Below, in pieces: positions 1-64,000 of a DNA stretch of 64,000 nt. Within the stretch, counting starts at the first letter, position 1; every line of letters starts with the position of its first letter. The notes beneath the pieces were generated by a model that was not told the origin of the DNA, did no database searches, and was given only the letters and a program-made list of their open reading frames with translations. Where the stretch lies: the NCBI RefSeq assembly GCF_001669775.1, contig NZ_LXWK01000011.1, positions 1,054,001 through 1,118,000 on the forward strand. The letters run 5' to 3'. Source of the DNA: Rheinheimera sp. SA_1 (GTDB lineage: Bacteria > Pseudomonadota > Gammaproteobacteria > Enterobacterales > Alteromonadaceae). Made by a program: the position numbers and the translations under genes.

Positions 1-1
1 A

Positions 2-58
2 CCGGCAACTTTGCTGTTGTTAGCACCAGCACTGCTGTGGTTAGCCCGCCGCCGCTGA
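2..58 (+). CDS. C-terminal tail of a GlyGly-CTERM-type surface protein (partial)
   Basis: Only the last 18 codons lie in the window, ending in TGA at 56-58. They encode a hydrophobic stretch rich in Leu and Ala followed by four arginines (LLALLWLARRRR-like ending). That pattern of a short transmembrane segment plus a terminal basic cluster is the sorting signal of GlyGly-CTERM proteins, which rhombosortase processes in type II secretion-positive gammaproteobacteria. The diagnostic Gly-Gly would lie upstream of the window, so the family call is inference. An intrinsic terminator follows within 30 bases. Confidence 0.5.
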   Translation, partial: PATLLLLAPALLWLARRR

Positions 59-85
59 GGTTACGCTGCTCAACCAACAAATAAC

Positions 86-120
86 AAAATGCCAGTCAAG
101 ATGATCGACTGGCATTTTTG
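86..120. terminator. Intrinsic terminator, probably bidirectional
   Basis: A perfect 10-bp stem (AATGCCAGTC at 88-97, GACTGGCATT at 107-116) is followed by a T run on the plus strand and preceded by an A-rich stretch. It separates the partial plus-strand gene at 2-58 from the converging minus-strand gene ending at 137 and could serve both. Confidence 0.85.
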
Positions 121-136
121 TTTGTTTCGCAACAGC

Positions 137-889
137 TTATTGTTGCAGCAGTTTCACTAACGCCTTACCCACATCCGCAGCCGATTGCGGGTTCTGGCCG
201 GTGATCAGTCGCTGATCAACCACCACCTTTGACTGCCAACTTGCTGCTGCACTATAGCTGGCGCCCCGCAGTTTTAACTGATCTTCCAGCGAATACGGCA
301 TCACCTCACTTAACTTCACTTGCTGCTCTTCACTGTTGCTAAAACCGGTGACCTTTTTGCCGGCAATCAGATAACTGCCATCGGCCAGTTTGATGTTGAT
401 TAACGCCGCCGGGCCATGACAGACCGCCGCTACGATACCATTCTGCTGATATAAATCTGCCGCAAACTGCTGTAAGTGTTGATCTTGCGGGAAATCCCAC
501 ATGGTGCCGTGGCCACCGGCAAACAATACCGCTTTATAATCAGCAGCTTTTTCGTTCGACAGTTTGCGGGTTTGCTTGAGTTTTACGCTGTGATTTTTGT
601 CCGCCATAAACCATTGATTCACCGCATCAGGCTCGGCCAGGCTACGCGCGTCAACCGGTGCCTCGCCGCCCTGAATACTGGCAATCTGTACTTCAAAACC
701 GGCGTCCAACAGCTCTTTATACGGATGCGTCACTTCCCCTAACCAATAACCGGTTTTTTCCGCGGTGTTGCCCATTTTGCTGTGGCTGGTCACCACGATG
801 AGTACTTTCTCTGCGGCGAAAGCGAAAGTACTGCTGAGGATTAAGGCTGTCGCCAGCCCCAGTTTTACGACATAGGTTGAGAGTTTCAT
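137..889 (-). CDS. Exported DJ-1/PfpI-family (class I glutamine amidotransferase-like) protein
   Basis: 250 residues. Residues 1-25 form a signal peptide ending AFA-A, so the protein is probably periplasmic. The rest is a DJ-1/PfpI fold of the Hsp31-like branch. The nucleophile elbow is AAVCHGPAAL, with Cys157 followed by His158, and the upstream GGHGTMWDF segment is also typical. Members of this branch act as glyoxalases, deglycase-like enzymes or chaperones; which applies here cannot be read from the sequence. The gene diverges from a LysR-type regulator 95 bases away, the usual arrangement for a regulator and its target. The start is the ATG at 889, just before the signal peptide. Confidence 0.85.
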   Translation of the reverse strand: MKLSTYVVKLGLATALILSSTFAFAAEKVLIVVTSHSKMGNTAEKTGYWLGEVTHPYKELLDAGFEVQIASIQGGEAPVDARSLAEPDAVNQWFMADKNHSVKLKQTRKLSNEKAADYKAVLFAGGHGTMWDFPQDQHLQQFAADLYQQNGIVAAVCHGPAALINIKLADGSYLIAGKKVTGFSNSEEQQVKLSEVMPYSLEDQLKLRGASYSAAASWQSKVVVDQRLITGQNPQSAADVGKALVKLLQQ

Positions 890-953
890 TGGTGTGCCCT
901 TTTGTGCTGTGAATGATGGTGTTTATTCTGCGCCGGCATTAAACTCAAAAGAA

Positions 954-968
954 ATGAATTGTCTTCAT
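954..968. promoter_or_regulatory. Candidate LysR-type operator
   Basis: ATGAATTGTCTTCAT is an interrupted palindrome (ATGAA, 5-base spacer, TTCAT) of the T-N11-A type bound by LysR-family proteins. It sits in the 95-bp gap between the divergent DJ-1/PfpI and LysR genes, 17 bases before the regulator's start codon. The assignment rests on position and symmetry only. Confidence 0.4.
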
Positions 969-984
969 ATGACCAATCCAAATT

Positions 985-1896
985 ATGAATATCAAAACCA
1001 AAGATCTGAATCTGTTGCTGTTGTTTAAGGTGTTGTTTGAGGAACTGAACGTCAGCAGTGCCGCCGTGCGGATGGACTTAAGCCAGCCAGCGCTGAGCCA
1101 TAAGCTGAATAAACTGCGCCATGAATTTGCTGATCCACTGTTTGTCCGCGCCGCCAGGGGTTTAACAGCGACACCCAAGGCGATTGCGTTGGCGCCGGCA
1201 ATTTTGCAGCTGGTGTCAGAGCTGGAAGGTTTTTATCAACAGCAGACGCAACCAGATTTTTTAGCCCAGACCGATCGGCTGGTGATTTACAGCACCGATT
1301 ATATCGAATCTCTGCTGCTGCCGGATTTGCTGGCGCGGTTCAGCGAACAAGCACCAAATGTCCAGCTGGTCTTTCGGCACACCCAGGGCACTTTGCCGAA
1401 ACAACAACTGGAACGGGGCGAATGTGATCTGGCAATTGCCGGCTTTTATCGTGATTTACCGGAAAGTTTTTATCAGCAGCAACTACTGGCGGAACAGTTT
1501 GTGGTGCTACTGCGTCAGCAACATCCGCTCTCGGATCAGATACTGACGCTTGAAAATTATTGCCAGGCCCGGCATATCGTCACCACTTTAACCGGCGATT
1601 TGCATGGCATTGTTGACCAAGCGCTCGCTTTAACCGGTCACAGTCGTTTGGTCTGCGCTGGTTTATCCGGTTTTTTATCGCCTGCTTACTTGCTTGAAAA
1701 AAATGATCTGCTGCTGACCTGCCTGAAATCGCTGGCCGAACTTTCCCGGTGCAGCCATCCGGAACTCATCATCAAAGATTGTCCGGTGCCGCTGCCCACA
1801 GTGCAAATCAGCCAGATCTGGCATTCCCGAACTCAGGACGATCCGTTACGACGCTGGTTACGACATCAGATCCAACAGTTGTTGGTAGCTAGCTAA
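985..1896 (+). CDS. LysR-family transcriptional regulator
   Basis: 303 residues, normal length for the family. The N-terminal winged helix-turn-helix (residues about 5-65) has the typical pattern LNLLLLFKVLFEELNVSSAA followed by LSQPALSHKLNKLR and DPLFVRAARGL. A periplasmic-binding-protein-like effector domain runs from about 90 to 300. The ligand is unknown. The gene is transcribed away from the exported DJ-1/PfpI gene, with a candidate operator between them, so that gene is its most likely target. No clear Shine-Dalgarno is visible before the ATG at 985. Confidence 0.9.
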   Translation: MNIKTKDLNLLLLFKVLFEELNVSSAAVRMDLSQPALSHKLNKLRHEFADPLFVRAARGLTATPKAIALAPAILQLVSELEGFYQQQTQPDFLAQTDRLVIYSTDYIESLLLPDLLARFSEQAPNVQLVFRHTQGTLPKQQLERGECDLAIAGFYRDLPESFYQQQLLAEQFVVLLRQQHPLSDQILTLENYCQARHIVTTLTGDLHGIVDQALALTGHSRLVCAGLSGFLSPAYLLEKNDLLLTCLKSLAELSRCSHPELIIKDCPVPLPTVQISQIWHSRTQDDPLRRWLRHQIQQLLVAS

Positions 1897-1986
1897 GTAG
1901 ATAGAAGCACCGTCAATGCCAGGGATCGAACGCAGGTGCCACTTTTGCAAAAAAGCTATGCCTGCAGCTGTAGAATACAGTACAGC

Positions 1987-2184
1987 TTATTCCCGTTTTC
2001 CGCTGATAAAGCACCAGATAAAGGCCAGCAGCCAACCTGTGCCCAACAGCAAACCGCCAACAAGATTCAGCAGAATAATTGATTTTTTATGCTGATGATT
2101 TTTGAACAATGCAATAACAGAGGGCAGAATGTAAATCATCAATGCCAACAATAGCCCGCTTAAACTGGTTCCACCAAATCCCAT
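1987..2184 (-). CDS. Small superinfection-immunity-like membrane protein
   Basis: 65 residues from the ATG at 2184, which has a good ribosome-binding site (AAGGAT, 6 bases upstream). A longer reading frame extends upstream to 2349 but lacks such a site and looks non-coding. Two hydrophobic segments flank a short basic loop (IYILPSVIALFKNHQHKK, then LLNLVGGLLLGTGWLLAFIWCF). This resembles the family named after the phage T4 superinfection immunity protein (Imm), which blocks phage DNA injection, but bacterial members are widespread and mostly of unknown role. No phage genes are nearby. Confidence 0.75.
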   Translation of the reverse strand: MGFGGTSLSGLLLALMIYILPSVIALFKNHQHKKSIILLNLVGGLLLGTGWLLAFIWCFISGKRE

Positions 2185-2541
2185 ATTTTCATCCTTAAAA
2201 TGGTTATTTCGAAGTTCAGGCAACTGCCGGAGCAGCAACACTGTCCCACATTTGTACTTGATGCCATGCTGAACCTCAAGACAATTCAACTTCCCTCTCT
2301 GTTCATAAACGGGTTGTTGTGACGGCCTGCGAGTTGAACTTCTGCACATCCCGGCTTAAGGTTAGTGGCAGGCGATTATTGACGAAAATACCCGCAACAA
2401 GGACTACTACAGGGTTTTTCATCGTTATCAACCGATTGAACTGTCGAAAAATCAGATGGATATGCAAATCCGTAACTTTTGTTATGTTTCGATTATGGTA
2501 TGCTCAGGCTATTGCTGAGGACCGAAAATCACCGAGGTCTC
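2185..2541. other. Intergenic region, divergent promoters and a possible gene remnant
   Basis: 357 bases between the small membrane protein (minus strand) and the GGDEF-EAL gene (plus strand). A stop-free plus-strand stretch at about 2367-2530 reads like protein (it includes DENTRNKDYYRVFHRYQPIE) but has an in-frame TAG just upstream and no usable start, so it may be a decayed gene fragment. A start-like TTG at 2479 would extend the GGDEF-EAL gene but has no ribosome-binding site. I see no terminator or other feature. Confidence 0.4.
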
Positions 2542-4908
2542 ATGTTCGATTCGTTACGCATCCGATTGATCTTATTGTTGTTAGGCTTGCTCAGCTTTAT
2601 GGCGGTTGCCATTGGTTTTGCCACACTCAGCGCGATGAAACGAGACAGTTACGATCAGGCCCGGCAGTCGTTGTCGGTTGCCAGCAAAGTTTTCCAGCAA
2701 GCCCTCGCTAACCGCTCAGAACAGCTCAGTACTTCAGTACGAATCGTTGCCAGCGATTTTGGCTTTCGCCGCGCCGTAGCGACGTCCGAACAGGAAACCA
2801 TCGCTTCTGTATTGGAGAATCATGGCGGCCGCATCCAGGCCAATGTCAGTGTGTTGTTATCCCCCAGCGGCGAATTACTTGCCAGCACGCAGCAACAAAT
2901 CAGCCAGACGCAAATCACAATTTTATATAAAGAAATGAAACAAAGTGGCCGCGACAGTCTGGCCGATATTGTGCTGATCGGTGACGAAGCTTATCAATTG
3001 GTAATGATGCCGGTAAAAGCACCGCAACTGATCGCCTGGGTTGGCATGGGATTTTTGCTGGATCAAGATTTAGCCACCCAAATCAAAGGTGTGACCGATC
3101 TGGACATCAGCTTCAGCCGGGTGACGCCAGGCCAACAGCTGTTACTGGCCACTACATTGCAAAAACAGTTACCGGCAACCTTGTCGCTAAGCCCAAGTGA
3201 TGGCGCTGGTGATAGCGATAGCCTGGTGTTTGATGATGTGATCCCCCCCTATTTAACCCATGCCGTGGCACTCGACAGCCAGCAACAGTTGTTTGCGTTT
3301 TTACATTTATCCACCGCCCGCTGGCGTGACAATTATCTGCAGGCGCGCAGTCAGCTGCTGTTGATTTTTGGCATTGGTTTATCGCTGGCCTTAGCACTGG
3401 CATACCTGGTGGCGCGCAGCATCACGCAGCCGCTACGGCAGCTCACTGATTTTGCACGGCAAATTGGTCAGGGGATCCGAGCAAACGCGCCCCTAATACA
3501 TAAAGGTGAAGTGGGTTTGCTCAGTCAGACGCTGACCAAAATGCAACAGGATATTTTGCAGCGTGAACAACAAATCTTGTTCCAGTCGCAACATGATTCA
3601 CTGACCGGCCTCGCCAACCGCAGTTTTGTCGAACAACAATTACCGACGCTGCTGCACCAGCCTGACTTACAGTTGTTGCTGATCAACATCAAAGACTTTA
3701 AGCATATTAACGACACCTTTGGTTATCAGAACGGCGATTTATTGCTGCAACAACTGGCGAGCCGGCTGAAATCAAGCCCACTGTTGAGCCCACTGCCGCC
3801 GTTATTACTGGCGCGGCTTGGCGGCGATGAGTTTTTACTGGTGTTACCACAACAGCCGCCCCAACAATTCCCGGCAACACCGCTAGCAAGCCTGCAATTT
3901 TCCCTCAGTCAGGAATTTAAACTGGGTGGCTCCAGTATGAATCTGACACTGGCGCTGGCACTTTATGTGCTGGAATCCACCGAGATCAGCGCCGACGATG
4001 CTCTGCGTCGTGCCGATATTGCGATGGTGCATGCCAAAGTGCGCCATGATCATCTGGCGGTGTACCAACCGGGTCAGGACGAAAGTCACCAGCGTGAACT
4101 GACTATTCTGCGCGACCTGCCGTTGTCTTTAAAAAGTGGCCAGATGTTTGTGGTGTATCAGCCAAAAGTCAGTCTTGGCCAACAGATTTGTCAGTCGTCC
4201 GAAGCACTGATCCGCTGGCAACACCCGGAACTTGGCTTTATTCCACCGGATGAGTTTATCCGGCTGGCCGAACATTCCGGCTTAATTGCGCTGGTGACTG
4301 ACTGGATGATTGACCAGGTGATGGCGCAGCTGACGCGCTGGCAACAGCAGCAGATTAAAATGAAAGTCGCGATTAACTTATCCGCGCACGATTTACTCAA
4401 TCCAGAGTTACCGGCGCAAATGGCCAACCGGTTACAGCATTTTCAGCTGTCGCCGTCGGCATTAGCTTTGGAAGTGACCGAAGGCGCGGTGATGCAGGAC
4501 CCGGCACAAGTGATTAGTGTGCTGACCAAATTGCGGGCTATGGGCATCGAACTGGCAATTGACGATTTTGGCACTGGTCAATCTTCGTTGGCTTATCTGA
4601 AACAATTGCCGGTACACGAAGTGAAAATTGACCGCGCCTTTATCAAAGATATTGAGCATAATCAAAACGATGAACTTATAGTGCAAGCCACCACTCAGCT
4701 GGCACATGGCCTGGGTTTACTGGTGACGGCAGAGGGGCTGGAAAATGTAGCTGGCCTTGCCAAACTACAACAGCATGGCGTGGATACAGTACAGGGTTAT
4801 TTTTTCTCGAAACCTCTGCCGGCAGCCGCCTTCGAACAATGGCTGCTGGCATTTGAACCCGCACGTGACCGCTGGTTCGGTCGCAGCGACAATACCGGGA
4901 GTCATTGA
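2542..4908 (+). CDS. Membrane-bound GGDEF-EAL c-di-GMP enzyme with periplasmic sensor and HAMP
   Basis: 788 residues from the ATG at 2542 (GAGG 6 bases upstream). A transmembrane helix at about 7-29 and another near 275-297 bracket a periplasmic sensor domain of about 245 residues. A HAMP linker follows (RSITQPLRQLTDFARQI). The GGDEF domain has an intact GGDEF motif at 427-431, and the EAL domain has an intact EAL at 554-556, EVTEG and DDFGTGQSSLAYL. Both cyclase and phosphodiesterase activities are therefore possible. Its stop codon overlaps the start of the DUF3034 gene (TGATG), so the two are translationally coupled, and a lipoprotein globin follows. The periplasmic signal is unknown. Confidence 0.93.
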   Translation: MFDSLRIRLILLLLGLLSFMAVAIGFATLSAMKRDSYDQARQSLSVASKVFQQALANRSEQLSTSVRIVASDFGFRRAVATSEQETIASVLENHGGRIQANVSVLLSPSGELLASTQQQISQTQITILYKEMKQSGRDSLADIVLIGDEAYQLVMMPVKAPQLIAWVGMGFLLDQDLATQIKGVTDLDISFSRVTPGQQLLLATTLQKQLPATLSLSPSDGAGDSDSLVFDDVIPPYLTHAVALDSQQQLFAFLHLSTARWRDNYLQARSQLLLIFGIGLSLALALAYLVARSITQPLRQLTDFARQIGQGIRANAPLIHKGEVGLLSQTLTKMQQDILQREQQILFQSQHDSLTGLANRSFVEQQLPTLLHQPDLQLLLINIKDFKHINDTFGYQNGDLLLQQLASRLKSSPLLSPLPPLLLARLGGDEFLLVLPQQPPQQFPATPLASLQFSLSQEFKLGGSSMNLTLALALYVLESTEISADDALRRADIAMVHAKVRHDHLAVYQPGQDESHQRELTILRDLPLSLKSGQMFVVYQPKVSLGQQICQSSEALIRWQHPELGFIPPDEFIRLAEHSGLIALVTDWMIDQVMAQLTRWQQQQIKMKVAINLSAHDLLNPELPAQMANRLQHFQLSPSALALEVTEGAVMQDPAQVISVLTKLRAMGIELAIDDFGTGQSSLAYLKQLPVHEVKIDRAFIKDIEHNQNDELIVQATTQLAHGLGLLVTAEGLENVAGLAKLQQHGVDTVQGYFFSKPLPAAAFEQWLLAFEPARDRWFGRSDNTGSH

Positions 4909-5738
4909 TGAAATTACTGATGTGCGCTCTGCTTGGTGTACTACTGTCACAGCCGGCAGTTGCCGGTAGTAAAGTGATTGCGACCGGCGGTTCGACCTCG
5001 ATTGAAGGTGCCGCTGGTGGCGGCATTGTGCCCTGGGCAGTCATTAACGGCTACGCCAGCAGCGGCCAGTGGTCGGTCAACAGTTTTACCAGCAGCGTCG
5101 GTGTTGACGACTTTACGCTGCAAAATTTCGGTATTGGCGCCAGTTACAACAATCAATGGGAAGTGTCACTAACCCGGCAAAAATTTCAGCTTGATACCAT
5201 TGGCGGCGATTTGCAGCAGGATGTATTTGGCCTGAAATACCATATTGCCGGCGAATTGCTGTATACCAGTCTGCCGCAAATCAGTGTTGGACTGCAGTAT
5301 AAAAAACACCGCAACTCCGGTTTACCACTGGCGGTTGGCGCACAAAAGGATTCCGGCACTGATATCTACCTGGCCGCCAGTAAAGTCTATTTTGGCGCGG
5401 TGGCGGGTCGTAACCTGCTGTTAAACGCGACTGTTCGCGCCACTAAAGCCAACCAAATTGGTTTGTTGGGTTTTGGCGGCGCCGACCACAATCACTACCA
5501 ATATATGTTTGAAAGCTCAGCGGCAGTTTTGCTGCGCCCGGATCTGGCCGTCGGTATTGAATTCCGGCAAAAACCGAACAATCTGGCTTTTGCTGACGAA
5601 GAGCATTGGCGGGATATTTTTGTTGGCTGGTTTATCAATCAAAATTTCAGTGTGGTAGGCGGCTATGTCGATTTAGGCAGCATTGCTGGTCTGGCACAAC
5701 AACAAGGCTATTATCTGGCGCTGGAGGCCACCTTTTAA
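4908..5738 (+). CDS. DUF3034-family outer-membrane protein
   Basis: 276 residues from the ATG at 4908, which overlaps the preceding stop codon. A 20-residue signal peptide ends AVAG. The mature part is rich in Gly, aromatic and alternating hydrophobic residues and ends in Phe (YLALEATF), the classic C-terminal signature of an outer-membrane beta-barrel. It resembles DUF3034, a family without assigned function. Its stop TAA overlaps the next start (TAATG), which links it tightly to the globin lipoprotein. Whether it is a channel or a partner for the globin is unknown. Confidence 0.8.
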   Translation: MKLLMCALLGVLLSQPAVAGSKVIATGGSTSIEGAAGGGIVPWAVINGYASSGQWSVNSFTSSVGVDDFTLQNFGIGASYNNQWEVSLTRQKFQLDTIGGDLQQDVFGLKYHIAGELLYTSLPQISVGLQYKKHRNSGLPLAVGAQKDSGTDIYLAASKVYFGAVAGRNLLLNATVRATKANQIGLLGFGGADHNHYQYMFESSAAVLLRPDLAVGIEFRQKPNNLAFADEEHWRDIFVGWFINQNFSVVGGYVDLGSIAGLAQQQGYYLALEATF

Positions 5739-6202
5739 TGAAAGCAGCCCTAATGAAAGCAGCAACATATTCCGGCCTGTGGCTGAGCTTGTGTCTGGCG
5801 GTGTTTGGTGTGACTACGCTGAACGGTTGTAGCCAGACAGTTCCGAAAGATCATCTCTATCAACAGCTTGGTAGTACTGTAGGCATCGAAAAAGTCGTCG
5901 ACGCTTTGTTGGTCGAAATTGAACATGACCCACAGATTGTCCACCATTTTCGCGACACTGATATTGCCAGATTTCGTAAGTTATTGATTGAACAGCTATG
6001 TGAACTTAGTGGTGGCCCATGTAAATATACCGGGGCCAGTATGCAGGAAAGTCACACCGGTTTTAAGATCACCCAGGCCGATTTTGACAATCTGGTACGG
6101 CATCTGATGAAAGCGATGACCGAACAAAACATCAGCATTGCCGCACAAAACCAACTGTTGGGACTGTTAGCACCAATGTATGGTGATGTGGTGTATCGTT
6201 AG
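5738..6202 (+). CDS. Group 1 truncated hemoglobin, predicted lipoprotein
   Basis: 154 residues from the ATG at 5738. An N-terminal hydrophobic segment ends in a lipobox-like LNGC, with Cys31 as the predicted lipidated residue, so the globin is probably membrane-anchored and extracytoplasmic. The globin part shows the group 1 (TrHbN) pattern YQQLGSTVGIEKVVDALL, IVHHFRDTD, and a proximal heme-ligand His106 in ESHTGFKIT. Such proteins bind O2 or NO; some are NO dioxygenases. It is the third gene of a coupled operon with a GGDEF-EAL enzyme and a DUF3034 protein, so it may feed a gas or redox signal to the c-di-GMP enzyme (inference). Confidence 0.87.
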   Translation: MKAALMKAATYSGLWLSLCLAVFGVTTLNGCSQTVPKDHLYQQLGSTVGIEKVVDALLVEIEHDPQIVHHFRDTDIARFRKLLIEQLCELSGGPCKYTGASMQESHTGFKITQADFDNLVRHLMKAMTEQNISIAAQNQLLGLLAPMYGDVVYR

Positions 6203-6296
6203 TCCGGGGAAATTGGACACTGCGCCAAGGAAGGAAGCTTGACTGGACGACCTGGATTGAACTGACCGGTATTGGGGGAAAGTGCTGAACAACAGG

Positions 6297-7031
6297 TCAT
6301 TTCACCTGTTCATAACGGGCGTGTTGATAACGTGCCTGGTTGCCATGTAATTCGGCCAGCCGGCCGCTCCGATACAACTGCGCCATGCCCAAATCATAAG
6401 CTCTGGCCAGTTGTCTGCCTTCAAAATCGTTCTGAAACAATGGGTAAAGCGGCTGCGCTGCTAAAATCTCCAGGCTATATAAAGGTAAAACCATCGGATC
6501 AGGCTGATGACTCTGATAGCTGATAAATGCCGCCAACCTTTGGTGTTGCAACAGCATAAACCCTTCTTCTTCGGTGGCTACTTCGTAGCGTTCGACCGGC
6601 ACCGGTAAATACTGATCAAAGTCATAACCCAGCATCCAGCCCACCGGACGGCCTTGTAACTGAGCTAAGTTTTGTAGCGGCTGCAGGCTATATAACTGCA
6701 CGCTTTGGTCATAATCAAGATGCCAGCGTGGGTATAATCGACTGGGATCTTCGTGGCGATAATCCGCCAGCAACACGTCAGCACGCTTGGCATAAAACAT
6801 ATGCTTTGCCCGCTTCCAGTTACTGAGCCGGAAATTCAATTTGACATCCTGCGTCGCCATCGCCTCGCGGAAAATCTGAAAATATAAACCAGAACCGTCA
6901 GCATGGGTCAACCCTTGCCACGGAGAGGCTGCGATGGTAATGGATTTCGCCATCACTGCAGGTAAAAACAACAGTAACAACAGGCCGCAGCAGTAACGGA
7001 TTATGGCAAAATGTAACTTCAACACATGCAT
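6297..7031 (-). CDS. Periplasmic solute-binding protein, family 3-like
   Basis: 244 residues from the ATG at 7031; a TTG at 7100 would add 23 residues ahead of the signal peptide and is unlikely. The signal peptide (about residues 1-28) ends PAVMA-K. The mature part begins SITIAASPWQGLTHADGSG and resembles the PBP2/SBP_bac_3 fold seen in amino-acid ABC receptors and in stand-alone periplasmic proteins of Alteromonadales. No permease or ATPase gene is adjacent, so it is probably an orphan receptor. It diverges from the 2-hydroxyacid dehydrogenase gene. Confidence 0.75.
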   Translation of the reverse strand: MHVLKLHFAIIRYCCGLLLLLFLPAVMAKSITIAASPWQGLTHADGSGLYFQIFREAMATQDVKLNFRLSNWKRAKHMFYAKRADVLLADYRHEDPSRLYPRWHLDYDQSVQLYSLQPLQNLAQLQGRPVGWMLGYDFDQYLPVPVERYEVATEEEGFMLLQHQRLAAFISYQSHQPDPMVLPLYSLEILAAQPLYPLFQNDFEGRQLARAYDLGMAQLYRSGRLAELHGNQARYQHARYEQVK

Positions 7032-7149
7032 GCTCTGCCATCCAGCGCCATGAAACTTTGGGTCGATTGACCCACACCAACAATAATACTGCTTTATCAA
7101 TAGGCGTTTCCTCTGGTAAAAGCAAGCTTGGAGTTAACAAGGAACCCTC

Positions 7150-8100
7150 ATGAGTCAGTTGGTATTTTTAGATCAGGCAACTTTGCCGGACGTGGATTTA
7201 AGCCCTTTACAACAGCTGTCTCTACCCCTTCGCAGCTATCCACACACTGCGCCTGACGAAGTGCTGACACGATTGGCCGACGCCACTGTCGCTATCGTGA
7301 ATAAAGTGGTGCTTAACGCCGCCACGCTGGCGCTATTACCAAATTTGAAACTGATTTGTGTCACGGCAACCGGCATCAACAATATTGATCTGGTGGCAGC
7401 TCAACGTGCCGGGATCACCGTCTGCAACGCCCGGGACTACGCTCAGCACACGGTACCGCAGCAAGCGATGGCGTTATTACTGGGATTGTTTAATCAAATT
7501 GCGCCTTATCACCAGGCGGTACAACAAGGCGCCTGGAGCCGGAGCAGCCAGTTTTGCTGGCTGGGATATCCCATCCGGCAACTGGCCGGATTGAATTTTA
7601 GCGTAGTCGGTTACGGCGGGCTGGGACAGGCGACAGCGCAACTGGCAGCAGCTTTCGGTATGAACATTCTGATCGCTGAGCGCCCGGGGAGTGCGATGAT
7701 CCGGCCAGGACGACTAAGTTTTCGCGAGGCGTTACAGCAGGCAGATGTATTATCACTGCACTGCCCCGCTACTGCCGACAATCAACAGCTGCTCAATAGC
7801 GAAACCCTGAGCTGGTTGAAACCTTCGGCTGTAGTCCTGAATACCGCACGAGGCAGTCTGATTGACGCTAACGCATTGGCACAAGCGCTGAGAAACGGTC
7901 AATTGGCCGGCGCCGCACTGGATGTGTTAGACATCGAACCGCCGCCACCCGATCATCCGCTATTACAGCCAGACGTACCGAACATTCTGATCTCGCCTCA
8001 TGTCGGCTGGGCCAGTCAGCAAGCGATGCAAGCGTTGGTCGAACAAACCGCTGATAACATCCGCAGCTTTTTTACCGGGACACCCAAACGTTGTTGCTGA
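7150..8100 (+). CDS. D-2-hydroxyacid dehydrogenase, NAD(P)-dependent
   Basis: 316 residues, normal for the family; AAGGAA precedes the ATG at 7150. The Rossmann motif is GYGGLG. The catalytic residues are visible: Arg in NTARGSLID, Glu in LDIEPPPPDHP and His in ISPHVGWAS. It would interconvert a 2-keto acid and a D-2-hydroxy acid in the cytoplasm. The sequence resembles the glycerate/hydroxypyruvate reductase (HprA-like) branch, but the substrate cannot be fixed. No operon partner is visible. Confidence 0.88.
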   Translation: MSQLVFLDQATLPDVDLSPLQQLSLPLRSYPHTAPDEVLTRLADATVAIVNKVVLNAATLALLPNLKLICVTATGINNIDLVAAQRAGITVCNARDYAQHTVPQQAMALLLGLFNQIAPYHQAVQQGAWSRSSQFCWLGYPIRQLAGLNFSVVGYGGLGQATAQLAAAFGMNILIAERPGSAMIRPGRLSFREALQQADVLSLHCPATADNQQLLNSETLSWLKPSAVVLNTARGSLIDANALAQALRNGQLAGAALDVLDIEPPPPDHPLLQPDVPNILISPHVGWASQQAMQALVEQTADNIRSFFTGTPKRCC

Positions 8101-8230
8101 AGGGTTTTGCAGTTAAGTTCCGTTTTTGTGGTCAATAGTGTTTGGCTGGCTCACTGCCGCCAGAGTACACTAGACGTTTGTAGTGCAGCGACATGATGCC
8201 CACACTACTTTTCTTGCAGGAGCAGCCCAG

Positions 8231-10237
8231 GTGAAATGTCGTTGGTTAATCATTTTGGTGTGTCTGAGCGCCCCGTTGCGCGCAGATCCGTTGGCCACCG
8301 AAATTCAGCAGATCCAACTCGAACCGGCACGATTTGCCAGCGAGCTGAGTGAAGTCGCGGTCGAGCAACGGGATGCCATCCACTGGTTTAAGCTCACACA
8401 TGCGTATTTACGTCTGAAAAACAAAGATGCTGCGCTCAGTAGTGTCAATATGGCGTTGCAGTTGGGATTACCAGATGATGTTACGGTGCAGGCTTTGGAG
8501 CAAAAAGCACTGATTTATGGCATGTTATTTCGTGATAATCAACAAGCCTTGGCAGCGCTGCAACTTGCCGAAACCAAACTCGACCATCTGAGCTCGGCGA
8601 ATAAGCCACAATTACAAACCAGTATTTATGAAAGCTTTGCCCAGGCCTACAATCAAACCGGCAACATGACCGAAGCTATTCGGTATGCCGAACTCAGTAT
8701 CGCCATTGCCACTGAACATCAGTTACCGCTGCCGGAATTACAAGCGCGCCTGACCGCTGGCCGACTGGCATTGCAGCAAAACAATTTTGTGCTGACCCAA
8801 ATGCACTTCAGCCGTGCTCTGGCACTGGCGATTGAGCTGAAACGCACCAGCTCGCTGGCTTCTATTTATCTGCGTCTTGGCATGGCATATCGGAAATTGT
8901 CGCAGCATAGTCTGGCATTGGAACATTTTGCCAAAGCCGAACAGCTGTACGAAAAACCAACCGATAGCAGTCAGCGGATTAATGTCTGGGTTAATCAGGC
9001 CGAAACCTATCTGCAAGTGGCTGATCCGACTGCGGCAGAACCTATTCTGGCTAAAGCCCTGGCTCTGGCGAATGAGCTTAAAGATGTGCATTTAATAGCT
9101 CTGGTGTACTACGGGCAGGCGCAGTGGTCGATGCAACAACATCGGTTCCCGCAAGCCCGGCAACAGCTGCACGAAGCGTTGCAGCTGTTTAATCAGGTCG
9201 AACATTCCGGACTGCAGCTGGAAATCAGTCTGGCTATTGTGGAGGTTGCACTGCAACAGCAGGATCTCGAAGCGGCCATCGAGGCGATGCCTTCCGAAAA
9301 ATTACTGACCAATTCGCCGGATTTTTTGCAACAACGGTATTGGCAGATGGCGGCGCAGTTAAATGCCGCACGCTTACAATGGCAGCCAGCGTTCCAGGCC
9401 AGCGAAAAGGCCAACGTATTGCAGCGCACCTTACTGAAAAACCAACAAAAATACACCGTGGACTTACTGAACAATAGTTTGCAGCTGCAACAGCAGCAAC
9501 AACAACTGAGCGTTTTGCAACGACAACAACACTGGTATCTGCTGACCATGATTGTGTTATGTATCAGTTGGCTGGCCAGCCTGGTCTGGCTATTCAGACG
9601 GAGGTTACAGGACAGTGGCCGTGAAGATCTGACTGAGGCAACACATCTGCCCCAAGCGGCCAGCTGGACGGAATTTTGCCGTAAACTGCAGCGCGAATAC
9701 CACAAATCCCAGCCGCTGCAACTGCAATGTATTCAGTTGGCACAACCGCAGCAGTTTAAATTTCTGTTTGGCGAGCACATTCTGCGCCGAGCCATGCAGC
9801 AGCTGATCAGCGCTTTACCGGCAGAACATCTGGCCAGTTATGCCGTGCATACCGATGCGGTATGGCTGATTTGGCGTTGCCCACCGGAAGGTTTTACTCA
9901 GGTCGAACAACAACTGAATTACCTGCTGTTACAACAACGGGCACAACTACCTACCCAACCGACGCTTTATAGTTTTATCGCGCCGCTACAACCGTTGTTA
10001 GGTGACTACTGGCAACCGGCAGATTTAGCGGGCCTGCGCGAACTGGTGTGGCTCAGCTGGCAACTGGCGGATCAGCAACAAAAAGCGCAGCAGTTGTACC
10101 GGGTGCAGTTGTATTGTTCACAGCCCAACCCTTGCAGCTGGCAAACTGAAAATGTTCGCGGCGACATTAACAATGCACTGCGGTTGGGTCTGATTAGTTT
10201 AACCTGTAACGATTTGCCGCTGGCGAAGCCACATTAG
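8231..10237 (+). CDS. TPR membrane protein with a degenerate GGDEF-like domain
   Basis: 668 residues from the GTG at 8231, chosen because AGGAG lies 8 bases upstream and the product then starts directly with a signal peptide (ending PLRA-D). About ten TPR-like helical pairs fill residues 30-400. A Gln-rich coiled coil leads to a transmembrane helix at about 434-456. The cytoplasmic C-terminal part (about 485-610) aligns by eye to a GGDEF domain, with LFGEHILRRAMQQLISAL in the expected place, but HTDAV (540-544) replaces GGDEF, so it cannot be a cyclase. The architecture matches TPR-GGDEF sensors of Alteromonadales that have lost catalysis. Role unknown. Confidence 0.75.
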   Translation: MKCRWLIILVCLSAPLRADPLATEIQQIQLEPARFASELSEVAVEQRDAIHWFKLTHAYLRLKNKDAALSSVNMALQLGLPDDVTVQALEQKALIYGMLFRDNQQALAALQLAETKLDHLSSANKPQLQTSIYESFAQAYNQTGNMTEAIRYAELSIAIATEHQLPLPELQARLTAGRLALQQNNFVLTQMHFSRALALAIELKRTSSLASIYLRLGMAYRKLSQHSLALEHFAKAEQLYEKPTDSSQRINVWVNQAETYLQVADPTAAEPILAKALALANELKDVHLIALVYYGQAQWSMQQHRFPQARQQLHEALQLFNQVEHSGLQLEISLAIVEVALQQQDLEAAIEAMPSEKLLTNSPDFLQQRYWQMAAQLNAARLQWQPAFQASEKANVLQRTLLKNQQKYTVDLLNNSLQLQQQQQQLSVLQRQQHWYLLTMIVLCISWLASLVWLFRRRLQDSGREDLTEATHLPQAASWTEFCRKLQREYHKSQPLQLQCIQLAQPQQFKFLFGEHILRRAMQQLISALPAEHLASYAVHTDAVWLIWRCPPEGFTQVEQQLNYLLLQQRAQLPTQPTLYSFIAPLQPLLGDYWQPADLAGLRELVWLSWQLADQQQKAQQLYRVQLYCSQPNPCSWQTENVRGDINNALRLGLISLTCNDLPLAKPH

Positions 10238-10240
10238 CAG

Positions 10241-11083
10241 TCACTTCACGCCATAACGACGCAGCTCTGCTGGCAATTGATAGTGATATTTACGTCGGCC
10301 GCCCACCAGCGCAAAACTCAGCTCGACCGCCTGCAAACCCAAGCCTGCCGGATCCTGATTGTGCGTGCCGTAACGTGGATCGCCCATCACCGGATGGCCA
10401 ATGTCAGCAAAATGACGGCGGATCTGATGTTTTCGGCCACTAATCAGCGTGATATCCAGCAAAGTAGTCGCGGGTTCCTGCCAGCCCGGGACCGGGCTGA
10501 ACCTGGTTTCACAGGCTTTACCGTCGAGTACCGCATTAATTTGTCCGGCAGCCATTAAAGTGGCATCGAGTTTCCCCAGCACCAGTACCTGATATTTTTT
10601 ACTGATTTGATGCTGCTGGATTAACTGACTGAGTTCAGCAGCGGTTTTTTGCTGGTGGGCCACTAACATTAAACCACTGGCCTCCCGATCCAGTCGATGC
10701 AGTAAAAACACCGGTCTTTTGCTGTTGTTATATAGTTCGGCAAAACGCAACAAACTCAGATGGTCGCCCCATTCGTTGCCTTGCGACAACATGCCGGCAG
10801 GCTTGAACCAGACACTGAAATTGCCCTCATCCGCCACTAGCACCGGTGCGTCACAGCTACGCTGCAGTAAATCACTGTCATAGTTTAAATGCAGTTGCTC
10901 ACCAGCGGCGACCGGGCTTTGCGCCCGGCGTAATCTTTTGTGCTGTTTGCCACGTTGCCAGCTTACGGCGCCTTTGTTCATTGCATCTTTCAGCCGCGCT
11001 TTTGATAGTTCCGGCACCGCAGCGCACAGCACATCAATGGCAAGAGCTTGCTCGCTGACAACGATAGTTTTTGAGATCCGCAT
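10241..11083 (-). CDS. RluA-family RNA pseudouridine synthase with an S4-like N-terminus
   Basis: 280 residues. An S4-like RNA-binding segment (LSKARLKDAMNKGAVSW) occupies about residues 27-70. The catalytic domain has the signature HRLDREASGLMLV with the nucleophilic Asp, and the later GRKHQIRRHFADIGHPVMGD. It isomerises uridine in rRNA or tRNA; the target site cannot be told from sequence. It converges on the TPR gene with only 3 bases between them. The window carries a second member (rluA at 21142), which is clearly a different subfamily. Confidence 0.88.
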   Translation of the reverse strand: MRISKTIVVSEQALAIDVLCAAVPELSKARLKDAMNKGAVSWQRGKQHKRLRRAQSPVAAGEQLHLNYDSDLLQRSCDAPVLVADEGNFSVWFKPAGMLSQGNEWGDHLSLLRFAELYNNSKRPVFLLHRLDREASGLMLVAHQQKTAAELSQLIQQHQISKKYQVLVLGKLDATLMAAGQINAVLDGKACETRFSPVPGWQEPATTLLDITLISGRKHQIRRHFADIGHPVMGDPRYGTHNQDPAGLGLQAVELSFALVGGRRKYHYQLPAELRRYGVK

Positions 11084-11190
11084 AACTCATCCAGTGACCG
11101 GTTTTTCCGGCATTTGTAAGAAGAAAAAAATTCAGGAGCTATTCAGCCGCAACAGGCGAGGATGATATCAAAGCTACAGGAGCACTGACC

Positions 11191-11883
11191 ATGAAAACCC
11201 ATGTACTACCGTTGATTTTCGCATTATTGACTACTACTTCAGTGCTCGCAGCTGAACCTTTAGCTGCTTTACAACCCACCAAAGAATCTCATTTACCCGC
11301 CAGCACCGTGGCCAGCAGCGCTCAAGCCTTACCAAATATTGCGGTGAACCGCTCCTTGGCAGTTACGCAGGCCTTTCAGAGCAGTGCCTGGTTCCATACC
11401 ATCGATTTAACCATGCGCTATGACAGCAACAACAACGGCTTTTATTCACAGCTTTATGTTCGTTTTGACGCGCACACCGACTACAACTCGCAACCGGTTT
11501 ACGCGGTGTACAGCCTGATCGACAGTGCTGGTGTGGAACGGGTCATTCATACCAGTTCGGTGTTTACTTTGTACGGTCAAAGCAGCCAGGACTGGTTTGC
11601 CATTGAAACCGATTTAAGCCAGCTACGGACCGGCTATTATAAATTGCTGATTGAACTGGTTGATGCCAGCACCGGTTACTTGCTGGCTGAAGTGTCCGGT
11701 TACGATAACGACACCTTAAATCGTCTGCCGCTGGAAGATCAAAGCCGCGACGATTATGTTGAAGTGATAGTGCGGGAAGAATCCGGCGGCAGTCTTGGAG
11801 TTTTCAGCTTTTTAGCATTAAGCTGTGTTTATCTGAATCGACGGAAATCACTTGGTGCTGAAAATTCTGTTTGTACTGAATAG
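11191..11883 (+). CDS. Choice-of-anchor-type exported protein with GlyGly-CTERM sorting signal
   Basis: 230 residues. A signal peptide (1-20, ending VLA-A) and a beta-rich middle (residues about 60-195) precede ESGGSLGVFSFLALSCVYLN plus a basic tail. That Gly-Gly, hydrophobic helix and basic cluster form a GlyGly-CTERM signal, so rhombosortase probably cleaves it and it ends up on the surface via type II secretion. It resembles the 'choice-of-anchor H' group. The 3' end overlaps the transglutaminase-like gene by 29 bases, which suggests one transcript and linked function. Confidence 0.75.
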   Translation: MKTHVLPLIFALLTTTSVLAAEPLAALQPTKESHLPASTVASSAQALPNIAVNRSLAVTQAFQSSAWFHTIDLTMRYDSNNNGFYSQLYVRFDAHTDYNSQPVYAVYSLIDSAGVERVIHTSSVFTLYGQSSQDWFAIETDLSQLRTGYYKLLIELVDASTGYLLAEVSGYDNDTLNRLPLEDQSRDDYVEVIVREESGGSLGVFSFLALSCVYLNRRKSLGAENSVCTE

Positions 11884-12778
11884 TTTACTTTGGTCACCAC
11901 TGCTGGCAGCTGCCATTGATGTGCAAAAAACAATTGCGGAAAAAACCACTGAATTTCGCTATCAATGGCCGCCGGAACCAGAGTTAAGTTTTCAGCTCGA
12001 CAACGCCGATATCAAAGCGCAATCCGGCAGCAACCGGCGTTATTCCACTGAACTTGCCGATCAACATATCCGCCATCAAGTGCTACTGGCGGCGGTGAAA
12101 TTGCAAAAGCGCGGAGTTCGGGTGCAGATGTCGCCGAAAAATCTGCCATTTCGGGTAACTGTGCGCGGCGATGACGCGGGTCAAGTGGAGAAAGTGCAGC
12201 AGCAACTGCAACAAGCTCAGCAGCAAGCCTACGATAATTACCTGAAACGCGATTTTTATTATCTGATGAAAAGCCCGACCGGCGAGCAATTTGTGATCCC
12301 GGACCATGTGCGGGTGATGCAACAAAGCCGCCCGGCGCTGCAGTCAATCTCAAATGCCTTTGTCGATTTATATGGCAAAAATAATATCCGGCAAATTTCC
12401 GGAAAAATCAGTGAATGGGTGCAACAAATCCCCTATCAGGATTTATCCGACCGTCAAGGCTCAGCGGGTAGCGGCTATTCACCACCGCTAAAACTGTTAG
12501 TGGAACATGGCGGCGATTGCGACAGTAAAGCGGTATTGTATGCGGCGATACTGCAGAACATTTTCCCGAAAAACAGTATCGGTATTTTGTATTTTCCGGA
12601 TCATGCCGTCGTGGCGGCGCAAATTCCGCCGTTGGAACATGAACTGACTGTCACCTTACAGGGGATCACCTATCTGGTGGTGGATCCAACAGGTCCGGCT
12701 CCAACGAAGTTAGGGACCTTGGCGCAAAAATATCAAACCTATCTGACCAACCGCCAGTTTACTCACCGTTTGTTCTGA
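11855..12778 (+). CDS. Exported transglutaminase-like cysteine protein
   Basis: 307 residues from the GTG at 11855; a TTG at 11852 is the alternative. The gene starts inside the preceding gene. A signal peptide ends AAA. The C-terminal half has a transglutaminase-like core: Cys in HGGDCDSKAVLYAAIL, His in FPDHAVVAA and Asp in VVDPTGP, a plausible catalytic triad. The middle is Gln-rich and helical. Such proteins are peptidases, amidases or crosslinkers of the periplasm. Coupling to a surface-sorted protein suggests they act together, but the substrate is unknown. It converges with the sensor gene and overlaps its 3' end by 16 bases. Confidence 0.72.
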   Translation: MLKILFVLNSLLWSPLLAAAIDVQKTIAEKTTEFRYQWPPEPELSFQLDNADIKAQSGSNRRYSTELADQHIRHQVLLAAVKLQKRGVRVQMSPKNLPFRVTVRGDDAGQVEKVQQQLQQAQQQAYDNYLKRDFYYLMKSPTGEQFVIPDHVRVMQQSRPALQSISNAFVDLYGKNNIRQISGKISEWVQQIPYQDLSDRQGSAGSGYSPPLKLLVEHGGDCDSKAVLYAAILQNIFPKNSIGILYFPDHAVVAAQIPPLEHELTVTLQGITYLVVDPTGPAPTKLGTLAQKYQTYLTNRQFTHRLF

Positions 12779-13842
12779 GTCTCATCCGTGCCGGTGCGGA
12801 TTTGCTCAACTTGTTGAAACACCTGCCCCCAATCTGCCGGAATATTCCGTACGCCCTGAATATCACCACGACGCAACCGCTCGATATGCACCAACAACCG
12901 ATGAAACGGTGACAACACTTTGGTCTTGAACCGACGCCGCAGATAAATCGCTAACAGCATTAATGTCGCCAGATATAGCAGCACATGCCCCATAAAACTC
13001 ATCAACTCACTGCTCACTGAAGCGATATGCACCGGCTCCAGATGTAACGTTAGATTGAGCTGCTCCAGGGATTTTAAATTGTCGCTGTGGTGGATTAAAT
13101 CTTGTGGTTGTACCGGCACTACCTGCATTTTTTCAACAGTTAACAACGCCTGTCCAACATCATTCATCAGCTGCACACGCGCGCCTTGCTGCGCCTTCGC
13201 GACTAATTTCAACATGAAGGCTAAATCAAGTTCCAGCAGCAATTCACCGACATGCTGCTCTTTTTTCTGCAGTGGGATTGCCAGTAAAAATATCGCTTCA
13301 GCGGCATCAACTTTATGCAGCCGGATATCCGGTAACCCCAACTTGTGCTGCTGTTGTTTTTGTTCCCAGTACAACTCTGACTGTAATTCCTGTGCCGCCG
13401 TGCGACCGTCATTCGTCGAGTACCAGACGCCGCTGTTCGATACATAACTGAACTGGCGGATCACGACCGTGCTACGCTGACTATGCTGCAGTTTTGGCAT
13501 CAATTGTTGCAACATAGCGACTTCAGCATCACTGAGCGTCGCATCAGGCTGTTCAGCAACAACTGACCACAACATCCCGGTCAGCGGCTTGCTGGCGTCA
13601 CTTGGTTGCTCGGCCAACAAACTCAGTTCGGCATCGGCTTTGAGGACGGTCATTAAATGCAGCAATGGACTGAACTGATGTTCCAAGTCTTCCACAGCTG
13701 AATTTAGTAAGTTCTGTTGTTGTGCAATTCTTTGATTTAAAGCAATAAAATAATCGAACACTGCAGCGGAAAAAGCCAGACATAACACTACGATAAAAGT
13801 GCGCAGCTGTGATCTTTTATATTCGGTATGGAGTGGATTCAT
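12763..13842 (-). CDS. Membrane sensor protein with periplasmic domain and HAMP-like tail
   Basis: 359 residues from the ATG at 13842, which overlaps the stop of the upstream gene (ATGA). A transmembrane helix at about residues 13-33, a periplasmic region of about 240 residues (WYSTNDGR and LLAIPLQKKEQHVGELLLELDL recall Cache-type sensors), a second helix near 285-305 and a HAMP-like segment (RRFKTKVLSPFHRLLVHIERLRRGD) are visible. No output domain follows: the protein ends about 50 residues after the second helix. It probably signals through its coupled neighbour, the degenerate kinase at 13839-16505. No specific family name is recognised. Confidence 0.65.
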   Translation of the reverse strand: MNPLHTEYKRSQLRTFIVVLCLAFSAAVFDYFIALNQRIAQQQNLLNSAVEDLEHQFSPLLHLMTVLKADAELSLLAEQPSDASKPLTGMLWSVVAEQPDATLSDAEVAMLQQLMPKLQHSQRSTVVIRQFSYVSNSGVWYSTNDGRTAAQELQSELYWEQKQQQHKLGLPDIRLHKVDAAEAIFLLAIPLQKKEQHVGELLLELDLAFMLKLVAKAQQGARVQLMNDVGQALLTVEKMQVVPVQPQDLIHHSDNLKSLEQLNLTLHLEPVHIASVSSELMSFMGHVLLYLATLMLLAIYLRRRFKTKVLSPFHRLLVHIERLRRGDIQGVRNIPADWGQVFQQVEQIRTGTDETQNKR

Positions 13843-16505
13843 CGCGTAGTGCTGCCTTGATGTTGTAAAGTGATCTGATATAAATGCCGGCTTAATGCCG
13901 CGCCGCCATCCGCCATCGGCCACAATGGATGAGATTCTTGCAGTTGCGACTGCGATGGTGCCTGCTCATTCCCAAGACACCATACAACAAACCGCGGCAG
14001 AGCCTGATTGGACGCGAGTTGTTCATGCAACGTCCATGGCAGACAGTAATAATCCTGCTGCAAGTCCCCGGGCAATTCTGGCCATCGCGTCACGCCCTGC
14101 ACCTGATAATGCAAGTTGTGCAGCTGTTGTTCAATCCACCAATACTGTAGCGGATCCGGCTGACAGAGCCAGATCTTTGCTTTTTGTCCGGTGACAATTC
14201 CAGCGGAGGTACTGTGAAACGCCCTGGTTAAAACCAGTGGCGTCAGCGGTTTTGCCAGCAAAAATAACTGTTCCGATTGCGCCAGACTCAACCATTGTTG
14301 CGGCTGACGAACCACAAGCAGGACTTGCACGTCGGGAAAGTATCGCCGCACCACTGCCGCTATTTTACCGGCCAAAGCGGCATCCGACTGCACAAAATCT
14401 TCATCAATCAGCATTTTGCTGAGTTCTTGCGGCGAACTCTCACACCATTGCAGCAATTGACTGGCGTCGTCCATTGGCAGTAAGTCCAAACCAGACTGTC
14501 TGAACAATCGCCGGTACAATTGCTGCGCCTCACCGGGCGGGCACAATAACATCGCGCTGCCTGGCTGCGGCTCGGCGGCAGCAACAACGGGCTGCAACGG
14601 AACTTCACAAGGCACCGTTAGCACCATTTTGTTACCAGCCGCCAAATCAGCCCGCGCCGATAAATGCGCATGAAGTTCAGCTAATTGTTGCTGAATGTGC
14701 CGGTACGCCAGCGCCGTGGCGCTTTGATCATCGGCAACGGGGTTCAACACGCTCAACCATTGCCCATCGGTGAGACTATGCGCCTGATCAACAATTTCTA
14801 TCCGCAGCTGATTCGTTTCCGCCAGCAGCAGCCGGACCAATAAGGTGCCGTTGCCAACGCGCAATTCAGTCTGCGCCAACAGACTTTGCACCAAAGGTAA
14901 TAATCGTTGTTGCTGGACCAACAAGGCTTCGGGGAAATCGGTACTGGCTTCCAATAAATAATTTAGTTTGGTATCCACCTGATGGCGCTGCGCCAGCATA
15001 GCCGTCAGATCCAACATGATATCGCTGCACCAAATTTGTCCGATAGCGGCTGGTGTGACTTGTTGCAACCAGCTTCGGCTGATGTCGGCCAGTTTTGGAT
15101 CAACAACCGGCTGTTGCAGCCATGCTTGTAATAAGGCCGCAGCTGCTGGAAAAGCCGCAGGCTGTTGCGCACTACCCGCTGTTTCGGCAATCGGTGATTC
15201 GGCAGTAGCTGATTCGGTCTGACGAGACCCGGTGAGCAGCAAGTCGGCAGATTGCGGCTCTTTGTTGTCGACTGTCGTGGGCTTGGCCACGAACTGCTCA
15301 GTTGAAGCTATATCGTCAGTGACTGTTTGCTTATCCTGATCCGCAAGCAATGCCAGCTCAAGGGTGCCCAGCACCGGGGAATCAAAACCATGTTCATTCG
15401 GGTCGGCCCATTCTGCCGTGGCAAATTGTCCCTCGGTCATTTGCGCTGCCGTAAATTCTGCCGCAGCCACTTCGGCGGCGTTCGCGGCCACAGTTGCGCT
15501 CCGTAACCGGCGGTGGATCAGATAAAACGCTAATCCTAATAACAAACTTAAGCCGGTTAAGGCAGCCAGTAAGCGCATTTTGATGCTCGCCAGTTCTTCC
15601 AGCATCGGCGCAGCGTCCCGTTCAACCACCAGATAAAGTTGCCATTCCGGCAGCTGCCGGTAACTGGCCAGCGTTTGCCGTCCCAGGTAATTCAGGTAAT
15701 GACTGGCAATAAAACCGCTGCTGCTGCGCGCAACTTCGTTCATCAGACTGGTCAACGGCCAGGCTCCGGCATCCTGATAACGTTGTTTACTGCGCAGCAA
15801 ATTTTCCGGCGGCCTTTTGGCATAAATTTTAAGGGCTTGTTGCGGATCTTGATTATCCAGTCCCAATCTTGGTAATAACGATTTCTGAAACCGACTACTG
15901 GATAACAACTCGGCATCTTTGGACAGTAGCAACAGCTCTGTCACTTGCAGTGGCGTCGCCATTAATCGTTGTAATTGTTGTTGCAGCTGACTGGCATCAA
16001 ACCACAGCACCAGTCGTTGTTGCTGCTGGTCGACCTGCAACGGTAGGATCCATTGATCTTTGAGCACTAACGGCGGTAAAAAAGTTGCTGCAGTGGCAGA
16101 TTGAAAATTGGTTTGGCTAAAGTAGGTACTGGCATCAGCTGAGCTGAGCCGCAGCACCCGGCCCTGACTATCTAACACGGCATACGCCAGCAATGGATCA
16201 GGCCATAACACCCGGCGGATTTGTTCATCTAGTTGCTGTAATGGGTCAACCAGCGCCGATTCAACACCGGCAGCCGGCAGTTGTTGCACTTCCAGCAATT
16301 CGGTTTCCAGATAAGCCAAATGCAACTGATAACCCTGTTGCCAGTTTTGCAGCAAAGTCTGAGCTTTATCAAGCTGTTGGGTGAGTTCATTTTTTTGCTG
16401 AAGGAGCTGCCACGATCCACTTTGCAGCAATAACCAATAACCACAGCTCCAAATAAAGCTGATGGACAAGACAAAGACCAGACCAGACCACGAAAACACT
16501 TTCAC
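13839..16505 (-). CDS. Degenerate hybrid histidine-kinase-like membrane protein
   Basis: 888 residues from a GTG at 16505 (GAGGAAGTGGAAG upstream). A transmembrane helix (about 7-27), a periplasmic sensor region (to about 305) and a second helix (about 311-330) precede a long Ala/Glu/Thr-rich linker. Residues about 510-640 look like a HATPase domain but lack the N-box Asn and the GxGxG loop; only the Asp of VDQAHSLT remains. No phospho-acceptor His is visible. A receiver-like region follows (LIDEDF, later LLAKPLTP) and then a second weaker one. Catalysis is unlikely; it may be a signalling scaffold. It is coupled by an ATGA overlap to the sensor gene. Confidence 0.65.
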   Translation of the reverse strand: MKVFSWSGLVFVLSISFIWSCGYWLLLQSGSWQLLQQKNELTQQLDKAQTLLQNWQQGYQLHLAYLETELLEVQQLPAAGVESALVDPLQQLDEQIRRVLWPDPLLAYAVLDSQGRVLRLSSADASTYFSQTNFQSATAATFLPPLVLKDQWILPLQVDQQQQRLVLWFDASQLQQQLQRLMATPLQVTELLLLSKDAELLSSSRFQKSLLPRLGLDNQDPQQALKIYAKRPPENLLRSKQRYQDAGAWPLTSLMNEVARSSSGFIASHYLNYLGRQTLASYRQLPEWQLYLVVERDAAPMLEELASIKMRLLAALTGLSLLLGLAFYLIHRRLRSATVAANAAEVAAAEFTAAQMTEGQFATAEWADPNEHGFDSPVLGTLELALLADQDKQTVTDDIASTEQFVAKPTTVDNKEPQSADLLLTGSRQTESATAESPIAETAGSAQQPAAFPAAAALLQAWLQQPVVDPKLADISRSWLQQVTPAAIGQIWCSDIMLDLTAMLAQRHQVDTKLNYLLEASTDFPEALLVQQQRLLPLVQSLLAQTELRVGNGTLLVRLLLAETNQLRIEIVDQAHSLTDGQWLSVLNPVADDQSATALAYRHIQQQLAELHAHLSARADLAAGNKMVLTVPCEVPLQPVVAAAEPQPGSAMLLCPPGEAQQLYRRLFRQSGLDLLPMDDASQLLQWCESSPQELSKMLIDEDFVQSDAALAGKIAAVVRRYFPDVQVLLVVRQPQQWLSLAQSEQLFLLAKPLTPLVLTRAFHSTSAGIVTGQKAKIWLCQPDPLQYWWIEQQLHNLHYQVQGVTRWPELPGDLQQDYYCLPWTLHEQLASNQALPRFVVWCLGNEQAPSQSQLQESHPLWPMADGGAALSRHLYQITLQHQGSTTR

Positions 16506-16573
16506 CAGGCTTCCACTTCCTCGATGCGACAGGGCTGAATAGCGTAACCTATCAGCCCATCAAGTCAACTTGT

Positions 16574-17965
16574 TTACAAATTGGCCTCGGCAAAAGACGC
16601 CAGCCGGCTGCGCACCACCCCATTGAGGTTAATGGTGGTACTGCCTTCGAAGTTTTTGAACCGTTCGACGATATAGGTTAATCCTGAAGTTACCGCAGTT
16701 AGATAGTTACTGTCGATTTGTGACAAGTTGCCCGAACAAATCAACTTGGTGCCTTCACCGCAGCGGGTAATGATGGTTTTGAGCTGTGCTGCAGTTAAGT
16801 TCTGACATTCATCCAAGAGTACTATGGCATTCTGAATGCTGCGACCGCGCATGAAATTCACCGACTTAAACTGAATATTCGCTTTGTCCATAATGTAGTT
16901 CACGCTGGCATGTGGATGCTCATCGGTTTTATGCAGCACTTCCAGTGAGTCGGTAATGGCCGCCAGCCAGGGCGCCATTTTTTCTTCTTCAGTGCCGGGT
17001 AAAAAGCCAATCGACTCGGCAATTTCCGGCGTGTTACGGGTGACAATGACTTTATCGTACAAGCCACGTTCGATCACCATTTCCAGCGCTGCCGCCAGTG
17101 CCAGCAGGGTTTTACCACAACCGGCCGGACCGGTCAGGATCACCAAATCCATATCCGGGTCCAGTAATGCATTAAGCGCCATCGCCTGATAGATATTTTT
17201 CGGTAGCACACCCCAGGCCTTTTTATGCATCAGCCGCTCAAAACCTAAATCCAGCACTTTGATTTCATGATCGTTGATAGTGACCACCCGGCCAGCAAAG
17301 GTTTCGTATTCGTCGACCAGATATTCATTAATATAAGCATTGGGTAACACGGTGCGAGGTAGATAGTGATAGGTTTCACGCCCTTCATTGGCGCTGCGGC
17401 AATCTTTAATCTGGCTCCAGAAATCACCGGGAAATTTAAAATACCCCTTGTATAAAAAGCGTACATCGTCGATTAGTTGGTCGGTGCGGTAATCTTCAAC
17501 CAGTTTCAGCCCGGCACCTTTGGCCTTCAGCCGCATATTGATATCTTTGGTGACCAGTATCACTTTGACCGGCGCTTTTTCCCGTTGTAAAAACAACGCG
17601 GTATTGATGATCAGGTGGTCGTTCTCACCACCAGGTAAACCTGGAATTTGATCGGATAAATGATGGTCGTTGACGATAAATAAATGGCCGCTTTCTTTTA
17701 AATCGGTTGGCGCCGGCAATGCCACACCTGCCAGCATCTGATCCGGGGTGGCATCTTTAAGAACATCCTCCAGTGCGCGAATGGCCACGCGGGCTTCGCG
17801 ACTAACATCTTTGTGTTTATCTTTAATATGGTCTAATTCTTCTAGCACGGTCATCGGGATGACCACGTCATGTTCCTGGAAGTTTAAGAAGGCGAAAGGT
17901 TCGTGCAGCAGAATGTTGGTATCAAGAACGTAGATTTTTTTCTCTTTGCTTTTTCTTCGCGCCAT
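16574..17965 (-). CDS. PhoH-family ATPase with N-terminal PIN domain
   Basis: 463 residues from the ATG at 17965 (AGGAG 7 bases upstream). Longer starts reach into the divergent rapA promoter region and are rejected. The PIN domain (about 10-150) has YVLDTNILLHEP and conserved acidic residues of an RNase. The PhoH ATPase domain (about 250-460) has Walker A GPAGCGKT and Walker B IVLLDECQN. PIN-PhoH (PhoH2-like) proteins are RNA helicase/RNase enzymes linked to toxin-antitoxin-like or stress functions. It diverges from rapA; the two start codons are about 200 bases apart. Confidence 0.92.
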   Translation of the reverse strand: MARRKSKEKKIYVLDTNILLHEPFAFLNFQEHDVVIPMTVLEELDHIKDKHKDVSREARVAIRALEDVLKDATPDQMLAGVALPAPTDLKESGHLFIVNDHHLSDQIPGLPGGENDHLIINTALFLQREKAPVKVILVTKDINMRLKAKGAGLKLVEDYRTDQLIDDVRFLYKGYFKFPGDFWSQIKDCRSANEGRETYHYLPRTVLPNAYINEYLVDEYETFAGRVVTINDHEIKVLDLGFERLMHKKAWGVLPKNIYQAMALNALLDPDMDLVILTGPAGCGKTLLALAAALEMVIERGLYDKVIVTRNTPEIAESIGFLPGTEEEKMAPWLAAITDSLEVLHKTDEHPHASVNYIMDKANIQFKSVNFMRGRSIQNAIVLLDECQNLTAAQLKTIITRCGEGTKLICSGNLSQIDSNYLTAVTSGLTYIVERFKNFEGSTTINLNGVVRSRLASFAEANL

Positions 17966-18161
17966 ATGCAGCTCCTTAGCGTGGGTAAAGCGGAATTTCA
18001 CGAATTGGTTTTCTTTTCTTTTTAATGTAGAGCAAGAATCGTAGTTACGGATGACATTCGCATGACAGATTTTCATCTGTTGCAAAAAAACCGCAGCATT
18101 CAGATGCAGTTTGTGGCGATTCTTAGTACCATGCAGCCCCTTTTTCGGAGTGGTAAAAAAT

Positions 18162-21074
18162 ATGATGAAATTTGCACTAGGGCAACGTTGGATCAGCGAC
18201 TCTGAGTCTGATTTAGGCTTGGGTACCGTGGTTGGAATTGAAGGCCGCATGCTGACTCTGTTGTTCCCGGCGAGCGGCGAAACGAGGCTTTATGCCATTG
18301 CCGAAGCGCCTCTGACCCGAGTGCAATTTAATCCGGGTGATACCATCAAAAGTGCCGATGAATTCAGCCTGGTTGTTGATACCATTGAAGAAAAAAATCA
18401 GACCCTGATTTACCACGGCCATAAAACAGACAACGGCGAAGCAGTCAGTCTGCGCGAAACTTTCCTTGATCATTTTATTAGCTTTAACCAGCCACAAGAC
18501 CGGTTGTTCGCCGGGCAAATCGACCGTTTTGAATGGTTTACCTTGCGCTACCACAGCTGGCAGCATATCCATCAGCAGCAGCAAAACCCGATGCGCGGTC
18601 TGGGCGGTGGACGGGTTAGCTTAATTCCGCATCAACTTTATATCGCCGATGAAGTATCAAAACGGCATGCGCCACGTGTTTTACTGTCGGATGAAGTGGG
18701 TTTAGGTAAAACCATCGAAGCTGGTCTGATTATTCACCAACAGCTGATTGCCGGTTTAGCGCAGCGCGTGCTGGTGGTGGTGCCAGAGTCGCTGATGCAC
18801 CAGTGGCTGGTCGAAATGCTGCGTCGGTTTAACCTGAAGTTTGCCATTTTTGATGAAGAACGCTGCACCGAAGCCAAAGGCGATGGTGGCAATCCATTTG
18901 AATCTGAACAGCTTGTGCTGACCACGCTGGAATTTTTCAGCCGCAAAAAAAGCTGGCACGAAGCGGCCACCGAAGCGCACTGGGATTTGTTGGTGGTGGA
19001 CGAAGCGCACCATTTACAGTGGAGTCAGGACAACCCAAGTACCGAGTATCAGCGTATAGAAGCACTGGCTCAGGATACACCAGGCGTTATTTTATTAACC
19101 GCCACTCCGGATCAGCTGGGCCACGAAAGTCATTTCGCCCGCTTGCGGTTATTAGACCCTGCCCGTTTTTACGATTATCAAACCTTTTTGGGCGAAGAGC
19201 TGCATTACAAAGCCATTGCTGAACTCGCCAAAGAAGTGCTGGACGCGCCTGCTATTTCAGCAGCGACTGCAGCAACCTTGCAGCAAAAAATTGCTGAAAC
19301 GGATTTGTCTGCTGAGCTGAAGTTATTGCAACAGAGTGAGCCGAGCGCAGAGCGTCAGGCTGCCGAGCAGTCCGTACTCAGTCAGTTATTGGATCGCCAC
19401 GGTACCGGCCGCATTTTGTTCCGCAACAGCCGCGCCGCGATTGCCGGTTTTCCAAAACGGCAGCCGCATTTATTACCGCTGGAAATGCCGGAGCAATACC
19501 AAAACGCCATTAAAGTGCAGCAGGCCTTTAATGCCAGTCAAACTGACGCCCAAAAAGCCCGGGCACAGTTATTCCCGGAGCGGATTTTCCAGGAATTTGA
19601 AGGCAATAAAAGTAGCTGGTGGCAGTTTGATCCCAGAGTTGAACTGATCATTGATCGGATCAAAGCCAATAAATACAAAAAGTTCCTAATCATTTGCGCC
19701 CATGCTGATACTGCCATTGCGCTGGAAGAAGCGCTGCGGGTGAAAGAAGGCATTCGGGCTGCGGTATTCCATGAAGGTATGAGTATCGTCGAGCGCGACA
19801 AAGCCGCCGCTTATTTTGCTCAGGACGACAACGCCGCACAGGCGCTGATTTGTTCGGAAATCGGCAGCGAAGGTCGTAATTTCCAGTTTGCGCATCAGCT
19901 GGTATTGTTCGATTTACCGCTGAATCCGGATTTACTTGAGCAACGCATCGGCCGCCTGGATCGGATTGGGCAGCAGCACGATATTCAAATCTACCTGCCA
20001 TTCTTCAAGAATCACCCACAAGAAATTCTGGTGCAGTGGTATCACGAAGGTCTGCAGGCGTTGCAATTCACCAGTCAGACCGGCCGCGCTGTGTTTGAAG
20101 AACTGCAGCATCAGTTGCTGGCACAGCTTGCGGCGAATCAGCCAGATGCCGATGCTGTGGCAAAACTGCTGCACGATACTCAGGCGCTGAATTTGCAGCT
20201 GAAAACTAAGCTGGAGCAAGGCCGCGATAAACTGCTGGAAATTAACTCTGCCGGCCGGGGTTATGCTGCCTCTATCGCCGGGCAAATTGCCGCCCAGGAC
20301 GACGACACCGTGCTGCCGCTGTACATGATTAAAGCCTGGGATATTCTGGGGATTAATCAGGACGATCGCAGCGACACCAGCATCATCCTGACGCCATCAG
20401 AACAAACACAGGGTCATTATCCTGGCCTCGATGAAGACGGTGTTACCGTCACATTTGACCGCCAAACCGCGCTGGCGCAGGAAGATATCCAGTTTTTAAG
20501 CTGGGATCACCCAATGGTCCAAGGCACGCTGGATATTGTGACTAACGACAGCATGGGCAACAGCTCAGCCGCGGTGATGTTCAACAAACAACTACCGGTC
20601 GGTACTTTTTTTGTCGAATTTATTTATGTGGCCGAAGCCAGTGCGCCGGCTGAGTTGCAGTTAGGCCGTTATCTGCCACCAACGCCAATCCGGTTATTGC
20701 TGGAAAAAACCGGCAAAAACCTGGCACCAAATGTACCATTTGACAACTTTAACCGGCAGCTAAAACCGGTTGGCCGTCAGACAGCCAGCAAATTAGTTGG
20801 AGCGTTGCAAACCACTATCCACCCGTTGATTGCTAAAGCCGAAGCTTATGCCTCAACACAGCTAGCGCAAATTCAGCAAGACGCCCAGCAGAAAATGCAG
20901 CTGGCATTAACGGCACAAATCAGTCGCCTGCAGGCCTTGTCTAAAATTAACCCGTCAGTGCGACCGGAAGAAATCGCTCATTTGCAGTCAATGCAAACGC
21001 AACTGACGGATTACATCAGCAAAGCCCGACTGAAATTTGATGCAATTCGGGTGATTGTGGCCAGCAATGAGTAG
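18162..21074 (+). CDS. rapA: RNA polymerase-associated ATPase RapA
   Basis: 970 residues from the first of two consecutive ATGs (18162 and 18165); the second gives 969, nearly the length of E. coli RapA (968), whose start MPFTLGQRWISD matches MKFALGQRWISD. The N-terminal Tudor-like region is followed by an SNF2 ATPase with Walker A DEVGLGKTIEAGL, VVDEAHHLQW, and helicase motif VI in LLEQRIGRLDRIGQ. RapA binds core RNA polymerase and promotes recycling by remodelling stalled post-termination complexes. rluA follows after 67 bases, the same neighbour as in E. coli. Confidence 0.97.
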   Translation: MMKFALGQRWISDSESDLGLGTVVGIEGRMLTLLFPASGETRLYAIAEAPLTRVQFNPGDTIKSADEFSLVVDTIEEKNQTLIYHGHKTDNGEAVSLRETFLDHFISFNQPQDRLFAGQIDRFEWFTLRYHSWQHIHQQQQNPMRGLGGGRVSLIPHQLYIADEVSKRHAPRVLLSDEVGLGKTIEAGLIIHQQLIAGLAQRVLVVVPESLMHQWLVEMLRRFNLKFAIFDEERCTEAKGDGGNPFESEQLVLTTLEFFSRKKSWHEAATEAHWDLLVVDEAHHLQWSQDNPSTEYQRIEALAQDTPGVILLTATPDQLGHESHFARLRLLDPARFYDYQTFLGEELHYKAIAELAKEVLDAPAISAATAATLQQKIAETDLSAELKLLQQSEPSAERQAAEQSVLSQLLDRHGTGRILFRNSRAAIAGFPKRQPHLLPLEMPEQYQNAIKVQQAFNASQTDAQKARAQLFPERIFQEFEGNKSSWWQFDPRVELIIDRIKANKYKKFLIICAHADTAIALEEALRVKEGIRAAVFHEGMSIVERDKAAAYFAQDDNAAQALICSEIGSEGRNFQFAHQLVLFDLPLNPDLLEQRIGRLDRIGQQHDIQIYLPFFKNHPQEILVQWYHEGLQALQFTSQTGRAVFEELQHQLLAQLAANQPDADAVAKLLHDTQALNLQLKTKLEQGRDKLLEINSAGRGYAASIAGQIAAQDDDTVLPLYMIKAWDILGINQDDRSDTSIILTPSEQTQGHYPGLDEDGVTVTFDRQTALAQEDIQFLSWDHPMVQGTLDIVTNDSMGNSSAAVMFNKQLPVGTFFVEFIYVAEASAPAELQLGRYLPPTPIRLLLEKTGKNLAPNVPFDNFNRQLKPVGRQTASKLVGALQTTIHPLIAKAEAYASTQLAQIQQDAQQKMQLALTAQISRLQALSKINPSVRPEEIAHLQSMQTQLTDYISKARLKFDAIRVIVASNE

Positions 21075-21141
21075 GAAAAATGATGATTAAAGGTCATCAC
21101 GACTTGGATTATCGCTCCGCTTTGCGGCCTGTGGGATTTCG

Positions 21142-21795
21142 ATGCTGATCCACTATGAACCGCCGCTGTGGCCGTACCTGGAGATTGTCTATCAGGACAA
21201 CGATTTGCTGGTGCTGAATAAGCCCAGCGGCTTGCTGACGGTCCCTGGCAAAGCGCCAGAACATCAGGATTGTCTGGAGCGCCGGGTGCAACGGGTGTTC
21301 CCGACTGCGCGCATTGTGCATCGGCTGGATATGGCCACTTCCGGTCTGGTAGTGATGGCGCTGAGCCTTGACAGCCAGCGGCAACTCAACCGGCAATTCG
21401 AACTGCGTCAAACCGCCAAACACTATATTGCCAGGCTGGAAGGCGTGGTCAGTGCACGTCGCGGCAGTGTCGAACTACCGCTGATCTGCGACTGGCCGAA
21501 TCGGCCAAAACAAATGGTTTGTTTTAGCCGTGGCAAAAAAGCGTTGACTCACTTTGAGGTGCTGGCAACGGATGCAACAAGTAGCCGAGTGCGATTAACG
21601 CCAGTCACCGGACGCTCGCACCAGCTCAGGGTGCATATGCAGTGGCTGGGGCATCCAATCCTTGGTGACAAATTTTATGCGTCAACCGATGGGCTCGCCG
21701 CAGCGGATCGTTTGCAACTACATGCAGAGTTTTTAGCACTTCGACATCCGACCGATGAACGGTGGCTTGAGTTTTCGGCACCAAGTCCATTTTAG
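21142..21795 (+). CDS. rluA: Dual-specificity 23S rRNA/tRNA pseudouridine synthase RluA
   Basis: 217 residues, close to E. coli RluA (219), with very similar sequence (LVLNKPSGLLTVPGK, PLICDWPNRPKQ, GRSHQLRVHMQWLGHPILGD). The catalytic Asp is in HRLDMATSGLVVMAL. RluA modifies U746 of 23S rRNA and U32 of several tRNAs. It is downstream of rapA as in enterics and could share its transcript. A 127-bp palindromic repeat begins 4 bases after the stop codon and could act as its 3' end structure. Confidence 0.95.
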   Translation: MLIHYEPPLWPYLEIVYQDNDLLVLNKPSGLLTVPGKAPEHQDCLERRVQRVFPTARIVHRLDMATSGLVVMALSLDSQRQLNRQFELRQTAKHYIARLEGVVSARRGSVELPLICDWPNRPKQMVCFSRGKKALTHFEVLATDATSSRVRLTPVTGRSHQLRVHMQWLGHPILGDKFYASTDGLAAADRLQLHAEFLALRHPTDERWLEFSAPSPF

Positions 21796-21799
21796 TGCT

Positions 21800-21926
21800 T
21801 ATACCCAAAATCATTGAAGATTCGGGTAGGCGACGAGAGCGCGAAGCCTCAGGAACATAGCTGTCTATGTGACTGGGGTGAGAGAGCGAAGACAACAACC
21901 CCGAATCTTCAAGGATGACGGGTATA
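21800..21926. repeat. 127-bp palindromic repeat element (long hairpin)
   Basis: The ends form a near-perfect inverted repeat: TATACCC and TTGAAGATTCGGG at the left are mirrored by CCCGAATCTTCAA and GGGTATA at the right. A central stem (ACATAG-CTGT-CTATGT) is also present, so the whole element can fold into one long hairpin. It sits between rluA and the ompA-like gene, beginning 4 bases after the rluA stop. Similar TATACCC-ended palindromes occur dispersed in marine gammaproteobacteria as far as I recall. It encodes no protein and is probably a non-autonomous dispersed repeat. Confidence 0.75.
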
Positions 21927-22085
21927 TACGAATCAATTAACCTTTGATTCAGTTATAACTGGTAAGATAGCGCCGCTCGCGCATAAAACATTCAGAAAAT
22001 CTGAATTAAATTTAAGCAATGTTTGTTTAATATTGACGAATCAAATAAAATTAGCGAGTTGGAAAAACCCCTAAAGGAGAGATGG

Positions 22086-23153
22086 ATGAAACTTAATACT
22101 AGCGCACTGGCCGTTTTGGCTGCTTTACCCCTGATGTCGTTTGTTGCTTCTGCTGCCCCAACTGCAGAAGATTTACAAGATCGGGTTTTTGGTTCTGTTT
22201 TCTACGAAGTGTATAGCCCTGATAGTGACAAAGCACGTTCTACCGAATGGCAAAACGTCGACAACGGCAATGGCCGTGGTCTGAACATCGGTTACCGTAT
22301 CAGCAAAGATTGGGCAATCCGTGCCGAGTTCGCTCGTCAGGATCTGGACAAAGCTACTGTAGGTTATGATGTTAAAGGCAATCGTGCTGGTATCGACCTG
22401 ATGTACCACATTGACAGCCTGCCAGTTTACGTTTTAGGCGGTGTGAAAAACTTCACAACTGGCCGTTCAGCATCAGCTGCAAACGTAGGTATCGGCGCAA
22501 ACTTCTTTGTTTTAGATAACTTAGCTATTTTTGCTGAAGCGAACCGTTACCAGGGTATCAGCCAGTCATTTGCTGATACTGGCCTGAAAGTTGGTTTAAG
22601 CTATGTATTTGGTTCAGCACCACAAGCTGCTCCAACACCAGCACCACAGCCAGAACCAGCTCCTGCGCCAGCACCAGTGATTGGTGATGCGGATCAGGAT
22701 GGTGTGACTGATGATAAAGATCAGTGTGCAAACACGCCGATCACTGACAAAGTTGACACTGTTGGTTGTTCAATTTTCACTGAAACTTCAGTGCGGATTG
22801 ATTTAAACGCTCAGTTTGACAACGACTCTTCAGTTGTGAAACCTGAATATCATGCTGACATCGAAAAACTGGCAAACTTCTTAAAACGTTTCCCAAATAC
22901 TGATGTTGAAATTGCCGGTCACGCTTCAAATGTTGGCAAACCAGCCTACAATATGGCGCTGTCACAACGTCGTTCTGACGCCGTTGCTGATGTATTAGTG
23001 ACTCAATACGGTATCGACCGCTCACGCGTAAAAGCTGTCGGTTACGGTGTAACTAAACCACGCGCTGCCGGCAACACTGCTGCTGCACACGCGGTTAACC
23101 GTCGTATCGAAGGCCATGTAACTGCGTCAGTAAAAGAAGCAGTTACCCGCTAA
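22086..23153 (+). CDS. OmpA-family outer-membrane porin/peptidoglycan anchor
   Basis: 355 residues from the ATG at 22086 (AAAGGAG 8 bases upstream). A signal peptide ends ASA-A. An eight-stranded-barrel-like domain (about 25-185) leads to a Pro/Ala linker (APQPEPAPAPAP), a thrombospondin type-3-like calcium motif (DADQDGVTDDKDQC) and a C-terminal OmpA domain (about 240-350). The usual GHTD peptidoglycan-binding motif reads GHASNVG, so the conserved Asp is absent, while the later LSQRRSDAV is normal. Codon choice is smoother than in neighbours, consistent with high expression. A strong terminator follows. The long 5' leader contains ATTCAGAAAATCTGAAT, a small hairpin. Confidence 0.92.
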   Translation: MKLNTSALAVLAALPLMSFVASAAPTAEDLQDRVFGSVFYEVYSPDSDKARSTEWQNVDNGNGRGLNIGYRISKDWAIRAEFARQDLDKATVGYDVKGNRAGIDLMYHIDSLPVYVLGGVKNFTTGRSASAANVGIGANFFVLDNLAIFAEANRYQGISQSFADTGLKVGLSYVFGSAPQAAPTPAPQPEPAPAPAPVIGDADQDGVTDDKDQCANTPITDKVDTVGCSIFTETSVRIDLNAQFDNDSSVVKPEYHADIEKLANFLKRFPNTDVEIAGHASNVGKPAYNMALSQRRSDAVADVLVTQYGIDRSRVKAVGYGVTKPRAAGNTAAAHAVNRRIEGHVTASVKEAVTR

Positions 23154-23197
23154 TATCGAACTTTCTGCATGGCTTTTTTAGCCATTGCTTGATTGCT

Positions 23198-23228
23198 AAA
23201 AGGCTCAACTCAGGTTGAGCCTTTTTTT
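23198..23228 (+). terminator. Intrinsic terminator of the ompA-like gene
   Basis: AAAGGCTCAAC and GTTGAGCCTTT form an 11-bp stem with a short loop, followed by a run of seven T. It lies 45 bases after the ompA-like stop codon. Confidence 0.92.
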
Positions 23229-23288
23229 ATCCTGGTGATAACTTTAAGTTTCCGGCTTGCTCGCCGATACTTTGTTTAATCTATCCTC

Positions 23289-24095
23289 ATGACAGTATTC
23301 CTGATGATCACTTTTAAGATTCGTTCTGCTACCCGCGGATTACTGTTGTTGCTACTCCTCTCCCCAGCCGTTGATGCCAATAATGCCGAACTCAGTAGCG
23401 AAAGTTTCACCACTTCCGATCTACAAAATCAAATAGACCCTATTGAAATCAAACCACTTCAGGCTGGAGAACTGTCATTTACCGTGCTGGAAAAACCAGC
23501 GATGACTGCTTTTACCAAAGGCACCGTGATCCTGGTGCCCGATTGGTCACAACATGCTGCAAGCCCGAGAATGATCAATGTACTTCGCCAGCAACTGGTC
23601 GATTACGGCTGGAATACCATCGCGATGATGGTGCCCGAGCAGCTTACTGAAACGACCGCCGAGACCCTGTTAACCTATCAGACGGCGCTGTTAACACGGC
23701 TACAAGCAGTGATGAAAAGCGCTGAAAACAATACCGGCAGTATTATTGTGGTGGCGCAAGGCAGTAGCGGCGCTTTGATTAATCAACTGTATCAGACCGG
23801 GCAGCTGACAGCGCCGGAGGGATTGATTCTGCTTAGCGCCTATTTGCCGGATAAAGCACTGAATCAGGCTGTGTCGCTGGCACTGGCCAAGCATAAAGTT
23901 CCTACCTTAGATATCCAGCAACAACAGGATAATTCGTTTGTGATGGCCAGTAGTCAGTTGCGGCTGCAACTGGTGCGAAAACACATCAAAGAAATCTACC
24001 GGCAACGGCTGCTACCGGGTTCAATTGACCAACCGCAAAATCAGCAATGGGTGTTTAACGAAGTGTATGGCTGGCTGAGTTATCTGGGATTTTAA
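23289..24095 (+). CDS. DUF3530-family exported alpha/beta-hydrolase-like protein
   Basis: 268 residues from the ATG at 23289; another ATG at 23304 would give 263 and still leave the signal peptide (ending VDA-N). The sequence shows the DUF3530 pattern: GTVILVPDWSQHAASP near residue 80, and VVAQGSSGALI (a GxSxG-like elbow) near 155. A hydrolase function is suggested but no substrate is known. It stands alone between the ompA-like terminator and the convergent chemoreceptor gene. Confidence 0.75.
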   Translation: MTVFLMITFKIRSATRGLLLLLLLSPAVDANNAELSSESFTTSDLQNQIDPIEIKPLQAGELSFTVLEKPAMTAFTKGTVILVPDWSQHAASPRMINVLRQQLVDYGWNTIAMMVPEQLTETTAETLLTYQTALLTRLQAVMKSAENNTGSIIVVAQGSSGALINQLYQTGQLTAPEGLILLSAYLPDKALNQAVSLALAKHKVPTLDIQQQQDNSFVMASSQLRLQLVRKHIKEIYRQRLLPGSIDQPQNQQWVFNEVYGWLSYLGF

Positions 24096-24139
24096 CCCAA
24101 CCGCCTATATCGCTTGCCTCTGGTCTTAAAGCCAAAACA

Positions 24140-25699
24140 CTATTTTTTAAATCTTTCAACCAACTGATACAGTGATTCGGCATTTTGCTCCAAATCACTG
24201 CTGACTGACGCTGCCTGCTCACTTTGTTGGTAACTTTCACCGGCTAAATCGGCAATCCGGCTGACCTGTCGATTAATATCCTCCGACACGTGAGCCTGCT
24301 CTTCAACTGCCACTGCAATTTGATGCCCCATTTTGGCGATAATGTTGACTGCATCCATGATGCCTTGCAACATGGTTTCTGTTTCGATCACTTTTGCAAC
24401 ACCAAGCTCAGTTGCTTTCATCCCGTCATTTGCTGCCGAAACCGCTGAGCTGGCACCGAGTTGTAAGTTTTTGATAATCAACTGAATTTGCTTGGTTGAC
24501 TCTTGGGTCCGTTTTGCTAAATGCCGGACCTCATCAGCCACCACTGCAAAACCTCGCCCCTGTTCGCCCGCTCTTGCCGCTTCAATGGCTGCATTCAGTG
24601 CCAATAAGTTTGTTTGCTCAGCGATTTGCTGAATAATGTCGGCAGCCTGAGTAATACTGGACGTTTGCGTTGCTAAATCGCTCACTGCGGTTGAAATTGC
24701 CTGTACCGCCCTTGCCAGCGCCTGAATAGCATCCTTCGTTTGTAGTGCCACCTGCTGGCCCTGACTGGTTAGCTCGTTCGCATTCACCGCCTGGTTGGAG
24801 GTAAGTTGCACGTTCTGCGCAACTTCAGCAATGGTATGGGTCATTTCATTCATTGCTGTGGCGGTCTGATCGGTCTCGTTTTGTTGTGAAGCAATAGATG
24901 TCAGCGTCGCTTTACTCAAATTGTGCGCTCGCGCTGATTCTTTTGATGCCAGTAAAGCCGCATCTTCCAATCGGGTTAATACCGTCCGTAAATGCGCACC
25001 TTCGGTGATAAGCGCAAGCTCAAGTTGCGCCCAGTGGCCACCTTTGCCTGTATAGACCTGACTAGCCACCGGACATAAAAATGGATTACTAAGCTGTGCT
25101 TTAAATTTCTGCTGGGCGCTATGAGTACCCGCACGCTCCAGACTTACCAGACCAAAACTGGCAAATGCGGCAGCAACTCCGGCACCGTATTGACCAAACA
25201 ACATGGCGCCACCCACTGTCACTGCCATTACTGCTGCCACGCCGACGGGCAATTGCCACGAATTTGCAAACACGCCGCTTGCAACAGCTTTACCATCCTT
25301 CATATTCTGATACACCAGTTGTGCGCGATGGACTTGCTCAGCGGTGGGTTTTACCCGTACAGATTCAAATCCAACCACTTTGCCATGCTGTAAAATCGGT
25401 GTGACATAAGCATTCACCCAATAATAATCGCCGTTTTTACAACGATTTTTTACAATGCCCATCCAGCATTGGCCTTTTTTCAGGTAATCCCACATTCCGG
25501 CAAAAACAGGTTCAGGCATATCAGGATGCCGCACCAGATTGTGAGGTTTGCCAATCAGTTCCTCCCGGGTAAAACCGCTGACATCGACAAAAGCATCATT
25601 ACAAAATTGAATATTGCCCTGAACATCGGTAGCTGAAATGAGTCTTTGCTCAGTGGCAAAGGTACGTTCACGGGTGGTAACAGGTAAATTCTGACGCAT
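24140..25699 (-). CDS. Aer-like PAS methyl-accepting chemotaxis protein
   Basis: 519 residues. An N-terminal PAS domain (about 15-115; [49 protein letters not shown]) of the FAD-binding Aer type is followed by a short hydrophobic segment (about 150-195) without a periplasmic loop, and a cytoplasmic signalling domain. The conserved hairpin tip [20 protein letters not shown] is intact. It probably senses redox or oxygen and signals through CheW/CheA elsewhere in the genome. It is monocistronic; the upstream gap to the divergent DMT gene is about 200 bases. Confidence 0.9.
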
Positions 25700-25903
25700 G
25701 GCATGGCAATCCTTCGAATAAAAACATCATGTTTAGGTCCTGGAAAGTCTCTATCTTGGAAACTTTTCAAATTAAAGCTAGCTGAGCTGCGACTGATTAC
25801 AAGCGTTGCCGACGCTTTTTTTAACGAGCAGCAAACAGTAAAAATCCGGGGTAAAATCAATGATTTTCAGTAATAATAACGGTTCGTATTGCAGGAGAAT
25901 GAT

Positions 25904-26260
25904 ATGCCTCAGCTAAGCCCTACCCTGACCACCATCTTGTTATTAGTGATGAGCAATATTTTTATGACTTTTGCTTGGTATGGCCACTTAAAGCACCTGA
26001 AAGGTTCTGCTATTTTTGTGGCTATTTTCGTGTCATGGGGCATCGCGTTTTTTGAATACATGCTGATGGTGCCGGCCAATCGCATCGGCGCGACGGTCTT
26101 TTCACTGGCGCAACTGAAAATTCTGCAGGAAGTAATCACGCTGAGCGTGTTTATTCCATTTGCGGTGTTGTATATGAAAGAGCCCTTTAAACTGAATTAC
26201 GTCTATGCCGGAATTTGTTTATTGGGCGCGGTGTATTTTATGTTTTATCACAAAAGCTGA
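25904..26260 (+). CDS. DMT-family (DUF486) small membrane protein
   Basis: 118 residues from the ATG at 25904 (AGGAG 6 bases upstream; a TTG at 25889 is rejected because it lies before this site). Four transmembrane helices fill the protein. The pattern WYGHLKHL, WGIAFFEYMLMVPANRIG and FSLAQLKILQEVITL is typical of DUF486, a half-sized relative of the drug/metabolite transporter superfamily. The substrate is unknown. It converges on djlA with only 10 bases between stops. Confidence 0.88.
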   Translation: MPQLSPTLTTILLLVMSNIFMTFAWYGHLKHLKGSAIFVAIFVSWGIAFFEYMLMVPANRIGATVFSLAQLKILQEVITLSVFIPFAVLYMKEPFKLNYVYAGICLLGAVYFMFYHKS

Positions 26261-26270
26261 TTACTTGATG

Positions 26271-27071
26271 TCAGTCCTGACGATGCTGGCACAGCAGCTC
26301 GTAAGCAGCCTGAATATCCTGGGTTTTGCGTTTGGCCAGTTCCATCATTTCTTTGGGTAAACCTTGTGACATTAGTTTGTCTGGATGATGCTGTGCCATT
26401 TGTTTTTTATAGGCTTTTTTCAGTTCAGCTTTCGAACAATCCGATTTAACACCCAGCAGCTGATAGGCATCCTGTACGGTCGCATTTTTCGGTTTTTGCT
26501 GTGGTGGCCGGTTGGCAAAACGCGCTTCGGCTTCAAATCGTCCCAGCAAATACTGCAACCGGGAGCCTGAAATCGACAGCGCTGCAGCCACTTGCTGCAA
26601 TAAGGTCAATTCAACTGTGCTCAACTTGGCATCAACATAAGCTACGCTGATTTGGATCTCCAAAAACATCTGCAGTAAATCCGGGCGCCAGCGATAACGC
26701 TGTTTTAACTGAGCGAGTTGCTGTTGCAGTGGAAAGTCAGCAGCCTTTCCTTCGCGAAACGCCCGCTGCGCTTCTTGCTGCTGCGCAGCATCAAGCCCCA
26801 GCTGCTGCATAAACGTAGTGGCTTTATCGATGTGTGCGGTTGTAACCACACCATCGGCTTTCGCCAAATGCCCCATCACCGCAAAGGTGCTGTACATAAA
26901 CAGCCCTTCGGCATCGTCTTGGTCGCGTTTTAATGCACCAAAACCACCCGCACCTTCAAACGACGAGCGCAGGCTACGGTCAAACCAATGGCCGATCATC
27001 AACCCAAGAAAAAATCCGGGCCATTTAAACAGCGCCATGCCGAACAAAGCGCAGAGAATTTTACCCCACAT
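26271..27071 (-). CDS. djlA: Membrane-anchored co-chaperone DjlA
   Basis: 266 residues. An N-terminal transmembrane segment (about 5-28, FKWPGFFLGLMIGHW), a central TerB-like helical domain (about 50-180) and a C-terminal J domain with the HPD tripeptide (QHHPDKLMSQG) match DjlA of E. coli. It stimulates DnaK at the inner membrane and affects envelope stress signalling. It overlaps murU by 11 bases and so is the third gene of the amgK-murU-djlA unit. Confidence 0.95.
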   Translation of the reverse strand: MWGKILCALFGMALFKWPGFFLGLMIGHWFDRSLRSSFEGAGGFGALKRDQDDAEGLFMYSTFAVMGHLAKADGVVTTAHIDKATTFMQQLGLDAAQQQEAQRAFREGKAADFPLQQQLAQLKQRYRWRPDLLQMFLEIQISVAYVDAKLSTVELTLLQQVAAALSISGSRLQYLLGRFEAEARFANRPPQQKPKNATVQDAYQLLGVKSDCSKAELKKAYKKQMAQHHPDKLMSQGLPKEMMELAKRKTQDIQAAYELLCQHRQD

Positions 27072-27774
27072 GATCTTTCCTTAACTGCATTTCTTGTTGT
27101 GCTGCAAACGTGGAATCCGCTTGTTGTAAACGCTCCGGGGTACCGATGTCTGCCCAATAACCGGTAAACAACTCACCGCTGACTTGTTGTTGAGCCATCG
27201 CCTGGCGCAAAAACGGCGCCAGTTTTTGGGAGCCTTCTGGCACGTCTTTAAAAAAATCTGGATGATATAACGCAATACCGCTAAAAGTGAATTGCTCACC
27301 ACCGCTCGAGCAAAGCCACGGCGATGTCGGCACAAAAGCAAAATCGCCATTAGGGTGTTGTGACGGATTGGCCACCAGCACCAGATGCGCCAACGCGCCT
27401 TGGGGTAAACCTTTTGCAATCAACGACGCCGGTTGAAATGTACTTAACACGTCGCCGTTAATCACCATAAAGGGCTCAGACCCAAGCATGGGTAGCGCTT
27501 TTTTGATGCCACCGGCAGTTTCGAGCCCGGTTGCACCTTCGGCGGAGTAATGCAGACGTACCCCAAACTGCCGGCCATCGCCGAGCTGCTGCTCAATTAA
27601 ATGGCCAAGCCAGGCATGGTTAATCACAATATCCAACACGCCAGCAGCAGCCAGCGCTTCAATGTGGTGCACAATTAAGGCTTTACCAGCAACGGTTAAC
27701 AAGGGCTTGGGTAAGTGGTCGGTCAGCGGCCGCATGCGCTCGCCGCGACCCGCGGCTAAAATCATTGCCCGCAT
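27061..27774 (-). CDS. murU: N-acetylmuramate alpha-1-phosphate uridylyltransferase MurU
   Basis: 237 residues from the ATG at 27774, inside the end of amgK. The nucleotidyltransferase signature MILAAGRGERMRPLTDHLPKPLL is at the N-terminus, and VINGDVLSTF carries the metal-binding Asp. MurU makes UDP-MurNAc from MurNAc-1-phosphate in the peptidoglycan recycling shortcut that bypasses de novo synthesis and so lowers fosfomycin susceptibility in Pseudomonas. The kinase that supplies its substrate (amgK) lies directly upstream with a 13-base overlap. Confidence 0.93.
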   Translation of the reverse strand: MRAMILAAGRGERMRPLTDHLPKPLLTVAGKALIVHHIEALAAAGVLDIVINHAWLGHLIEQQLGDGRQFGVRLHYSAEGATGLETAGGIKKALPMLGSEPFMVINGDVLSTFQPASLIAKGLPQGALAHLVLVANPSQHPNGDFAFVPTSPWLCSSGGEQFTFSGIALYHPDFFKDVPEGSQKLAPFLRQAMAQQQVSGELFTGYWADIGTPERLQQADSTFAAQQEMQLRKDHVG

Positions 27775-28775
27775 GCGATGACCTCCAACAAGCGTGGCTG
27801 AATTTTCTGGTGCAATAACTTGTAGAACGGCTGGCATTCCGGGTATTGCGCAGCCGCATCAATGATGTAATCCAGCACCCGTGGTAAATCGGCCAAATAA
27901 CCGGCTTTACCGTCGCGGTGATATAATCTGCTGAAAATTCCACAAACTTTGATATGGCGCTGTAAGCCCATCAAATCAAAACTTCGGGCAAATCTGCTGC
28001 TGTCCCAATCTGCACCCAGCAGCTGACTTTGTTGCAATTGCTGAAAAAACTCATCCCGCAGCGTTGCGACCAACGCGTCTGGCCAGCGTTTATAACAATC
28101 TTTGAGCAGCGATACCGCATCGTAGCTGATTGGCCCGACGACAATATCCTGAAAATCAATCACCGCCAGTTGTTGATCCGCGAGTACCATCAGGTTGCGC
28201 GCGTGATAATCGCGGTGCATACCGGCGTGCGGTTGTTCCAGCGCTGCGTCCGCCAAAAACTCAAATAGCTTCGACAACATCGCCAGCTCATCGGAATTAA
28301 GCTGCAATGCCAGATGGATATTGACAAACCAGTCGATAAATAACTGCATTTCCCGCAGTAAAAACGCCCGGTCAAACCGCGGAAGAGGCCCTTGCTCAGT
28401 GCTGTGAATGGTGCGGATTTTCACTAGCTCGGCCAGCGCTTTTTGGTACCAGTCGTTAACGGTGTCAGGGTTTAATAGATCCAGTAACAACTGATCGCCT
28501 AAATCTTCCAGCAGTAACAATCCTGCAGCTAAATCCTGCTGCAAAATTGCCGGAACCCGCAGCCCGCTGGCCAGAAATGCCTGTTGCACCGCCACAAAAC
28601 GCTGACCATCTTCCAGCGTCGGCGGCGAGTCCATCAAAACGTAGTTTTTGCCCTGATAATGGACACGGAAATAGCGGCGGAAACTGGCATCACCGCTGAT
28701 TGCAGACAGCTGATATGGGTGCTCTGGCCACAGAGTGGATAAAAAACTACAAATAAGGTTCAACCGATCTGGCAC
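27762..28775 (-). CDS. amgK: N-acetylmuramate/N-acetylglucosamine anomeric kinase AmgK
   Basis: 337 residues from a GTG at 28775 (GGAG 8 bases upstream). It has an aminoglycoside-phosphotransferase fold with the catalytic HRDYHARNLMV and metal-binding VIDFQDIVVGP. AmgK phosphorylates MurNAc at C1 for MurU, the next gene. The pair and its divergent orientation to lptD are the same as in Pseudomonas. With ampD at the far end of the window this gives two steps of cell-wall recycling. Confidence 0.92.
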   Translation of the reverse strand: MPDRLNLICSFLSTLWPEHPYQLSAISGDASFRRYFRVHYQGKNYVLMDSPPTLEDGQRFVAVQQAFLASGLRVPAILQQDLAAGLLLLEDLGDQLLLDLLNPDTVNDWYQKALAELVKIRTIHSTEQGPLPRFDRAFLLREMQLFIDWFVNIHLALQLNSDELAMLSKLFEFLADAALEQPHAGMHRDYHARNLMVLADQQLAVIDFQDIVVGPISYDAVSLLKDCYKRWPDALVATLRDEFFQQLQQSQLLGADWDSSRFARSFDLMGLQRHIKVCGIFSRLYHRDGKAGYLADLPRVLDYIIDAAAQYPECQPFYKLLHQKIQPRLLEVIACGQ

Positions 28776-28904
28776 TTTTCACTCCGGTGCAGTCAAAGGC
28801 TGCACTATATCTGATTAGCAACGCACAGAAAATTGCTTTATCATGAGCATCCTGCTGTTTTTGCGGTCGGCTTAAGCAACATGCATCAATTCTGAGACTG
28901 CTGG

Positions 28905-31220
28905 ATGAAACGAACTTTATTAAATCAATGGCTGTTGTTGGCGTTCGCTGGCACCTCCCCTGCAATTTGGGCTGACGTCACTCCTCAGGTAGAAAACTCG
29001 CCACGGGTTGCAGACTCAGCACCTGTGCAGCTGTGTTATCCCAAAGCCGACATTCCGGCCATAATGGCCACGCTGGATAAAAACGACGACCAGCTGCGAA
29101 TTGACTCCAATAAAGCAGAACTTATTGATAACCAAACCGCTGAATTTACCGGCCCGTTACAACTGACCTACCGCGATACTTTATTAACTGCGCCAATGGC
29201 TCGCGTCAGCAAAATTGACCAAAGTATGTTCGCCGATGGCGGCATCAGCTATTACAGCTCAGCACTGAAAGTCAGCAGCAGCTCGTTCAGCGCGCAACTG
29301 GCTGAAAACAAAGTGACAATGCGTGACGCCGAATATCGTTTTATCAGTCAGGCAGGCCGTGGATACGCCAATGAAATGTCGGCGTCCGATCAAGGTGTGG
29401 TCCTCAATCAAGCAACATTCAGCACTTGTCCGGAAGGTGATAACGGCTGGGCACTGGCCGCTGACAAAATCAGCATCAACGCCGAAGATGGCTGGGGTGA
29501 AGCCTGGGGCTCGGTGGTTAAGATTAAAGATATTCCGGTATTGTATTTGCCGTACATGACCTACCCGGTCAATGACAAACGCAAAACCGGGGTGCTATTC
29601 CCAAAAATCGGCAGCTCGCAAAAACTGGGGCTCGATGTTGAAGTTCCATATTATCTGAACCTTGCCGACAACTATGATGCCACCCTGACGCCGCGTTACA
29701 TGAGCCAGCGCGGCACCCAGCTGAAATCTGAATTTCGTTATTTAACCAGCCAGCATCAGGGCAGCCTGTACTTAGAATATCTGAATAAAGATCAAGATAA
29801 AGCCGCAGATTTTGGCAAAAGATACTTGTCGCATATCAGTCATTTAGCCGACTTTAACGACCGCTGGCGAGCGACGGTCGACTTTACCGATATCAGCGAT
29901 GACAGTTACCTGACTGAACTGGGTTCCGACATCAACAACCAAAGTGATACCCAGCTTTACCGTCAGGCTACGCTGAGTTACTACGGTGATTACGTCCGTT
30001 CTGACTTACAAATGCAAGGCTTTGAAATTCTTGGTAATTACAATAAAGCTTACGCAGCTCTGCCGCAATTGAACCTCAGCTCCACCAAGCCATTAGAGTT
30101 AGGCGGCGGGTTGCAATTTTTGTGGTTAGGGCAATACGCACACTTTAGCAACGACAGTCAGCTGGTCAAAGCGGCCGATCGTTTACACCTTGAACCAACC
30201 GTCAGGCTGCCCTATAACACCGCAGCACTGGAGCTGTTGTTTGAAGGCAGTTTGCTGCAAACCTATTATCAGCAAGACCTGCAGCTTCCCTCTGCAGTGC
30301 TGGATAAATCGGTACAACGCAGCATGCCCAAGCTCAGTATGAACGGCAAACTGAACTTCGAGCGCGATACCAGCTGGTTTGGTGCCAATTCATTGCAAAC
30401 GCTGGAGCCACAAATTCAATATTTGTATATTCCATACCGTGATCAGCGCAATATTGGCTTGTTTGATACTGCCCGCTTACAGGACGATTATTACGGTTTA
30501 TTCCGGCAAAATCGTTATTCCGGTTTGGATCGGATTAACGACACCAATCAGCTGACGCTTGGCTGGACCACCCGGGTCTACGACCAGTTGGACACTGAAC
30601 GCTTTCGTTTCAGTATGGGCCAAATCCTGTTTTTAGATGAACCCAAAACCGAATTTGAAATTGCGCCAGGTCAACCACCGGCCATCGCAGCGACCGAGTC
30701 GATTTTCGCTGCCGAGACACTGCTGCACTGGCAACAACGCTGGTTCCTTAACGGTGGTGTACAGTATGATTCTGAAACCAAACGCATGGTCAAAAGCAGC
30801 GTATCACTCGATTATCGGGCCGATGATAAAAAAATATTTCAGTTGAACCATCGCTATAGCCGGGATGTCTCAAGCAACGAAATCGCTCAACTTGGCGCTT
30901 TGGGCACCATGCCCATCGCTGATAAATGGCAGGCAGTGGCCAGTTACTACCGGGACATCAACAATCATCGGATGATTGAAGCCAACGTCGGTTTTCAATA
31001 CGAATCTTGCTGCTGGGCTATTCGCCTGGTCGCCAGACGGCAAATCGAAACCAATCTTGACCTCGCGATCGATAATTTCGCACATCCGGTCAAACTAGAC
31101 AGCGGCATTGCGCTGCGATTTGTGTTAAAAGGTTTTGGTGATTCAGCCGGATTTGATGTGTCGGATATGTTATCAAGTGGTATTTTTGGCTACCGCCGCC
31201 CTTATTTATTAAATAATTAA
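28905..31220 (+). CDS. lptD: LPS-assembly outer-membrane protein LptD
   Basis: 771 residues. The signal peptide ends IWA-D. An N-terminal OstA/LptA-like domain (about 55-200) and a C-terminal beta-barrel follow. Four cysteines are in the expected pattern, Cys44, Cys175 and the adjacent pair Cys702-Cys703, which form the two inter-domain disulfides needed for function. LptD with LptE inserts LPS into the outer leaflet. It opens the operon with surA, whose start overlaps its stop codon. SurA is the chaperone needed for LptD folding. Confidence 0.96.
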   Translation: MKRTLLNQWLLLAFAGTSPAIWADVTPQVENSPRVADSAPVQLCYPKADIPAIMATLDKNDDQLRIDSNKAELIDNQTAEFTGPLQLTYRDTLLTAPMARVSKIDQSMFADGGISYYSSALKVSSSSFSAQLAENKVTMRDAEYRFISQAGRGYANEMSASDQGVVLNQATFSTCPEGDNGWALAADKISINAEDGWGEAWGSVVKIKDIPVLYLPYMTYPVNDKRKTGVLFPKIGSSQKLGLDVEVPYYLNLADNYDATLTPRYMSQRGTQLKSEFRYLTSQHQGSLYLEYLNKDQDKAADFGKRYLSHISHLADFNDRWRATVDFTDISDDSYLTELGSDINNQSDTQLYRQATLSYYGDYVRSDLQMQGFEILGNYNKAYAALPQLNLSSTKPLELGGGLQFLWLGQYAHFSNDSQLVKAADRLHLEPTVRLPYNTAALELLFEGSLLQTYYQQDLQLPSAVLDKSVQRSMPKLSMNGKLNFERDTSWFGANSLQTLEPQIQYLYIPYRDQRNIGLFDTARLQDDYYGLFRQNRYSGLDRINDTNQLTLGWTTRVYDQLDTERFRFSMGQILFLDEPKTEFEIAPGQPPAIAATESIFAAETLLHWQQRWFLNGGVQYDSETKRMVKSSVSLDYRADDKKIFQLNHRYSRDVSSNEIAQLGALGTMPIADKWQAVASYYRDINNHRMIEANVGFQYESCCWAIRLVARRQIETNLDLAIDNFAHPVKLDSGIALRFVLKGFGDSAGFDVSDMLSSGIFGYRRPYLLNN

Positions 31221-32524
31221 TGTGGAATTTTATGAAGTTACAAAAGTTGATTGCTGTTGCCGTAACGACCTGCTTCGTACTGAGCACTCAGGCTGCTGAA
31301 ACGAAAGTGGATGCGGTCGCTGCTGTTGTCAACAACGGCGTGGTCCTTGAAAGTGAAGTAAACGAGATGGTGCAACGGGTAAAAACCAATGCCAGCCGTC
31401 AAAACCAGACGCTGCCTTCGGATCGTGCATTGCGTACGCAGGCGATGGAACGACTCATTCTGAATAGCCTGCAAATGCAGATGGCGAAGCGAATGGGTTT
31501 ACAAATTACCGATCCACAGCTTGATGAAACAATTGAAAATATTGCCCGCGAGCAGAAAATGACGCTGGAACAATTCCGTAATCAAGTGGTGCGGGAAGAA
31601 GGCAGTTACGAAGTTTTCCGCGAAAGATTGCGCGAAGAAATCACCACCGGAGAAGTGCTGCGCGCCAACGTGCAACGTCGTATTTATGTTAGTCCGCAGG
31701 AAATCGACACTGTTACCAAACTGATGGAACAGCAAGGTGCCAGTAACGAAGAATACAATATCGGCCATATTCTGGTGGCGTTGCCAAGCCAGCCAGATGC
31801 TGAACAAATGAAAGAAGCTGAAGTTAAAGCAAATAAAATCATTGAGTTATTGCGTAGCGGCAGTGATTTCAAAAAAATCGCTATCGCATCATCTTCTGCT
31901 GAAACCGCATTGGAAGGCGGTGACATGGGTTGGCTGAATATCAACGAAATGCCAACGCTATTTGCTGACCAGATCCGTGGTAAAAAGAAAACAGACATGA
32001 TTGGCCCGCTGCGTTCAGGCGCTGGTTTTCATATTCTGACTATTTTTGATATTCGCGGCGCTAACGTTGTTGAATTTGAGGAAGTAAATGCCCGCCACGT
32101 GCTGATTAAACCGTCAATTATCGTCAGCGAAGAAAAAGCGAAAAATACCCTGACTAACTTCGTTAAAGAGTACAAAGCCGGCAAAGGCGATTTCGCAGCA
32201 TTCGCCCGTGAGCATTCGGAAGATCCGGGTTCAAAATTAAAAGGCGGTGAGCTGGGTTGGGCTGATCCTGGTAAATATGTACCGGCGTTTCGCGATACCA
32301 TTGCCAAGATGAAAAAAGGTGAAATCAGCGAACCATTCCGTTCAGATTTTGGTTGGCATATTATTGAATTGCATGACCGTCGTACCGTGGATGCCACCGC
32401 TGAGAAGAAGCGTGAACAAGTCACACGACTGATTTACAACCGCCGTTATAATGAAGAATCCAGTAACTTCCTGCGCGAATTACGTGACCAGGCCTTTATT
32501 GAAATTCTGGCTGAGACTGAATGA
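31220..32524 (+). CDS. surA: Periplasmic peptidyl-prolyl isomerase/chaperone SurA
   Basis: 434 residues from the ATG at 31220, which overlaps the lptD stop; an ATG at 31232 ([11 protein letters not shown]) would give the more typical signal peptide and is a real alternative. The signal peptide ends TQA-A. The N-domain (to about 170) and two parvulin domains (about 178-280 and 288-390; [10 protein letters not shown] and [10 protein letters not shown]) are visible. SurA escorts unfolded outer-membrane proteins, LptD among them. Its stop overlaps the pdxA start (ATGA). Confidence 0.96.
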
Positions 32525-33519
32525 CCCTAAGAATTGGCGTAACACCCGGTGAACCGGCAGGCATTGGTCCTGATCTCATTATTCAACTGGCGCAGCAAAG
32601 CTGGCCGGTTGAACTGGTGGTGTGCGCCGATCCGGAAGTGTTACAACAACGGGCAGCATTGTTACAGCTGCCGTTGAGTTTATTGCCCTATCAACCGGAG
32701 AATCCGGCGACACCACAAGCAGCCGGAACGCTCACCATAGCGCCATTTCAGGTTGCACAGCCGGTGGTACCTGGTGTGCTTAATGAAAATAATGGCCGTT
32801 ATGTAGTGGATACCCTGACCTTTGCCGGAGAAAAATCAATCTCCGGCGAATTTGCTGCCATCGTCACAGGTCCGGTGCATAAGGGCATTATTAATAAATC
32901 CGGTATTCCATTTAGCGGTCATACCGAGTTTTTCGCCCATCAGTCCAATACACCTTACGTGGTGATGATGCTGGCAACTGAGGGGCTGCGGGTAGCATTG
33001 GCAACAACCCATATTCCGCTGGCTTATGTCGCCAAGGCCATTACCCGTGAGCGCCTGACCCAGGTGCTGCGGATTTTGCAGCAAGATTTGCAGCAAAAAT
33101 TTGCCATTCCCAATCCGCGGATTTATGTCTGTGGGTTAAATCCACATGCTGGTGAAGATGGCCATTTAGGCCGGGAAGAAATCGATGTGATGATCCCGAC
33201 CTTAAACGACCTGCGCGCCGAAGGTATGGATTTGGTCGGCCCTCTTCCGGCCGACACGCTGTTTCAACCCAAATATCTCGACAACGCTGATGCTGTATTA
33301 GCGATGTATCATGATCAGGGTTTACCTGTGCTGAAACATAAAGGATTTGGCCGTTCGGTCAATATCAGCCTGGGTTTACCGCTGATCCGCACTTCCGTCG
33401 ACCATGGCACTGCGATCGATTTAGCAGGCACCGGCACCGCCGATGCCGGCAGCTTTCATCATGCTTTGGATCAGGCGATTTTTTTAGCGACTCAATCGAA
33501 TTCACGCAATGACAGATAA
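32521..33519 (+). CDS. pdxA: 4-hydroxythreonine-4-phosphate dehydrogenase PdxA
   Basis: 332 residues, normal length. It begins [17 protein letters not shown] and has the metal-binding and substrate motifs [40 protein letters not shown] and [20 protein letters not shown]. PdxA oxidises 4-phosphohydroxy-L-threonine in pyridoxal-phosphate synthesis. It overlaps surA by 4 bases and rsmA by 11, in the conserved order of the E. coli operon. Confidence 0.96.
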
Positions 33520-34324
33520 AGTACATATGGGCCACACCGCCCGCAAAAGATTTGGCCAGAACTTCCTGCACGACCCGGTAGTTATCGAACGTATTGTTAA
33601 AGCCATAGCACCAAAACCAGGTGAACATCTGGTTGAAATTGGCCCCGGCCTTGGCGCATTAACCGAACCGGTGGTAGAACGCAGTGGTCACCTGACGGTC
33701 GTCGAACTGGATCGGGATTTGGCTCAGCGCTTGCGCGAGCATCCGACACTTTCCGACAAGCTGACCATTCACCAGGGCGATGCGATGAAATTTGATTTCA
33801 GCACCTTGGTGCCCGCTGGTGGCAAGCTGAAAATTTTTGGTAATTTGCCGTACAACATTTCAACGCCTTTGCTATTTCACCTGTTCGAATTTACAGAACA
33901 TATTGAAAACATGCATTTTATGCTGCAAAAAGAAGTGGTTGAACGCATGACCGCTGGTCATGGCTCTAAAACTTATGGCCGTCTCAGCGTGATGACACAG
34001 TTTTTTTGTCACGCCATGCCTGTCGTAGAAGTTGGGCCAGGTGCATTTAAACCGGCGCCGAAGGTTCATTCCGCTGTGGTGCGGCTTATTCCTAAAGCTG
34101 ACAGCGAACGTGATGGCGTACCAGTGACGGTGCTAAACCGGGTTTGTCTGGAAGCCTTTAATCAGCGTCGCAAAACCTTGCGCAATTGTTTCAGTAATTT
34201 TGCCACTGCTGAGCAAATTGAAGGCCTTGGTATCGATCCCTCGCTACGTCCGGAACAATTGCCGGTCAGCGAGTTTATCCGGATCGCCAAGTGGTTATCA
34301 CAACAGCCGGAAAGTAAAGTATGA
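33509..34324 (+). CDS. rsmA: 16S rRNA dimethyladenosine transferase RsmA (KsgA)
   Basis: 271 residues. The SAM-binding motif [13 protein letters not shown], the NLPYN catalytic motif ([16 protein letters not shown]) and the C-terminal helical domain ([11 protein letters not shown]) are intact. RsmA dimethylates A1518 and A1519 near the 3' end of 16S rRNA, a late step in 30S assembly. It sits in the operon between pdxA and apaG, with an ATGA overlap with apaG. Confidence 0.97.
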
Positions 34325-34698
34325 GCGGTCAGTTTGCCATTCCGATAGAGGTTGAGACTTTTTACGTTGAAAACCAATCCGACGCTGCCGCAGAACGTTT
34401 TGTGTTTGCTTATACCATCACCATCCGCAATCAAAGTGAGCAAAAAGTGAAACTGCTGCGCCGCTATTGGTCGATCACCGACGCTAACGGCAAACACAGT
34501 GAAGTGTATGGCGACGGTGTCATTGGCGAACAACCGGAACTCGCTCCAGGTACTAGTTATACCTATACCAGCGGCGCCGTGTTGGAAACACCGGTCGGCA
34601 CCATGCAAGGTCACTATGAAATGACTGCTGCCAACGGAGAAAGCTTTCATGCACAAATTCCGGTGTTTCGTCTGGCCATCCCAAATATTCTGAACTGA
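34321..34698 (+). CDS. apaG: ApaG protein, fibronectin III-like fold
   Basis: 125 residues, usual length. The pattern [48 protein letters not shown] and GTMQGHYEM is diagnostic for ApaG. The biochemical role is still unclear (linked to Co2+ resistance and Ap4A metabolism by its genetic neighbourhood). It starts at the rsmA stop (ATGA overlap) and is one base from apaH. Confidence 0.95.
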
Positions 34699-34699
34699 T

Positions 34700-35512
34700 A
34701 TGGCAAGGTATGTGATTGGCGATGTTCAGGGCTGCTTTGATCAACTGCAGGAGTTATTGCAGTTAATTAAGTTTCAAAGCGACTGCGATCAGCTGTGGTT
34801 CTGCGGTGATTTGATTGCACGGGGTCCAAAATCACTCGAATGTCTGCGCTTCGTCAAAGCATTGGCGGACAATGCCATCACCGTGCTTGGCAATCATGAT
34901 CTGAATTTTCTGGCCTCTTTGTATGGGTTTGGCAAAATTTCTGCCGCCGATCAACTGACGCCTTTGCAACAAGCACCAGATAAACAACAACTTGCCGACT
35001 GGCTGCTACAACAACCACTACTTCACTTCGAACCAGAGCAAAACTTGTTACTGGTTCATGCCGGATTAGCTCCGGAATGGGATCTGCAAATGGCGCTGGT
35101 GGCCAGTCAGCATGTCGCTATGGAACTCCAACATCGGCCGGAATTTGTGTTTAGCCAGATGTATGGCAATACGCCGACCTTATGGTCTGATGCCGCAACC
35201 ACGGCAGAGAAGCTGCGCTTTAGCATTAACAGTCTGACCCGTATGCGCTATTGTTATGCAGATGGTCGGCTGGAGCTGAAAGAAAAAGGTGAAATATCGA
35301 CCAATCCCGATTTAAAACCCTGGTTTGAATTCTGGCGAGAGCGTCAGCACCCGGAGGTTTTTTTCGGTCACTGGGCAGCTTTACAAGGTCAATGCTCTGT
35401 ACAAAAGATCCATGCACTGGATACAGGATGCGTCTGGGGAAATTCTTTAACAGCCTATTGTATTGAAACGCAACGGCGTTATAGTGTCACAGGATACAAA
35501 AAACAACTATAA
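34700..35512 (+). CDS. apaH: Symmetrical bis(5'-nucleosyl)-tetraphosphatase ApaH
   Basis: 270 residues. The phosphoesterase motifs are clear: YVIGDVQGCFDQL (metal-binding), FCGDLIARGPKS, LGNHDLNFLA and VHAGLAPEW. It splits Ap4A into two ADP and limits alarmone-like NpnN RNA caps. It is the last gene of the lptD operon here; folA, which follows in E. coli, has moved to 38325 on the other strand. The stop TAA lies within a TATAAT that may be the -10 of the downstream chemoreceptor. Confidence 0.96.
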   Translation: MARYVIGDVQGCFDQLQELLQLIKFQSDCDQLWFCGDLIARGPKSLECLRFVKALADNAITVLGNHDLNFLASLYGFGKISAADQLTPLQQAPDKQQLADWLLQQPLLHFEPEQNLLLVHAGLAPEWDLQMALVASQHVAMELQHRPEFVFSQMYGNTPTLWSDAATTAEKLRFSINSLTRMRYCYADGRLELKEKGEISTNPDLKPWFEFWRERQHPEVFFGHWAALQGQCSVQKIHALDTGCVWGNSLTAYCIETQRRYSVTGYKKQL

Positions 35513-35513
35513 T
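35485..35513 (+). promoter_or_regulatory. Candidate sigma-70 promoter of the chemoreceptor gene
   Basis: A perfect TATAAT (35508-35513) lies 17 bases after TGTCAC (35485-35490), a poor -35 box. It overlaps the end of apaH, about 90 bases ahead of the chemoreceptor start codon. Spacing is ideal but the -35 is weak. Confidence 0.4.
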
Positions 35514-35601
35514 ACGATCGTTTTTTGACTGCACAATTGGTCGTCAGGCCGAACCGCACGCACAATCGAGCGACTAATTACAAACCCTTTGGGAGTTCCA
35601 C

Positions 35602-37614
35602 ATGAAGTTAACTGTAGCAATGCGAATTGTAGGTGGTTTTAGCGCTATTTTAATATTGTTACTGTTTTTAGGGGGCACGTCTTACTACAGTCTGAGCGAG
35701 ATCAGTGATTCCACCAATCAGGTGAATAGCATCTCCATTCCAGCCCTCGAAAACAGTGCAGCGCTGCAAAGTGAATTTGTCAAAATGAGCAAAATCAGTT
35801 TGCAGGCGTTCTACAGTGAAGAAGTGAAAGACGTGGTTAAGCTCGAAGGTGAGTTTAACAACGAAAAATCTCAATACGACACTGCAGCAAAAGCTCTGCA
35901 AGCGGTTGTCGCAGCAGAGCCGGTACTCGCAGCCAGCTTTAAACAGCTTTCCTCAGAATATGACGAGTTCAGCACCGGTAGTAATGCATTGTTCGCCGAC
36001 CTGAAAAAAAGTCTGACCCTGCGCGACCAGATGAACAGCAAGTTGTCAGATTTAGAAGGCAGCTCAGATGACGCAGCTTCCCTGATTCTTGATTTTTCTG
36101 ATGTACGCGATGTTAGCCGCCGTTTTCCAAAATCCACTGAAGCAGCCACGGAAATGGAAACCAGTATGAACGCACTGGTCAGTACTGTAGTTGACTTAAC
36201 ACGGACTAACGCGCAAGCAACAGCGGATACATTAAGCAATGAAGTTAAAAATCGTTTAAGTGATATCGTCGCAAAAATGGCCATCATCGCCGCCGAAACG
36301 GGTGATAGTGTGGAGATGGTGACAGATTTAAATGACAAAATTAATGAAATTAACGAGTTAATTGGCGGTGCTGAAGGTATTTTAACCTTGAAGCAGCAGC
36401 GCTTAACGGCGCAGACTACAGCGACCAAGTTACTTGCAACCACAGAACAACAGACCACAGCGGCAGTTGAGGCACTTGCACAGTTGCTGGCAAAAGTACG
36501 TACTGCAGCTGGTGAAATTCAGCAGGAAGCTGAGTCTAGCGTCAGTTCAGCTGTCGTGACCATTTTTGTGGTGGTACTGGTATCAATCGCCATCGCTATC
36601 GGGATTGCTATGCAAACCGTTCGCAGCATCACTACCCCACTGGCTAAAGTGAATGAAATTTTAGGTGTTGTCGCTTCAGGAGATTTAACCAAACGCTTAG
36701 ACGACACAGCCAGCGATGAATTCGGTGAATTGGCACGCAACTGTAATCAGGTTATTGGTAATCTGCGCCAGTTGATCCAAGGCATTATTTCACGTTCTAC
36801 GCAGCTTGCGGCAGCTTCAGAGCAAACTTCGGCCATTACCGTTCAATCGACGCAGGCGATTCGTGAGCAGAAGTCACAAGTGACACAAGCTGCAACAGCC
36901 ACGACCGAAATGAGCAGTACCTCACAAGGCGTAATGCAAAGCTCAAGTGATGCGCTGGCAGAAATCAAACATGCCGACAGTGAAGCGGAACGGGTTAAAG
37001 GTATTTCTAATACCAACAAACAAACCATTCTGCAGTTGTCGCAGGAAGTTGAACAAGCCTCTAAAGTTATCAACAAACTGCACCAGGACAGCGCCTCCAT
37101 TGGCAGCATCCTCGATGTTATCCGTGGCATCGCTGAGCAAACTAACTTACTGGCATTAAACGCTGCGATTGAAGCAGCACGGGCCGGTGAACAAGGTCGT
37201 GGTTTTGCGGTGGTTGCTGATGAAGTACGTTCACTTGCCAGCAAAACCCAGTCATCGACCCAGGAAATCCAGGCGATGATTCAGGTACTGCAATCTGGTG
37301 CACATGCCGCTGTAGAAGCAATGAATAAAGGCAAACGTCAGGCAGAAAACTGTGTGGCGCAAACTGAAATTGCCGATCAGGCGCTGGATTCCATCACCCA
37401 TGCGGTGCACTTAGCACACGATATGAGCGAGCAAATTTCGCACGCGGCTCGCGAGCAAAATCAGGTTTCACATGAGATCAGTAAATTACTGGAATCGATT
37501 GTAAATATCGCTGAAGAAACTGCTTCAGGCGCTGAACAAACTTCTGATTCAAGCCATGAAGTAGCCCGCTTAGCTGAAGAACTGCGTCAATCGGTTGATC
37601 AGTTTAAAGTGTAA
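35602..37614 (+). CDS. Methyl-accepting chemotaxis protein with large helical periplasmic domain
   Basis: 670 residues with a ribosome-binding site GGGAG before the ATG. A transmembrane helix at about 10-30, a purely helical periplasmic domain of about 280 residues, a second helix near 313-337 and a HAMP domain ([14 protein letters not shown]) lead to the signalling domain with the intact tip [20 protein letters not shown]. The size of the sensor suggests a helical bimodular-type domain, which in other bacteria binds TCA intermediates or similar small molecules; the ligand here is unknown. Strong terminator downstream. Confidence 0.92.
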
Positions 37615-37631
37615 CCAAGGTTATTCATGAT

Positions 37632-37659
37632 AAAAAACACCGCACTGCGGTGTTTTTTT
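37632..37659 (+). terminator. Intrinsic terminator of the chemoreceptor gene
   Basis: AAAAAACACCGCA and TGCGGTGTTTTTTT form a long stem with almost no loop beyond CTG, ending in seven T. It begins 17 bases after the stop codon. Confidence 0.93.
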
Positions 37660-37816
37660 GCCCGCGATTTGCCAGGTTCGAACTGAGTATCTACTAAAAA
37701 ACGCTCCCGGCATTAGTCACCGGCCAGTCCCAGAGGCTCTGGCGTGATGTCGGCGAAATGCCAAATCGTTGGCATTTCGAAAGCCCGAAATCACCATACC
37801 GTCCGTCCATGGACAT
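37660..37816. other. Highly structured intergenic segment between two terminators
   Basis: About 157 non-coding bases between a plus-strand terminator and a bidirectional one. It holds several short perfect palindromes: CCAGAGGCTCTGG (37730-37742), an 11-bp stem-loop CGAAATGCCAA-ATCG-TTGGCATTTCG (37754-37779) and GTCCATGGAC (37805-37814). No open frame of note. It could be a small RNA ending at the terminator at 37817-37844, but I see no convincing promoter. Confidence 0.4.
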
Positions 37817-37844
37817 AAAAAAACCGCATTGCTGCGGTTTTTTT
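37817..37844. terminator. Bidirectional intrinsic terminator
   Basis: AAAAAAACCGCA-TTGC-TGCGGTTTTTTT, a perfect 12-bp stem with T runs on both strands. On the minus strand it ends the DUF3718 gene, whose stop is at 37862; on the plus strand it would end any transcript from the structured region upstream. Confidence 0.92.
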
Positions 37845-37861
37845 GGTTCTGAAGTAACTAA

Positions 37862-38239
37862 CTAGTCACCGCCACCTGCACGTTCTTTTAACACTGCAAT
37901 CAATGCTGAGCTTGCATGATTTGCTTCTGCCCACGCGATATCACCTGATGAGCTAATTTGTGTAGCGGGTAACTGCTTAATAATAAACTCGCCGGCGCCA
38001 GCTGCATTGCTGACGATTGCAAAACGCACGAGCGGATGGCCATCGCACATAACGCCGTCATAGATATTACGCAGACGTAAGCGGTTATCACTGAGTAATT
38101 TTCGAAAACGGTTTTTATCATCTGCTTTAACATAGTCACACATCGACGCAGCCAACTGTTGATCAGCATGCGCTACAGGAGATACCACAAACAGACCAGT
38201 TAACAGCGAACTGCATAACATCGCTGGTAATACTTTCAT
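37862..38239 (-). CDS. DUF3718-family exported small protein
   Basis: 125 residues. The signal peptide ends AHA-D. The mature part has two conserved cysteines (SMCDYVKADDK and GVMCDGHPLVRF) that could form a disulfide, and the pattern FRKLLSDNRLRLRNIYDGVMC typical of DUF3718, a family found mainly in Alteromonadales and Vibrionales. Function unknown. It is monocistronic, downstream of folA in the same direction, 85 bases away, with its own terminator. Confidence 0.82.
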   Translation of the reverse strand: MKVLPAMLCSSLLTGLFVVSPVAHADQQLAASMCDYVKADDKNRFRKLLSDNRLRLRNIYDGVMCDGHPLVRFAIVSNAAGAGEFIIKQLPATQISSSGDIAWAEANHASSALIAVLKERAGGGD

Positions 38240-38324
38240 AGACGACCTCTCAAACAGTTAGGATCCAGACCGAACTAATAGTAGCAACATGTTATACGCT
38301 GCGCAATCAACCAACACGACAGCT

Positions 38325-38810
38325 TTACTTTTCAAGTAAAACAAAACGATAGGAATGCGGGTTTTTGTGATCAGAAGCAAATTCTGCGCTGCTTATTTGT
38401 CGCCAGTTGGCTTCGGTTTGATAGTCAGGGAAAAAAGCATCACCTGCAGTGTCGAGATCGATATGGGTGAGGTACAGTCGGTCAGCGCGTGGCAGCATTT
38501 GCTTGTACAATTCAGCACCACCAATGATCATGACTTCAGCTTGATCTGCAACCAGCGCAAGCGCTTCGTCAATCGAATGAACCCAGTCAGCAGCAAGTTG
38601 CTGTGGCGCTGGCTGCCGGCTAATAATGATATTGCGACGGCCAGGCAACAAGCGGCCAATCGAATCATAGGTCTTGCGCCCCATAATGACTGGCTTGCCC
38701 AGCGTCACTTGCTTAAAATGTGCAAGATCGGCTGGCATATGCCATGGCATTTGATTTTTCAGGCCAATCACATTCTGATTGGCCATCGCCGCTACCAAGG
38801 CAATCTTCAT
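38325..38810 (-). CDS. folA: Dihydrofolate reductase
   Basis: 161 residues, normal for a chromosomal enzyme. Key motifs are IALVAAMANQNVIGLKNQMPWHMPADLAHFK (substrate-binding Asp27-equivalent in MPADL), VIMGRKTYDSIGRLLPGR and VMIIGGAELYKQ. It reduces dihydrofolate with NADPH and is the trimethoprim target. It lies 9 bases after cgtA on the same strand and is probably co-transcribed with it, whereas in E. coli it follows apaH. Confidence 0.97.
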   Translation of the reverse strand: MKIALVAAMANQNVIGLKNQMPWHMPADLAHFKQVTLGKPVIMGRKTYDSIGRLLPGRRNIIISRQPAPQQLAADWVHSIDEALALVADQAEVMIIGGAELYKQMLPRADRLYLTHIDLDTAGDAFFPDYQTEANWRQISSAEFASDHKNPHSYRFVLLEK

Positions 38811-38819
38811 CTAAAATCC

Positions 38820-40205
<1,386 letters not shown>

Positions 40206-40221
40206 TCAATGTCCTGTACAT

Positions 40222-40254
40222 AAAAAAAGCCCCGCACTCAGGCGGGGCTTTTTC
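40222..40254 (-). terminator. Intrinsic terminator of rplU-rpmA
   Basis: AAAAAAAGCCCCGC and GCGGGGCTTTTT pair around a short loop. On the minus strand it gives a stem followed by seven T, 15 bases after the rpmA stop. It separates the ribosomal genes from cgtA. Confidence 0.92.
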
Positions 40255-40268
40255 AAAAAGCTTTCCGA

Positions 40269-40526
40269 TTATTCGCTAACGATGCTGACGAATTTACGGT
40301 TATGTTCGCCTTTTACTTCAAACTGAACTTTACCGTCAGTTAAAGCAAACAGGGTATGGTCTTTACCGATACCAACGTTGGTGCCAGCGTGGAATTTAGT
40401 ACCACGTTGACGCACGATGATGTTACCAGCTAATACTGATTCGCCACCGAAGCGCTTAACACCTAAGCGTTTCGCTTCTGAATCACGACCATTACGTGTA
40501 CTACCTACACCTTTTTTACTTGCCAT
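40269..40526 (-). CDS. rpmA: 50S ribosomal protein L27
   Basis: 85 residues, standard length. The N-terminus [20 protein letters not shown] and the segment [27 protein letters not shown] are diagnostic. L27 reaches the peptidyl transferase centre of the 50S subunit. It follows rplU by 18 bases. AGGAG precedes the start. Confidence 0.98.
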
Positions 40527-40544
40527 GAGTCGTTACTCCTGAAA

Positions 40545-40853
40545 TTAAGCGCTGATGCCAGTAATTTTCACTTCAGTAAACCACTGACGATGGCCAGCTT
40601 GTTTACGAGAGTGTTTACGACGACGGAATTTGACGATTTTAACTTTATCGCCACGGTCATGATTGACCACTTCCGCAGTAACTTTACTGCCTTCAACTAA
40701 AGGAGTACCGATTTTGACTTCTTCACCATTTACAACCATCAGAGCAGCAAATTCAACAATTGCGCCCTTTTCTAAGTCCAGTTTTTCTAGACGAAGGGTT
40801 TGGCCTTCAGTCACACGGTGCTGTTTACCACCACTTTGGAAAACCGCGTACAT
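40545..40853 (-). CDS. rplU: 50S ribosomal protein L21
   Basis: 102 residues from the ATG at 40853 ([14 protein letters not shown]); E. coli L21 starts at the same point. A frame extending to 40883 is rejected. The C-terminal [20 protein letters not shown] binds 23S rRNA. rplU and rpmA form an operon, divergent from ispB as in E. coli. The 200-bp gap upstream holds the promoters of both. Confidence 0.98.
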
Positions 40854-41058
40854 AGTTAACTCCGTACAGATCACGCCAGCCACATAAGGGGCGTGTTAAT
40901 TACATTCACAGGGCGCGAATTGTACGCAATTTCCCCTACCCTCGCAAGCATAATTCTGAAAAAGATCAGCACTTCACAAAATGCTGCAGTTTTAGTTTTG
41001 CCGATCTGGCTCTTGGTGTAGAATCAAGCCACTTTAACCGTTGGTGCAGTTATTCAGA

Positions 41059-42030
41059 ATGACGCTCGATGAAATCAAGCTGTTAAGCCAAGACGACATG
41101 GCAGCAGTCAACCAGTACATCTTTTCTCAGCTCAGTTCAGATGTCGCTTTAATCAATCAACTTGGTATTTATATCGTCAATAGTGGTGGCAAAAGGCTAC
41201 GTCCATTATTGGCGGTTCTGGCTGCGCGCGCGTTGGGCTATCAAGGCCAGCAACATGTCACGCTCGCCACTATTATCGAATTCATTCACACAGCAACCTT
41301 ATTGCATGACGACGTTGTCGATGAGTCGATGCTGCGAAGAGGCAAAGAAACGGCGAATGCGGTCTTTGGCAATCAGGCTAGTGTGTTGGTTGGTGACTTC
41401 CTTTATACTCGATCATTTCAGCTGATGGTGTCACTTGGCAGAATGCGGGTGATGGAAATTCTGGCAGATGCGACCAATATCATCGCTGAAGGCGAAGTAT
41501 TGCAGCTGATGAATGTGAACGATCCGGATACTACTGAAGAAAGTTACATGCAGGTCATTTACTGCAAAACGGCCAAGCTGTTTGAAGCTGCGACCCAACT
41601 CGCCGCTGTGCTGTCCGATCAGGACGAAAGCGTTACCAAAGCCATGCAAAATTACGGCATGCATTTAGGAACTGCCTTTCAATTGATAGATGATGTGCTT
41701 GATTACCAGGCCGACGTTGACGAGCTTGGTAAGAATATTGGTGACGATCTGGCAGAGGGCAAGCCAACATTACCGCTCATCTATGCGTTAAGGCACGGAA
41801 ATCCACAACAACAAGCCTTAATCCGCGAAGCCATCATCGAAAGTAACGGTTTGAGCAAACTTGATGAAATCATGGCTGCTCTTGCAGAAACTGCAGCTTT
41901 CGAATACACCCGCAATATCGCTGAACAAGAAGCGCAAAAGGCGCGGGAAGCCATCGCATTTTTAGCCGAGTCGCCTTATAAACAGGCGTTGCTTGCGTTG
42001 GCAGACATGGCGGTGGAACGAAATCATTAA
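41059..42030 (+). CDS. ispB: Octaprenyl diphosphate synthase IspB
   Basis: 323 residues from the ATG at 41059, exactly the E. coli IspB length, with MTLDEIKLLSQDDMAAVN matching its N-terminus. The two aspartate-rich motifs are LLHDDVVDES and LIDDVLDYQ. It makes the C40 isoprenoid chain of ubiquinone and menaquinone. A TTG at 41041 in frame is rejected. It diverges from rplU. Confidence 0.96.
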   Translation: MTLDEIKLLSQDDMAAVNQYIFSQLSSDVALINQLGIYIVNSGGKRLRPLLAVLAARALGYQGQQHVTLATIIEFIHTATLLHDDVVDESMLRRGKETANAVFGNQASVLVGDFLYTRSFQLMVSLGRMRVMEILADATNIIAEGEVLQLMNVNDPDTTEESYMQVIYCKTAKLFEAATQLAAVLSDQDESVTKAMQNYGMHLGTAFQLIDDVLDYQADVDELGKNIGDDLAEGKPTLPLIYALRHGNPQQQALIREAIIESNGLSKLDEIMAALAETAAFEYTRNIAEQEAQKAREAIAFLAESPYKQALLALADMAVERNH

Positions 42031-42086
42031 GCCTAGCTTTAGGCTATAACTGATTGTTTTATTGCAATTTAATATGGATATTCCAT

Positions 42087-42114
42087 AAAAAAGCCAGCAT
42101 CAGCTGGCTTTTTT
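42087..42114. terminator. Bidirectional terminator between ispB and mdh
   Basis: AAAAAAGCCAGC-ATCA-GCTGGCTTTTTT, a perfect 12-bp stem with T runs in both directions, between the convergent ispB and mdh genes. Confidence 0.94.
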
Positions 42115-42126
42115 CATTTAAAAACT

Positions 42127-43065
42127 TCAGGCTTTATTCACAAACTCTTCGCCTAACGTAATGTCTGCCTTTAATGTCGGCAGCATATCAGTCATGGCTT
42201 GTTGTTCGTAAGCACTCAAAGTTCCGATAGACAATAAAGCTTCAACGCCGTTTTTGCCTAAGGTAATTGGTTGTGCGAAGAAACGCGCATGTTCGCCGTT
42301 TCCTTCAACATAGGCATATTCAGTTACTGATTCGCCTTGTAAGCCTTTGACTAAAGACATACAAAAACGTGCAGCAGCCTGCCCCATCGACAGAGTTGCA
42401 GATCCGCCACCGGCTTTGGCTTCAACAACTTCAGTACCGGCATTCTGAATGCGATACGTCAATGATGATACTTCTTCTGCAGTGAAGCTAACGCCTGCAA
42501 TCTGTGACAGCAGTGGCAGAATAGTTGTGCCGCTATGACCACCAATCACCGGAACAGTAAGCTCAGCAGGGTTTTTGCCTTTTAATTCACCAACAAAAGT
42601 TTCAGCGCGGATCACGTCTAATGTCGTCACACCAAACAGGCGTTTTGCATCATAAGTACCGGCTTTTTTGAATACTTCAGCCGCGATAGCAACTGTGGTG
42701 TTGACCGGGTTGGTAATGATGCCAACCAGAGCTTTTGGACATTGCTGCACAATTGCTTCTGCCAGTGTTTTTACAACACCTGCGTTGATGTTGAACAGAT
42801 CAGAACGATCCATGCCTGGTTTGCGTGGCATGCCGGCAGGGATCATCACAATGTCAGCACCAGCCAGTGCCGTGTTTAAATCTTCTTTACCATGGCCAGT
42901 CACTTTGACGGCCGTTGGGATATGGCTTAAATCTACCGCAACGCCCGGAGTTACCGGAGCTAAGTCATACAACGCTAAATCCGTGCCAGCAGGCAGGTTT
43001 AACTTCAGTAATAAAGATAAGGCCTGACCGATACCACCAGCAGCACCTAATACGGCAACTTTCAT
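42127..43065 (-). CDS. mdh: Malate dehydrogenase (NAD)
   Basis: 312 residues, as in E. coli. The NAD-binding [21 protein letters not shown], the substrate-loop arginines in [16 protein letters not shown] and the catalytic His in [13 protein letters not shown] are intact. It oxidises malate to oxaloacetate in the TCA cycle. It is divergent from argR, the conserved order in gammaproteobacteria. Confidence 0.98.
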
Positions 43066-43249
43066 GCTATTCTCCCAATTTACGGTTCATTAAAAAACGC
43101 GCCAACAATACTGAAATCACGGGCAAATTACAAATGACTTACGCCTAAAGTCTAAGCATTTTAGCGCATTTAACCCGATTTTACTGCCATGTCCGGCTAG
43201 CTGTGTTAACTTTGCTGCAATTGGCCGGTTAATTTGATAAGAACGATAG

Positions 43250-43720
43250 ATGATGACCAAACAATCAAAACAAGAAGCACTGATTTCCGCTTTTAAATCT
43301 TTATTAAAAGAAGAGCGTTTTGGCTCACAAAGCGACATCGTTGAGGCATTAAAAGCTGACGGGTTCGATAATGTCAGTCAGTCCAAAGTATCGAGGATGC
43401 TCAGTAAATACGGAGCTGTACGTACACGGAATGCCCGTCAGGAAATGGTTTATTGTTTACCACCGGAATTAGGGGTTCCAACAACCAAAAGCCCACTGCG
43501 GCAATTGGTGTTAGATATTGAACATAATGATGTGATGATCATCATCAGAACCAGCCCAGGCGCGGCTCAGCTGATTGCCAGATTATTGGATTCTGTAGGA
43601 AAAGCGGAAGGTGTACTTGGCACTATCGCCGGTGACGACACTATTTTTATCGCACCGACCAGCGTAAAAAACATCAATTTCACCCTGAAAAAAGTGACTG
43701 AATTGTTCGAAAAAGTCTGA
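43250..43720 (+). CDS. argR: Arginine repressor ArgR
   Basis: 156 residues, as in E. coli; the start may be 43250 or the next ATG at 43253. The winged-helix DNA-binding domain has [37 protein letters not shown]. The C-terminal oligomerisation and arginine-binding domain has [15 protein letters not shown] and [13 protein letters not shown]. It is a hexamer that represses arginine biosynthesis with L-Arg as co-repressor. I could not identify a clear ARG box in the mdh-argR gap. Confidence 0.97.
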
Positions 43721-43765
43721 TTGATGATTGAAAAGCCAAAACACTGCCGGCGAAAAAGCAGCCAG

Positions 43766-44692
43766 CTATAACCCGGCTTGCTGCTCCATAAAATTGACTG
43801 ATGGCGCAAAAAAAGCGGCGCCGCAGTCAGCCTGAATAAAATCCAGCAACAAATCATAATTTTGCCCACCTGGCTGTCCCATTCTGTTTTTCAACCAACG
43901 CAGGTACGCCTTGGCATCTGCTGAAAAACCAAGATTCAACATGCCTTGCACTTTTAACTGACCATATGGCATGTTTTGAAATACCAAGGGCAAAGGCTGC
44001 CCTTCTACTGATACACAACTCGCTTTTACTTCATGACTATTATCATCAAGTTGCGCCAAAGCCAGACGCTGACCGTCGATTTTTCGACGCCCCATAATGG
44101 CTTCTTGTTGTTGCTGAGTCAGCTGCTGCCAACGTGTCATATCCAAACGGTAACGCTGAAAATGCAGATAGCTACCACCGGCAAATACCGCATCGTTTTG
44201 TTCTGGAATGAGTGCGAGCTCGCGTTTACGACGTCCTTTCGGTGCATCCGGCTGATCAATAAAACCAGTTAAATCCCGACCGTCCATGTACCTGAACGCA
44301 TGAATTTGTTCCGCCAGTTCAACATGTTGATTGAGAAATTGAAAACATTGTTGTGCAGCAAGATGCAATACGTCGTAGCGATCAGCGCGAATTTGCAGCA
44401 GCAAATCAAAGGGCAGCGCCGGCATATCAAGATCATCAACTGACAATGGCATCCAGGGCTGTAAATCTTTAGGTCTTTGATTTACATACAATGTATCCCA
44501 AAATCCAACTCCGATGGCCACCACTGCTGACAAATTTGATTCCGAAAACTGGTCGGATAGTCTTTGCACCAGTGCAGGCAACCTAGCGAGCTGTAAACGA
44601 ATGGCGGCTTGATGCCCATCCATTGCATTCATCAGCAATACCATGCCGTGTAAGTTTGCTTCGGCACAAATGCCCAACTGTTCGCGTGCCAT
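43766..44692 (-). CDS. Dyp-type heme peroxidase
   Basis: 308 residues. The family signature appears as MDGRDLTGFIDQPDAP, with the distal Asp of the GxxDG-like motif, and a proximal heme-ligand His candidate lies in DDNSHEVKAS. The domain-swapped ferredoxin-like fold is consistent with IGVGFWDTLYVN near residue 60. No Tat or Sec signal is present, so it is cytoplasmic or an encapsulin cargo; no encapsulin gene is in the window. It oxidises dyes or porphyrin-like substrates with H2O2, substrate unknown. It is convergent with argR and divergent from the CsrB-like RNA. Confidence 0.9.
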   Translation of the reverse strand: MAREQLGICAEANLHGMVLLMNAMDGHQAAIRLQLARLPALVQRLSDQFSESNLSAVVAIGVGFWDTLYVNQRPKDLQPWMPLSVDDLDMPALPFDLLLQIRADRYDVLHLAAQQCFQFLNQHVELAEQIHAFRYMDGRDLTGFIDQPDAPKGRRKRELALIPEQNDAVFAGGSYLHFQRYRLDMTRWQQLTQQQQEAIMGRRKIDGQRLALAQLDDNSHEVKASCVSVEGQPLPLVFQNMPYGQLKVQGMLNLGFSADAKAYLRWLKNRMGQPGGQNYDLLLDFIQADCGAAFFAPSVNFMEQQAGL

Positions 44693-44800
44693 CGTGGTTT
44701 CAGGTCCAGAATTCAGTGTTAATTGAACGGCCGACAGGATAATAGGTTCACTAAAAGATTACCATCCTTTGCGGATAAACGGACATATCTGCCATCAGTG

Positions 44801-44818
44801 TGTGAGATATATCTCACA
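44801..44818. promoter_or_regulatory. UvrY/GacA-type response-regulator binding site
   Basis: TGTGAGATATATCTCACA is a perfect 18-bp palindrome matching the inverted-repeat type bound by BarA-UvrY (GacS-GacA) upstream of csrB-family RNAs. It lies about 180 bases before the predicted RNA start, a distance like that of the far upstream site at E. coli csrB. The DNA between it and the RNA (44819-44984) is AT-rich with no gene. Confidence 0.75.
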
Positions 44819-45185
44819 TATCAGTAAGACATGGCAGTTTTTTCTCACAAAAAAAGTTCACGATTCATTTCAAAACACTGTTTTATATAGATATTTTAAT
44901 TTTCTCTCGTTATTTCAATTCAATGACAACTGCAGTGTTCGCTGGCAGCAGCCGCATTTTTACGTAAATTCAACGCATACTATGTTCATCGGATTGAGAA
45001 TAAGTTTTGCCCACATTGGATGTGGTGACTGGATGTCAGTTGTGGTTCGCCAAATACAAACCACAACGCAGTAAGTGCCAGATAGCACAAATAGCAGTGG
45101 ATGCGCAGACAGATTCAGGAAGTTCAGGACGAGCTCTGATTTCGGGATGAAATCAGTATGGAAATGGACGCTTAAGGAAAAGCTT

Positions 45186-45485
45186 GAAATCAGGACGATT
45201 TCATTAAGGACAGTGGACAGCTCAGGATGAGCTTTGAAATCAGGATGATTTCATTAAGGACAGTGGACAGCTCAGGATGAGCTTTGAAATCAGGACGATT
45301 TCAATAAGGACAGTGGACAGCTTAGGACGAGCTTTGAAATCAGGATGATTTCAATAAGGACAGTGGACAGCTCAGGATGAGCTTTGAAATCAGGATGATT
45401 TCAATAAGGACAGTGGACAGCTCAGGATGAGCTTTGAAATCTGGATGATTTCAATAAGGACAGTGGACAGCTCAGGATGAGCTTT
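45186..45485 (+). repeat. Six tandem 50-bp repeats inside the CsrB-like RNA
   Basis: Six copies with an exact 50-bp period, differing at only a few bases. Each unit has hairpin GAAATCAGGATGATTTC, a linker with unpaired AGGACAGTGGACA, and hairpin GCTCAGGATGAGC, giving four GGA sites per unit. Variants (AGGACG, TAGGACG, CTGGATG) mostly keep the GGA. A partial A-type hairpin (GCTTAAGGAAAAGC) precedes the array. The near-identity suggests recent unequal-crossover expansion. Confidence 0.95.
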
Positions 45486-45617
45486 CGTTTTACTCTGTGG
45501 TGGCAGTGTTTTACGTAGCATGGATGTTAAAACCTTCACAGCGCGAATGACTCCGCAAGGAGCAGGGATGAATGACCCGCAAGGGTAACAATATGGATAT
45601 TGTAAAAGTTTTAATGG

Positions 45618-45650
45618 TAGCCGCACTTTTTAGTGCGGCTTTCCTTTTTG
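45618..45650 (+). terminator. Intrinsic terminator of the CsrB-like RNA
   Basis: GCCGCACT-TTTT-AGTGCGGC (45620-45639) is a perfect 8-bp stem followed by TTTCCTTTTT. A short reading frame that crosses it (45572-45754) is not a gene. Confidence 0.9.
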
Positions 45651-45676
45651 TGGAGCTTCACTTTGTACACCACGCT

Positions 45677-45744
45677 CCAACTATCCAACTATCCAACTAT
45701 CCAACTATCCAACTATCCAACTATCCAACTATCCAACTATCCAA
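45677..45744 (+). repeat. 8-bp microsatellite (CCAACTAT), about 8.5 copies
   Basis: CCAACTAT is repeated perfectly about eight and a half times, directly after the CsrB-like terminator. The unit length is not a multiple of three, but no convincing gene spans it. Positions 45745-45941 hold nothing I can identify. Confidence 0.95.
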
Positions 45745-45941
45745 AAATAATTGAACACCCTCCACCACTAGCAGATAGCTATGGCAATTGGATGACAGAT
45801 GACGGCAGACGGATGAAAGATTTTCACTTATGCATTTTTGCTCTTTTCGCCGAATAAATGTACTGCTACATTAGGGGCGTCCAAATTATGAGCAGAAGCA
45901 GCGTTTGAACGAGTAATCGTTTCATGCACTAGCTGAACCAA

Positions 45942-45974
45942 ATAAAAAACCCCGTTAGCATTCACCGACGGGGC
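45942..45974 (-). terminator. Intrinsic terminator of glnK-amtB
   Basis: On the minus strand CCCCGT and ACGGGG (45968-45973 and 45950-45955) form a 6-bp stem with a 12-base loop followed by TTTTTTATTT. It lies 133 bases after the amtB stop, beyond another inverted repeat. Confidence 0.75.
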
Positions 45975-46025
45975 TGTCTGATAAAAGACAAAGGACAAGG
46001 ATAGACGACTTAGTGGGTCAAGTTT

Positions 46026-46069
46026 GTTTGCAGGGTTAACCTCTAGGGCTAGCTGTTAACTCTGCAAAC
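46026..46069. repeat. Inverted repeat in the amtB 3' region
   Basis: GTTTGCAG-G-GTTAAC (46026-46040) and GTTAAC-T-CTGCAAAC (46055-46069) form a 14-bp stem with one mismatch and a 14-base loop. No T run follows, so it is not an obvious terminator. It would be transcribed in the amtB 3' untranslated region. Confidence 0.7.
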
Positions 46070-46106
46070 CGCTCCCGACAGATCCCCACCGAACCTGCCA
46101 GACTGC

Positions 46107-47378
46107 TTACTTCGACGATGCAACAAACTCAGGATAGGCTTCGATGCCACATTCTGAACGGTCTACACCATCATATTCTTCCTGTTCAGTGACACGGATC
46201 CCGATCACCAACTTCAACACATACCAAACGACCAGGCTGGTAATGAATACCCAGAAGAAAATCGTCGCCGCGCCAACCAGTTGACCGGTGAACGAAGCAG
46301 ATTCTTTAGTCACTGGGACAATCATTAAGCCAAACAAACCTACGACACCGTGCACCGAAATCGCACCAACCGGATCATCAATTTTCAGTTTATCCAAGCC
46401 GATGATTGAGCACACCACCAACACACCACCCACAGCACCAAATACAGTCGCTAACAATGGCGTTGGTGTTGAAGGTTCAGCCGTGATAGCGACCAGACCT
46501 GCTAATGCACCGTTTAATACCATGGTTAAATCTGCTTTACGGAACAACAGCATCGACATACAAAGTGCTGCTAACGCACCACCGACTGCAGCCATGTTGG
46601 TGTTCACGAAGACCATCGCCACGCCATGCGCATTACCGATATCACCTAGTTTTAACATGGAGCCACCGTTAAAACCAAACCAGCCCAACCACAAAATTAA
46701 CGTACCTAAAGTGGCCATTGGCATATTCGCACCAGGGAAAGCATGTGCTTTGCCATCTTTGCCGTATTTACCTTTACGAGCACCAAGCAGTAACACACCC
46801 GCTAATGCTGCTGCACCGCCGGCCAGATGCACAATGCCAGAGCCGGCAAAATCAGAGAATCCAAAATCCGCTAAGGTGTACAAGCCAAACACCGCTTGGC
46901 CGCCCCAGGTCCATGAACCTTCCATTGGATAGATAAATCCACACATCACCACTGCAAAGGCGAAGAATGCCCAAAGCTTCATCCGCTCGGCAACAGCACC
47001 TGAAACAATCGACATCGCCGTGGCGACAAACACCACCTGGAAGAAGAAATCAGAGGCTTTGGAGTAAATCGCTTTACCGGTGAAACCGTTTTCACGTTCA
47101 GCAAAACCCGCTAAAGTTGCATCAACATCAATAGCTTCGATACCGCTTAAGAAAAAACCACCGCCGTACATAAATTGATAGCCACAGACCAGATACATCA
47201 GGCAGGCTATGGCGTACAACGCAAAGTTCTTCGTCAGAATTTCGGTGGTATTTTTAGAGCGAACCAGACCGCCTTCCAGCATGGCGAAACCAGCTGCCAT
47301 CCACATCACTAAGGCGCCACACACCAGAAAATAGAAGGTGTCCATGGCATACTGTAAATGGAAAATTTGTTCTTGCAT
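46107..47378 (-). CDS. amtB: Ammonium transporter AmtB
   Basis: 423 residues with 11 predicted transmembrane helices. The N-terminus lacks a clear cleavable signal. Conserved elements include FAMLEGGLVRSKN, DFAGSGIVHLAGG (first pore His), GWFGFNGGS and ISVHGVVGLFGLM (second pore His). It conducts ammonium/ammonia across the inner membrane and is blocked by GlnK, the upstream gene 9 bases away. AGGAG precedes the start codon. Confidence 0.96.
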   Translation of the reverse strand: MQEQIFHLQYAMDTFYFLVCGALVMWMAAGFAMLEGGLVRSKNTTEILTKNFALYAIACLMYLVCGYQFMYGGGFFLSGIEAIDVDATLAGFAERENGFTGKAIYSKASDFFFQVVFVATAMSIVSGAVAERMKLWAFFAFAVVMCGFIYPMEGSWTWGGQAVFGLYTLADFGFSDFAGSGIVHLAGGAAALAGVLLLGARKGKYGKDGKAHAFPGANMPMATLGTLILWLGWFGFNGGSMLKLGDIGNAHGVAMVFVNTNMAAVGGALAALCMSMLLFRKADLTMVLNGALAGLVAITAEPSTPTPLLATVFGAVGGVLVVCSIIGLDKLKIDDPVGAISVHGVVGLFGLMIVPVTKESASFTGQLVGAATIFFWVFITSLVVWYVLKLVIGIRVTEQEEYDGVDRSECGIEAYPEFVASSK

Positions 47379-47387
47379 AAACTTCTC

Positions 47388-47825
<438 letters not shown>

Positions 47826-47867
47826 TCATTTAAATCATTGAGTTAGTTTATTCTGAAGATCATCGTT

Positions 47868-47895
47868 CAAAAAAAACGCACCAAGTCGGTGCGTT
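47868..47895 (-). terminator. Intrinsic terminator downstream of yacL
   Basis: On the minus strand AACGCACC-GACTT-GGTGCGTT is followed by eight T (complement of 47869-47876). It is 110 bases beyond the yacL stop; the 71-bp palindrome lies in between. Confidence 0.88.
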
Positions 47896-47934
47896 ATTTC
47901 CCAGCTGGGGTGCAGTAGTGAAGGTGCAATTCTA

Positions 47935-48005
47935 AATGTAAACAGTGGGGTCAGAGTCAATTGTTAACTTAGTTAACAATTGACTCTGACCCCACTGTTT
48001 ACATT
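47935..48005. repeat. Perfect 34-bp inverted repeat with a 3-base loop
   Basis: Two 34-base arms (47935-47968 and 47972-48005) are exact reverse complements around TTA. The arms contain GTGGGGTCAGAGTCAATTG, a motif I recall from repeats dispersed in many proteobacteria and often linked to Y1/RAYT transposases. The right arm reaches into the yacL stop codon at 48004-48006, so the element supplies or overlaps the end of the gene. Confidence 0.95.
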
Positions 48006-48372
48006 ATTTGGGTAAAAATTGCTGCCACTGGGTCAGCAGATGAATTAAATCTTCCAGCCCACATTCGGCGGTTAAACTGGCATCGTCGGTGGTGAGTTCC
48101 GGGTCAAGCTCGGCATCGCGTTCATCAAACTGACCGACGCTATAGTGGTACACCAGCACTTCCTGGCGTTCGACTCTCAGAATGTATTCGCGACCGTCAA
48201 ATTGATATTCGCTGTATGGACCCAGTTGCAGTAAATCGTCAAACAGTGACTGATAGGAAGAGGCTTTACGCTCAAATTCATCCAGCAAAAATCGTTGCAG
48301 CGCATGTTGTTCCATCGGCAGCTGCAGCTGATATATCCGGCTGTCCGGTAAATAGATAAAATCAAATTCCAT
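48004..48372 (-). CDS. yacL: YacL (UPF0231) family protein
   Basis: 122 residues from the ATG at 48372; an upstream extension to 48408 is rejected. MEFDFIYLPDSRIYQL at the start and CGLEDLIHLLTQWQQF at the end follow the pattern of E. coli YacL (120 residues). Strongly acidic. Function unknown. In enterics yacL lies next to acnB, as it does here. The last codons overlap the palindrome at 47935-48005, so the natural C-terminus may have been altered slightly. Confidence 0.85.
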   Translation of the reverse strand: MEFDFIYLPDSRIYQLQLPMEQHALQRFLLDEFERKASSYQSLFDDLLQLGPYSEYQFDGREYILRVERQEVLVYHYSVGQFDERDAELDPELTTDDASLTAECGLEDLIHLLTQWQQFLPK

Positions 48373-48431
48373 CCGAGTGCTCCACGAAGATTGAACTGAA
48401 CATCGCATTGCTGTCGTAGCGCTGCAATAAC

Positions 48432-48457
48432 AAAGGGCCCGCGAACGGGCCCTTTTT
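48432..48457. terminator. Intrinsic terminator after acnB
   Basis: AAAGGGCCCG-CGAA-CGGGCCCTTT is a perfect 10-bp stem with a tetraloop. The T run is strong on the plus strand and weak (TTTGTTATT) on the minus strand, where it would end acnB. Confidence 0.8.
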
Positions 48458-48481
48458 AGTTACATAACAAGATGTTCGAGA

Positions 48482-51079
48482 CTAAACAGCTTGCTGCACA
48501 ATCACATTGGAAGCGATTTGCGTATACTGCGCCATCTGATGGAAATTCAGGTAACGGTAGGTATCCGCTGCCGTGGTTTCAATCTGCTTGGCGTAGTCCA
48601 GATACTCCGGCACTGTTGGCAGACGACCGATGATCGAAGCAACTGCAGCCAGTTCCGCTGACGCCAAATACACATTGGCGCCCTGCCCTAACCGGTTCGG
48701 GAAGTTACGGGTCGAAGTCGATACCACAGTAGTGTTGTCGCCAACTCGAGCCTGGTTACCCATACACAATGAACAACCCGGGATCTCAATCCGCGCGCCA
48801 ACGCGGCCGAAAATGCCGTAATAACCTTCTTCAGTCAGCTGGTCTTTGTCCATTTTGGTCGGTGGTGCGATCCACAGACGGGTTGGGATCTGACCTTTGA
48901 ACTTGTCGAGCAATTTACCGGCCGCGCGGAAGTGGCCGATGTTGGTCATACAAGAACCGATAAACACTTCATCAATCTTGTCGCCTTGTACTGAAGACAA
49001 CAAACGCGCGTCATCCGGGTCATTTGGTGCACACAGGATTGGCTCTTTGATGTCTGCCAGATCGATTTCGATGACCGCAGCGTATTCAGCATCAGCATCG
49101 GCACGTTCCAGTTTTGGATTGGCCAGCCAGGCGTTCATCGCATTAATACGACGCTCAATCGTACGGCGGTCACCGTAACCTTCGGCAATCATCCATTTGA
49201 GCATCACGATGTTCGATTCCAGATACTCACGCACTGAAGCTTCAGACAGCGTAATGGTACAACCGGCAGCTGAACGCTCAGCAGAAGCATCAGATAATTC
49301 GAAGGCTTGTTCTGCAGTTAACTGCTCCAGACCTTCAATTTCCAGCACGCGGCCAGAGAAAATGTTGACCTTGCCTTTTTTCTCCACCGTCAGCAAACCT
49401 TGTTGGATTGCATAGTAAGGGATGGCATGGACTAAATCACGCAGGGTGATGCCTGGCTGCATTTCGCCTTTAAAGCGCACCAGCACCGATTCCGGCATAT
49501 CTAACGGCATCACGCCCGTCGCTGCGGCAAACGCCACCAAACCAGAGCCTGCCGGGAAGGAAATACCCAGTGGGAAACGGGTGTGTGAGTCACCACCGGT
49601 ACCGACAGTATCTGGCAGCAACATGCGGTTTAACCAGCTGTGAATAACACCATCGCCCGGACGCAGTGAAATACCACCACGGTTCATAATGAAATCTGGC
49701 AGCGTGTGGTGCGTGTTCACGTCAACTGGCTTCGGATAAGCGGCCGTGTGACAGAAAGACTGCATCACTAAATCAGCTGAGAAGCCTAAACAAGCTAAGT
49801 CTTTTAATTCATCACGGGTCATTGGACCTGTGGTGTCTTGTGAACCAACGGTGGTCATTTTTGGTTCACAGTATTGGCCTGGGCGAATACCTTTCACGCC
49901 ACAAGCTGTACCGACCAGCTTTTGCGCCAGGGTGAAACCTTTGTTGGTGACGACAGTGACCGCCGGACGTTCAAACACCGTTGAATGTGGCAGACCCATG
50001 GCTTCACGGGCTTTGTCAGTCAAACCACGACCGATGATCAACGGAATACGGCCACCGGCACGCACTTCGTCTAACAGCACGTTTGAACGCAGTTCAAAAG
50101 TAGAAATCACTTCGTCAGTGCCGTGGCGCTTGACCACACCCTGATGCGGGAAAATGTCGATCACATCGCCCATCGCCATGCTGTTGACATCAAGTTCGAT
50201 TGGCAGCGAACCAGAGTCTTCCATGGTGTTAAAGAAAATTGGCGCGATTTTGCTGCCTAAACAGACGCCACCAGTGCGCTTGTTTGGCACAAATGGCATG
50301 TCTTCACCCATAAACCACAACACTGAGTTGGTGGCAGATTTACGGCTTGAACCGGTACCAACCACGTCACCAACATAAGCCAATGGGAAACCTTTGGCGA
50401 TCAGCGCTTCGATTTGCTTGACCGGGCCTTTCGAACCAGGTGCATCCGGCTCGATACCATCACGCACGTTTTTCAGCATGGCTAAAGCGTGCAGTGGGAT
50501 ATCTGGGCGTGACCAGGCATCTGGTGCTGGTGATAAATCGTCAGTATTAGTTTCGCCGGTCACTTTAAATACCGTGACGGTGATTTTTTCTGGGATAGCA
50601 GGCTTGCTGGTAAACCACTCGGCATCAGCCCAGCTTTGCATCACGACTTTGGCGTGAGCATTGCCAGCATCAGCTTTTTCTTTCACATCGTGGAAAGAAT
50701 CAAACATCAGTAAAGTGTGTGATAAACCTTTGGCCGCTAAAGCGCCTAATTTCGGGCTGTCTAACAAATCAATCATCGGCTGAATGTTGTAACCGCCGAA
50801 CATGGTGCCTAAAAGTTCGGTGGCGCGCTCTGGCGTCACTAACGGGCTTTGCACTTCGCCTTTGGCGACAGCAGTTAAAAAACCAGCTTTGACGTAAGCG
50901 GCTTCATCCACACCTGGTGGAATACGGTTTTCAAGTAAATCGACCAGAAAAGCGCCTTCGCCTGCTGCTGGATTTTTTAATAATTCGGTTAATGACGCTA
51001 CTTGCTGAGCGTTTAATGGCAGTGGAGGAATGCCAAGAGCGGCGCGTTCGGCCACATGTTCACGATATTGTTGAAGCAC
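48482..51079 (-). CDS. acnB: Bifunctional aconitate hydratase 2/2-methylisocitrate dehydratase AcnB
   Basis: 865 residues from a GTG at 51079 (GAGGAT 6 bases upstream), the same length as E. coli AcnB and matching its N-terminus ([17 protein letters not shown]). A longer frame to 51130 is rejected. The HEAT-like N-domain, the swivel domain and the iron-sulfur ligands (Cys in [12 protein letters not shown] and [10 protein letters not shown]) are present. It isomerises citrate to isocitrate in the TCA cycle and can act as an iron-responsive RNA-binding protein in its apo form. Confidence 0.97.
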
Positions 51080-51297
51080 AGTTGTATCCTCTGGTTGGTC
51101 CACTGCAACCTGTATCACAGCGGTTTTCAATCGAATCTAAACAGGCTGGATTATAAGAAAAAAACGCCTGAATTGACATGCAAGTATAAGCTGACGGGCT
51201 TATAGTGGGTATAAGTTTGCTGAATGGTGGTAGCGTTTAAAACACAGTTTCGTATATGGAAATCAACATCTCACAAAAACTATACCGGATTAAATGT

Positions 51298-51325
51298 AAA
51301 AAAGGCCGCAAATGCGGCCTTTTTC
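51298..51325 (-). terminator. Intrinsic terminator of the M13 peptidase gene
   Basis: AAAAAGGCCGCA-AA-TGCGGCCTTTTT is a perfect 12-bp stem with T runs both ways, 23 bases after the stop on the minus strand. The gap 51080-51297 upstream of acnB contains no gene. Confidence 0.93.
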
Positions 51326-51347
51326 AATCAAATAATCAGGTCAGCAA

Positions 51348-53429
51348 TTACCAGATTTTGACGCGGTTTTCCGGTGCGATATACATTTTATCGCCTTCTT
51401 TCACGTCAAACGCCGTGTAAAATTCCGGAATATTCGACACGATACCGATAGCACGGTATTCGCTTGGTGAATGCGAGTCGGTCATCAGGCGGTTACGCAG
51501 TTCTTCTTCGCGGTATTTACGACGCCATACTTGCGACCAGCTGATAAAGAAGCGTTGCTCGCCAGTGAAGCCGTCGATATTAGCGGCAGCTTTACCTTCT
51601 AACGACAGCTTATAAGCACGTAGTGCGACCGTCAGGCCACCTAAGTCACCAATGTTTTCGCCTAAAGTCAGCTCGCCATTGACGTGCGCACCTGGCAGCG
51701 GTTCGTACTTGGCGTACTGCTCAACCAGCTGTTTGCCGCGTTTCTCGAACTCAGCTTTGTCAGCATCGGTCCACCAGTTACGCAGGTTACCATCACCATC
51801 GTACTTAGCGCCTTGATCGTCAAAACCATGGCCCAGTTCATGACCAATCACCGCGCCAATACCACCGTAGTTCACTGCGTCATCCGCTTCCATATTAAAG
51901 AATGGCGGTTGCAGAATTGCCGCTGGGAACACGATTTCGTTGTTGGTTGGATTGTAATAAGCGTTGACGGTTTGTGGGGTCATAAACCACTCAGTACGGT
52001 CAATTGGCTTGCCCAGTTTGTTCAGCATTTCGCTGTAACCAAAGGCAGTCGCCGCTTTGTAGTTACCAACCAAATCATCAGCTTTGATACTTAAGTTGCT
52101 GTAATCTTTCCATTTGTCCGGGTAACCGATTTTCGGCGTGAACTTGTTCAGTTTTTCATGGGCAGCTTTTTTGGTTTCCGGTGTCATCCATTCCAGCGTG
52201 TCGATACTGTCGTGGTAGGCCTGGATCAGGTTTTTCACTAACACTTCCATCCGCGCTTTGGCTTCTGGCTTAAAGTGCTCTGCCACATAGAGTTTACCAG
52301 CCACTTCACCTAACACTTCATCAGAAGCGTTGACGGCTTTTTTCCAGCGTGGTTGTTGCTCTAAAGTGCCGGATAACACTTTGCCGTAGAAATCGAACTG
52401 ACGATCAACAAAGGCTTTGCTCAGTTTGCCTGAGAATTCAGACACTAACCGCAGCGCCAGGTAATCTTTCCAGCTTTGTAAGTCAGTTTCAGCGTAGATC
52501 TTGCCAAATGCTTCCATATAGCTTGGTTGTTGCACGATGATGTCATTCACACCGTCCAACTTCGCTGCTTTAGCAAAAGTTTCCCATGGGAAACCACCCA
52601 GCGTTTTGGCTAAATCGGCTTTGGCGAATTTGTTATAAGTTTTGTCGGCATCGCGGTTTTCAACACGAGACCACTGCGCCCCAGCCAGTTTGGTTTCCAG
52701 CGCCAGAATACGTTCGGCGGCTTTTTCTGCATCAGCTACACCAGACAGCGTCAGCATGTCTTTGATGTATGTGACGTAGGAAGCGCGGATGGTTTTGAAT
52801 TTTTCGTCATCTTTCAGGTAATAATCGCGATCCGGTAAACCCAGGCCAGACTGACCTAAATACACCGCGTATTGCGTTGAATTTTTTTCGTCATTATTGA
52901 CGTACCAGCCCAGTGGAATCGCAGCACCCATATGTTGGAACTGGGCAAAAGCAGTGGCCAACTGGTTCGCATCAGCAATAGCAGCGATGGCGGCTAAATC
53001 AGCTTCGATCGGCGTTTTGCCTAAAGCTTCAATGCCGGCTTCGTTCATATAGCTGGTGTAGAAGTCACCAAGTTTTTGCTCGTCAGTACCTGGTGTTTTA
53101 TTCGGTTTCGCAGCGGCAGTTTCGATAATGGTGCGCAGCGCAACCTGGGCATCATCGGCTAATTTGGTGAATGAGCCGTAGTTTGATTTATCCGCCGGGA
53201 TTTCGGTTTTGCTAAGCCAAGTGCCGTTGACGCTATAAAAGAAGTTTTCGCTGTGCTTAACTGCCGGGTCGAAGTTTTCTTTGTCGACGCCAGACAGCAA
53301 TGCCGCAACTGGTGCTGCGGTGGCTTGGGCTTCTGGCTTGGCTGTTTCCGGAGCTGTTGGCGCTTTATCACAGCCCACCAGACCAAGTGCGAAAGCGACG
53401 CTAGCCGCCAGCAGGGTAATTTTTTTCAT
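51348..53429 (-). CDS. M13-family (neprilysin/PepO-like) zinc metallopeptidase lipoprotein
   Basis: 693 residues. The signal peptide ends in a lipobox (LGLVGC, Cys20), so it is membrane-anchored in the envelope. The zinc site HELGH (about residue 528) and the third ligand in ENIGDLGGL are intact, and NAYYNPTNNEIVFPAAIL is the typical substrate-binding NAY-type element. The C-terminal IAPENRVKIW matches the VW-ending of the family. It cleaves oligopeptides. It stands alone between terminators. Confidence 0.94.
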   Translation of the reverse strand: MKKITLLAASVAFALGLVGCDKAPTAPETAKPEAQATAAPVAALLSGVDKENFDPAVKHSENFFYSVNGTWLSKTEIPADKSNYGSFTKLADDAQVALRTIIETAAAKPNKTPGTDEQKLGDFYTSYMNEAGIEALGKTPIEADLAAIAAIADANQLATAFAQFQHMGAAIPLGWYVNNDEKNSTQYAVYLGQSGLGLPDRDYYLKDDEKFKTIRASYVTYIKDMLTLSGVADAEKAAERILALETKLAGAQWSRVENRDADKTYNKFAKADLAKTLGGFPWETFAKAAKLDGVNDIIVQQPSYMEAFGKIYAETDLQSWKDYLALRLVSEFSGKLSKAFVDRQFDFYGKVLSGTLEQQPRWKKAVNASDEVLGEVAGKLYVAEHFKPEAKARMEVLVKNLIQAYHDSIDTLEWMTPETKKAAHEKLNKFTPKIGYPDKWKDYSNLSIKADDLVGNYKAATAFGYSEMLNKLGKPIDRTEWFMTPQTVNAYYNPTNNEIVFPAAILQPPFFNMEADDAVNYGGIGAVIGHELGHGFDDQGAKYDGDGNLRNWWTDADKAEFEKRGKQLVEQYAKYEPLPGAHVNGELTLGENIGDLGGLTVALRAYKLSLEGKAAANIDGFTGEQRFFISWSQVWRRKYREEELRNRLMTDSHSPSEYRAIGIVSNIPEFYTAFDVKEGDKMYIAPENRVKIW

Positions 53430-53654
53430 TTGAGTTATTCCTGAATGGAGGGAAAAAAGGTAGTTTTACCGGCGTTATACTACGCCCTTCGATAGCAAGG
53501 TTACAACCGACACTTTACACAAGATGTAACGAAATATGACACTCTGCTGACATAGAGGGAATTTGCGCCGAAGCTTGTGATTGTTACGGAAATGGCAATA
53601 TTCAAAGATCGGGGCGGGATTTAGCGGATTGATTTCAGCTCCAGCTAAAGCAAC

Positions 53655-53675
53655 AAAGGCCGCAGAGCGGCCTTT
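53655..53675 (-). terminator. Intrinsic terminator of lpdA
   Basis: AAAGGCCGC-AGA-GCGGCCTTT is a perfect 9-bp stem; on the minus strand the stem ends TTTGTTGCTTT. It is 32 bases after the lpdA stop. The remaining gap 53430-53650 shows no gene. Confidence 0.75.
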
Positions 53676-53707
53676 ATCTATCATTAAAAATAAGCTAATT
53701 CAAAAAC

Positions 53708-55120
53708 TTATTTCTTTTTCGCTTTTGGATTTGGCAGGTCAGTAATTGAACCTTCGTACATTTCTGCGGCTAAACCAATTGATTCATTCAGCGTTGGGTG
53801 AGCATGAATGGTCAGCGCGATATCTTCTGCATCAGCACCCATTTCAACTGCTAAGCAGATTTCGCCCAGCATTTCACCGGCGTTGATACCAACAATAGCG
53901 CCACCCAGAATGCGGTGGGTTTCTTTGTCGAAAATCAGCTTAGTGAAACCTTCAGTGCGGGCTGAAGCGATAGCACGACCTGAAGCTGCCCATGGGAAAG
54001 TGGCAGTTTCAACTGCAACGCCTTTTTCTTTGGCTTCTTTTTCAGTGATACCTACCCAAGCCATTTCTGGATCGGTGTAAGCCACTGACGGAATGCAACG
54101 TGGGTCGAAGAAGTGTTTCATGCCAGAAATGACTTCAGCCGCCACATGGCCTTCGTGCACCGCTTTGTGCGCCAGCATTGGTTGACCAATCACGTCACCG
54201 ATGGCGTAAATATGGCCAACGTTGGTGCGCAGTTGTTTATCAACGTTGATAAAACCACGTTCATCCACGTTCACGCCCGCTTTCACTGCATCAAGCAGTG
54301 CGCCGTTTGGACGACGACCAACAGCAACCAGAATTTTGTCAAAACGCACTGGCGCGGCCGGAGCATTTTTACCTTCAAACGTCACATACAGACCATCAGC
54401 TTTGGCTTCAACGGCCGTCACTTTGGTAGATAACATGATGTTGAAGTTGTCTTTGTTGTATTTGGTGTAAACCTTCACCAAATCAGCATCAGCAGCAGGA
54501 ACCAGTTGATCAGCGAATTCAACCACAGAAACTTTTGAGCCCAGCGCACGGTACACAGTGCCCATTTCCAGACCGATAATACCGCCACCTAACACCAGCA
54601 TTTCGCCTGGAATATCTTTGAGTTCCAGTGCGCCGGTTGAATCGATAACGCGTGGGTCATCTTTTGGAATAAATGGCAGTGCCACTGGCTCAGAGCCGGC
54701 AGCGATAATGGCGTGTTCAAAAGTGATGGTGGTGTCACCGACAACCAAAGTATTTGGGCCAGTGAACTTGCCGTAGCCAGTCACAACTTTCACTTTGCGC
54801 ATTTTTGACATGCCAGCTAAGCCGTTGGTCAGCTGACCAACCACTTTGTCTTTCCAGGCACGGATTTTATCTAAATCAATTTGTGGTGCACCGAAGGTCA
54901 CACCGTGAGAAGCCATGTCGCGGGCATCATCAATCACTTTGGCAACATGGAGTAAAGCTTTGGAAGGGATACAACCGACGTTTAAACAAACACCACCAAG
55001 TGTGCTGCGTGCTTCAACTAAAGTCACTTCCAGACCTAAGTCAGCGGCGCGGAAGGCTGCAGAATAACCACCAGGGCCTGCGCCCAGGACCACAACTTGA
55101 GTTTTGATTTCGTTGCTCAT
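53708..55120 (-). CDS. lpdA: Dihydrolipoamide dehydrogenase (E3)
   Basis: 470 residues, very close to E. coli Lpd. FAD-binding VVVLGAGPGGYSAAFRAADLG, the redox disulfide GGVCLNVGCIPSKALL, the NAD motif GGGIIGLEMG and the active-site HAHPTLNES are intact. It reoxidises dihydrolipoyl groups of pyruvate and 2-oxoglutarate dehydrogenases and the glycine cleavage system. It is 157 bases from aceF, enough room for its own promoter. Confidence 0.98.
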   Translation of the reverse strand: MSNEIKTQVVVLGAGPGGYSAAFRAADLGLEVTLVEARSTLGGVCLNVGCIPSKALLHVAKVIDDARDMASHGVTFGAPQIDLDKIRAWKDKVVGQLTNGLAGMSKMRKVKVVTGYGKFTGPNTLVVGDTTITFEHAIIAAGSEPVALPFIPKDDPRVIDSTGALELKDIPGEMLVLGGGIIGLEMGTVYRALGSKVSVVEFADQLVPAADADLVKVYTKYNKDNFNIMLSTKVTAVEAKADGLYVTFEGKNAPAAPVRFDKILVAVGRRPNGALLDAVKAGVNVDERGFINVDKQLRTNVGHIYAIGDVIGQPMLAHKAVHEGHVAAEVISGMKHFFDPRCIPSVAYTDPEMAWVGITEKEAKEKGVAVETATFPWAASGRAIASARTEGFTKLIFDKETHRILGGAIVGINAGEMLGEICLAVEMGADAEDIALTIHAHPTLNESIGLAAEMYEGSITDLPNPKAKKK

Positions 55121-55277
55121 CGTTTTACCTTTTTATCTTTTCAGAGATAACCGCTTGTTTGCGCAGGCGGCCTGGAAATAAAGTGGCGGAATTTTATCAC
55201 CCTGCCTGAAAGAAGTCGCGTAACTTTTCAGTATCCACAACATCAGTTCAGGCCAAGGGCGATAAAACGACGTCAAA

Positions 55278-56918
55278 TCACATAATGATTTGGCGAATAT
55301 CCGCTAAATATGAAGCCAGCGTCGCGGTAAAGCGCGCCGCCAAAGCGCCATCGATCACGCGGTGATCGTACGACACCGACAACGGCACCATCAACCGTGG
55401 TTCAAACTCTTTACCGTTCCATTTTGGCTTGATGTCAGATTTAGACACACCCAAAATCGCCACTTCCGGCGCATTGACGATTGGCGTAAACGCCGTGCCG
55501 CCAATACCGCCTAGACTGGAAATGGTGAAACAACCGCCTTGCATATCAGCAGCCGTCAGTTTGCCTTCGCGGGCTTTCACTGAAATATCCTGCAATTCGC
55601 GCGACAATTCGATGATGCCCTTTTTATTGACATCACGCACCACCGGCACCACCAGGCCATTCGGTGTATCCACCGCAATGCCTAAGTGCACGTATTTCTT
55701 CAGGATGAGGCTAGCGCCATCTTCTGACAGCGAGCTGTTAAAGGTTGGAAATTCTTCCAGCGCCTTAGCCACGGCTTTCATAATGAAGACCAGCGGGGTG
55801 TATTTGACGCCCAGTTTTTTCTTCTCTGCCAGAGTGTTTTGCTCTTTGCGGAAATCTTCTAAACCGGTGATATCGGCTTCATCAAATTGGGTGACATGTG
55901 GAATACGGACCCAGTTGCGATGCAGGTTGTTGCCTGACAGCTTCTGAATACGGGACAGCGCTTTTTCTTCCACCGCGCCAAATTTGCTGAAATCAACTTT
56001 TGGCCATGGGATCAAATCAAAACCAACACTGTTGCCGCTGGAAGTGACATTGCCTTTGCCTGACGCCACTTGCGCAATAATGCTTTTCACATAATTTTGC
56101 ACGTCTTCACGCTGCACCCGGCCTTTGCGGGCAGAGCCGGTCACTTTGGATAAATCAACACCAAACTCACGGGCTAAGCGGCGAACCACTGGCGAGGCAT
56201 GGGCATAAGCTTGGTTTTCAACAAAACCGCTGCTGGCTGCTGGGGCTGCTGCGACCGGAGCCGGCGCTGCCGAAACTGACGGCGCTGCAGGCGCAGCGGC
56301 GGCAACTGGAGCTGCTTGAGCTGGTGCTGGTGCGGCTGTTACCGGCGCAGCAGCGCCCGTAGAGAACACAAACACTAACGAGCCAGTCGACACTTTATCG
56401 CCAACTTTGACTTTAATTTCGGCAACGGTACCGGCAAAAGGAGCTGGCACTTCCATCGCGGCTTTATCGCCTTCGACGTTCAGCAGCGATTGATCGGCTT
56501 TCACCACATCCCCCACTTTCACCATAATTTCCGTGACTTCAACCGCGTCACCGCCGATATCCGGCACTTTCACGTCTTGCAGCGTGGCCACAGCAGAGAC
56601 TGCAGCTGCCGGAGCAGCAACGGCGACTGGCGCCGCAGCCGCAGCAACCGGGGCTGCAACAGGTGCTGGCGCTGCAGCAACAGCCGCTGCACCTTCAAAC
56701 ACCATAATCAGCGAGCCGGTTTTTACTTTATCACCGGCTTTGACGCGCACTTCTTTCACCACACCGGCTTGCGGCGCTGGCACTTCCATCGCAGCTTTAT
56801 CGCCTTCGACGCTTAATAATGACTGGTCAACCGTGACCGTATCACCGGCTTTCACCAGCACTTCGGTCACTTCGACTTCATCGGCACCAATATCTGGTAC
56901 AAAAATTTCAATGCTCAT
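55278..56918 (-). CDS. aceF: Pyruvate dehydrogenase dihydrolipoyl acetyltransferase (E2)
   Basis: 546 residues. Two lipoyl domains, each with the lipoylated Lys in [13 protein letters not shown] (near residues 41 and 155), are joined by Ala/Pro-rich linkers. A peripheral-subunit-binding domain ([19 protein letters not shown]) and the catalytic domain with [15 protein letters not shown] follow. E. coli AceF has three lipoyl domains, so this is a two-domain version. aceE is 11 bases upstream. Confidence 0.97.
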
Positions 56919-56929
56919 TGCAAATCCTC

Positions 56930-59596
56930 TTAGGCGAACAGCGGGTTCAGCTTGTTGGTATCAATGCCAAAACGCACGATGGCGTCGCTAACCAGCTGTT
57001 TGTCGATTTCACCTTGTTTGGCCAGTTCACGTAAGGATGCCAGCACGATATAACCAGCGTTCACTTCGAAGTGACGACGCAGGTTTTCACGGCTGTCAGA
57101 ACGGCCAAAACCATCGGTACCCAATACTTTGTAAGAAACTGACGGCACAAAAGCCCGCACCTGATCGGCGTAGTTTTTGATGTAGTCTGTTGCGGCAATA
57201 ACCGGCGCTTTACCCAGCACGGTCGCGATATACGGTACTTTTTCCGCATCGTTCGGGTGCAGCATATTGTGACGTTCACAATCCTGACCATCGCGTGCCA
57301 GCTCGTTGAAAGACGTCACCGAGAACACATCGGACGCCACACCATATTCTTCACTGAGGATTTCCGCCGCGCGGCGAACTTCGTTCAGAATGGTGCCAGA
57401 GCCTAACAGCTGCACTTTAGCTTTATTGCCAGACAAGGTTTCCAGCTTGTAAATACCACGGCGAATGCCTTCTTCAGCACCCACTGGCATGGCTGGGTGA
57501 TGATAGTTTTCGTTCATCACAGTGATGTAGTAGTACACGTTTTCCTGGGTAGTACCGTACATCCGGCGAATACCGTCCTGAATAATCACTGCCAGTTCAT
57601 AGGCATAGGTCGGATCGTAAGAAATACAGTTCGGCACTGTGCCGGCCAGAATATGGCTGTGACCATCTTCGTGCTGTAAACCTTCGCCGTTTAACGTGGT
57701 GCGGCCAGCCGTTGCGCCAAGCAGGAAACCGCGGGCTTGTTGATCGCCAGCCAGCCATGCCATATCGCCCACACGTTGGAAGCCGAACATCGAGTAGTAA
57801 ATGTAGAACGGGATCATCGGCAGATCGTTGGTGCTGTAAGACGTTGCCGCCGCCACCCAGGATGCCATTGCGCCCAGTTCGTTAATGCCTTCCTGCAAGA
57901 CCTGGCCTGAAGTTTCTTCTTTGTAATAAGAAACAATGGCGCGGTCTTCCGGGGTGTAGGTCTGGCCACGTGGGTTATAAATACCAATTTGCCGGAACAA
58001 ACCTTCCATACCAAAGGTACGGGCTTCGTCGGCAATAATCGGCACAATTTGCTTACCGATATTTTCATCTTTCAGCAGGATATTCAGGCCACGGACAAAG
58101 GCCATGGTGGTCGAAATTTCGCGTTTTTGCTCTTCCAGTAACCCTTCAAAAGCCGGCAGTTCTGGCAGCGTCAGCGGCTTGGTAAAGTTTGGCAAACGCA
58201 CCGGCGTGTAACCGCTTAACGCAGCACGACGGTCATGCAGATATTTGTGCTCTGGCGAGCCTTCCGGCAGCGTCAGGTAAGGCAACGACTGTACATCTTC
58301 TTCGCTTAAATAATCTTCCAGGTTCAGACGCTTGCGAATTTGCAGCACGTGCGTCATATCCATTTTCTTCACCTGGTGAGCGATGTTTTTGCCTTCAGCG
58401 GCTTCGCCCATGCCATAACCTTTGATGGTTTTGGCCAGAATAACAGTCGGACGACCTTTGGTTTCCTGCGCCGCTTTAAAGGCTGCGTATAGTTTTGAAG
58501 GCTCGTGACCACCACGTTTTAACGCAAAAATCTCTTCGTCGGTCATATCAGCAACCAAGGCTGCCGTTTCCGGGTAACGTCCGAAGAAATGCTGACGCAC
58601 ATAAGCGCCATCTTTAGCTTTGTAAGTCTGATAATCACCGTCAACGGTTTCGTTCATCAGCTCTAACAGTTTGCCGGTGGTGTCTTTGGCCAGCAGCTTA
58701 TCCCAGCCACTGCCCCACACCACTTTAATCACGTTCCAGCCAGCGCCACGGAATAAACCTTCCAGTTCCTGGATGATTTTGCCGTTGCCCATCACCGGGC
58801 CGTCCAGGCGCTGCAGGTTGCAGTTGACCAGGAAACACAGGTTATCCAGCTTTTCGCGGGCAGCAAAAGATAACGAACCACGGCTTTCCGGCTCGTCCAT
58901 CTCACCATCACCTAAGAAAGCGTAAACACGCTGTTGGCTGGTATCTTTCATGCCACGGCCATCTAAATACTTCAGGAAACGCGCCTGATAGATAGAAGTG
59001 ATTGGACCTAAGCCCATAGAAACAGTTGGGAATTGCCAGAATTCCGGCATCAGTTTTGGATGCGGATAAGAGGATAAACCTTCGCCACCGACTTCCTGAC
59101 GGAAGTTGTCGAGCTGATCAGCTGTTAAACGGCCTTCCACAAAAGCACGGGCGTAAATACCCGGAGAAATATGGCCTTGATAATAGACTAAATCGCCGCC
59201 GTCTTTTTCGTTTGGTGCGCGGAAGAAGTGGTTAAAACAGGTTTCATAAAATGCGGCTGAAGACTGGTAAGACGCCATATGGCCGCCCAAATCCAGTTCT
59301 TTTTTCGAAGCGCGCAGCACGATCATAATGGCGTTCCAGCGAATGATCGAACGGATGCGTTTTTCCAGATTCACATCACCCGGATAAGCCGGTTCCTGCT
59401 GTGGCGGAATAGTATTGATATAGTTGGTGGTGATCCCGGTTGGCATGGCCACACCTTCAAGGCGTGCTTGCTCCAGTACCTGCTCTAACAGAAACTGCGC
59501 GCGTTCCACACCTTCGGTGCGCACTACAGATTCAAGGGCTTCTAACCATTCTTTGGTTTCGAGCGCGTCGATGTCAATTTGACTGACTTCAGACAT
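56930..59596 (-). CDS. aceE: Pyruvate dehydrogenase E1 component
   Basis: 888 residues, one more than E. coli AceE (887). The homodimeric E1 type shows the thiamine diphosphate motif [24 protein letters not shown] and the phosphorylation-independent active-site region [11 protein letters not shown]. It decarboxylates pyruvate and acetylates E2. It is downstream of pdhR (67 bases). Confidence 0.98.
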
Positions 59597-59663
59597 ATCA
59601 AAGTTTCCTATATTCCGAGCCTGCCAGCAGCAGGGTCTGTTTCATTAAAAGTAAGTACGCTGG

Positions 59664-60422
59664 TCAGGTAGTTTGTGACCGACGCAGCGAGCGTGCAAGG
59701 CGTGAGCGTTCCCGATCAGCTTCCAGCAAAGCCTCTTCAATAAAGGCCAGATGGCTATTGCTGGCTTGCCGGGCTTGCTCCGGCTCACCGTTGATCACTG
59801 CTTCCATGAGACGCTGCCGATGTGCATTCAGCTGGCTCACTATCCCGTCTTTTTGCCGCAGAATTTCCAGGTTCAGCTGAATATTCTGCTCTACCAGCGG
59901 CGTTAAACCGCGTACCAGATGGAGCAACACCACATTGTGTGATGCGGCTGCCACCGCTAAATAAAGTTGGCCAACTGCTTTGGCTTCCGCTGGCAAATCC
60001 TGTTGTTGTTGCGCGCTACAAATTTCATCGTAACGTTGTTTAATTTCAGCGAAATCGGTACTGGTACCCCGCAGCGCAGCGTAATAAGCGCAAATGCCTT
60101 CTAAGGCATGGCGAAATTCCAGTAAATCAAATTGGGATTCAGGATGGCGGCCAATCAGTTCAAACAGCGGATCAGTGAGACCGCCGACCAAATTGTCACA
60201 GACATAAGTGCCACCGCCCTGTTTACGACTGACCAAGCCTTTGGCTTCCATTTTCTGCAGCGCTTCACGCAGACTGGGCCTGGACACATCAAATTGTTCG
60301 GCCAATTCGCGTTCGGTCGGCAATTTCTGCCCGGGCGCAAAAGTGCCTTCCAGCAGCATATGTTCCAGCTGCTCGACGATACGGTCTGATAATTTGGCAG
60401 GTTTTATTTTCAGCGTATTCAT
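59664..60422 (-). CDS. pdhR: Pyruvate dehydrogenase complex repressor PdhR
   Basis: 252 residues from the ATG at 60422. The GntR-type helix-turn-helix has GQKLPTERELAEQFDVSRPSLREALQKMEAKGLV, and the FadR-like C-domain has DLLEFRHALEGICAYYAALR and AASHNVVLLHLVRGL, very similar to E. coli PdhR (254 residues). Pyruvate releases it from DNA. Two perfect PdhR boxes lie 90-255 bases upstream, consistent with autoregulation of pdhR-aceEF. Confidence 0.97.
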   Translation of the reverse strand: MNTLKIKPAKLSDRIVEQLEHMLLEGTFAPGQKLPTERELAEQFDVSRPSLREALQKMEAKGLVSRKQGGGTYVCDNLVGGLTDPLFELIGRHPESQFDLLEFRHALEGICAYYAALRGTSTDFAEIKQRYDEICSAQQQQDLPAEAKAVGQLYLAVAAASHNVVLLHLVRGLTPLVEQNIQLNLEILRQKDGIVSQLNAHRQRLMEAVINGEPEQARQASNSHLAFIEEALLEADRERSRLARSLRRSQTT

Positions 60423-60513
60423 CCTGGTCCCCACCGGTTGCTACAAGCTTGAGAGCATGTGACAGTCCGGGGTGTTTTATTATGTTTGCTTTTGGTATTT
60501 TTATTTTTCTTGT

Positions 60514-60532
60514 AAATTGGTAAGACCAATTT
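60514..60532. promoter_or_regulatory. PdhR operator 1
   Basis: ATTGGTAAGACCAAT matches the PdhR consensus ATTGGTATGACCAAT at 14 of 15 positions and extends to a larger palindrome over 60511-60535. It is 92-110 bases upstream of pdhR. Confidence 0.85.
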
Positions 60533-60661
60533 ACATCAACGAGCCATAAGGTAACAGAAAGCGTAGTTGATGTAAATTCGACCTGACAGTCCGGGGGTGG
60601 TTTAGCGTGAAATAGCTAGAGTATAAGCTCTAAAAACAACTTAATTTTCGAAGGATGCAGA

Positions 60662-60676
60662 ATTGGTCAGACCAAT
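60662..60676. promoter_or_regulatory. PdhR operator 2
   Basis: ATTGGTCAGACCAAT is a second PdhR-type box, about 150 bases farther upstream and just before the REP array. Between the two boxes lie a 13-bp inverted repeat (60528-60540 and 60566-60578) and two copies of TGACAGTCCGGGG (60460-60472, 60584-60596). Confidence 0.7.
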
Positions 60677-60696
60677 AAAGGATGCAGACTGAATTC

Positions 60697-61285
60697 GATG
60701 GCGTACTGCCTTCGGCGAGTACGCCCTACTTTTTGTATTTAAATTCATAAGCTTACCGTAGGGCGCTACTCGCCGCGTCAGCGGCAGTACGCCGGATTAG
60801 AGATTCTCAGCGAACTTCGATGGCGTACTACCTTCGGTGAATCCGCCCTACTTTTTGTATTTAAATTCATAAGCTTACCGTAGGGCGCTACTCGCCGCGT
60901 CAGCGGCAGTACGCCGGATTAGAGATTCTCAGCGAACTTCGATGGCGTACTACCTTCGGTGAATCCGCCCTACTTTTTGTATTTAATTTCATAAGCTTAC
61001 CGTAGGGCGCTACTCGCCGCGTCAGCGGCAGTACGCCGGATTAGAGATTCTCAGCGAACTTCGATGGCGTACTACCTTCGGTGAATCCGCCCTACTTTTT
61101 GTATTTAATTTCATAAGCTTACCGTAGGGCGCTACTCGCCGCGTCAGCGGCAGTACGCCGGATTAGAGATTCTCAGCGAACTTCGATGGCGTACTACCTT
61201 CGGTGAATCCGCCCTACTTTTTAATTTAAATTCAAATATTTACCGTAGTGCGCTACTCGCCGCGTCAGCGGTAGTAGGCCATTAC
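60697..61285. repeat. Tandem array of five 122-bp REPIN-like units
   Basis: Units start at 60697, 60819, 60941, 61063 and 61185, an exact 122-bp period; the last is diverged. Each contains two REP-type hairpins in opposite orientation (GGCGTACTGCCTTCGG-type and its variant ending GCGGCAGTACGCC) around an AT-rich centre with TTTTTGTATTTAAATTC. The first unit has GGCGAGTACGCC where the others read GGTGAATCCGCC. The array lies beside a RAYT transposase gene, as REPs usually do. Confidence 0.93.
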
Positions 61286-61315
61286 TAAATGCAATCTCAC
61301 AACAACTCCAACATT

Positions 61316-61855
61316 CTAGCCATCATCGCCGCCAATTTTTATAAAACCGCTGTTTTGATCGTCACCGCACCAATTTAACGAATACCAGCCTAATGCCACA
61401 TAACGATGGAAACTGGAATAAGGCCATTCTAAGATCAGATTCACCAGTTGATGCTTCACAGGATTCCAATGAATGTAATTGATGTGATTAAGAAAATCCT
61501 GTTGGTCGCGGATCAGATGCTCCCAATACCGGCGCTGCCAAATACCACGTTCACGTCGCCGTATGCGGCATGCACTACGGGGTTCTTGAATAGCCAATGC
61601 TCGGGAAAAATACATTTTTATCAATCGAAAGCGGATAGAAAAGTCATGATCCCCTTCCGGTAACTCGAGTAAACAATGGAAATGATCTGGCAATACCACC
61701 ATGGCATGAATAAAAAATGGATAACGTTTTTTTACCAGCCGAAAAGCCGTGCGTAAAATTTCAATTTGATCGGTGAGTAAAGTTTGAGTGCGATCTAATA
61801 AGGTATGAGTAAAAAAATAACAACCACCGGATCGCCATTGCCTGCGATAGTCCAT
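61316..61855 (-). CDS. REP-associated tyrosine transposase (RAYT, Y1 HUH family)
   Basis: 179 residues. The HUH motif is HFH in MVVLPDHFHCLLELP, and the catalytic Tyr is in NHINYIHWNPVKH. Other family features are GGCYFFTHTLLDR near the N-terminus and IWQRRYWEHLIRD. RAYTs are single-copy domesticated relatives of IS200/IS605 transposases that act on REP sequences. REP units flank it on both sides (60697-61285 and 61973-62075). No IS ends are visible. Confidence 0.92.
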   Translation of the reverse strand: MDYRRQWRSGGCYFFTHTLLDRTQTLLTDQIEILRTAFRLVKKRYPFFIHAMVVLPDHFHCLLELPEGDHDFSIRFRLIKMYFSRALAIQEPRSACRIRRRERGIWQRRYWEHLIRDQQDFLNHINYIHWNPVKHQLVNLILEWPYSSFHRYVALGWYSLNWCGDDQNSGFIKIGGDDG

Positions 61856-61972
61856 TTGAATTCATCCATGAGTTCAGGTTCGAAGCAACAAGTATGAAGT
61901 GCTTGCGCTGATCCGCCAGTGCGTAGAAATAATTAAATGTGAATTATATGTCGGTGGGCATTTACTGGATGC

Positions 61973-62075
61973 CGGCGTACTGCCTTCGGCGAGTACGCCC
62001 TACTGAGCGGCTTTTAACATGTTATTTTAAAACAAAAAAAGTAGGGCGTGCTCACCGTGTTAGCGGCAGTACGCC
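61973..62075. repeat. Single REPIN on the other side of the RAYT gene
   Basis: Two inverted REP hairpins, one with GGCGTACTGCCTTCGGCG at the left and one ending GCGGCAGTACGCC at the right, with an A/T-rich centre. It is the same family as the five-unit array. The gap 61856-61972 holds no gene. Confidence 0.88.
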
Positions 62076-62090
62076 TTGGTCCAAATTAAA

Positions 62091-63140
62091 CTAAGACAAC
62101 AACCCACTTAAGGTTAATACCGCAACTAAAGCCAGGAAAAACAGAATATTGCGTTTTGACAGCTGCACTAAAGAGCATACTTCGCTGCTGCAATTGCGCA
62201 GTTCGTCTGGCAACGGCTCGGCGGCTTTAGCAATATCTGACAACACAATTTCCGCCGGGGTGCTGCTATCGACCAGATAAGCAATCAGCGCTGCTGAAGC
62301 TTTGGAGAAATGCCCGACCAGCGCAAAACCTAAACCGAATAACCGCACCGGCAGCCAATCCGCCCAATGGCTAAGGTCTGAGGCAAAACCTTGCACTCGC
62401 TGTTGTTGCTCCAGGTTGCTGGCGTTACTTGTGGTGAAAGCAGACTGGGCTGTTGATTGTTCAAAAGCAGTTCCTGTCGAAGTCGTTTGCTCAGCACCAG
62501 ACTGAGCAAAAGTTGCATCGCCACCATCTAAATCGGCAGCGGTTTCAACAGCAGCGTCAGCAACGACTTCATTATTTGTCGCATCAACGGTTTCAGTCGA
62601 AGTTTTCACATCGGCCAGATCAAGATAAGTCACAGGCTCAGCCAGTTGGCGCAACATAGCATAGGCAATGGCACCAAAAGCACCGAGCAAAGCAAACCAG
62701 AACAATACCGCCGCATAATATTTAAAATTCAACCAGATTAGCCGTTGACCGTGGCTCAGCTCGTCCGAAACAATGCCGGCGTGGTTATTAATTTGCAGCA
62801 TCACCAGATACGCCGCTTCCTGATCCTGGCGCTCGGCCGCATTCAGATATTGTTTATACAGTTGCCGATAATGCCAACAGCCAATACACAGCAACAACAC
62901 CACCGTATTCACTAGCAAATTCAGTAACCAGAAATCGACCACAAACAACACCACCGCCACGGCGATGGCGGGTAACAACCACCACAACACGATGCCAAAC
63001 TGGCTATTGATCAAACCAGCCAGCGGTCCTTGCCGCGACACTTGTAAATAGGGCTGCACATAACTGACCCACTGCCAGGCTTTGGTACGAACGGCTAGCC
63101 TTTCAATAATAAGTGCGATTAACATGCTGATTAAGGTCAT
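62091..63140 (-). CDS. ampE: Membrane protein AmpE (beta-lactamase regulatory/signalling protein)
   Basis: 349 residues, longer than E. coli AmpE (284). The N-terminus MTLISMLIALIIERL, the segment LNAAERQDQEAAY and LPVRLFGLGFALVGHF are typical. Four or so transmembrane helices are visible. The extra length lies in an acidic, Ser/Thr/Ala-rich insert at about residues 178-245. It is 12 bases downstream of ampD, the usual pair. Function is not settled; CobD/CbiB-like fold. Confidence 0.9.
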   Translation of the reverse strand: MTLISMLIALIIERLAVRTKAWQWVSYVQPYLQVSRQGPLAGLINSQFGIVLWWLLPAIAVAVVLFVVDFWLLNLLVNTVVLLLCIGCWHYRQLYKQYLNAAERQDQEAAYLVMLQINNHAGIVSDELSHGQRLIWLNFKYYAAVLFWFALLGAFGAIAYAMLRQLAEPVTYLDLADVKTSTETVDATNNEVVADAAVETAADLDGGDATFAQSGAEQTTSTGTAFEQSTAQSAFTTSNASNLEQQQRVQGFASDLSHWADWLPVRLFGLGFALVGHFSKASAALIAYLVDSSTPAEIVLSDIAKAAEPLPDELRNCSSEVCSLVQLSKRNILFFLALVAVLTLSGLLS

Positions 63141-63152
63141 AATTTTTGCTCC

Positions 63153-63707
63153 CTATTCCAGTTGAGTGCGGCAAGCATGCTGCAAAGCCGTTAATTCAGC
63201 CAGAAAGTCTGACCAGTTAAATGCCGGACCCGGATCCGTCTTACGTCCCGGCGCGATGTCACTATGCCCCACTATCGTCTGCACTGACAATAACGGATAT
63301 TGTTGAATTAAAGCATCACACAGCTTTATTAAGGCTTGATATTGTAACGGCGTGAAAGGCTCGTCATCGGAGCCTTCCAGTTCAATACCAATCGAAAAAT
63401 CATTACATTTATCGCGTCCCTGAAACTGACTGACCCCCGCATGCCAGGCGCGTTTTGCGAAAGGCACATATTGCCACACCCGGCCATCACGGTAGATCAC
63501 GCAATGCGCTGACACCCTCACCCCTTGTAATTGGGCAAAATATGGGTGTGCGCTGCAGTCGAGCCGCCCGCCAAAAAAATCATCTATATAAGGTGTATCC
63601 GGATGCGGCGCAGCATATAGGCCCGGTGGCAGGCTGATGTTGTGAATGACCAGCAAGCTGATTTCAGTGCCGTCTGGTCGCTCGTCCCAATGGGTACAGG
63701 GCCGCAT
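63153..63707 (-). CDS. ampD: 1,6-anhydro-N-acetylmuramyl-L-alanine amidase AmpD
   Basis: 184 residues from the ATG at 63707, close to E. coli AmpD (183). A TTG at 63731 is the nearest alternative; the frame extends further upstream but is not supported. Zinc ligands are visible: His in LLVIHNISLPPG, His in VGHSDIAPGRKTDPG and the Asp of the same segment. It releases the stem peptide from anhydro-muropeptides in the cytoplasm, feeding recycling and controlling AmpR-AmpC. It diverges from the retropepsin-like gene. Confidence 0.94.
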   Translation of the reverse strand: MRPCTHWDERPDGTEISLLVIHNISLPPGLYAAPHPDTPYIDDFFGGRLDCSAHPYFAQLQGVRVSAHCVIYRDGRVWQYVPFAKRAWHAGVSQFQGRDKCNDFSIGIELEGSDDEPFTPLQYQALIKLCDALIQQYPLLSVQTIVGHSDIAPGRKTDPGPAFNWSDFLAELTALQHACRTQLE

Positions 63708-63785
63708 GGTGATGGTGGGTAGCTTTTGCAATTGTGCGTCACGCTGTTTATGCTGTGCCTCTATTGTCAGTGCAGAGTGAAGTGA

Positions 63786-64000
63786 ATGCAAGCGCCTGAT
63801 CCTACAACTAAACTCGGTAAAGGGTTTGCCGTAATCGCCTGGCTGATGCTGTTGGGTGTTATTTATTTGTTTTTTGACGATTATCTGGCTGAGCAACTGA
63901 ACCCAAATCAACAGTTACGGTCTGCCGTTGGCGCAGGCGGTGAACGTACTGTGGTGCTGACAGCTAACCGTCAGGGGCACTATGTCGGCACCTTAAAACT
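63786..64000 (+). CDS. N-terminus of a retropepsin-like (clan AA) aspartic protease, partial
   Basis: The first 71 codons are in the window. A single transmembrane helix (FAVIAWLMLLGVIYLFF, about residues 14-30) is followed by LTANRQGHYVGTLK, the usual lead into the DTGA active-site segment of TIGR02281-type proteases. The active site itself lies past the window end. Diverging from ampD is its usual position in Alteromonadales as I recall. Confidence 0.75.
   Translation, partial: MQAPDPTTKLGKGFAVIAWLMLLGVIYLFFDDYLAEQLNPNQQLRSAVGAGGERTVVLTANRQGHYVGTLK

What the first reader, a model, noticed from the sequence alone, without database searches (positions are those of the whole stretch)
44985..45650. 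Unusually large CsrB-like RNA hidden in a 1.4-kb gap
About 38 GGA trinucleotides in roughly 650 nt, many in hairpin loops, with CAGGA(T/C)G recurring, then a perfect terminator. This is the CsrA-sponge architecture. The reading-frame content is negligible. At about 660 nt it would be nearly twice the E. coli RNA and could bind many CsrA dimers.
Basis: partly seen in the sequence, partly recalled or inferred. Interest (0 to 1): 0.85.

Follow-up and report, generated by a model that had tools for sequence, protein, structure and literature searches.

The report
Giant tandem-repeat CsrA-sponge RNA
This stretch of a Rheinheimera genome very probably makes a roughly 660-letter regulatory RNA that soaks up the global regulator CsrA, built largely from head-to-tail copies of one 50-letter two-hairpin module whose number and sequence differ between related species.

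Summary
In detail: 44985-45650 has 38 GGA (dinucleotide shuffles 18.7±3.1), mostly exposed in the predicted fold, before a strong terminator. The reading is supported: a CsrB-type CsrA-sequestering RNA. Rfam CsrB matches at E=3e-15 but at 59.8 bits, below the 71-bit gathering score; none of 246 family genomes sampled reaches it. The genome has one near-E. coli CsrA, UvrY beside uvrC, and a BarA-like kinase. A perfect UvrY box lies about 178 nt before the inferred start, the pattern's only match in the genome. One Rheinheimera clade (10 of 22 genomes) has such arrays at this locus (539-704 nt, 33-43 GGA in the nine measurable); the other 12 have an array-free RNA of 327-329 nt with 21-23 GGA. 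Stems covary between species; interior modules look partly homogenised within some species, not others. Size alone is not unique: an unrelated genome has an 11-module array with 55 GGA. Transcription and CsrA binding are untested. New variant of a known kind.

The parts
44801..44818 (.). UvrY/GacA-type box TGTGAGATATATCTCACA (perfect palindrome), upstream activating site
   Evidence: Found in 21 of 22 genus loci, one of them (G003) with a single change; the 22nd (G020) is cut off by its contig start. The only match to TGTRAGN6CTYACA in the own genome (the reversed control pattern also matches once). E. coli csrB has TGTGAGAGATCTCTTACA at -183/-182 (PMC4682653 passages; sequence)
44976..44981 (+). 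-10-like hexamer CATACT, 175 nt after the start of the UvrY box; start of the RNA inferred at about 44988
   Evidence: Spacing 175-177 nt in the 21 loci that could be measured; the scan found no sigma-70 consensus promoter, so the start is inferred
44988..45645 (+). csrB-like RNA gene (about 657-661 nt)
   Evidence: GGA number, accessibility and folding energy; RF00018 hits 45268-45634 and 45140-45251; terminator
45117..45214 (+). two divergent 5' edge modules of the array (49 nt each)
45215..45464 (+). five near-identical 50-nt modules (0-2 differences from the consensus), typically hairpin AGCUC-AGGAU-GAGCU, hairpin UUGAAAUC-AGGAU-GAUUUCAA and a linker with two GGA
45465..45485 (+). partial last module (first hairpin only)
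45497..45645 (+). 3' domain: near-invariant block at 45522-45544 (GGATGTTRAAACCTTCACAGCGC, 22 of 23 positions the same in 10 of 10 array-clade species), short hairpins, A/U-rich stretch, terminator
   Evidence: model R1 matches 10 of 22 genus genomes; motif with up to 3 mismatches in 5 of 246 family genomes, all of this genus
45619..45640 (+). intrinsic terminator stem-loop AGCCGCACTTTTTAGTGCGGCT followed by a T-rich run

Best explanation
A UvrY-activated, CsrB-type sponge RNA. Inferred: phospho-UvrY (from a BarA-like kinase) binds the palindrome at 44801-44818 and switches on a roughly 660-nt RNA. Each 50-nt module presents two AGGA loops 18 nt apart, within the range that one CsrA dimer can bridge, plus two GGA in the linker, so successive modules load successive CsrA dimers and strip them from mRNAs. 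At most about 19 dimers could be held if all 38 GGA served. The body was built by tandem duplication of the module in one Rheinheimera clade and has since changed in copy number and been partly homogenised, by recombination or slippage. Shown: sequence, covariation, synteny, promoter element, presence of CsrA and UvrY genes. Predicted: the fold. Inferred: transcription, CsrA binding, any dosage effect, and RNase E decay from the A/U-rich stretch before the terminator (by analogy with E. coli CsrB).
For: RF00018 E=3e-15. 38 GGA, twice the shuffle mean and above all shuffles; GGA unpaired probability 0.78 against at most 0.63 in 100 shuffles. Across 55 modules of 10 species stems pair in 90.9% (hairpin A) and 92.8% (hairpin B, 53 modules) of cells, against at most 78.9% and 79.9% in 1000 shuffles of whole arms, with different compensated stems in different species (AGCTC/GAGCT, GCTAC/GTAGC, GCTTC/GAAGC; GAAATC/GATTTC, GGTATC/GATACC, GGTTTC/GAAACC). 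UvrY box kept at fixed spacing while most of the DNA between box and -10 is not conserved; single match in the genome. One CsrA with one change from E. coli CsrA (1y00) over residues 2-55. UvrY 64% identical and followed by uvrC. SELEX consensus RUACARGGAUGU, hairpin-loop preference, bridging of sites 10-63 nt apart (PMC7652899 passages); [quoted passage not shown] coli (PMC5027483 passages).
Against: No RNA or binding data. Below the Rfam gathering score. No consensus sigma-70 promoter by scan. In the whole-RNA MFE only 11 of 38 GGA are wholly in hairpin loops, and repeat copies pair with each other's arms there. The arm shuffles ignore relatedness of the modules, and a register slid by -1 still pairs 72% of hairpin B cells. 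The BarA-like protein is 41% identical, one of 107 kinase/receiver matches. One chance match of the UvrY-box pattern per genome is about what the reversed control gives; its place and conservation are the evidence.
Confidence: 0.93

Rival explanations
1. The tandem array is a DNA-level repeat (minisatellite or protein-binding iterons) that happens to be GGA-rich, and no functional sponge RNA is made.
For: Microsatellites lie just downstream of the terminator in 5 of 10 array species, so the locus tolerates repeat expansion.
Against: Compensated stem changes around kept GGA loops, UvrY box at fixed spacing, conserved 3' domain and terminator, CsrB covariance-model hit, a GGA-rich CsrB-like RNA without array at the same locus in the other 12 genus genomes.
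Confidence: 0.04
2. The array encodes a repetitive protein.
For: Some ORFs touch the region, such as 78 aa on the minus strand at 45390-45626.
Against: 37 of 55 modules have a length that is not a multiple of three (47-52 nt); no ORF of 60 aa or more runs through the array on the + strand; changes keep stems and GGA loops.
Confidence: 0.01
3. It is a sponge RNA, but the array has no dosage meaning: extra modules are drift, and CsrA titration is set by promoter strength and decay.
For: The sister clade has 327-329 nt and 21-23 GGA at the same locus; copy number varies between species without a pattern that I could see.
Against: GGA density (5.4-6.8 per 100 nt), loops and stems stay intact through module turnover.
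Confidence: 0.35

Closest known systems
CsrB of Escherichia coli K-12 (RF00018; L088)
   Same: 22 GGA in 369 nt, about 6 per 100 nt; CAGGA(T/C)G-type motifs; UvrY box centred about 180 nt upstream; intrinsic terminator with an unstructured stretch before it (PMC5027483 passages)
   Different: About 660 nt and 38 GGA here; TRF finds no array in the E. coli locus; different neighbours (syd and yqcC in E. coli)
csrB-like RNA of the other 12 Rheinheimera-group genomes (e.g. G015, G009)
   Same: Same amtB/DyP locus, same UvrY box and spacing
   Different: 327-329 nt, 21-23 GGA, no tandem array (12 of 12 by TRF), no match to 3' domain model R1
Pf1, Pf2, Pf3 of Pseudoalteromonas fuliginea (PMC11882849; sections 6 and 7 read, other passages by find)
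   Same: Csr sponge RNAs with a conserved upstream element; Pf2 and Pf3 shown there to bind CsrA
   Different: 25, 21 and 9 GGA; the parts that I saw describe no module array
   Same: 11 head-to-tail 51-52-nt modules with two hairpins with GGA loops each
   Different: Other module sequence, other family of the same order, 55 GGA; probably an independent expansion (inference)
Multi-copy csrB genes of Vibrio (PMC6262261, passages)
   Same: More sponge RNA by duplication
   Different: Whole genes are duplicated there, not modules inside one RNA

Membership tests
CsrB/RsmB RNA (Rfam RF00018) | Score at or above Rfam's gathering threshold (71 bits) | tested here: not met
   59.8 bits, E=3e-15; 0 of 246 genomes of the family reach it, under the stricter filters of that search, so the threshold seems too strict for this group
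CsrB/RsmB RNA (Rfam RF00018) | Significant match to the sequence/structure model | tested here: met
   E=3e-15 on 45268-45634 and 5.6e-4 on 45140-45251
CsrA-sequestering sRNA (functional class CsrB/CsrC/RsmY/RsmZ) | Many GGA, preferentially in hairpin loops or unpaired | tested here: met
CsrA-sequestering sRNA (functional class CsrB/CsrC/RsmY/RsmZ) | GacA/UvrY-type upstream palindrome | tested here: met
   binding of UvrY itself not tested
CsrA-sequestering sRNA (functional class CsrB/CsrC/RsmY/RsmZ) | CsrA with its RNA-binding residues in the genome | tested here: met
   one CsrA, L4 and R44 present in the translation; L4 and R44 as critical residues from a figure legend of PMC7652899
CsrA-sequestering sRNA (functional class CsrB/CsrC/RsmY/RsmZ) | Independent transcript with intrinsic terminator | tested here: inconclusive
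   terminator found; start only inferred; no RNA data
CsrA-sequestering sRNA (functional class CsrB/CsrC/RsmY/RsmZ) | Binds CsrA and relieves its targets | not testable with these tools
   needs EMSA, pulldown or a reporter

The most novel reading that the evidence does not exclude
In this clade the CsrA sponge has become an evolvable repeat array: its two-hairpin 50-nt module is gained, lost and homogenised by recombination, so that module number acts as a genetic dial for free CsrA, possibly varying even between strains of one species. Probably independent arrays in other genera (11 x 51-52 nt in G036, 26-nt repeats in G023) suggest a recurrent route to larger sponges, alternative to duplicating whole csrB genes.
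Probability: 0.35. Interest if true: 0.75.

Novelty: new variant of a known kind. Interest (0 to 1): 0.5.

Why it matters
CsrB-family RNAs are described as 100 to more than 400 nt long (PMC6262261 passage). Here one clade has a length-variable module array behind the same UvrY box where its sister clade has an RNA fixed at 327-329 nt. That is a natural series of sponge sizes (21-23 against 33-43 GGA) for asking how the number of sites sets CsrA titration. It also suggests that annotation by Rfam's gathering score overlooks the CsrB RNAs of this family: of 246 genomes sampled, 66 have a match at E<=0.001 and none is over the cut-off.

Tried and rejected
Whole-window Rfam scan at gathering scores found nothing; only E-value mode showed CsrB. 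A first regular-expression cut of modules missed copies and was replaced by an edit-distance cut. MAFFT placed a gap inside hairpin A in an alignment of 24 of the 55 modules, so pairs were counted on arms anchored to GGA (all 55 modules for hairpin A, 53 for hairpin B, two dropped because they did not have exactly one GGA in the expected interval; hairpins with six-nt loops are counted there as if the loop had five, which lowers the percentage). A second Csr RNA in the own genome was sought with RF00018 at E<=10: one further hit at E=7.1, taken as chance and not examined.

Against homogenisation: modules of G003 and G010 are less alike within (0.76, 0.76) than between the two species (0.79); G017 modules are less alike among themselves (0.81) than to those of G019 (0.86); for G000 and G005 the difference is modest (0.84 and 0.80 within, 0.78 between). 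In the module tree G003 and G010 are not clustered by species at all (500 of 500 shuffles as low) and G017 hardly (58 of 500); most forks are unresolved.

The near-invariant 3' block is unexplained. Paper searches (open-licence library only): Rheinheimera+CsrB, none; CsrB+tandem repeat, 14 papers, listing seen, one opened; Csr sRNA+Alteromonadales+GGA, none; CsrA+concerted evolution, 2, unrelated by title; CsrA/RsmA+tandem repeats/VNTR and others, 86 papers with 4 of 6 terms, 10 listed; some searches gave background. None of what I saw describes a tandem-module Csr RNA; that is not proof that none is in print.

Full report
WHAT IS THERE. The window lies in a Rheinheimera genome: the nearest named match of the neighbouring DyP-type peroxidase gene is R. 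riviphila at 97%. Between that gene (43766-44692, minus) and amtB (46107-47378, minus) is a 1414-nt gap. The + strand of the gap holds 38 GGA in 44985-45650. Shuffles of 44985-45645 give 18.7±3.1 GGA, at most 27 in 100, and the mean unpaired probability of GGA is 0.78 against 0.455±0.058, at most 0.628. A 9-pair terminator stem stands at 45619-45640.

IDENTITY. At gathering thresholds Rfam reports nothing in the window. With E-value reporting, RF00018 CsrB matches 45268-45634 at E=3e-15, 59.8 bits, below the 71-bit gathering score. This is not peculiar to the window: 66 of 246 sampled genomes of the family have an RF00018 match at E<=0.001 and none reaches the gathering score; that search used Infernal's stricter filters, which lose weak matches. 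I therefore do not file it as a curated RF00018 member, but as a CsrB-type CsrA-sequestering RNA by architecture and likely descent.

PROMOTER AND CIRCUIT. 44801-44818 reads TGTGAGATATATCTCACA. E. coli csrB has TGTGAGAGATCTCTTACA centred at -183/-182, a site shown to bind UvrY (PMC4682653, passages; sequence). Here the centre lies about 178 nt before the inferred start. The box is in 21 of 22 genus loci (one with a single change; the 22nd is cut off by its contig start), and the distance from box to -10 is 175-177 nt in those 21, although much of the DNA between is not conserved in the nine array-clade loci aligned. In the own genome TGTRAGN6CTYACA occurs once, here; the reversed control pattern also occurs once, so one chance match is to be expected, and it is place and conservation that count. 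The genome has one CsrA with a single change from the E. coli chain 1y00 over residues 2-55, a UvrY at 64% identity followed by uvrC, and a best BarA match of 41% over nearly the full length.

THE MODULE ARRAY. TRF finds 6.0 copies of a 50-nt unit at 45184-45485; cut by edit distance there are seven modules from 45117 to 45464 and a partial one. Each interior module has two hairpins with GGA in a five-nt loop, 18 nt apart from GGA to GGA, and a linker with two more GGA. CsrA is reported to bridge sites 10-63 nt apart (PMC7652899, passages). In 10 of 22 genus genomes the same locus has an array of 49-52-nt units with 3.8-7.4 copies, one of them (G020) cut by its contig start, and the same 10 match the 3' domain model R1, which was built from six of them and the window. 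Their RNAs measure 539-704 nt with 33-43 GGA in the nine that could be measured. The other 12 genomes have at the same place an RNA of 327-329 nt with 21-23 GGA in which TRF finds no array, 12 of 12. On an amtB tree the array carriers are one side of a branch with 100/100 support; without an outgroup, gain and loss cannot be told apart, so that the array arose in their ancestor is an inference.

SELECTION ON RNA STRUCTURE. Across modules of the 10 species, hairpin A pairs in 90.9% of cells (55 modules) and hairpin B in 92.8% (53). Shuffling whole arms among modules gives at most 78.9% and 79.9% in 1000 shuffles, and slid registers 23-72%. Species differ by compensated stems around the same loop. 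The shuffles ignore relatedness, but several different compensated stems exist.

TURNOVER. On a tree of single modules the ten species labels need 20 changes against a shuffled mean of 40.7, as low in 0 of 200. The first modules of G003 and G010 pair across species with starred support; those of G000 and G005 lie in one unresolved fork, and their second modules fall together with G020 modules in a starred group. Interior modules of G000, G020, G012, G007 and G018 tend to group by species. Divergent edges and alike interiors are what unequal exchange would give. The pattern is not general: G003 and G010 modules are more alike between than within the two species, G017 modules are closer to those of G019 than to each other, and the difference between G000 and G005 is modest. 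The modules are short, so support is limited.

HOW UNUSUAL. I saw no UvrY box of the window's form in the part of L074 that I read, but did not search for one. A 26-nt repeat array is in G023. So large and repetitive Csr-like RNAs recur, and the window's RNA is one case. None of the papers that I saw describes such arrays, in an open-licence library only.

LIMITS. Nothing here shows transcription or binding. Array lengths come from assemblies and may be misjudged where reads are short; in G020 the contig begins inside the array and in L003 it ends inside one. The start of the RNA is inferred from a -10-like hexamer, and the scan found no consensus promoter.

Noticed in passing
45676-45744: TCCAACTA microsatellite (8.6 copies, 100%) just after the csrB terminator; exact runs of at least three 5-9-nt units lie within 350 nt of the terminator in 5 of 10 array-clade species (TCCAACTA, TCACCAAT, TGGTTTC twice, ACCAAC) and in 0 of 12 no-array species. 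The locus may be prone to slippage in this clade.
   Followed up: partly
60694-61280: 4.8 copies of a 122-nt unit at 96%; the unit gives 42 matches, whole or partial, in the own genome, so it looks like a dispersed REP-like element (name recalled) that was locally amplified.
   Followed up: partly
about 45936-46106: The 3' flank of amtB (minus strand) matches in all 21 other genus genomes compared (79-98% over 76-180 nt); the best Rfam match in 45700-46250 has E=0.14. Possibly a 3'UTR-derived RNA or only a terminator.
   Followed up: partly
45522-45544: 3' block GGATGTTRAAACCTTCACAGCGC: 22 of 23 positions the same in 10 of 10 array-clade species; with up to 3 mismatches the 29-nt motif around it is in 5 of 246 family genomes, all of this genus. 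More conserved than CsrA binding would seem to need; role unknown.
   Followed up: partly
   Followed up: no
L126 (G088), 1323-1882 on the reverse strand: A GGA cluster at a CsrB-like hit with 47 GGA in 560 nt and degenerate 23/44-nt repeats.
   Followed up: no
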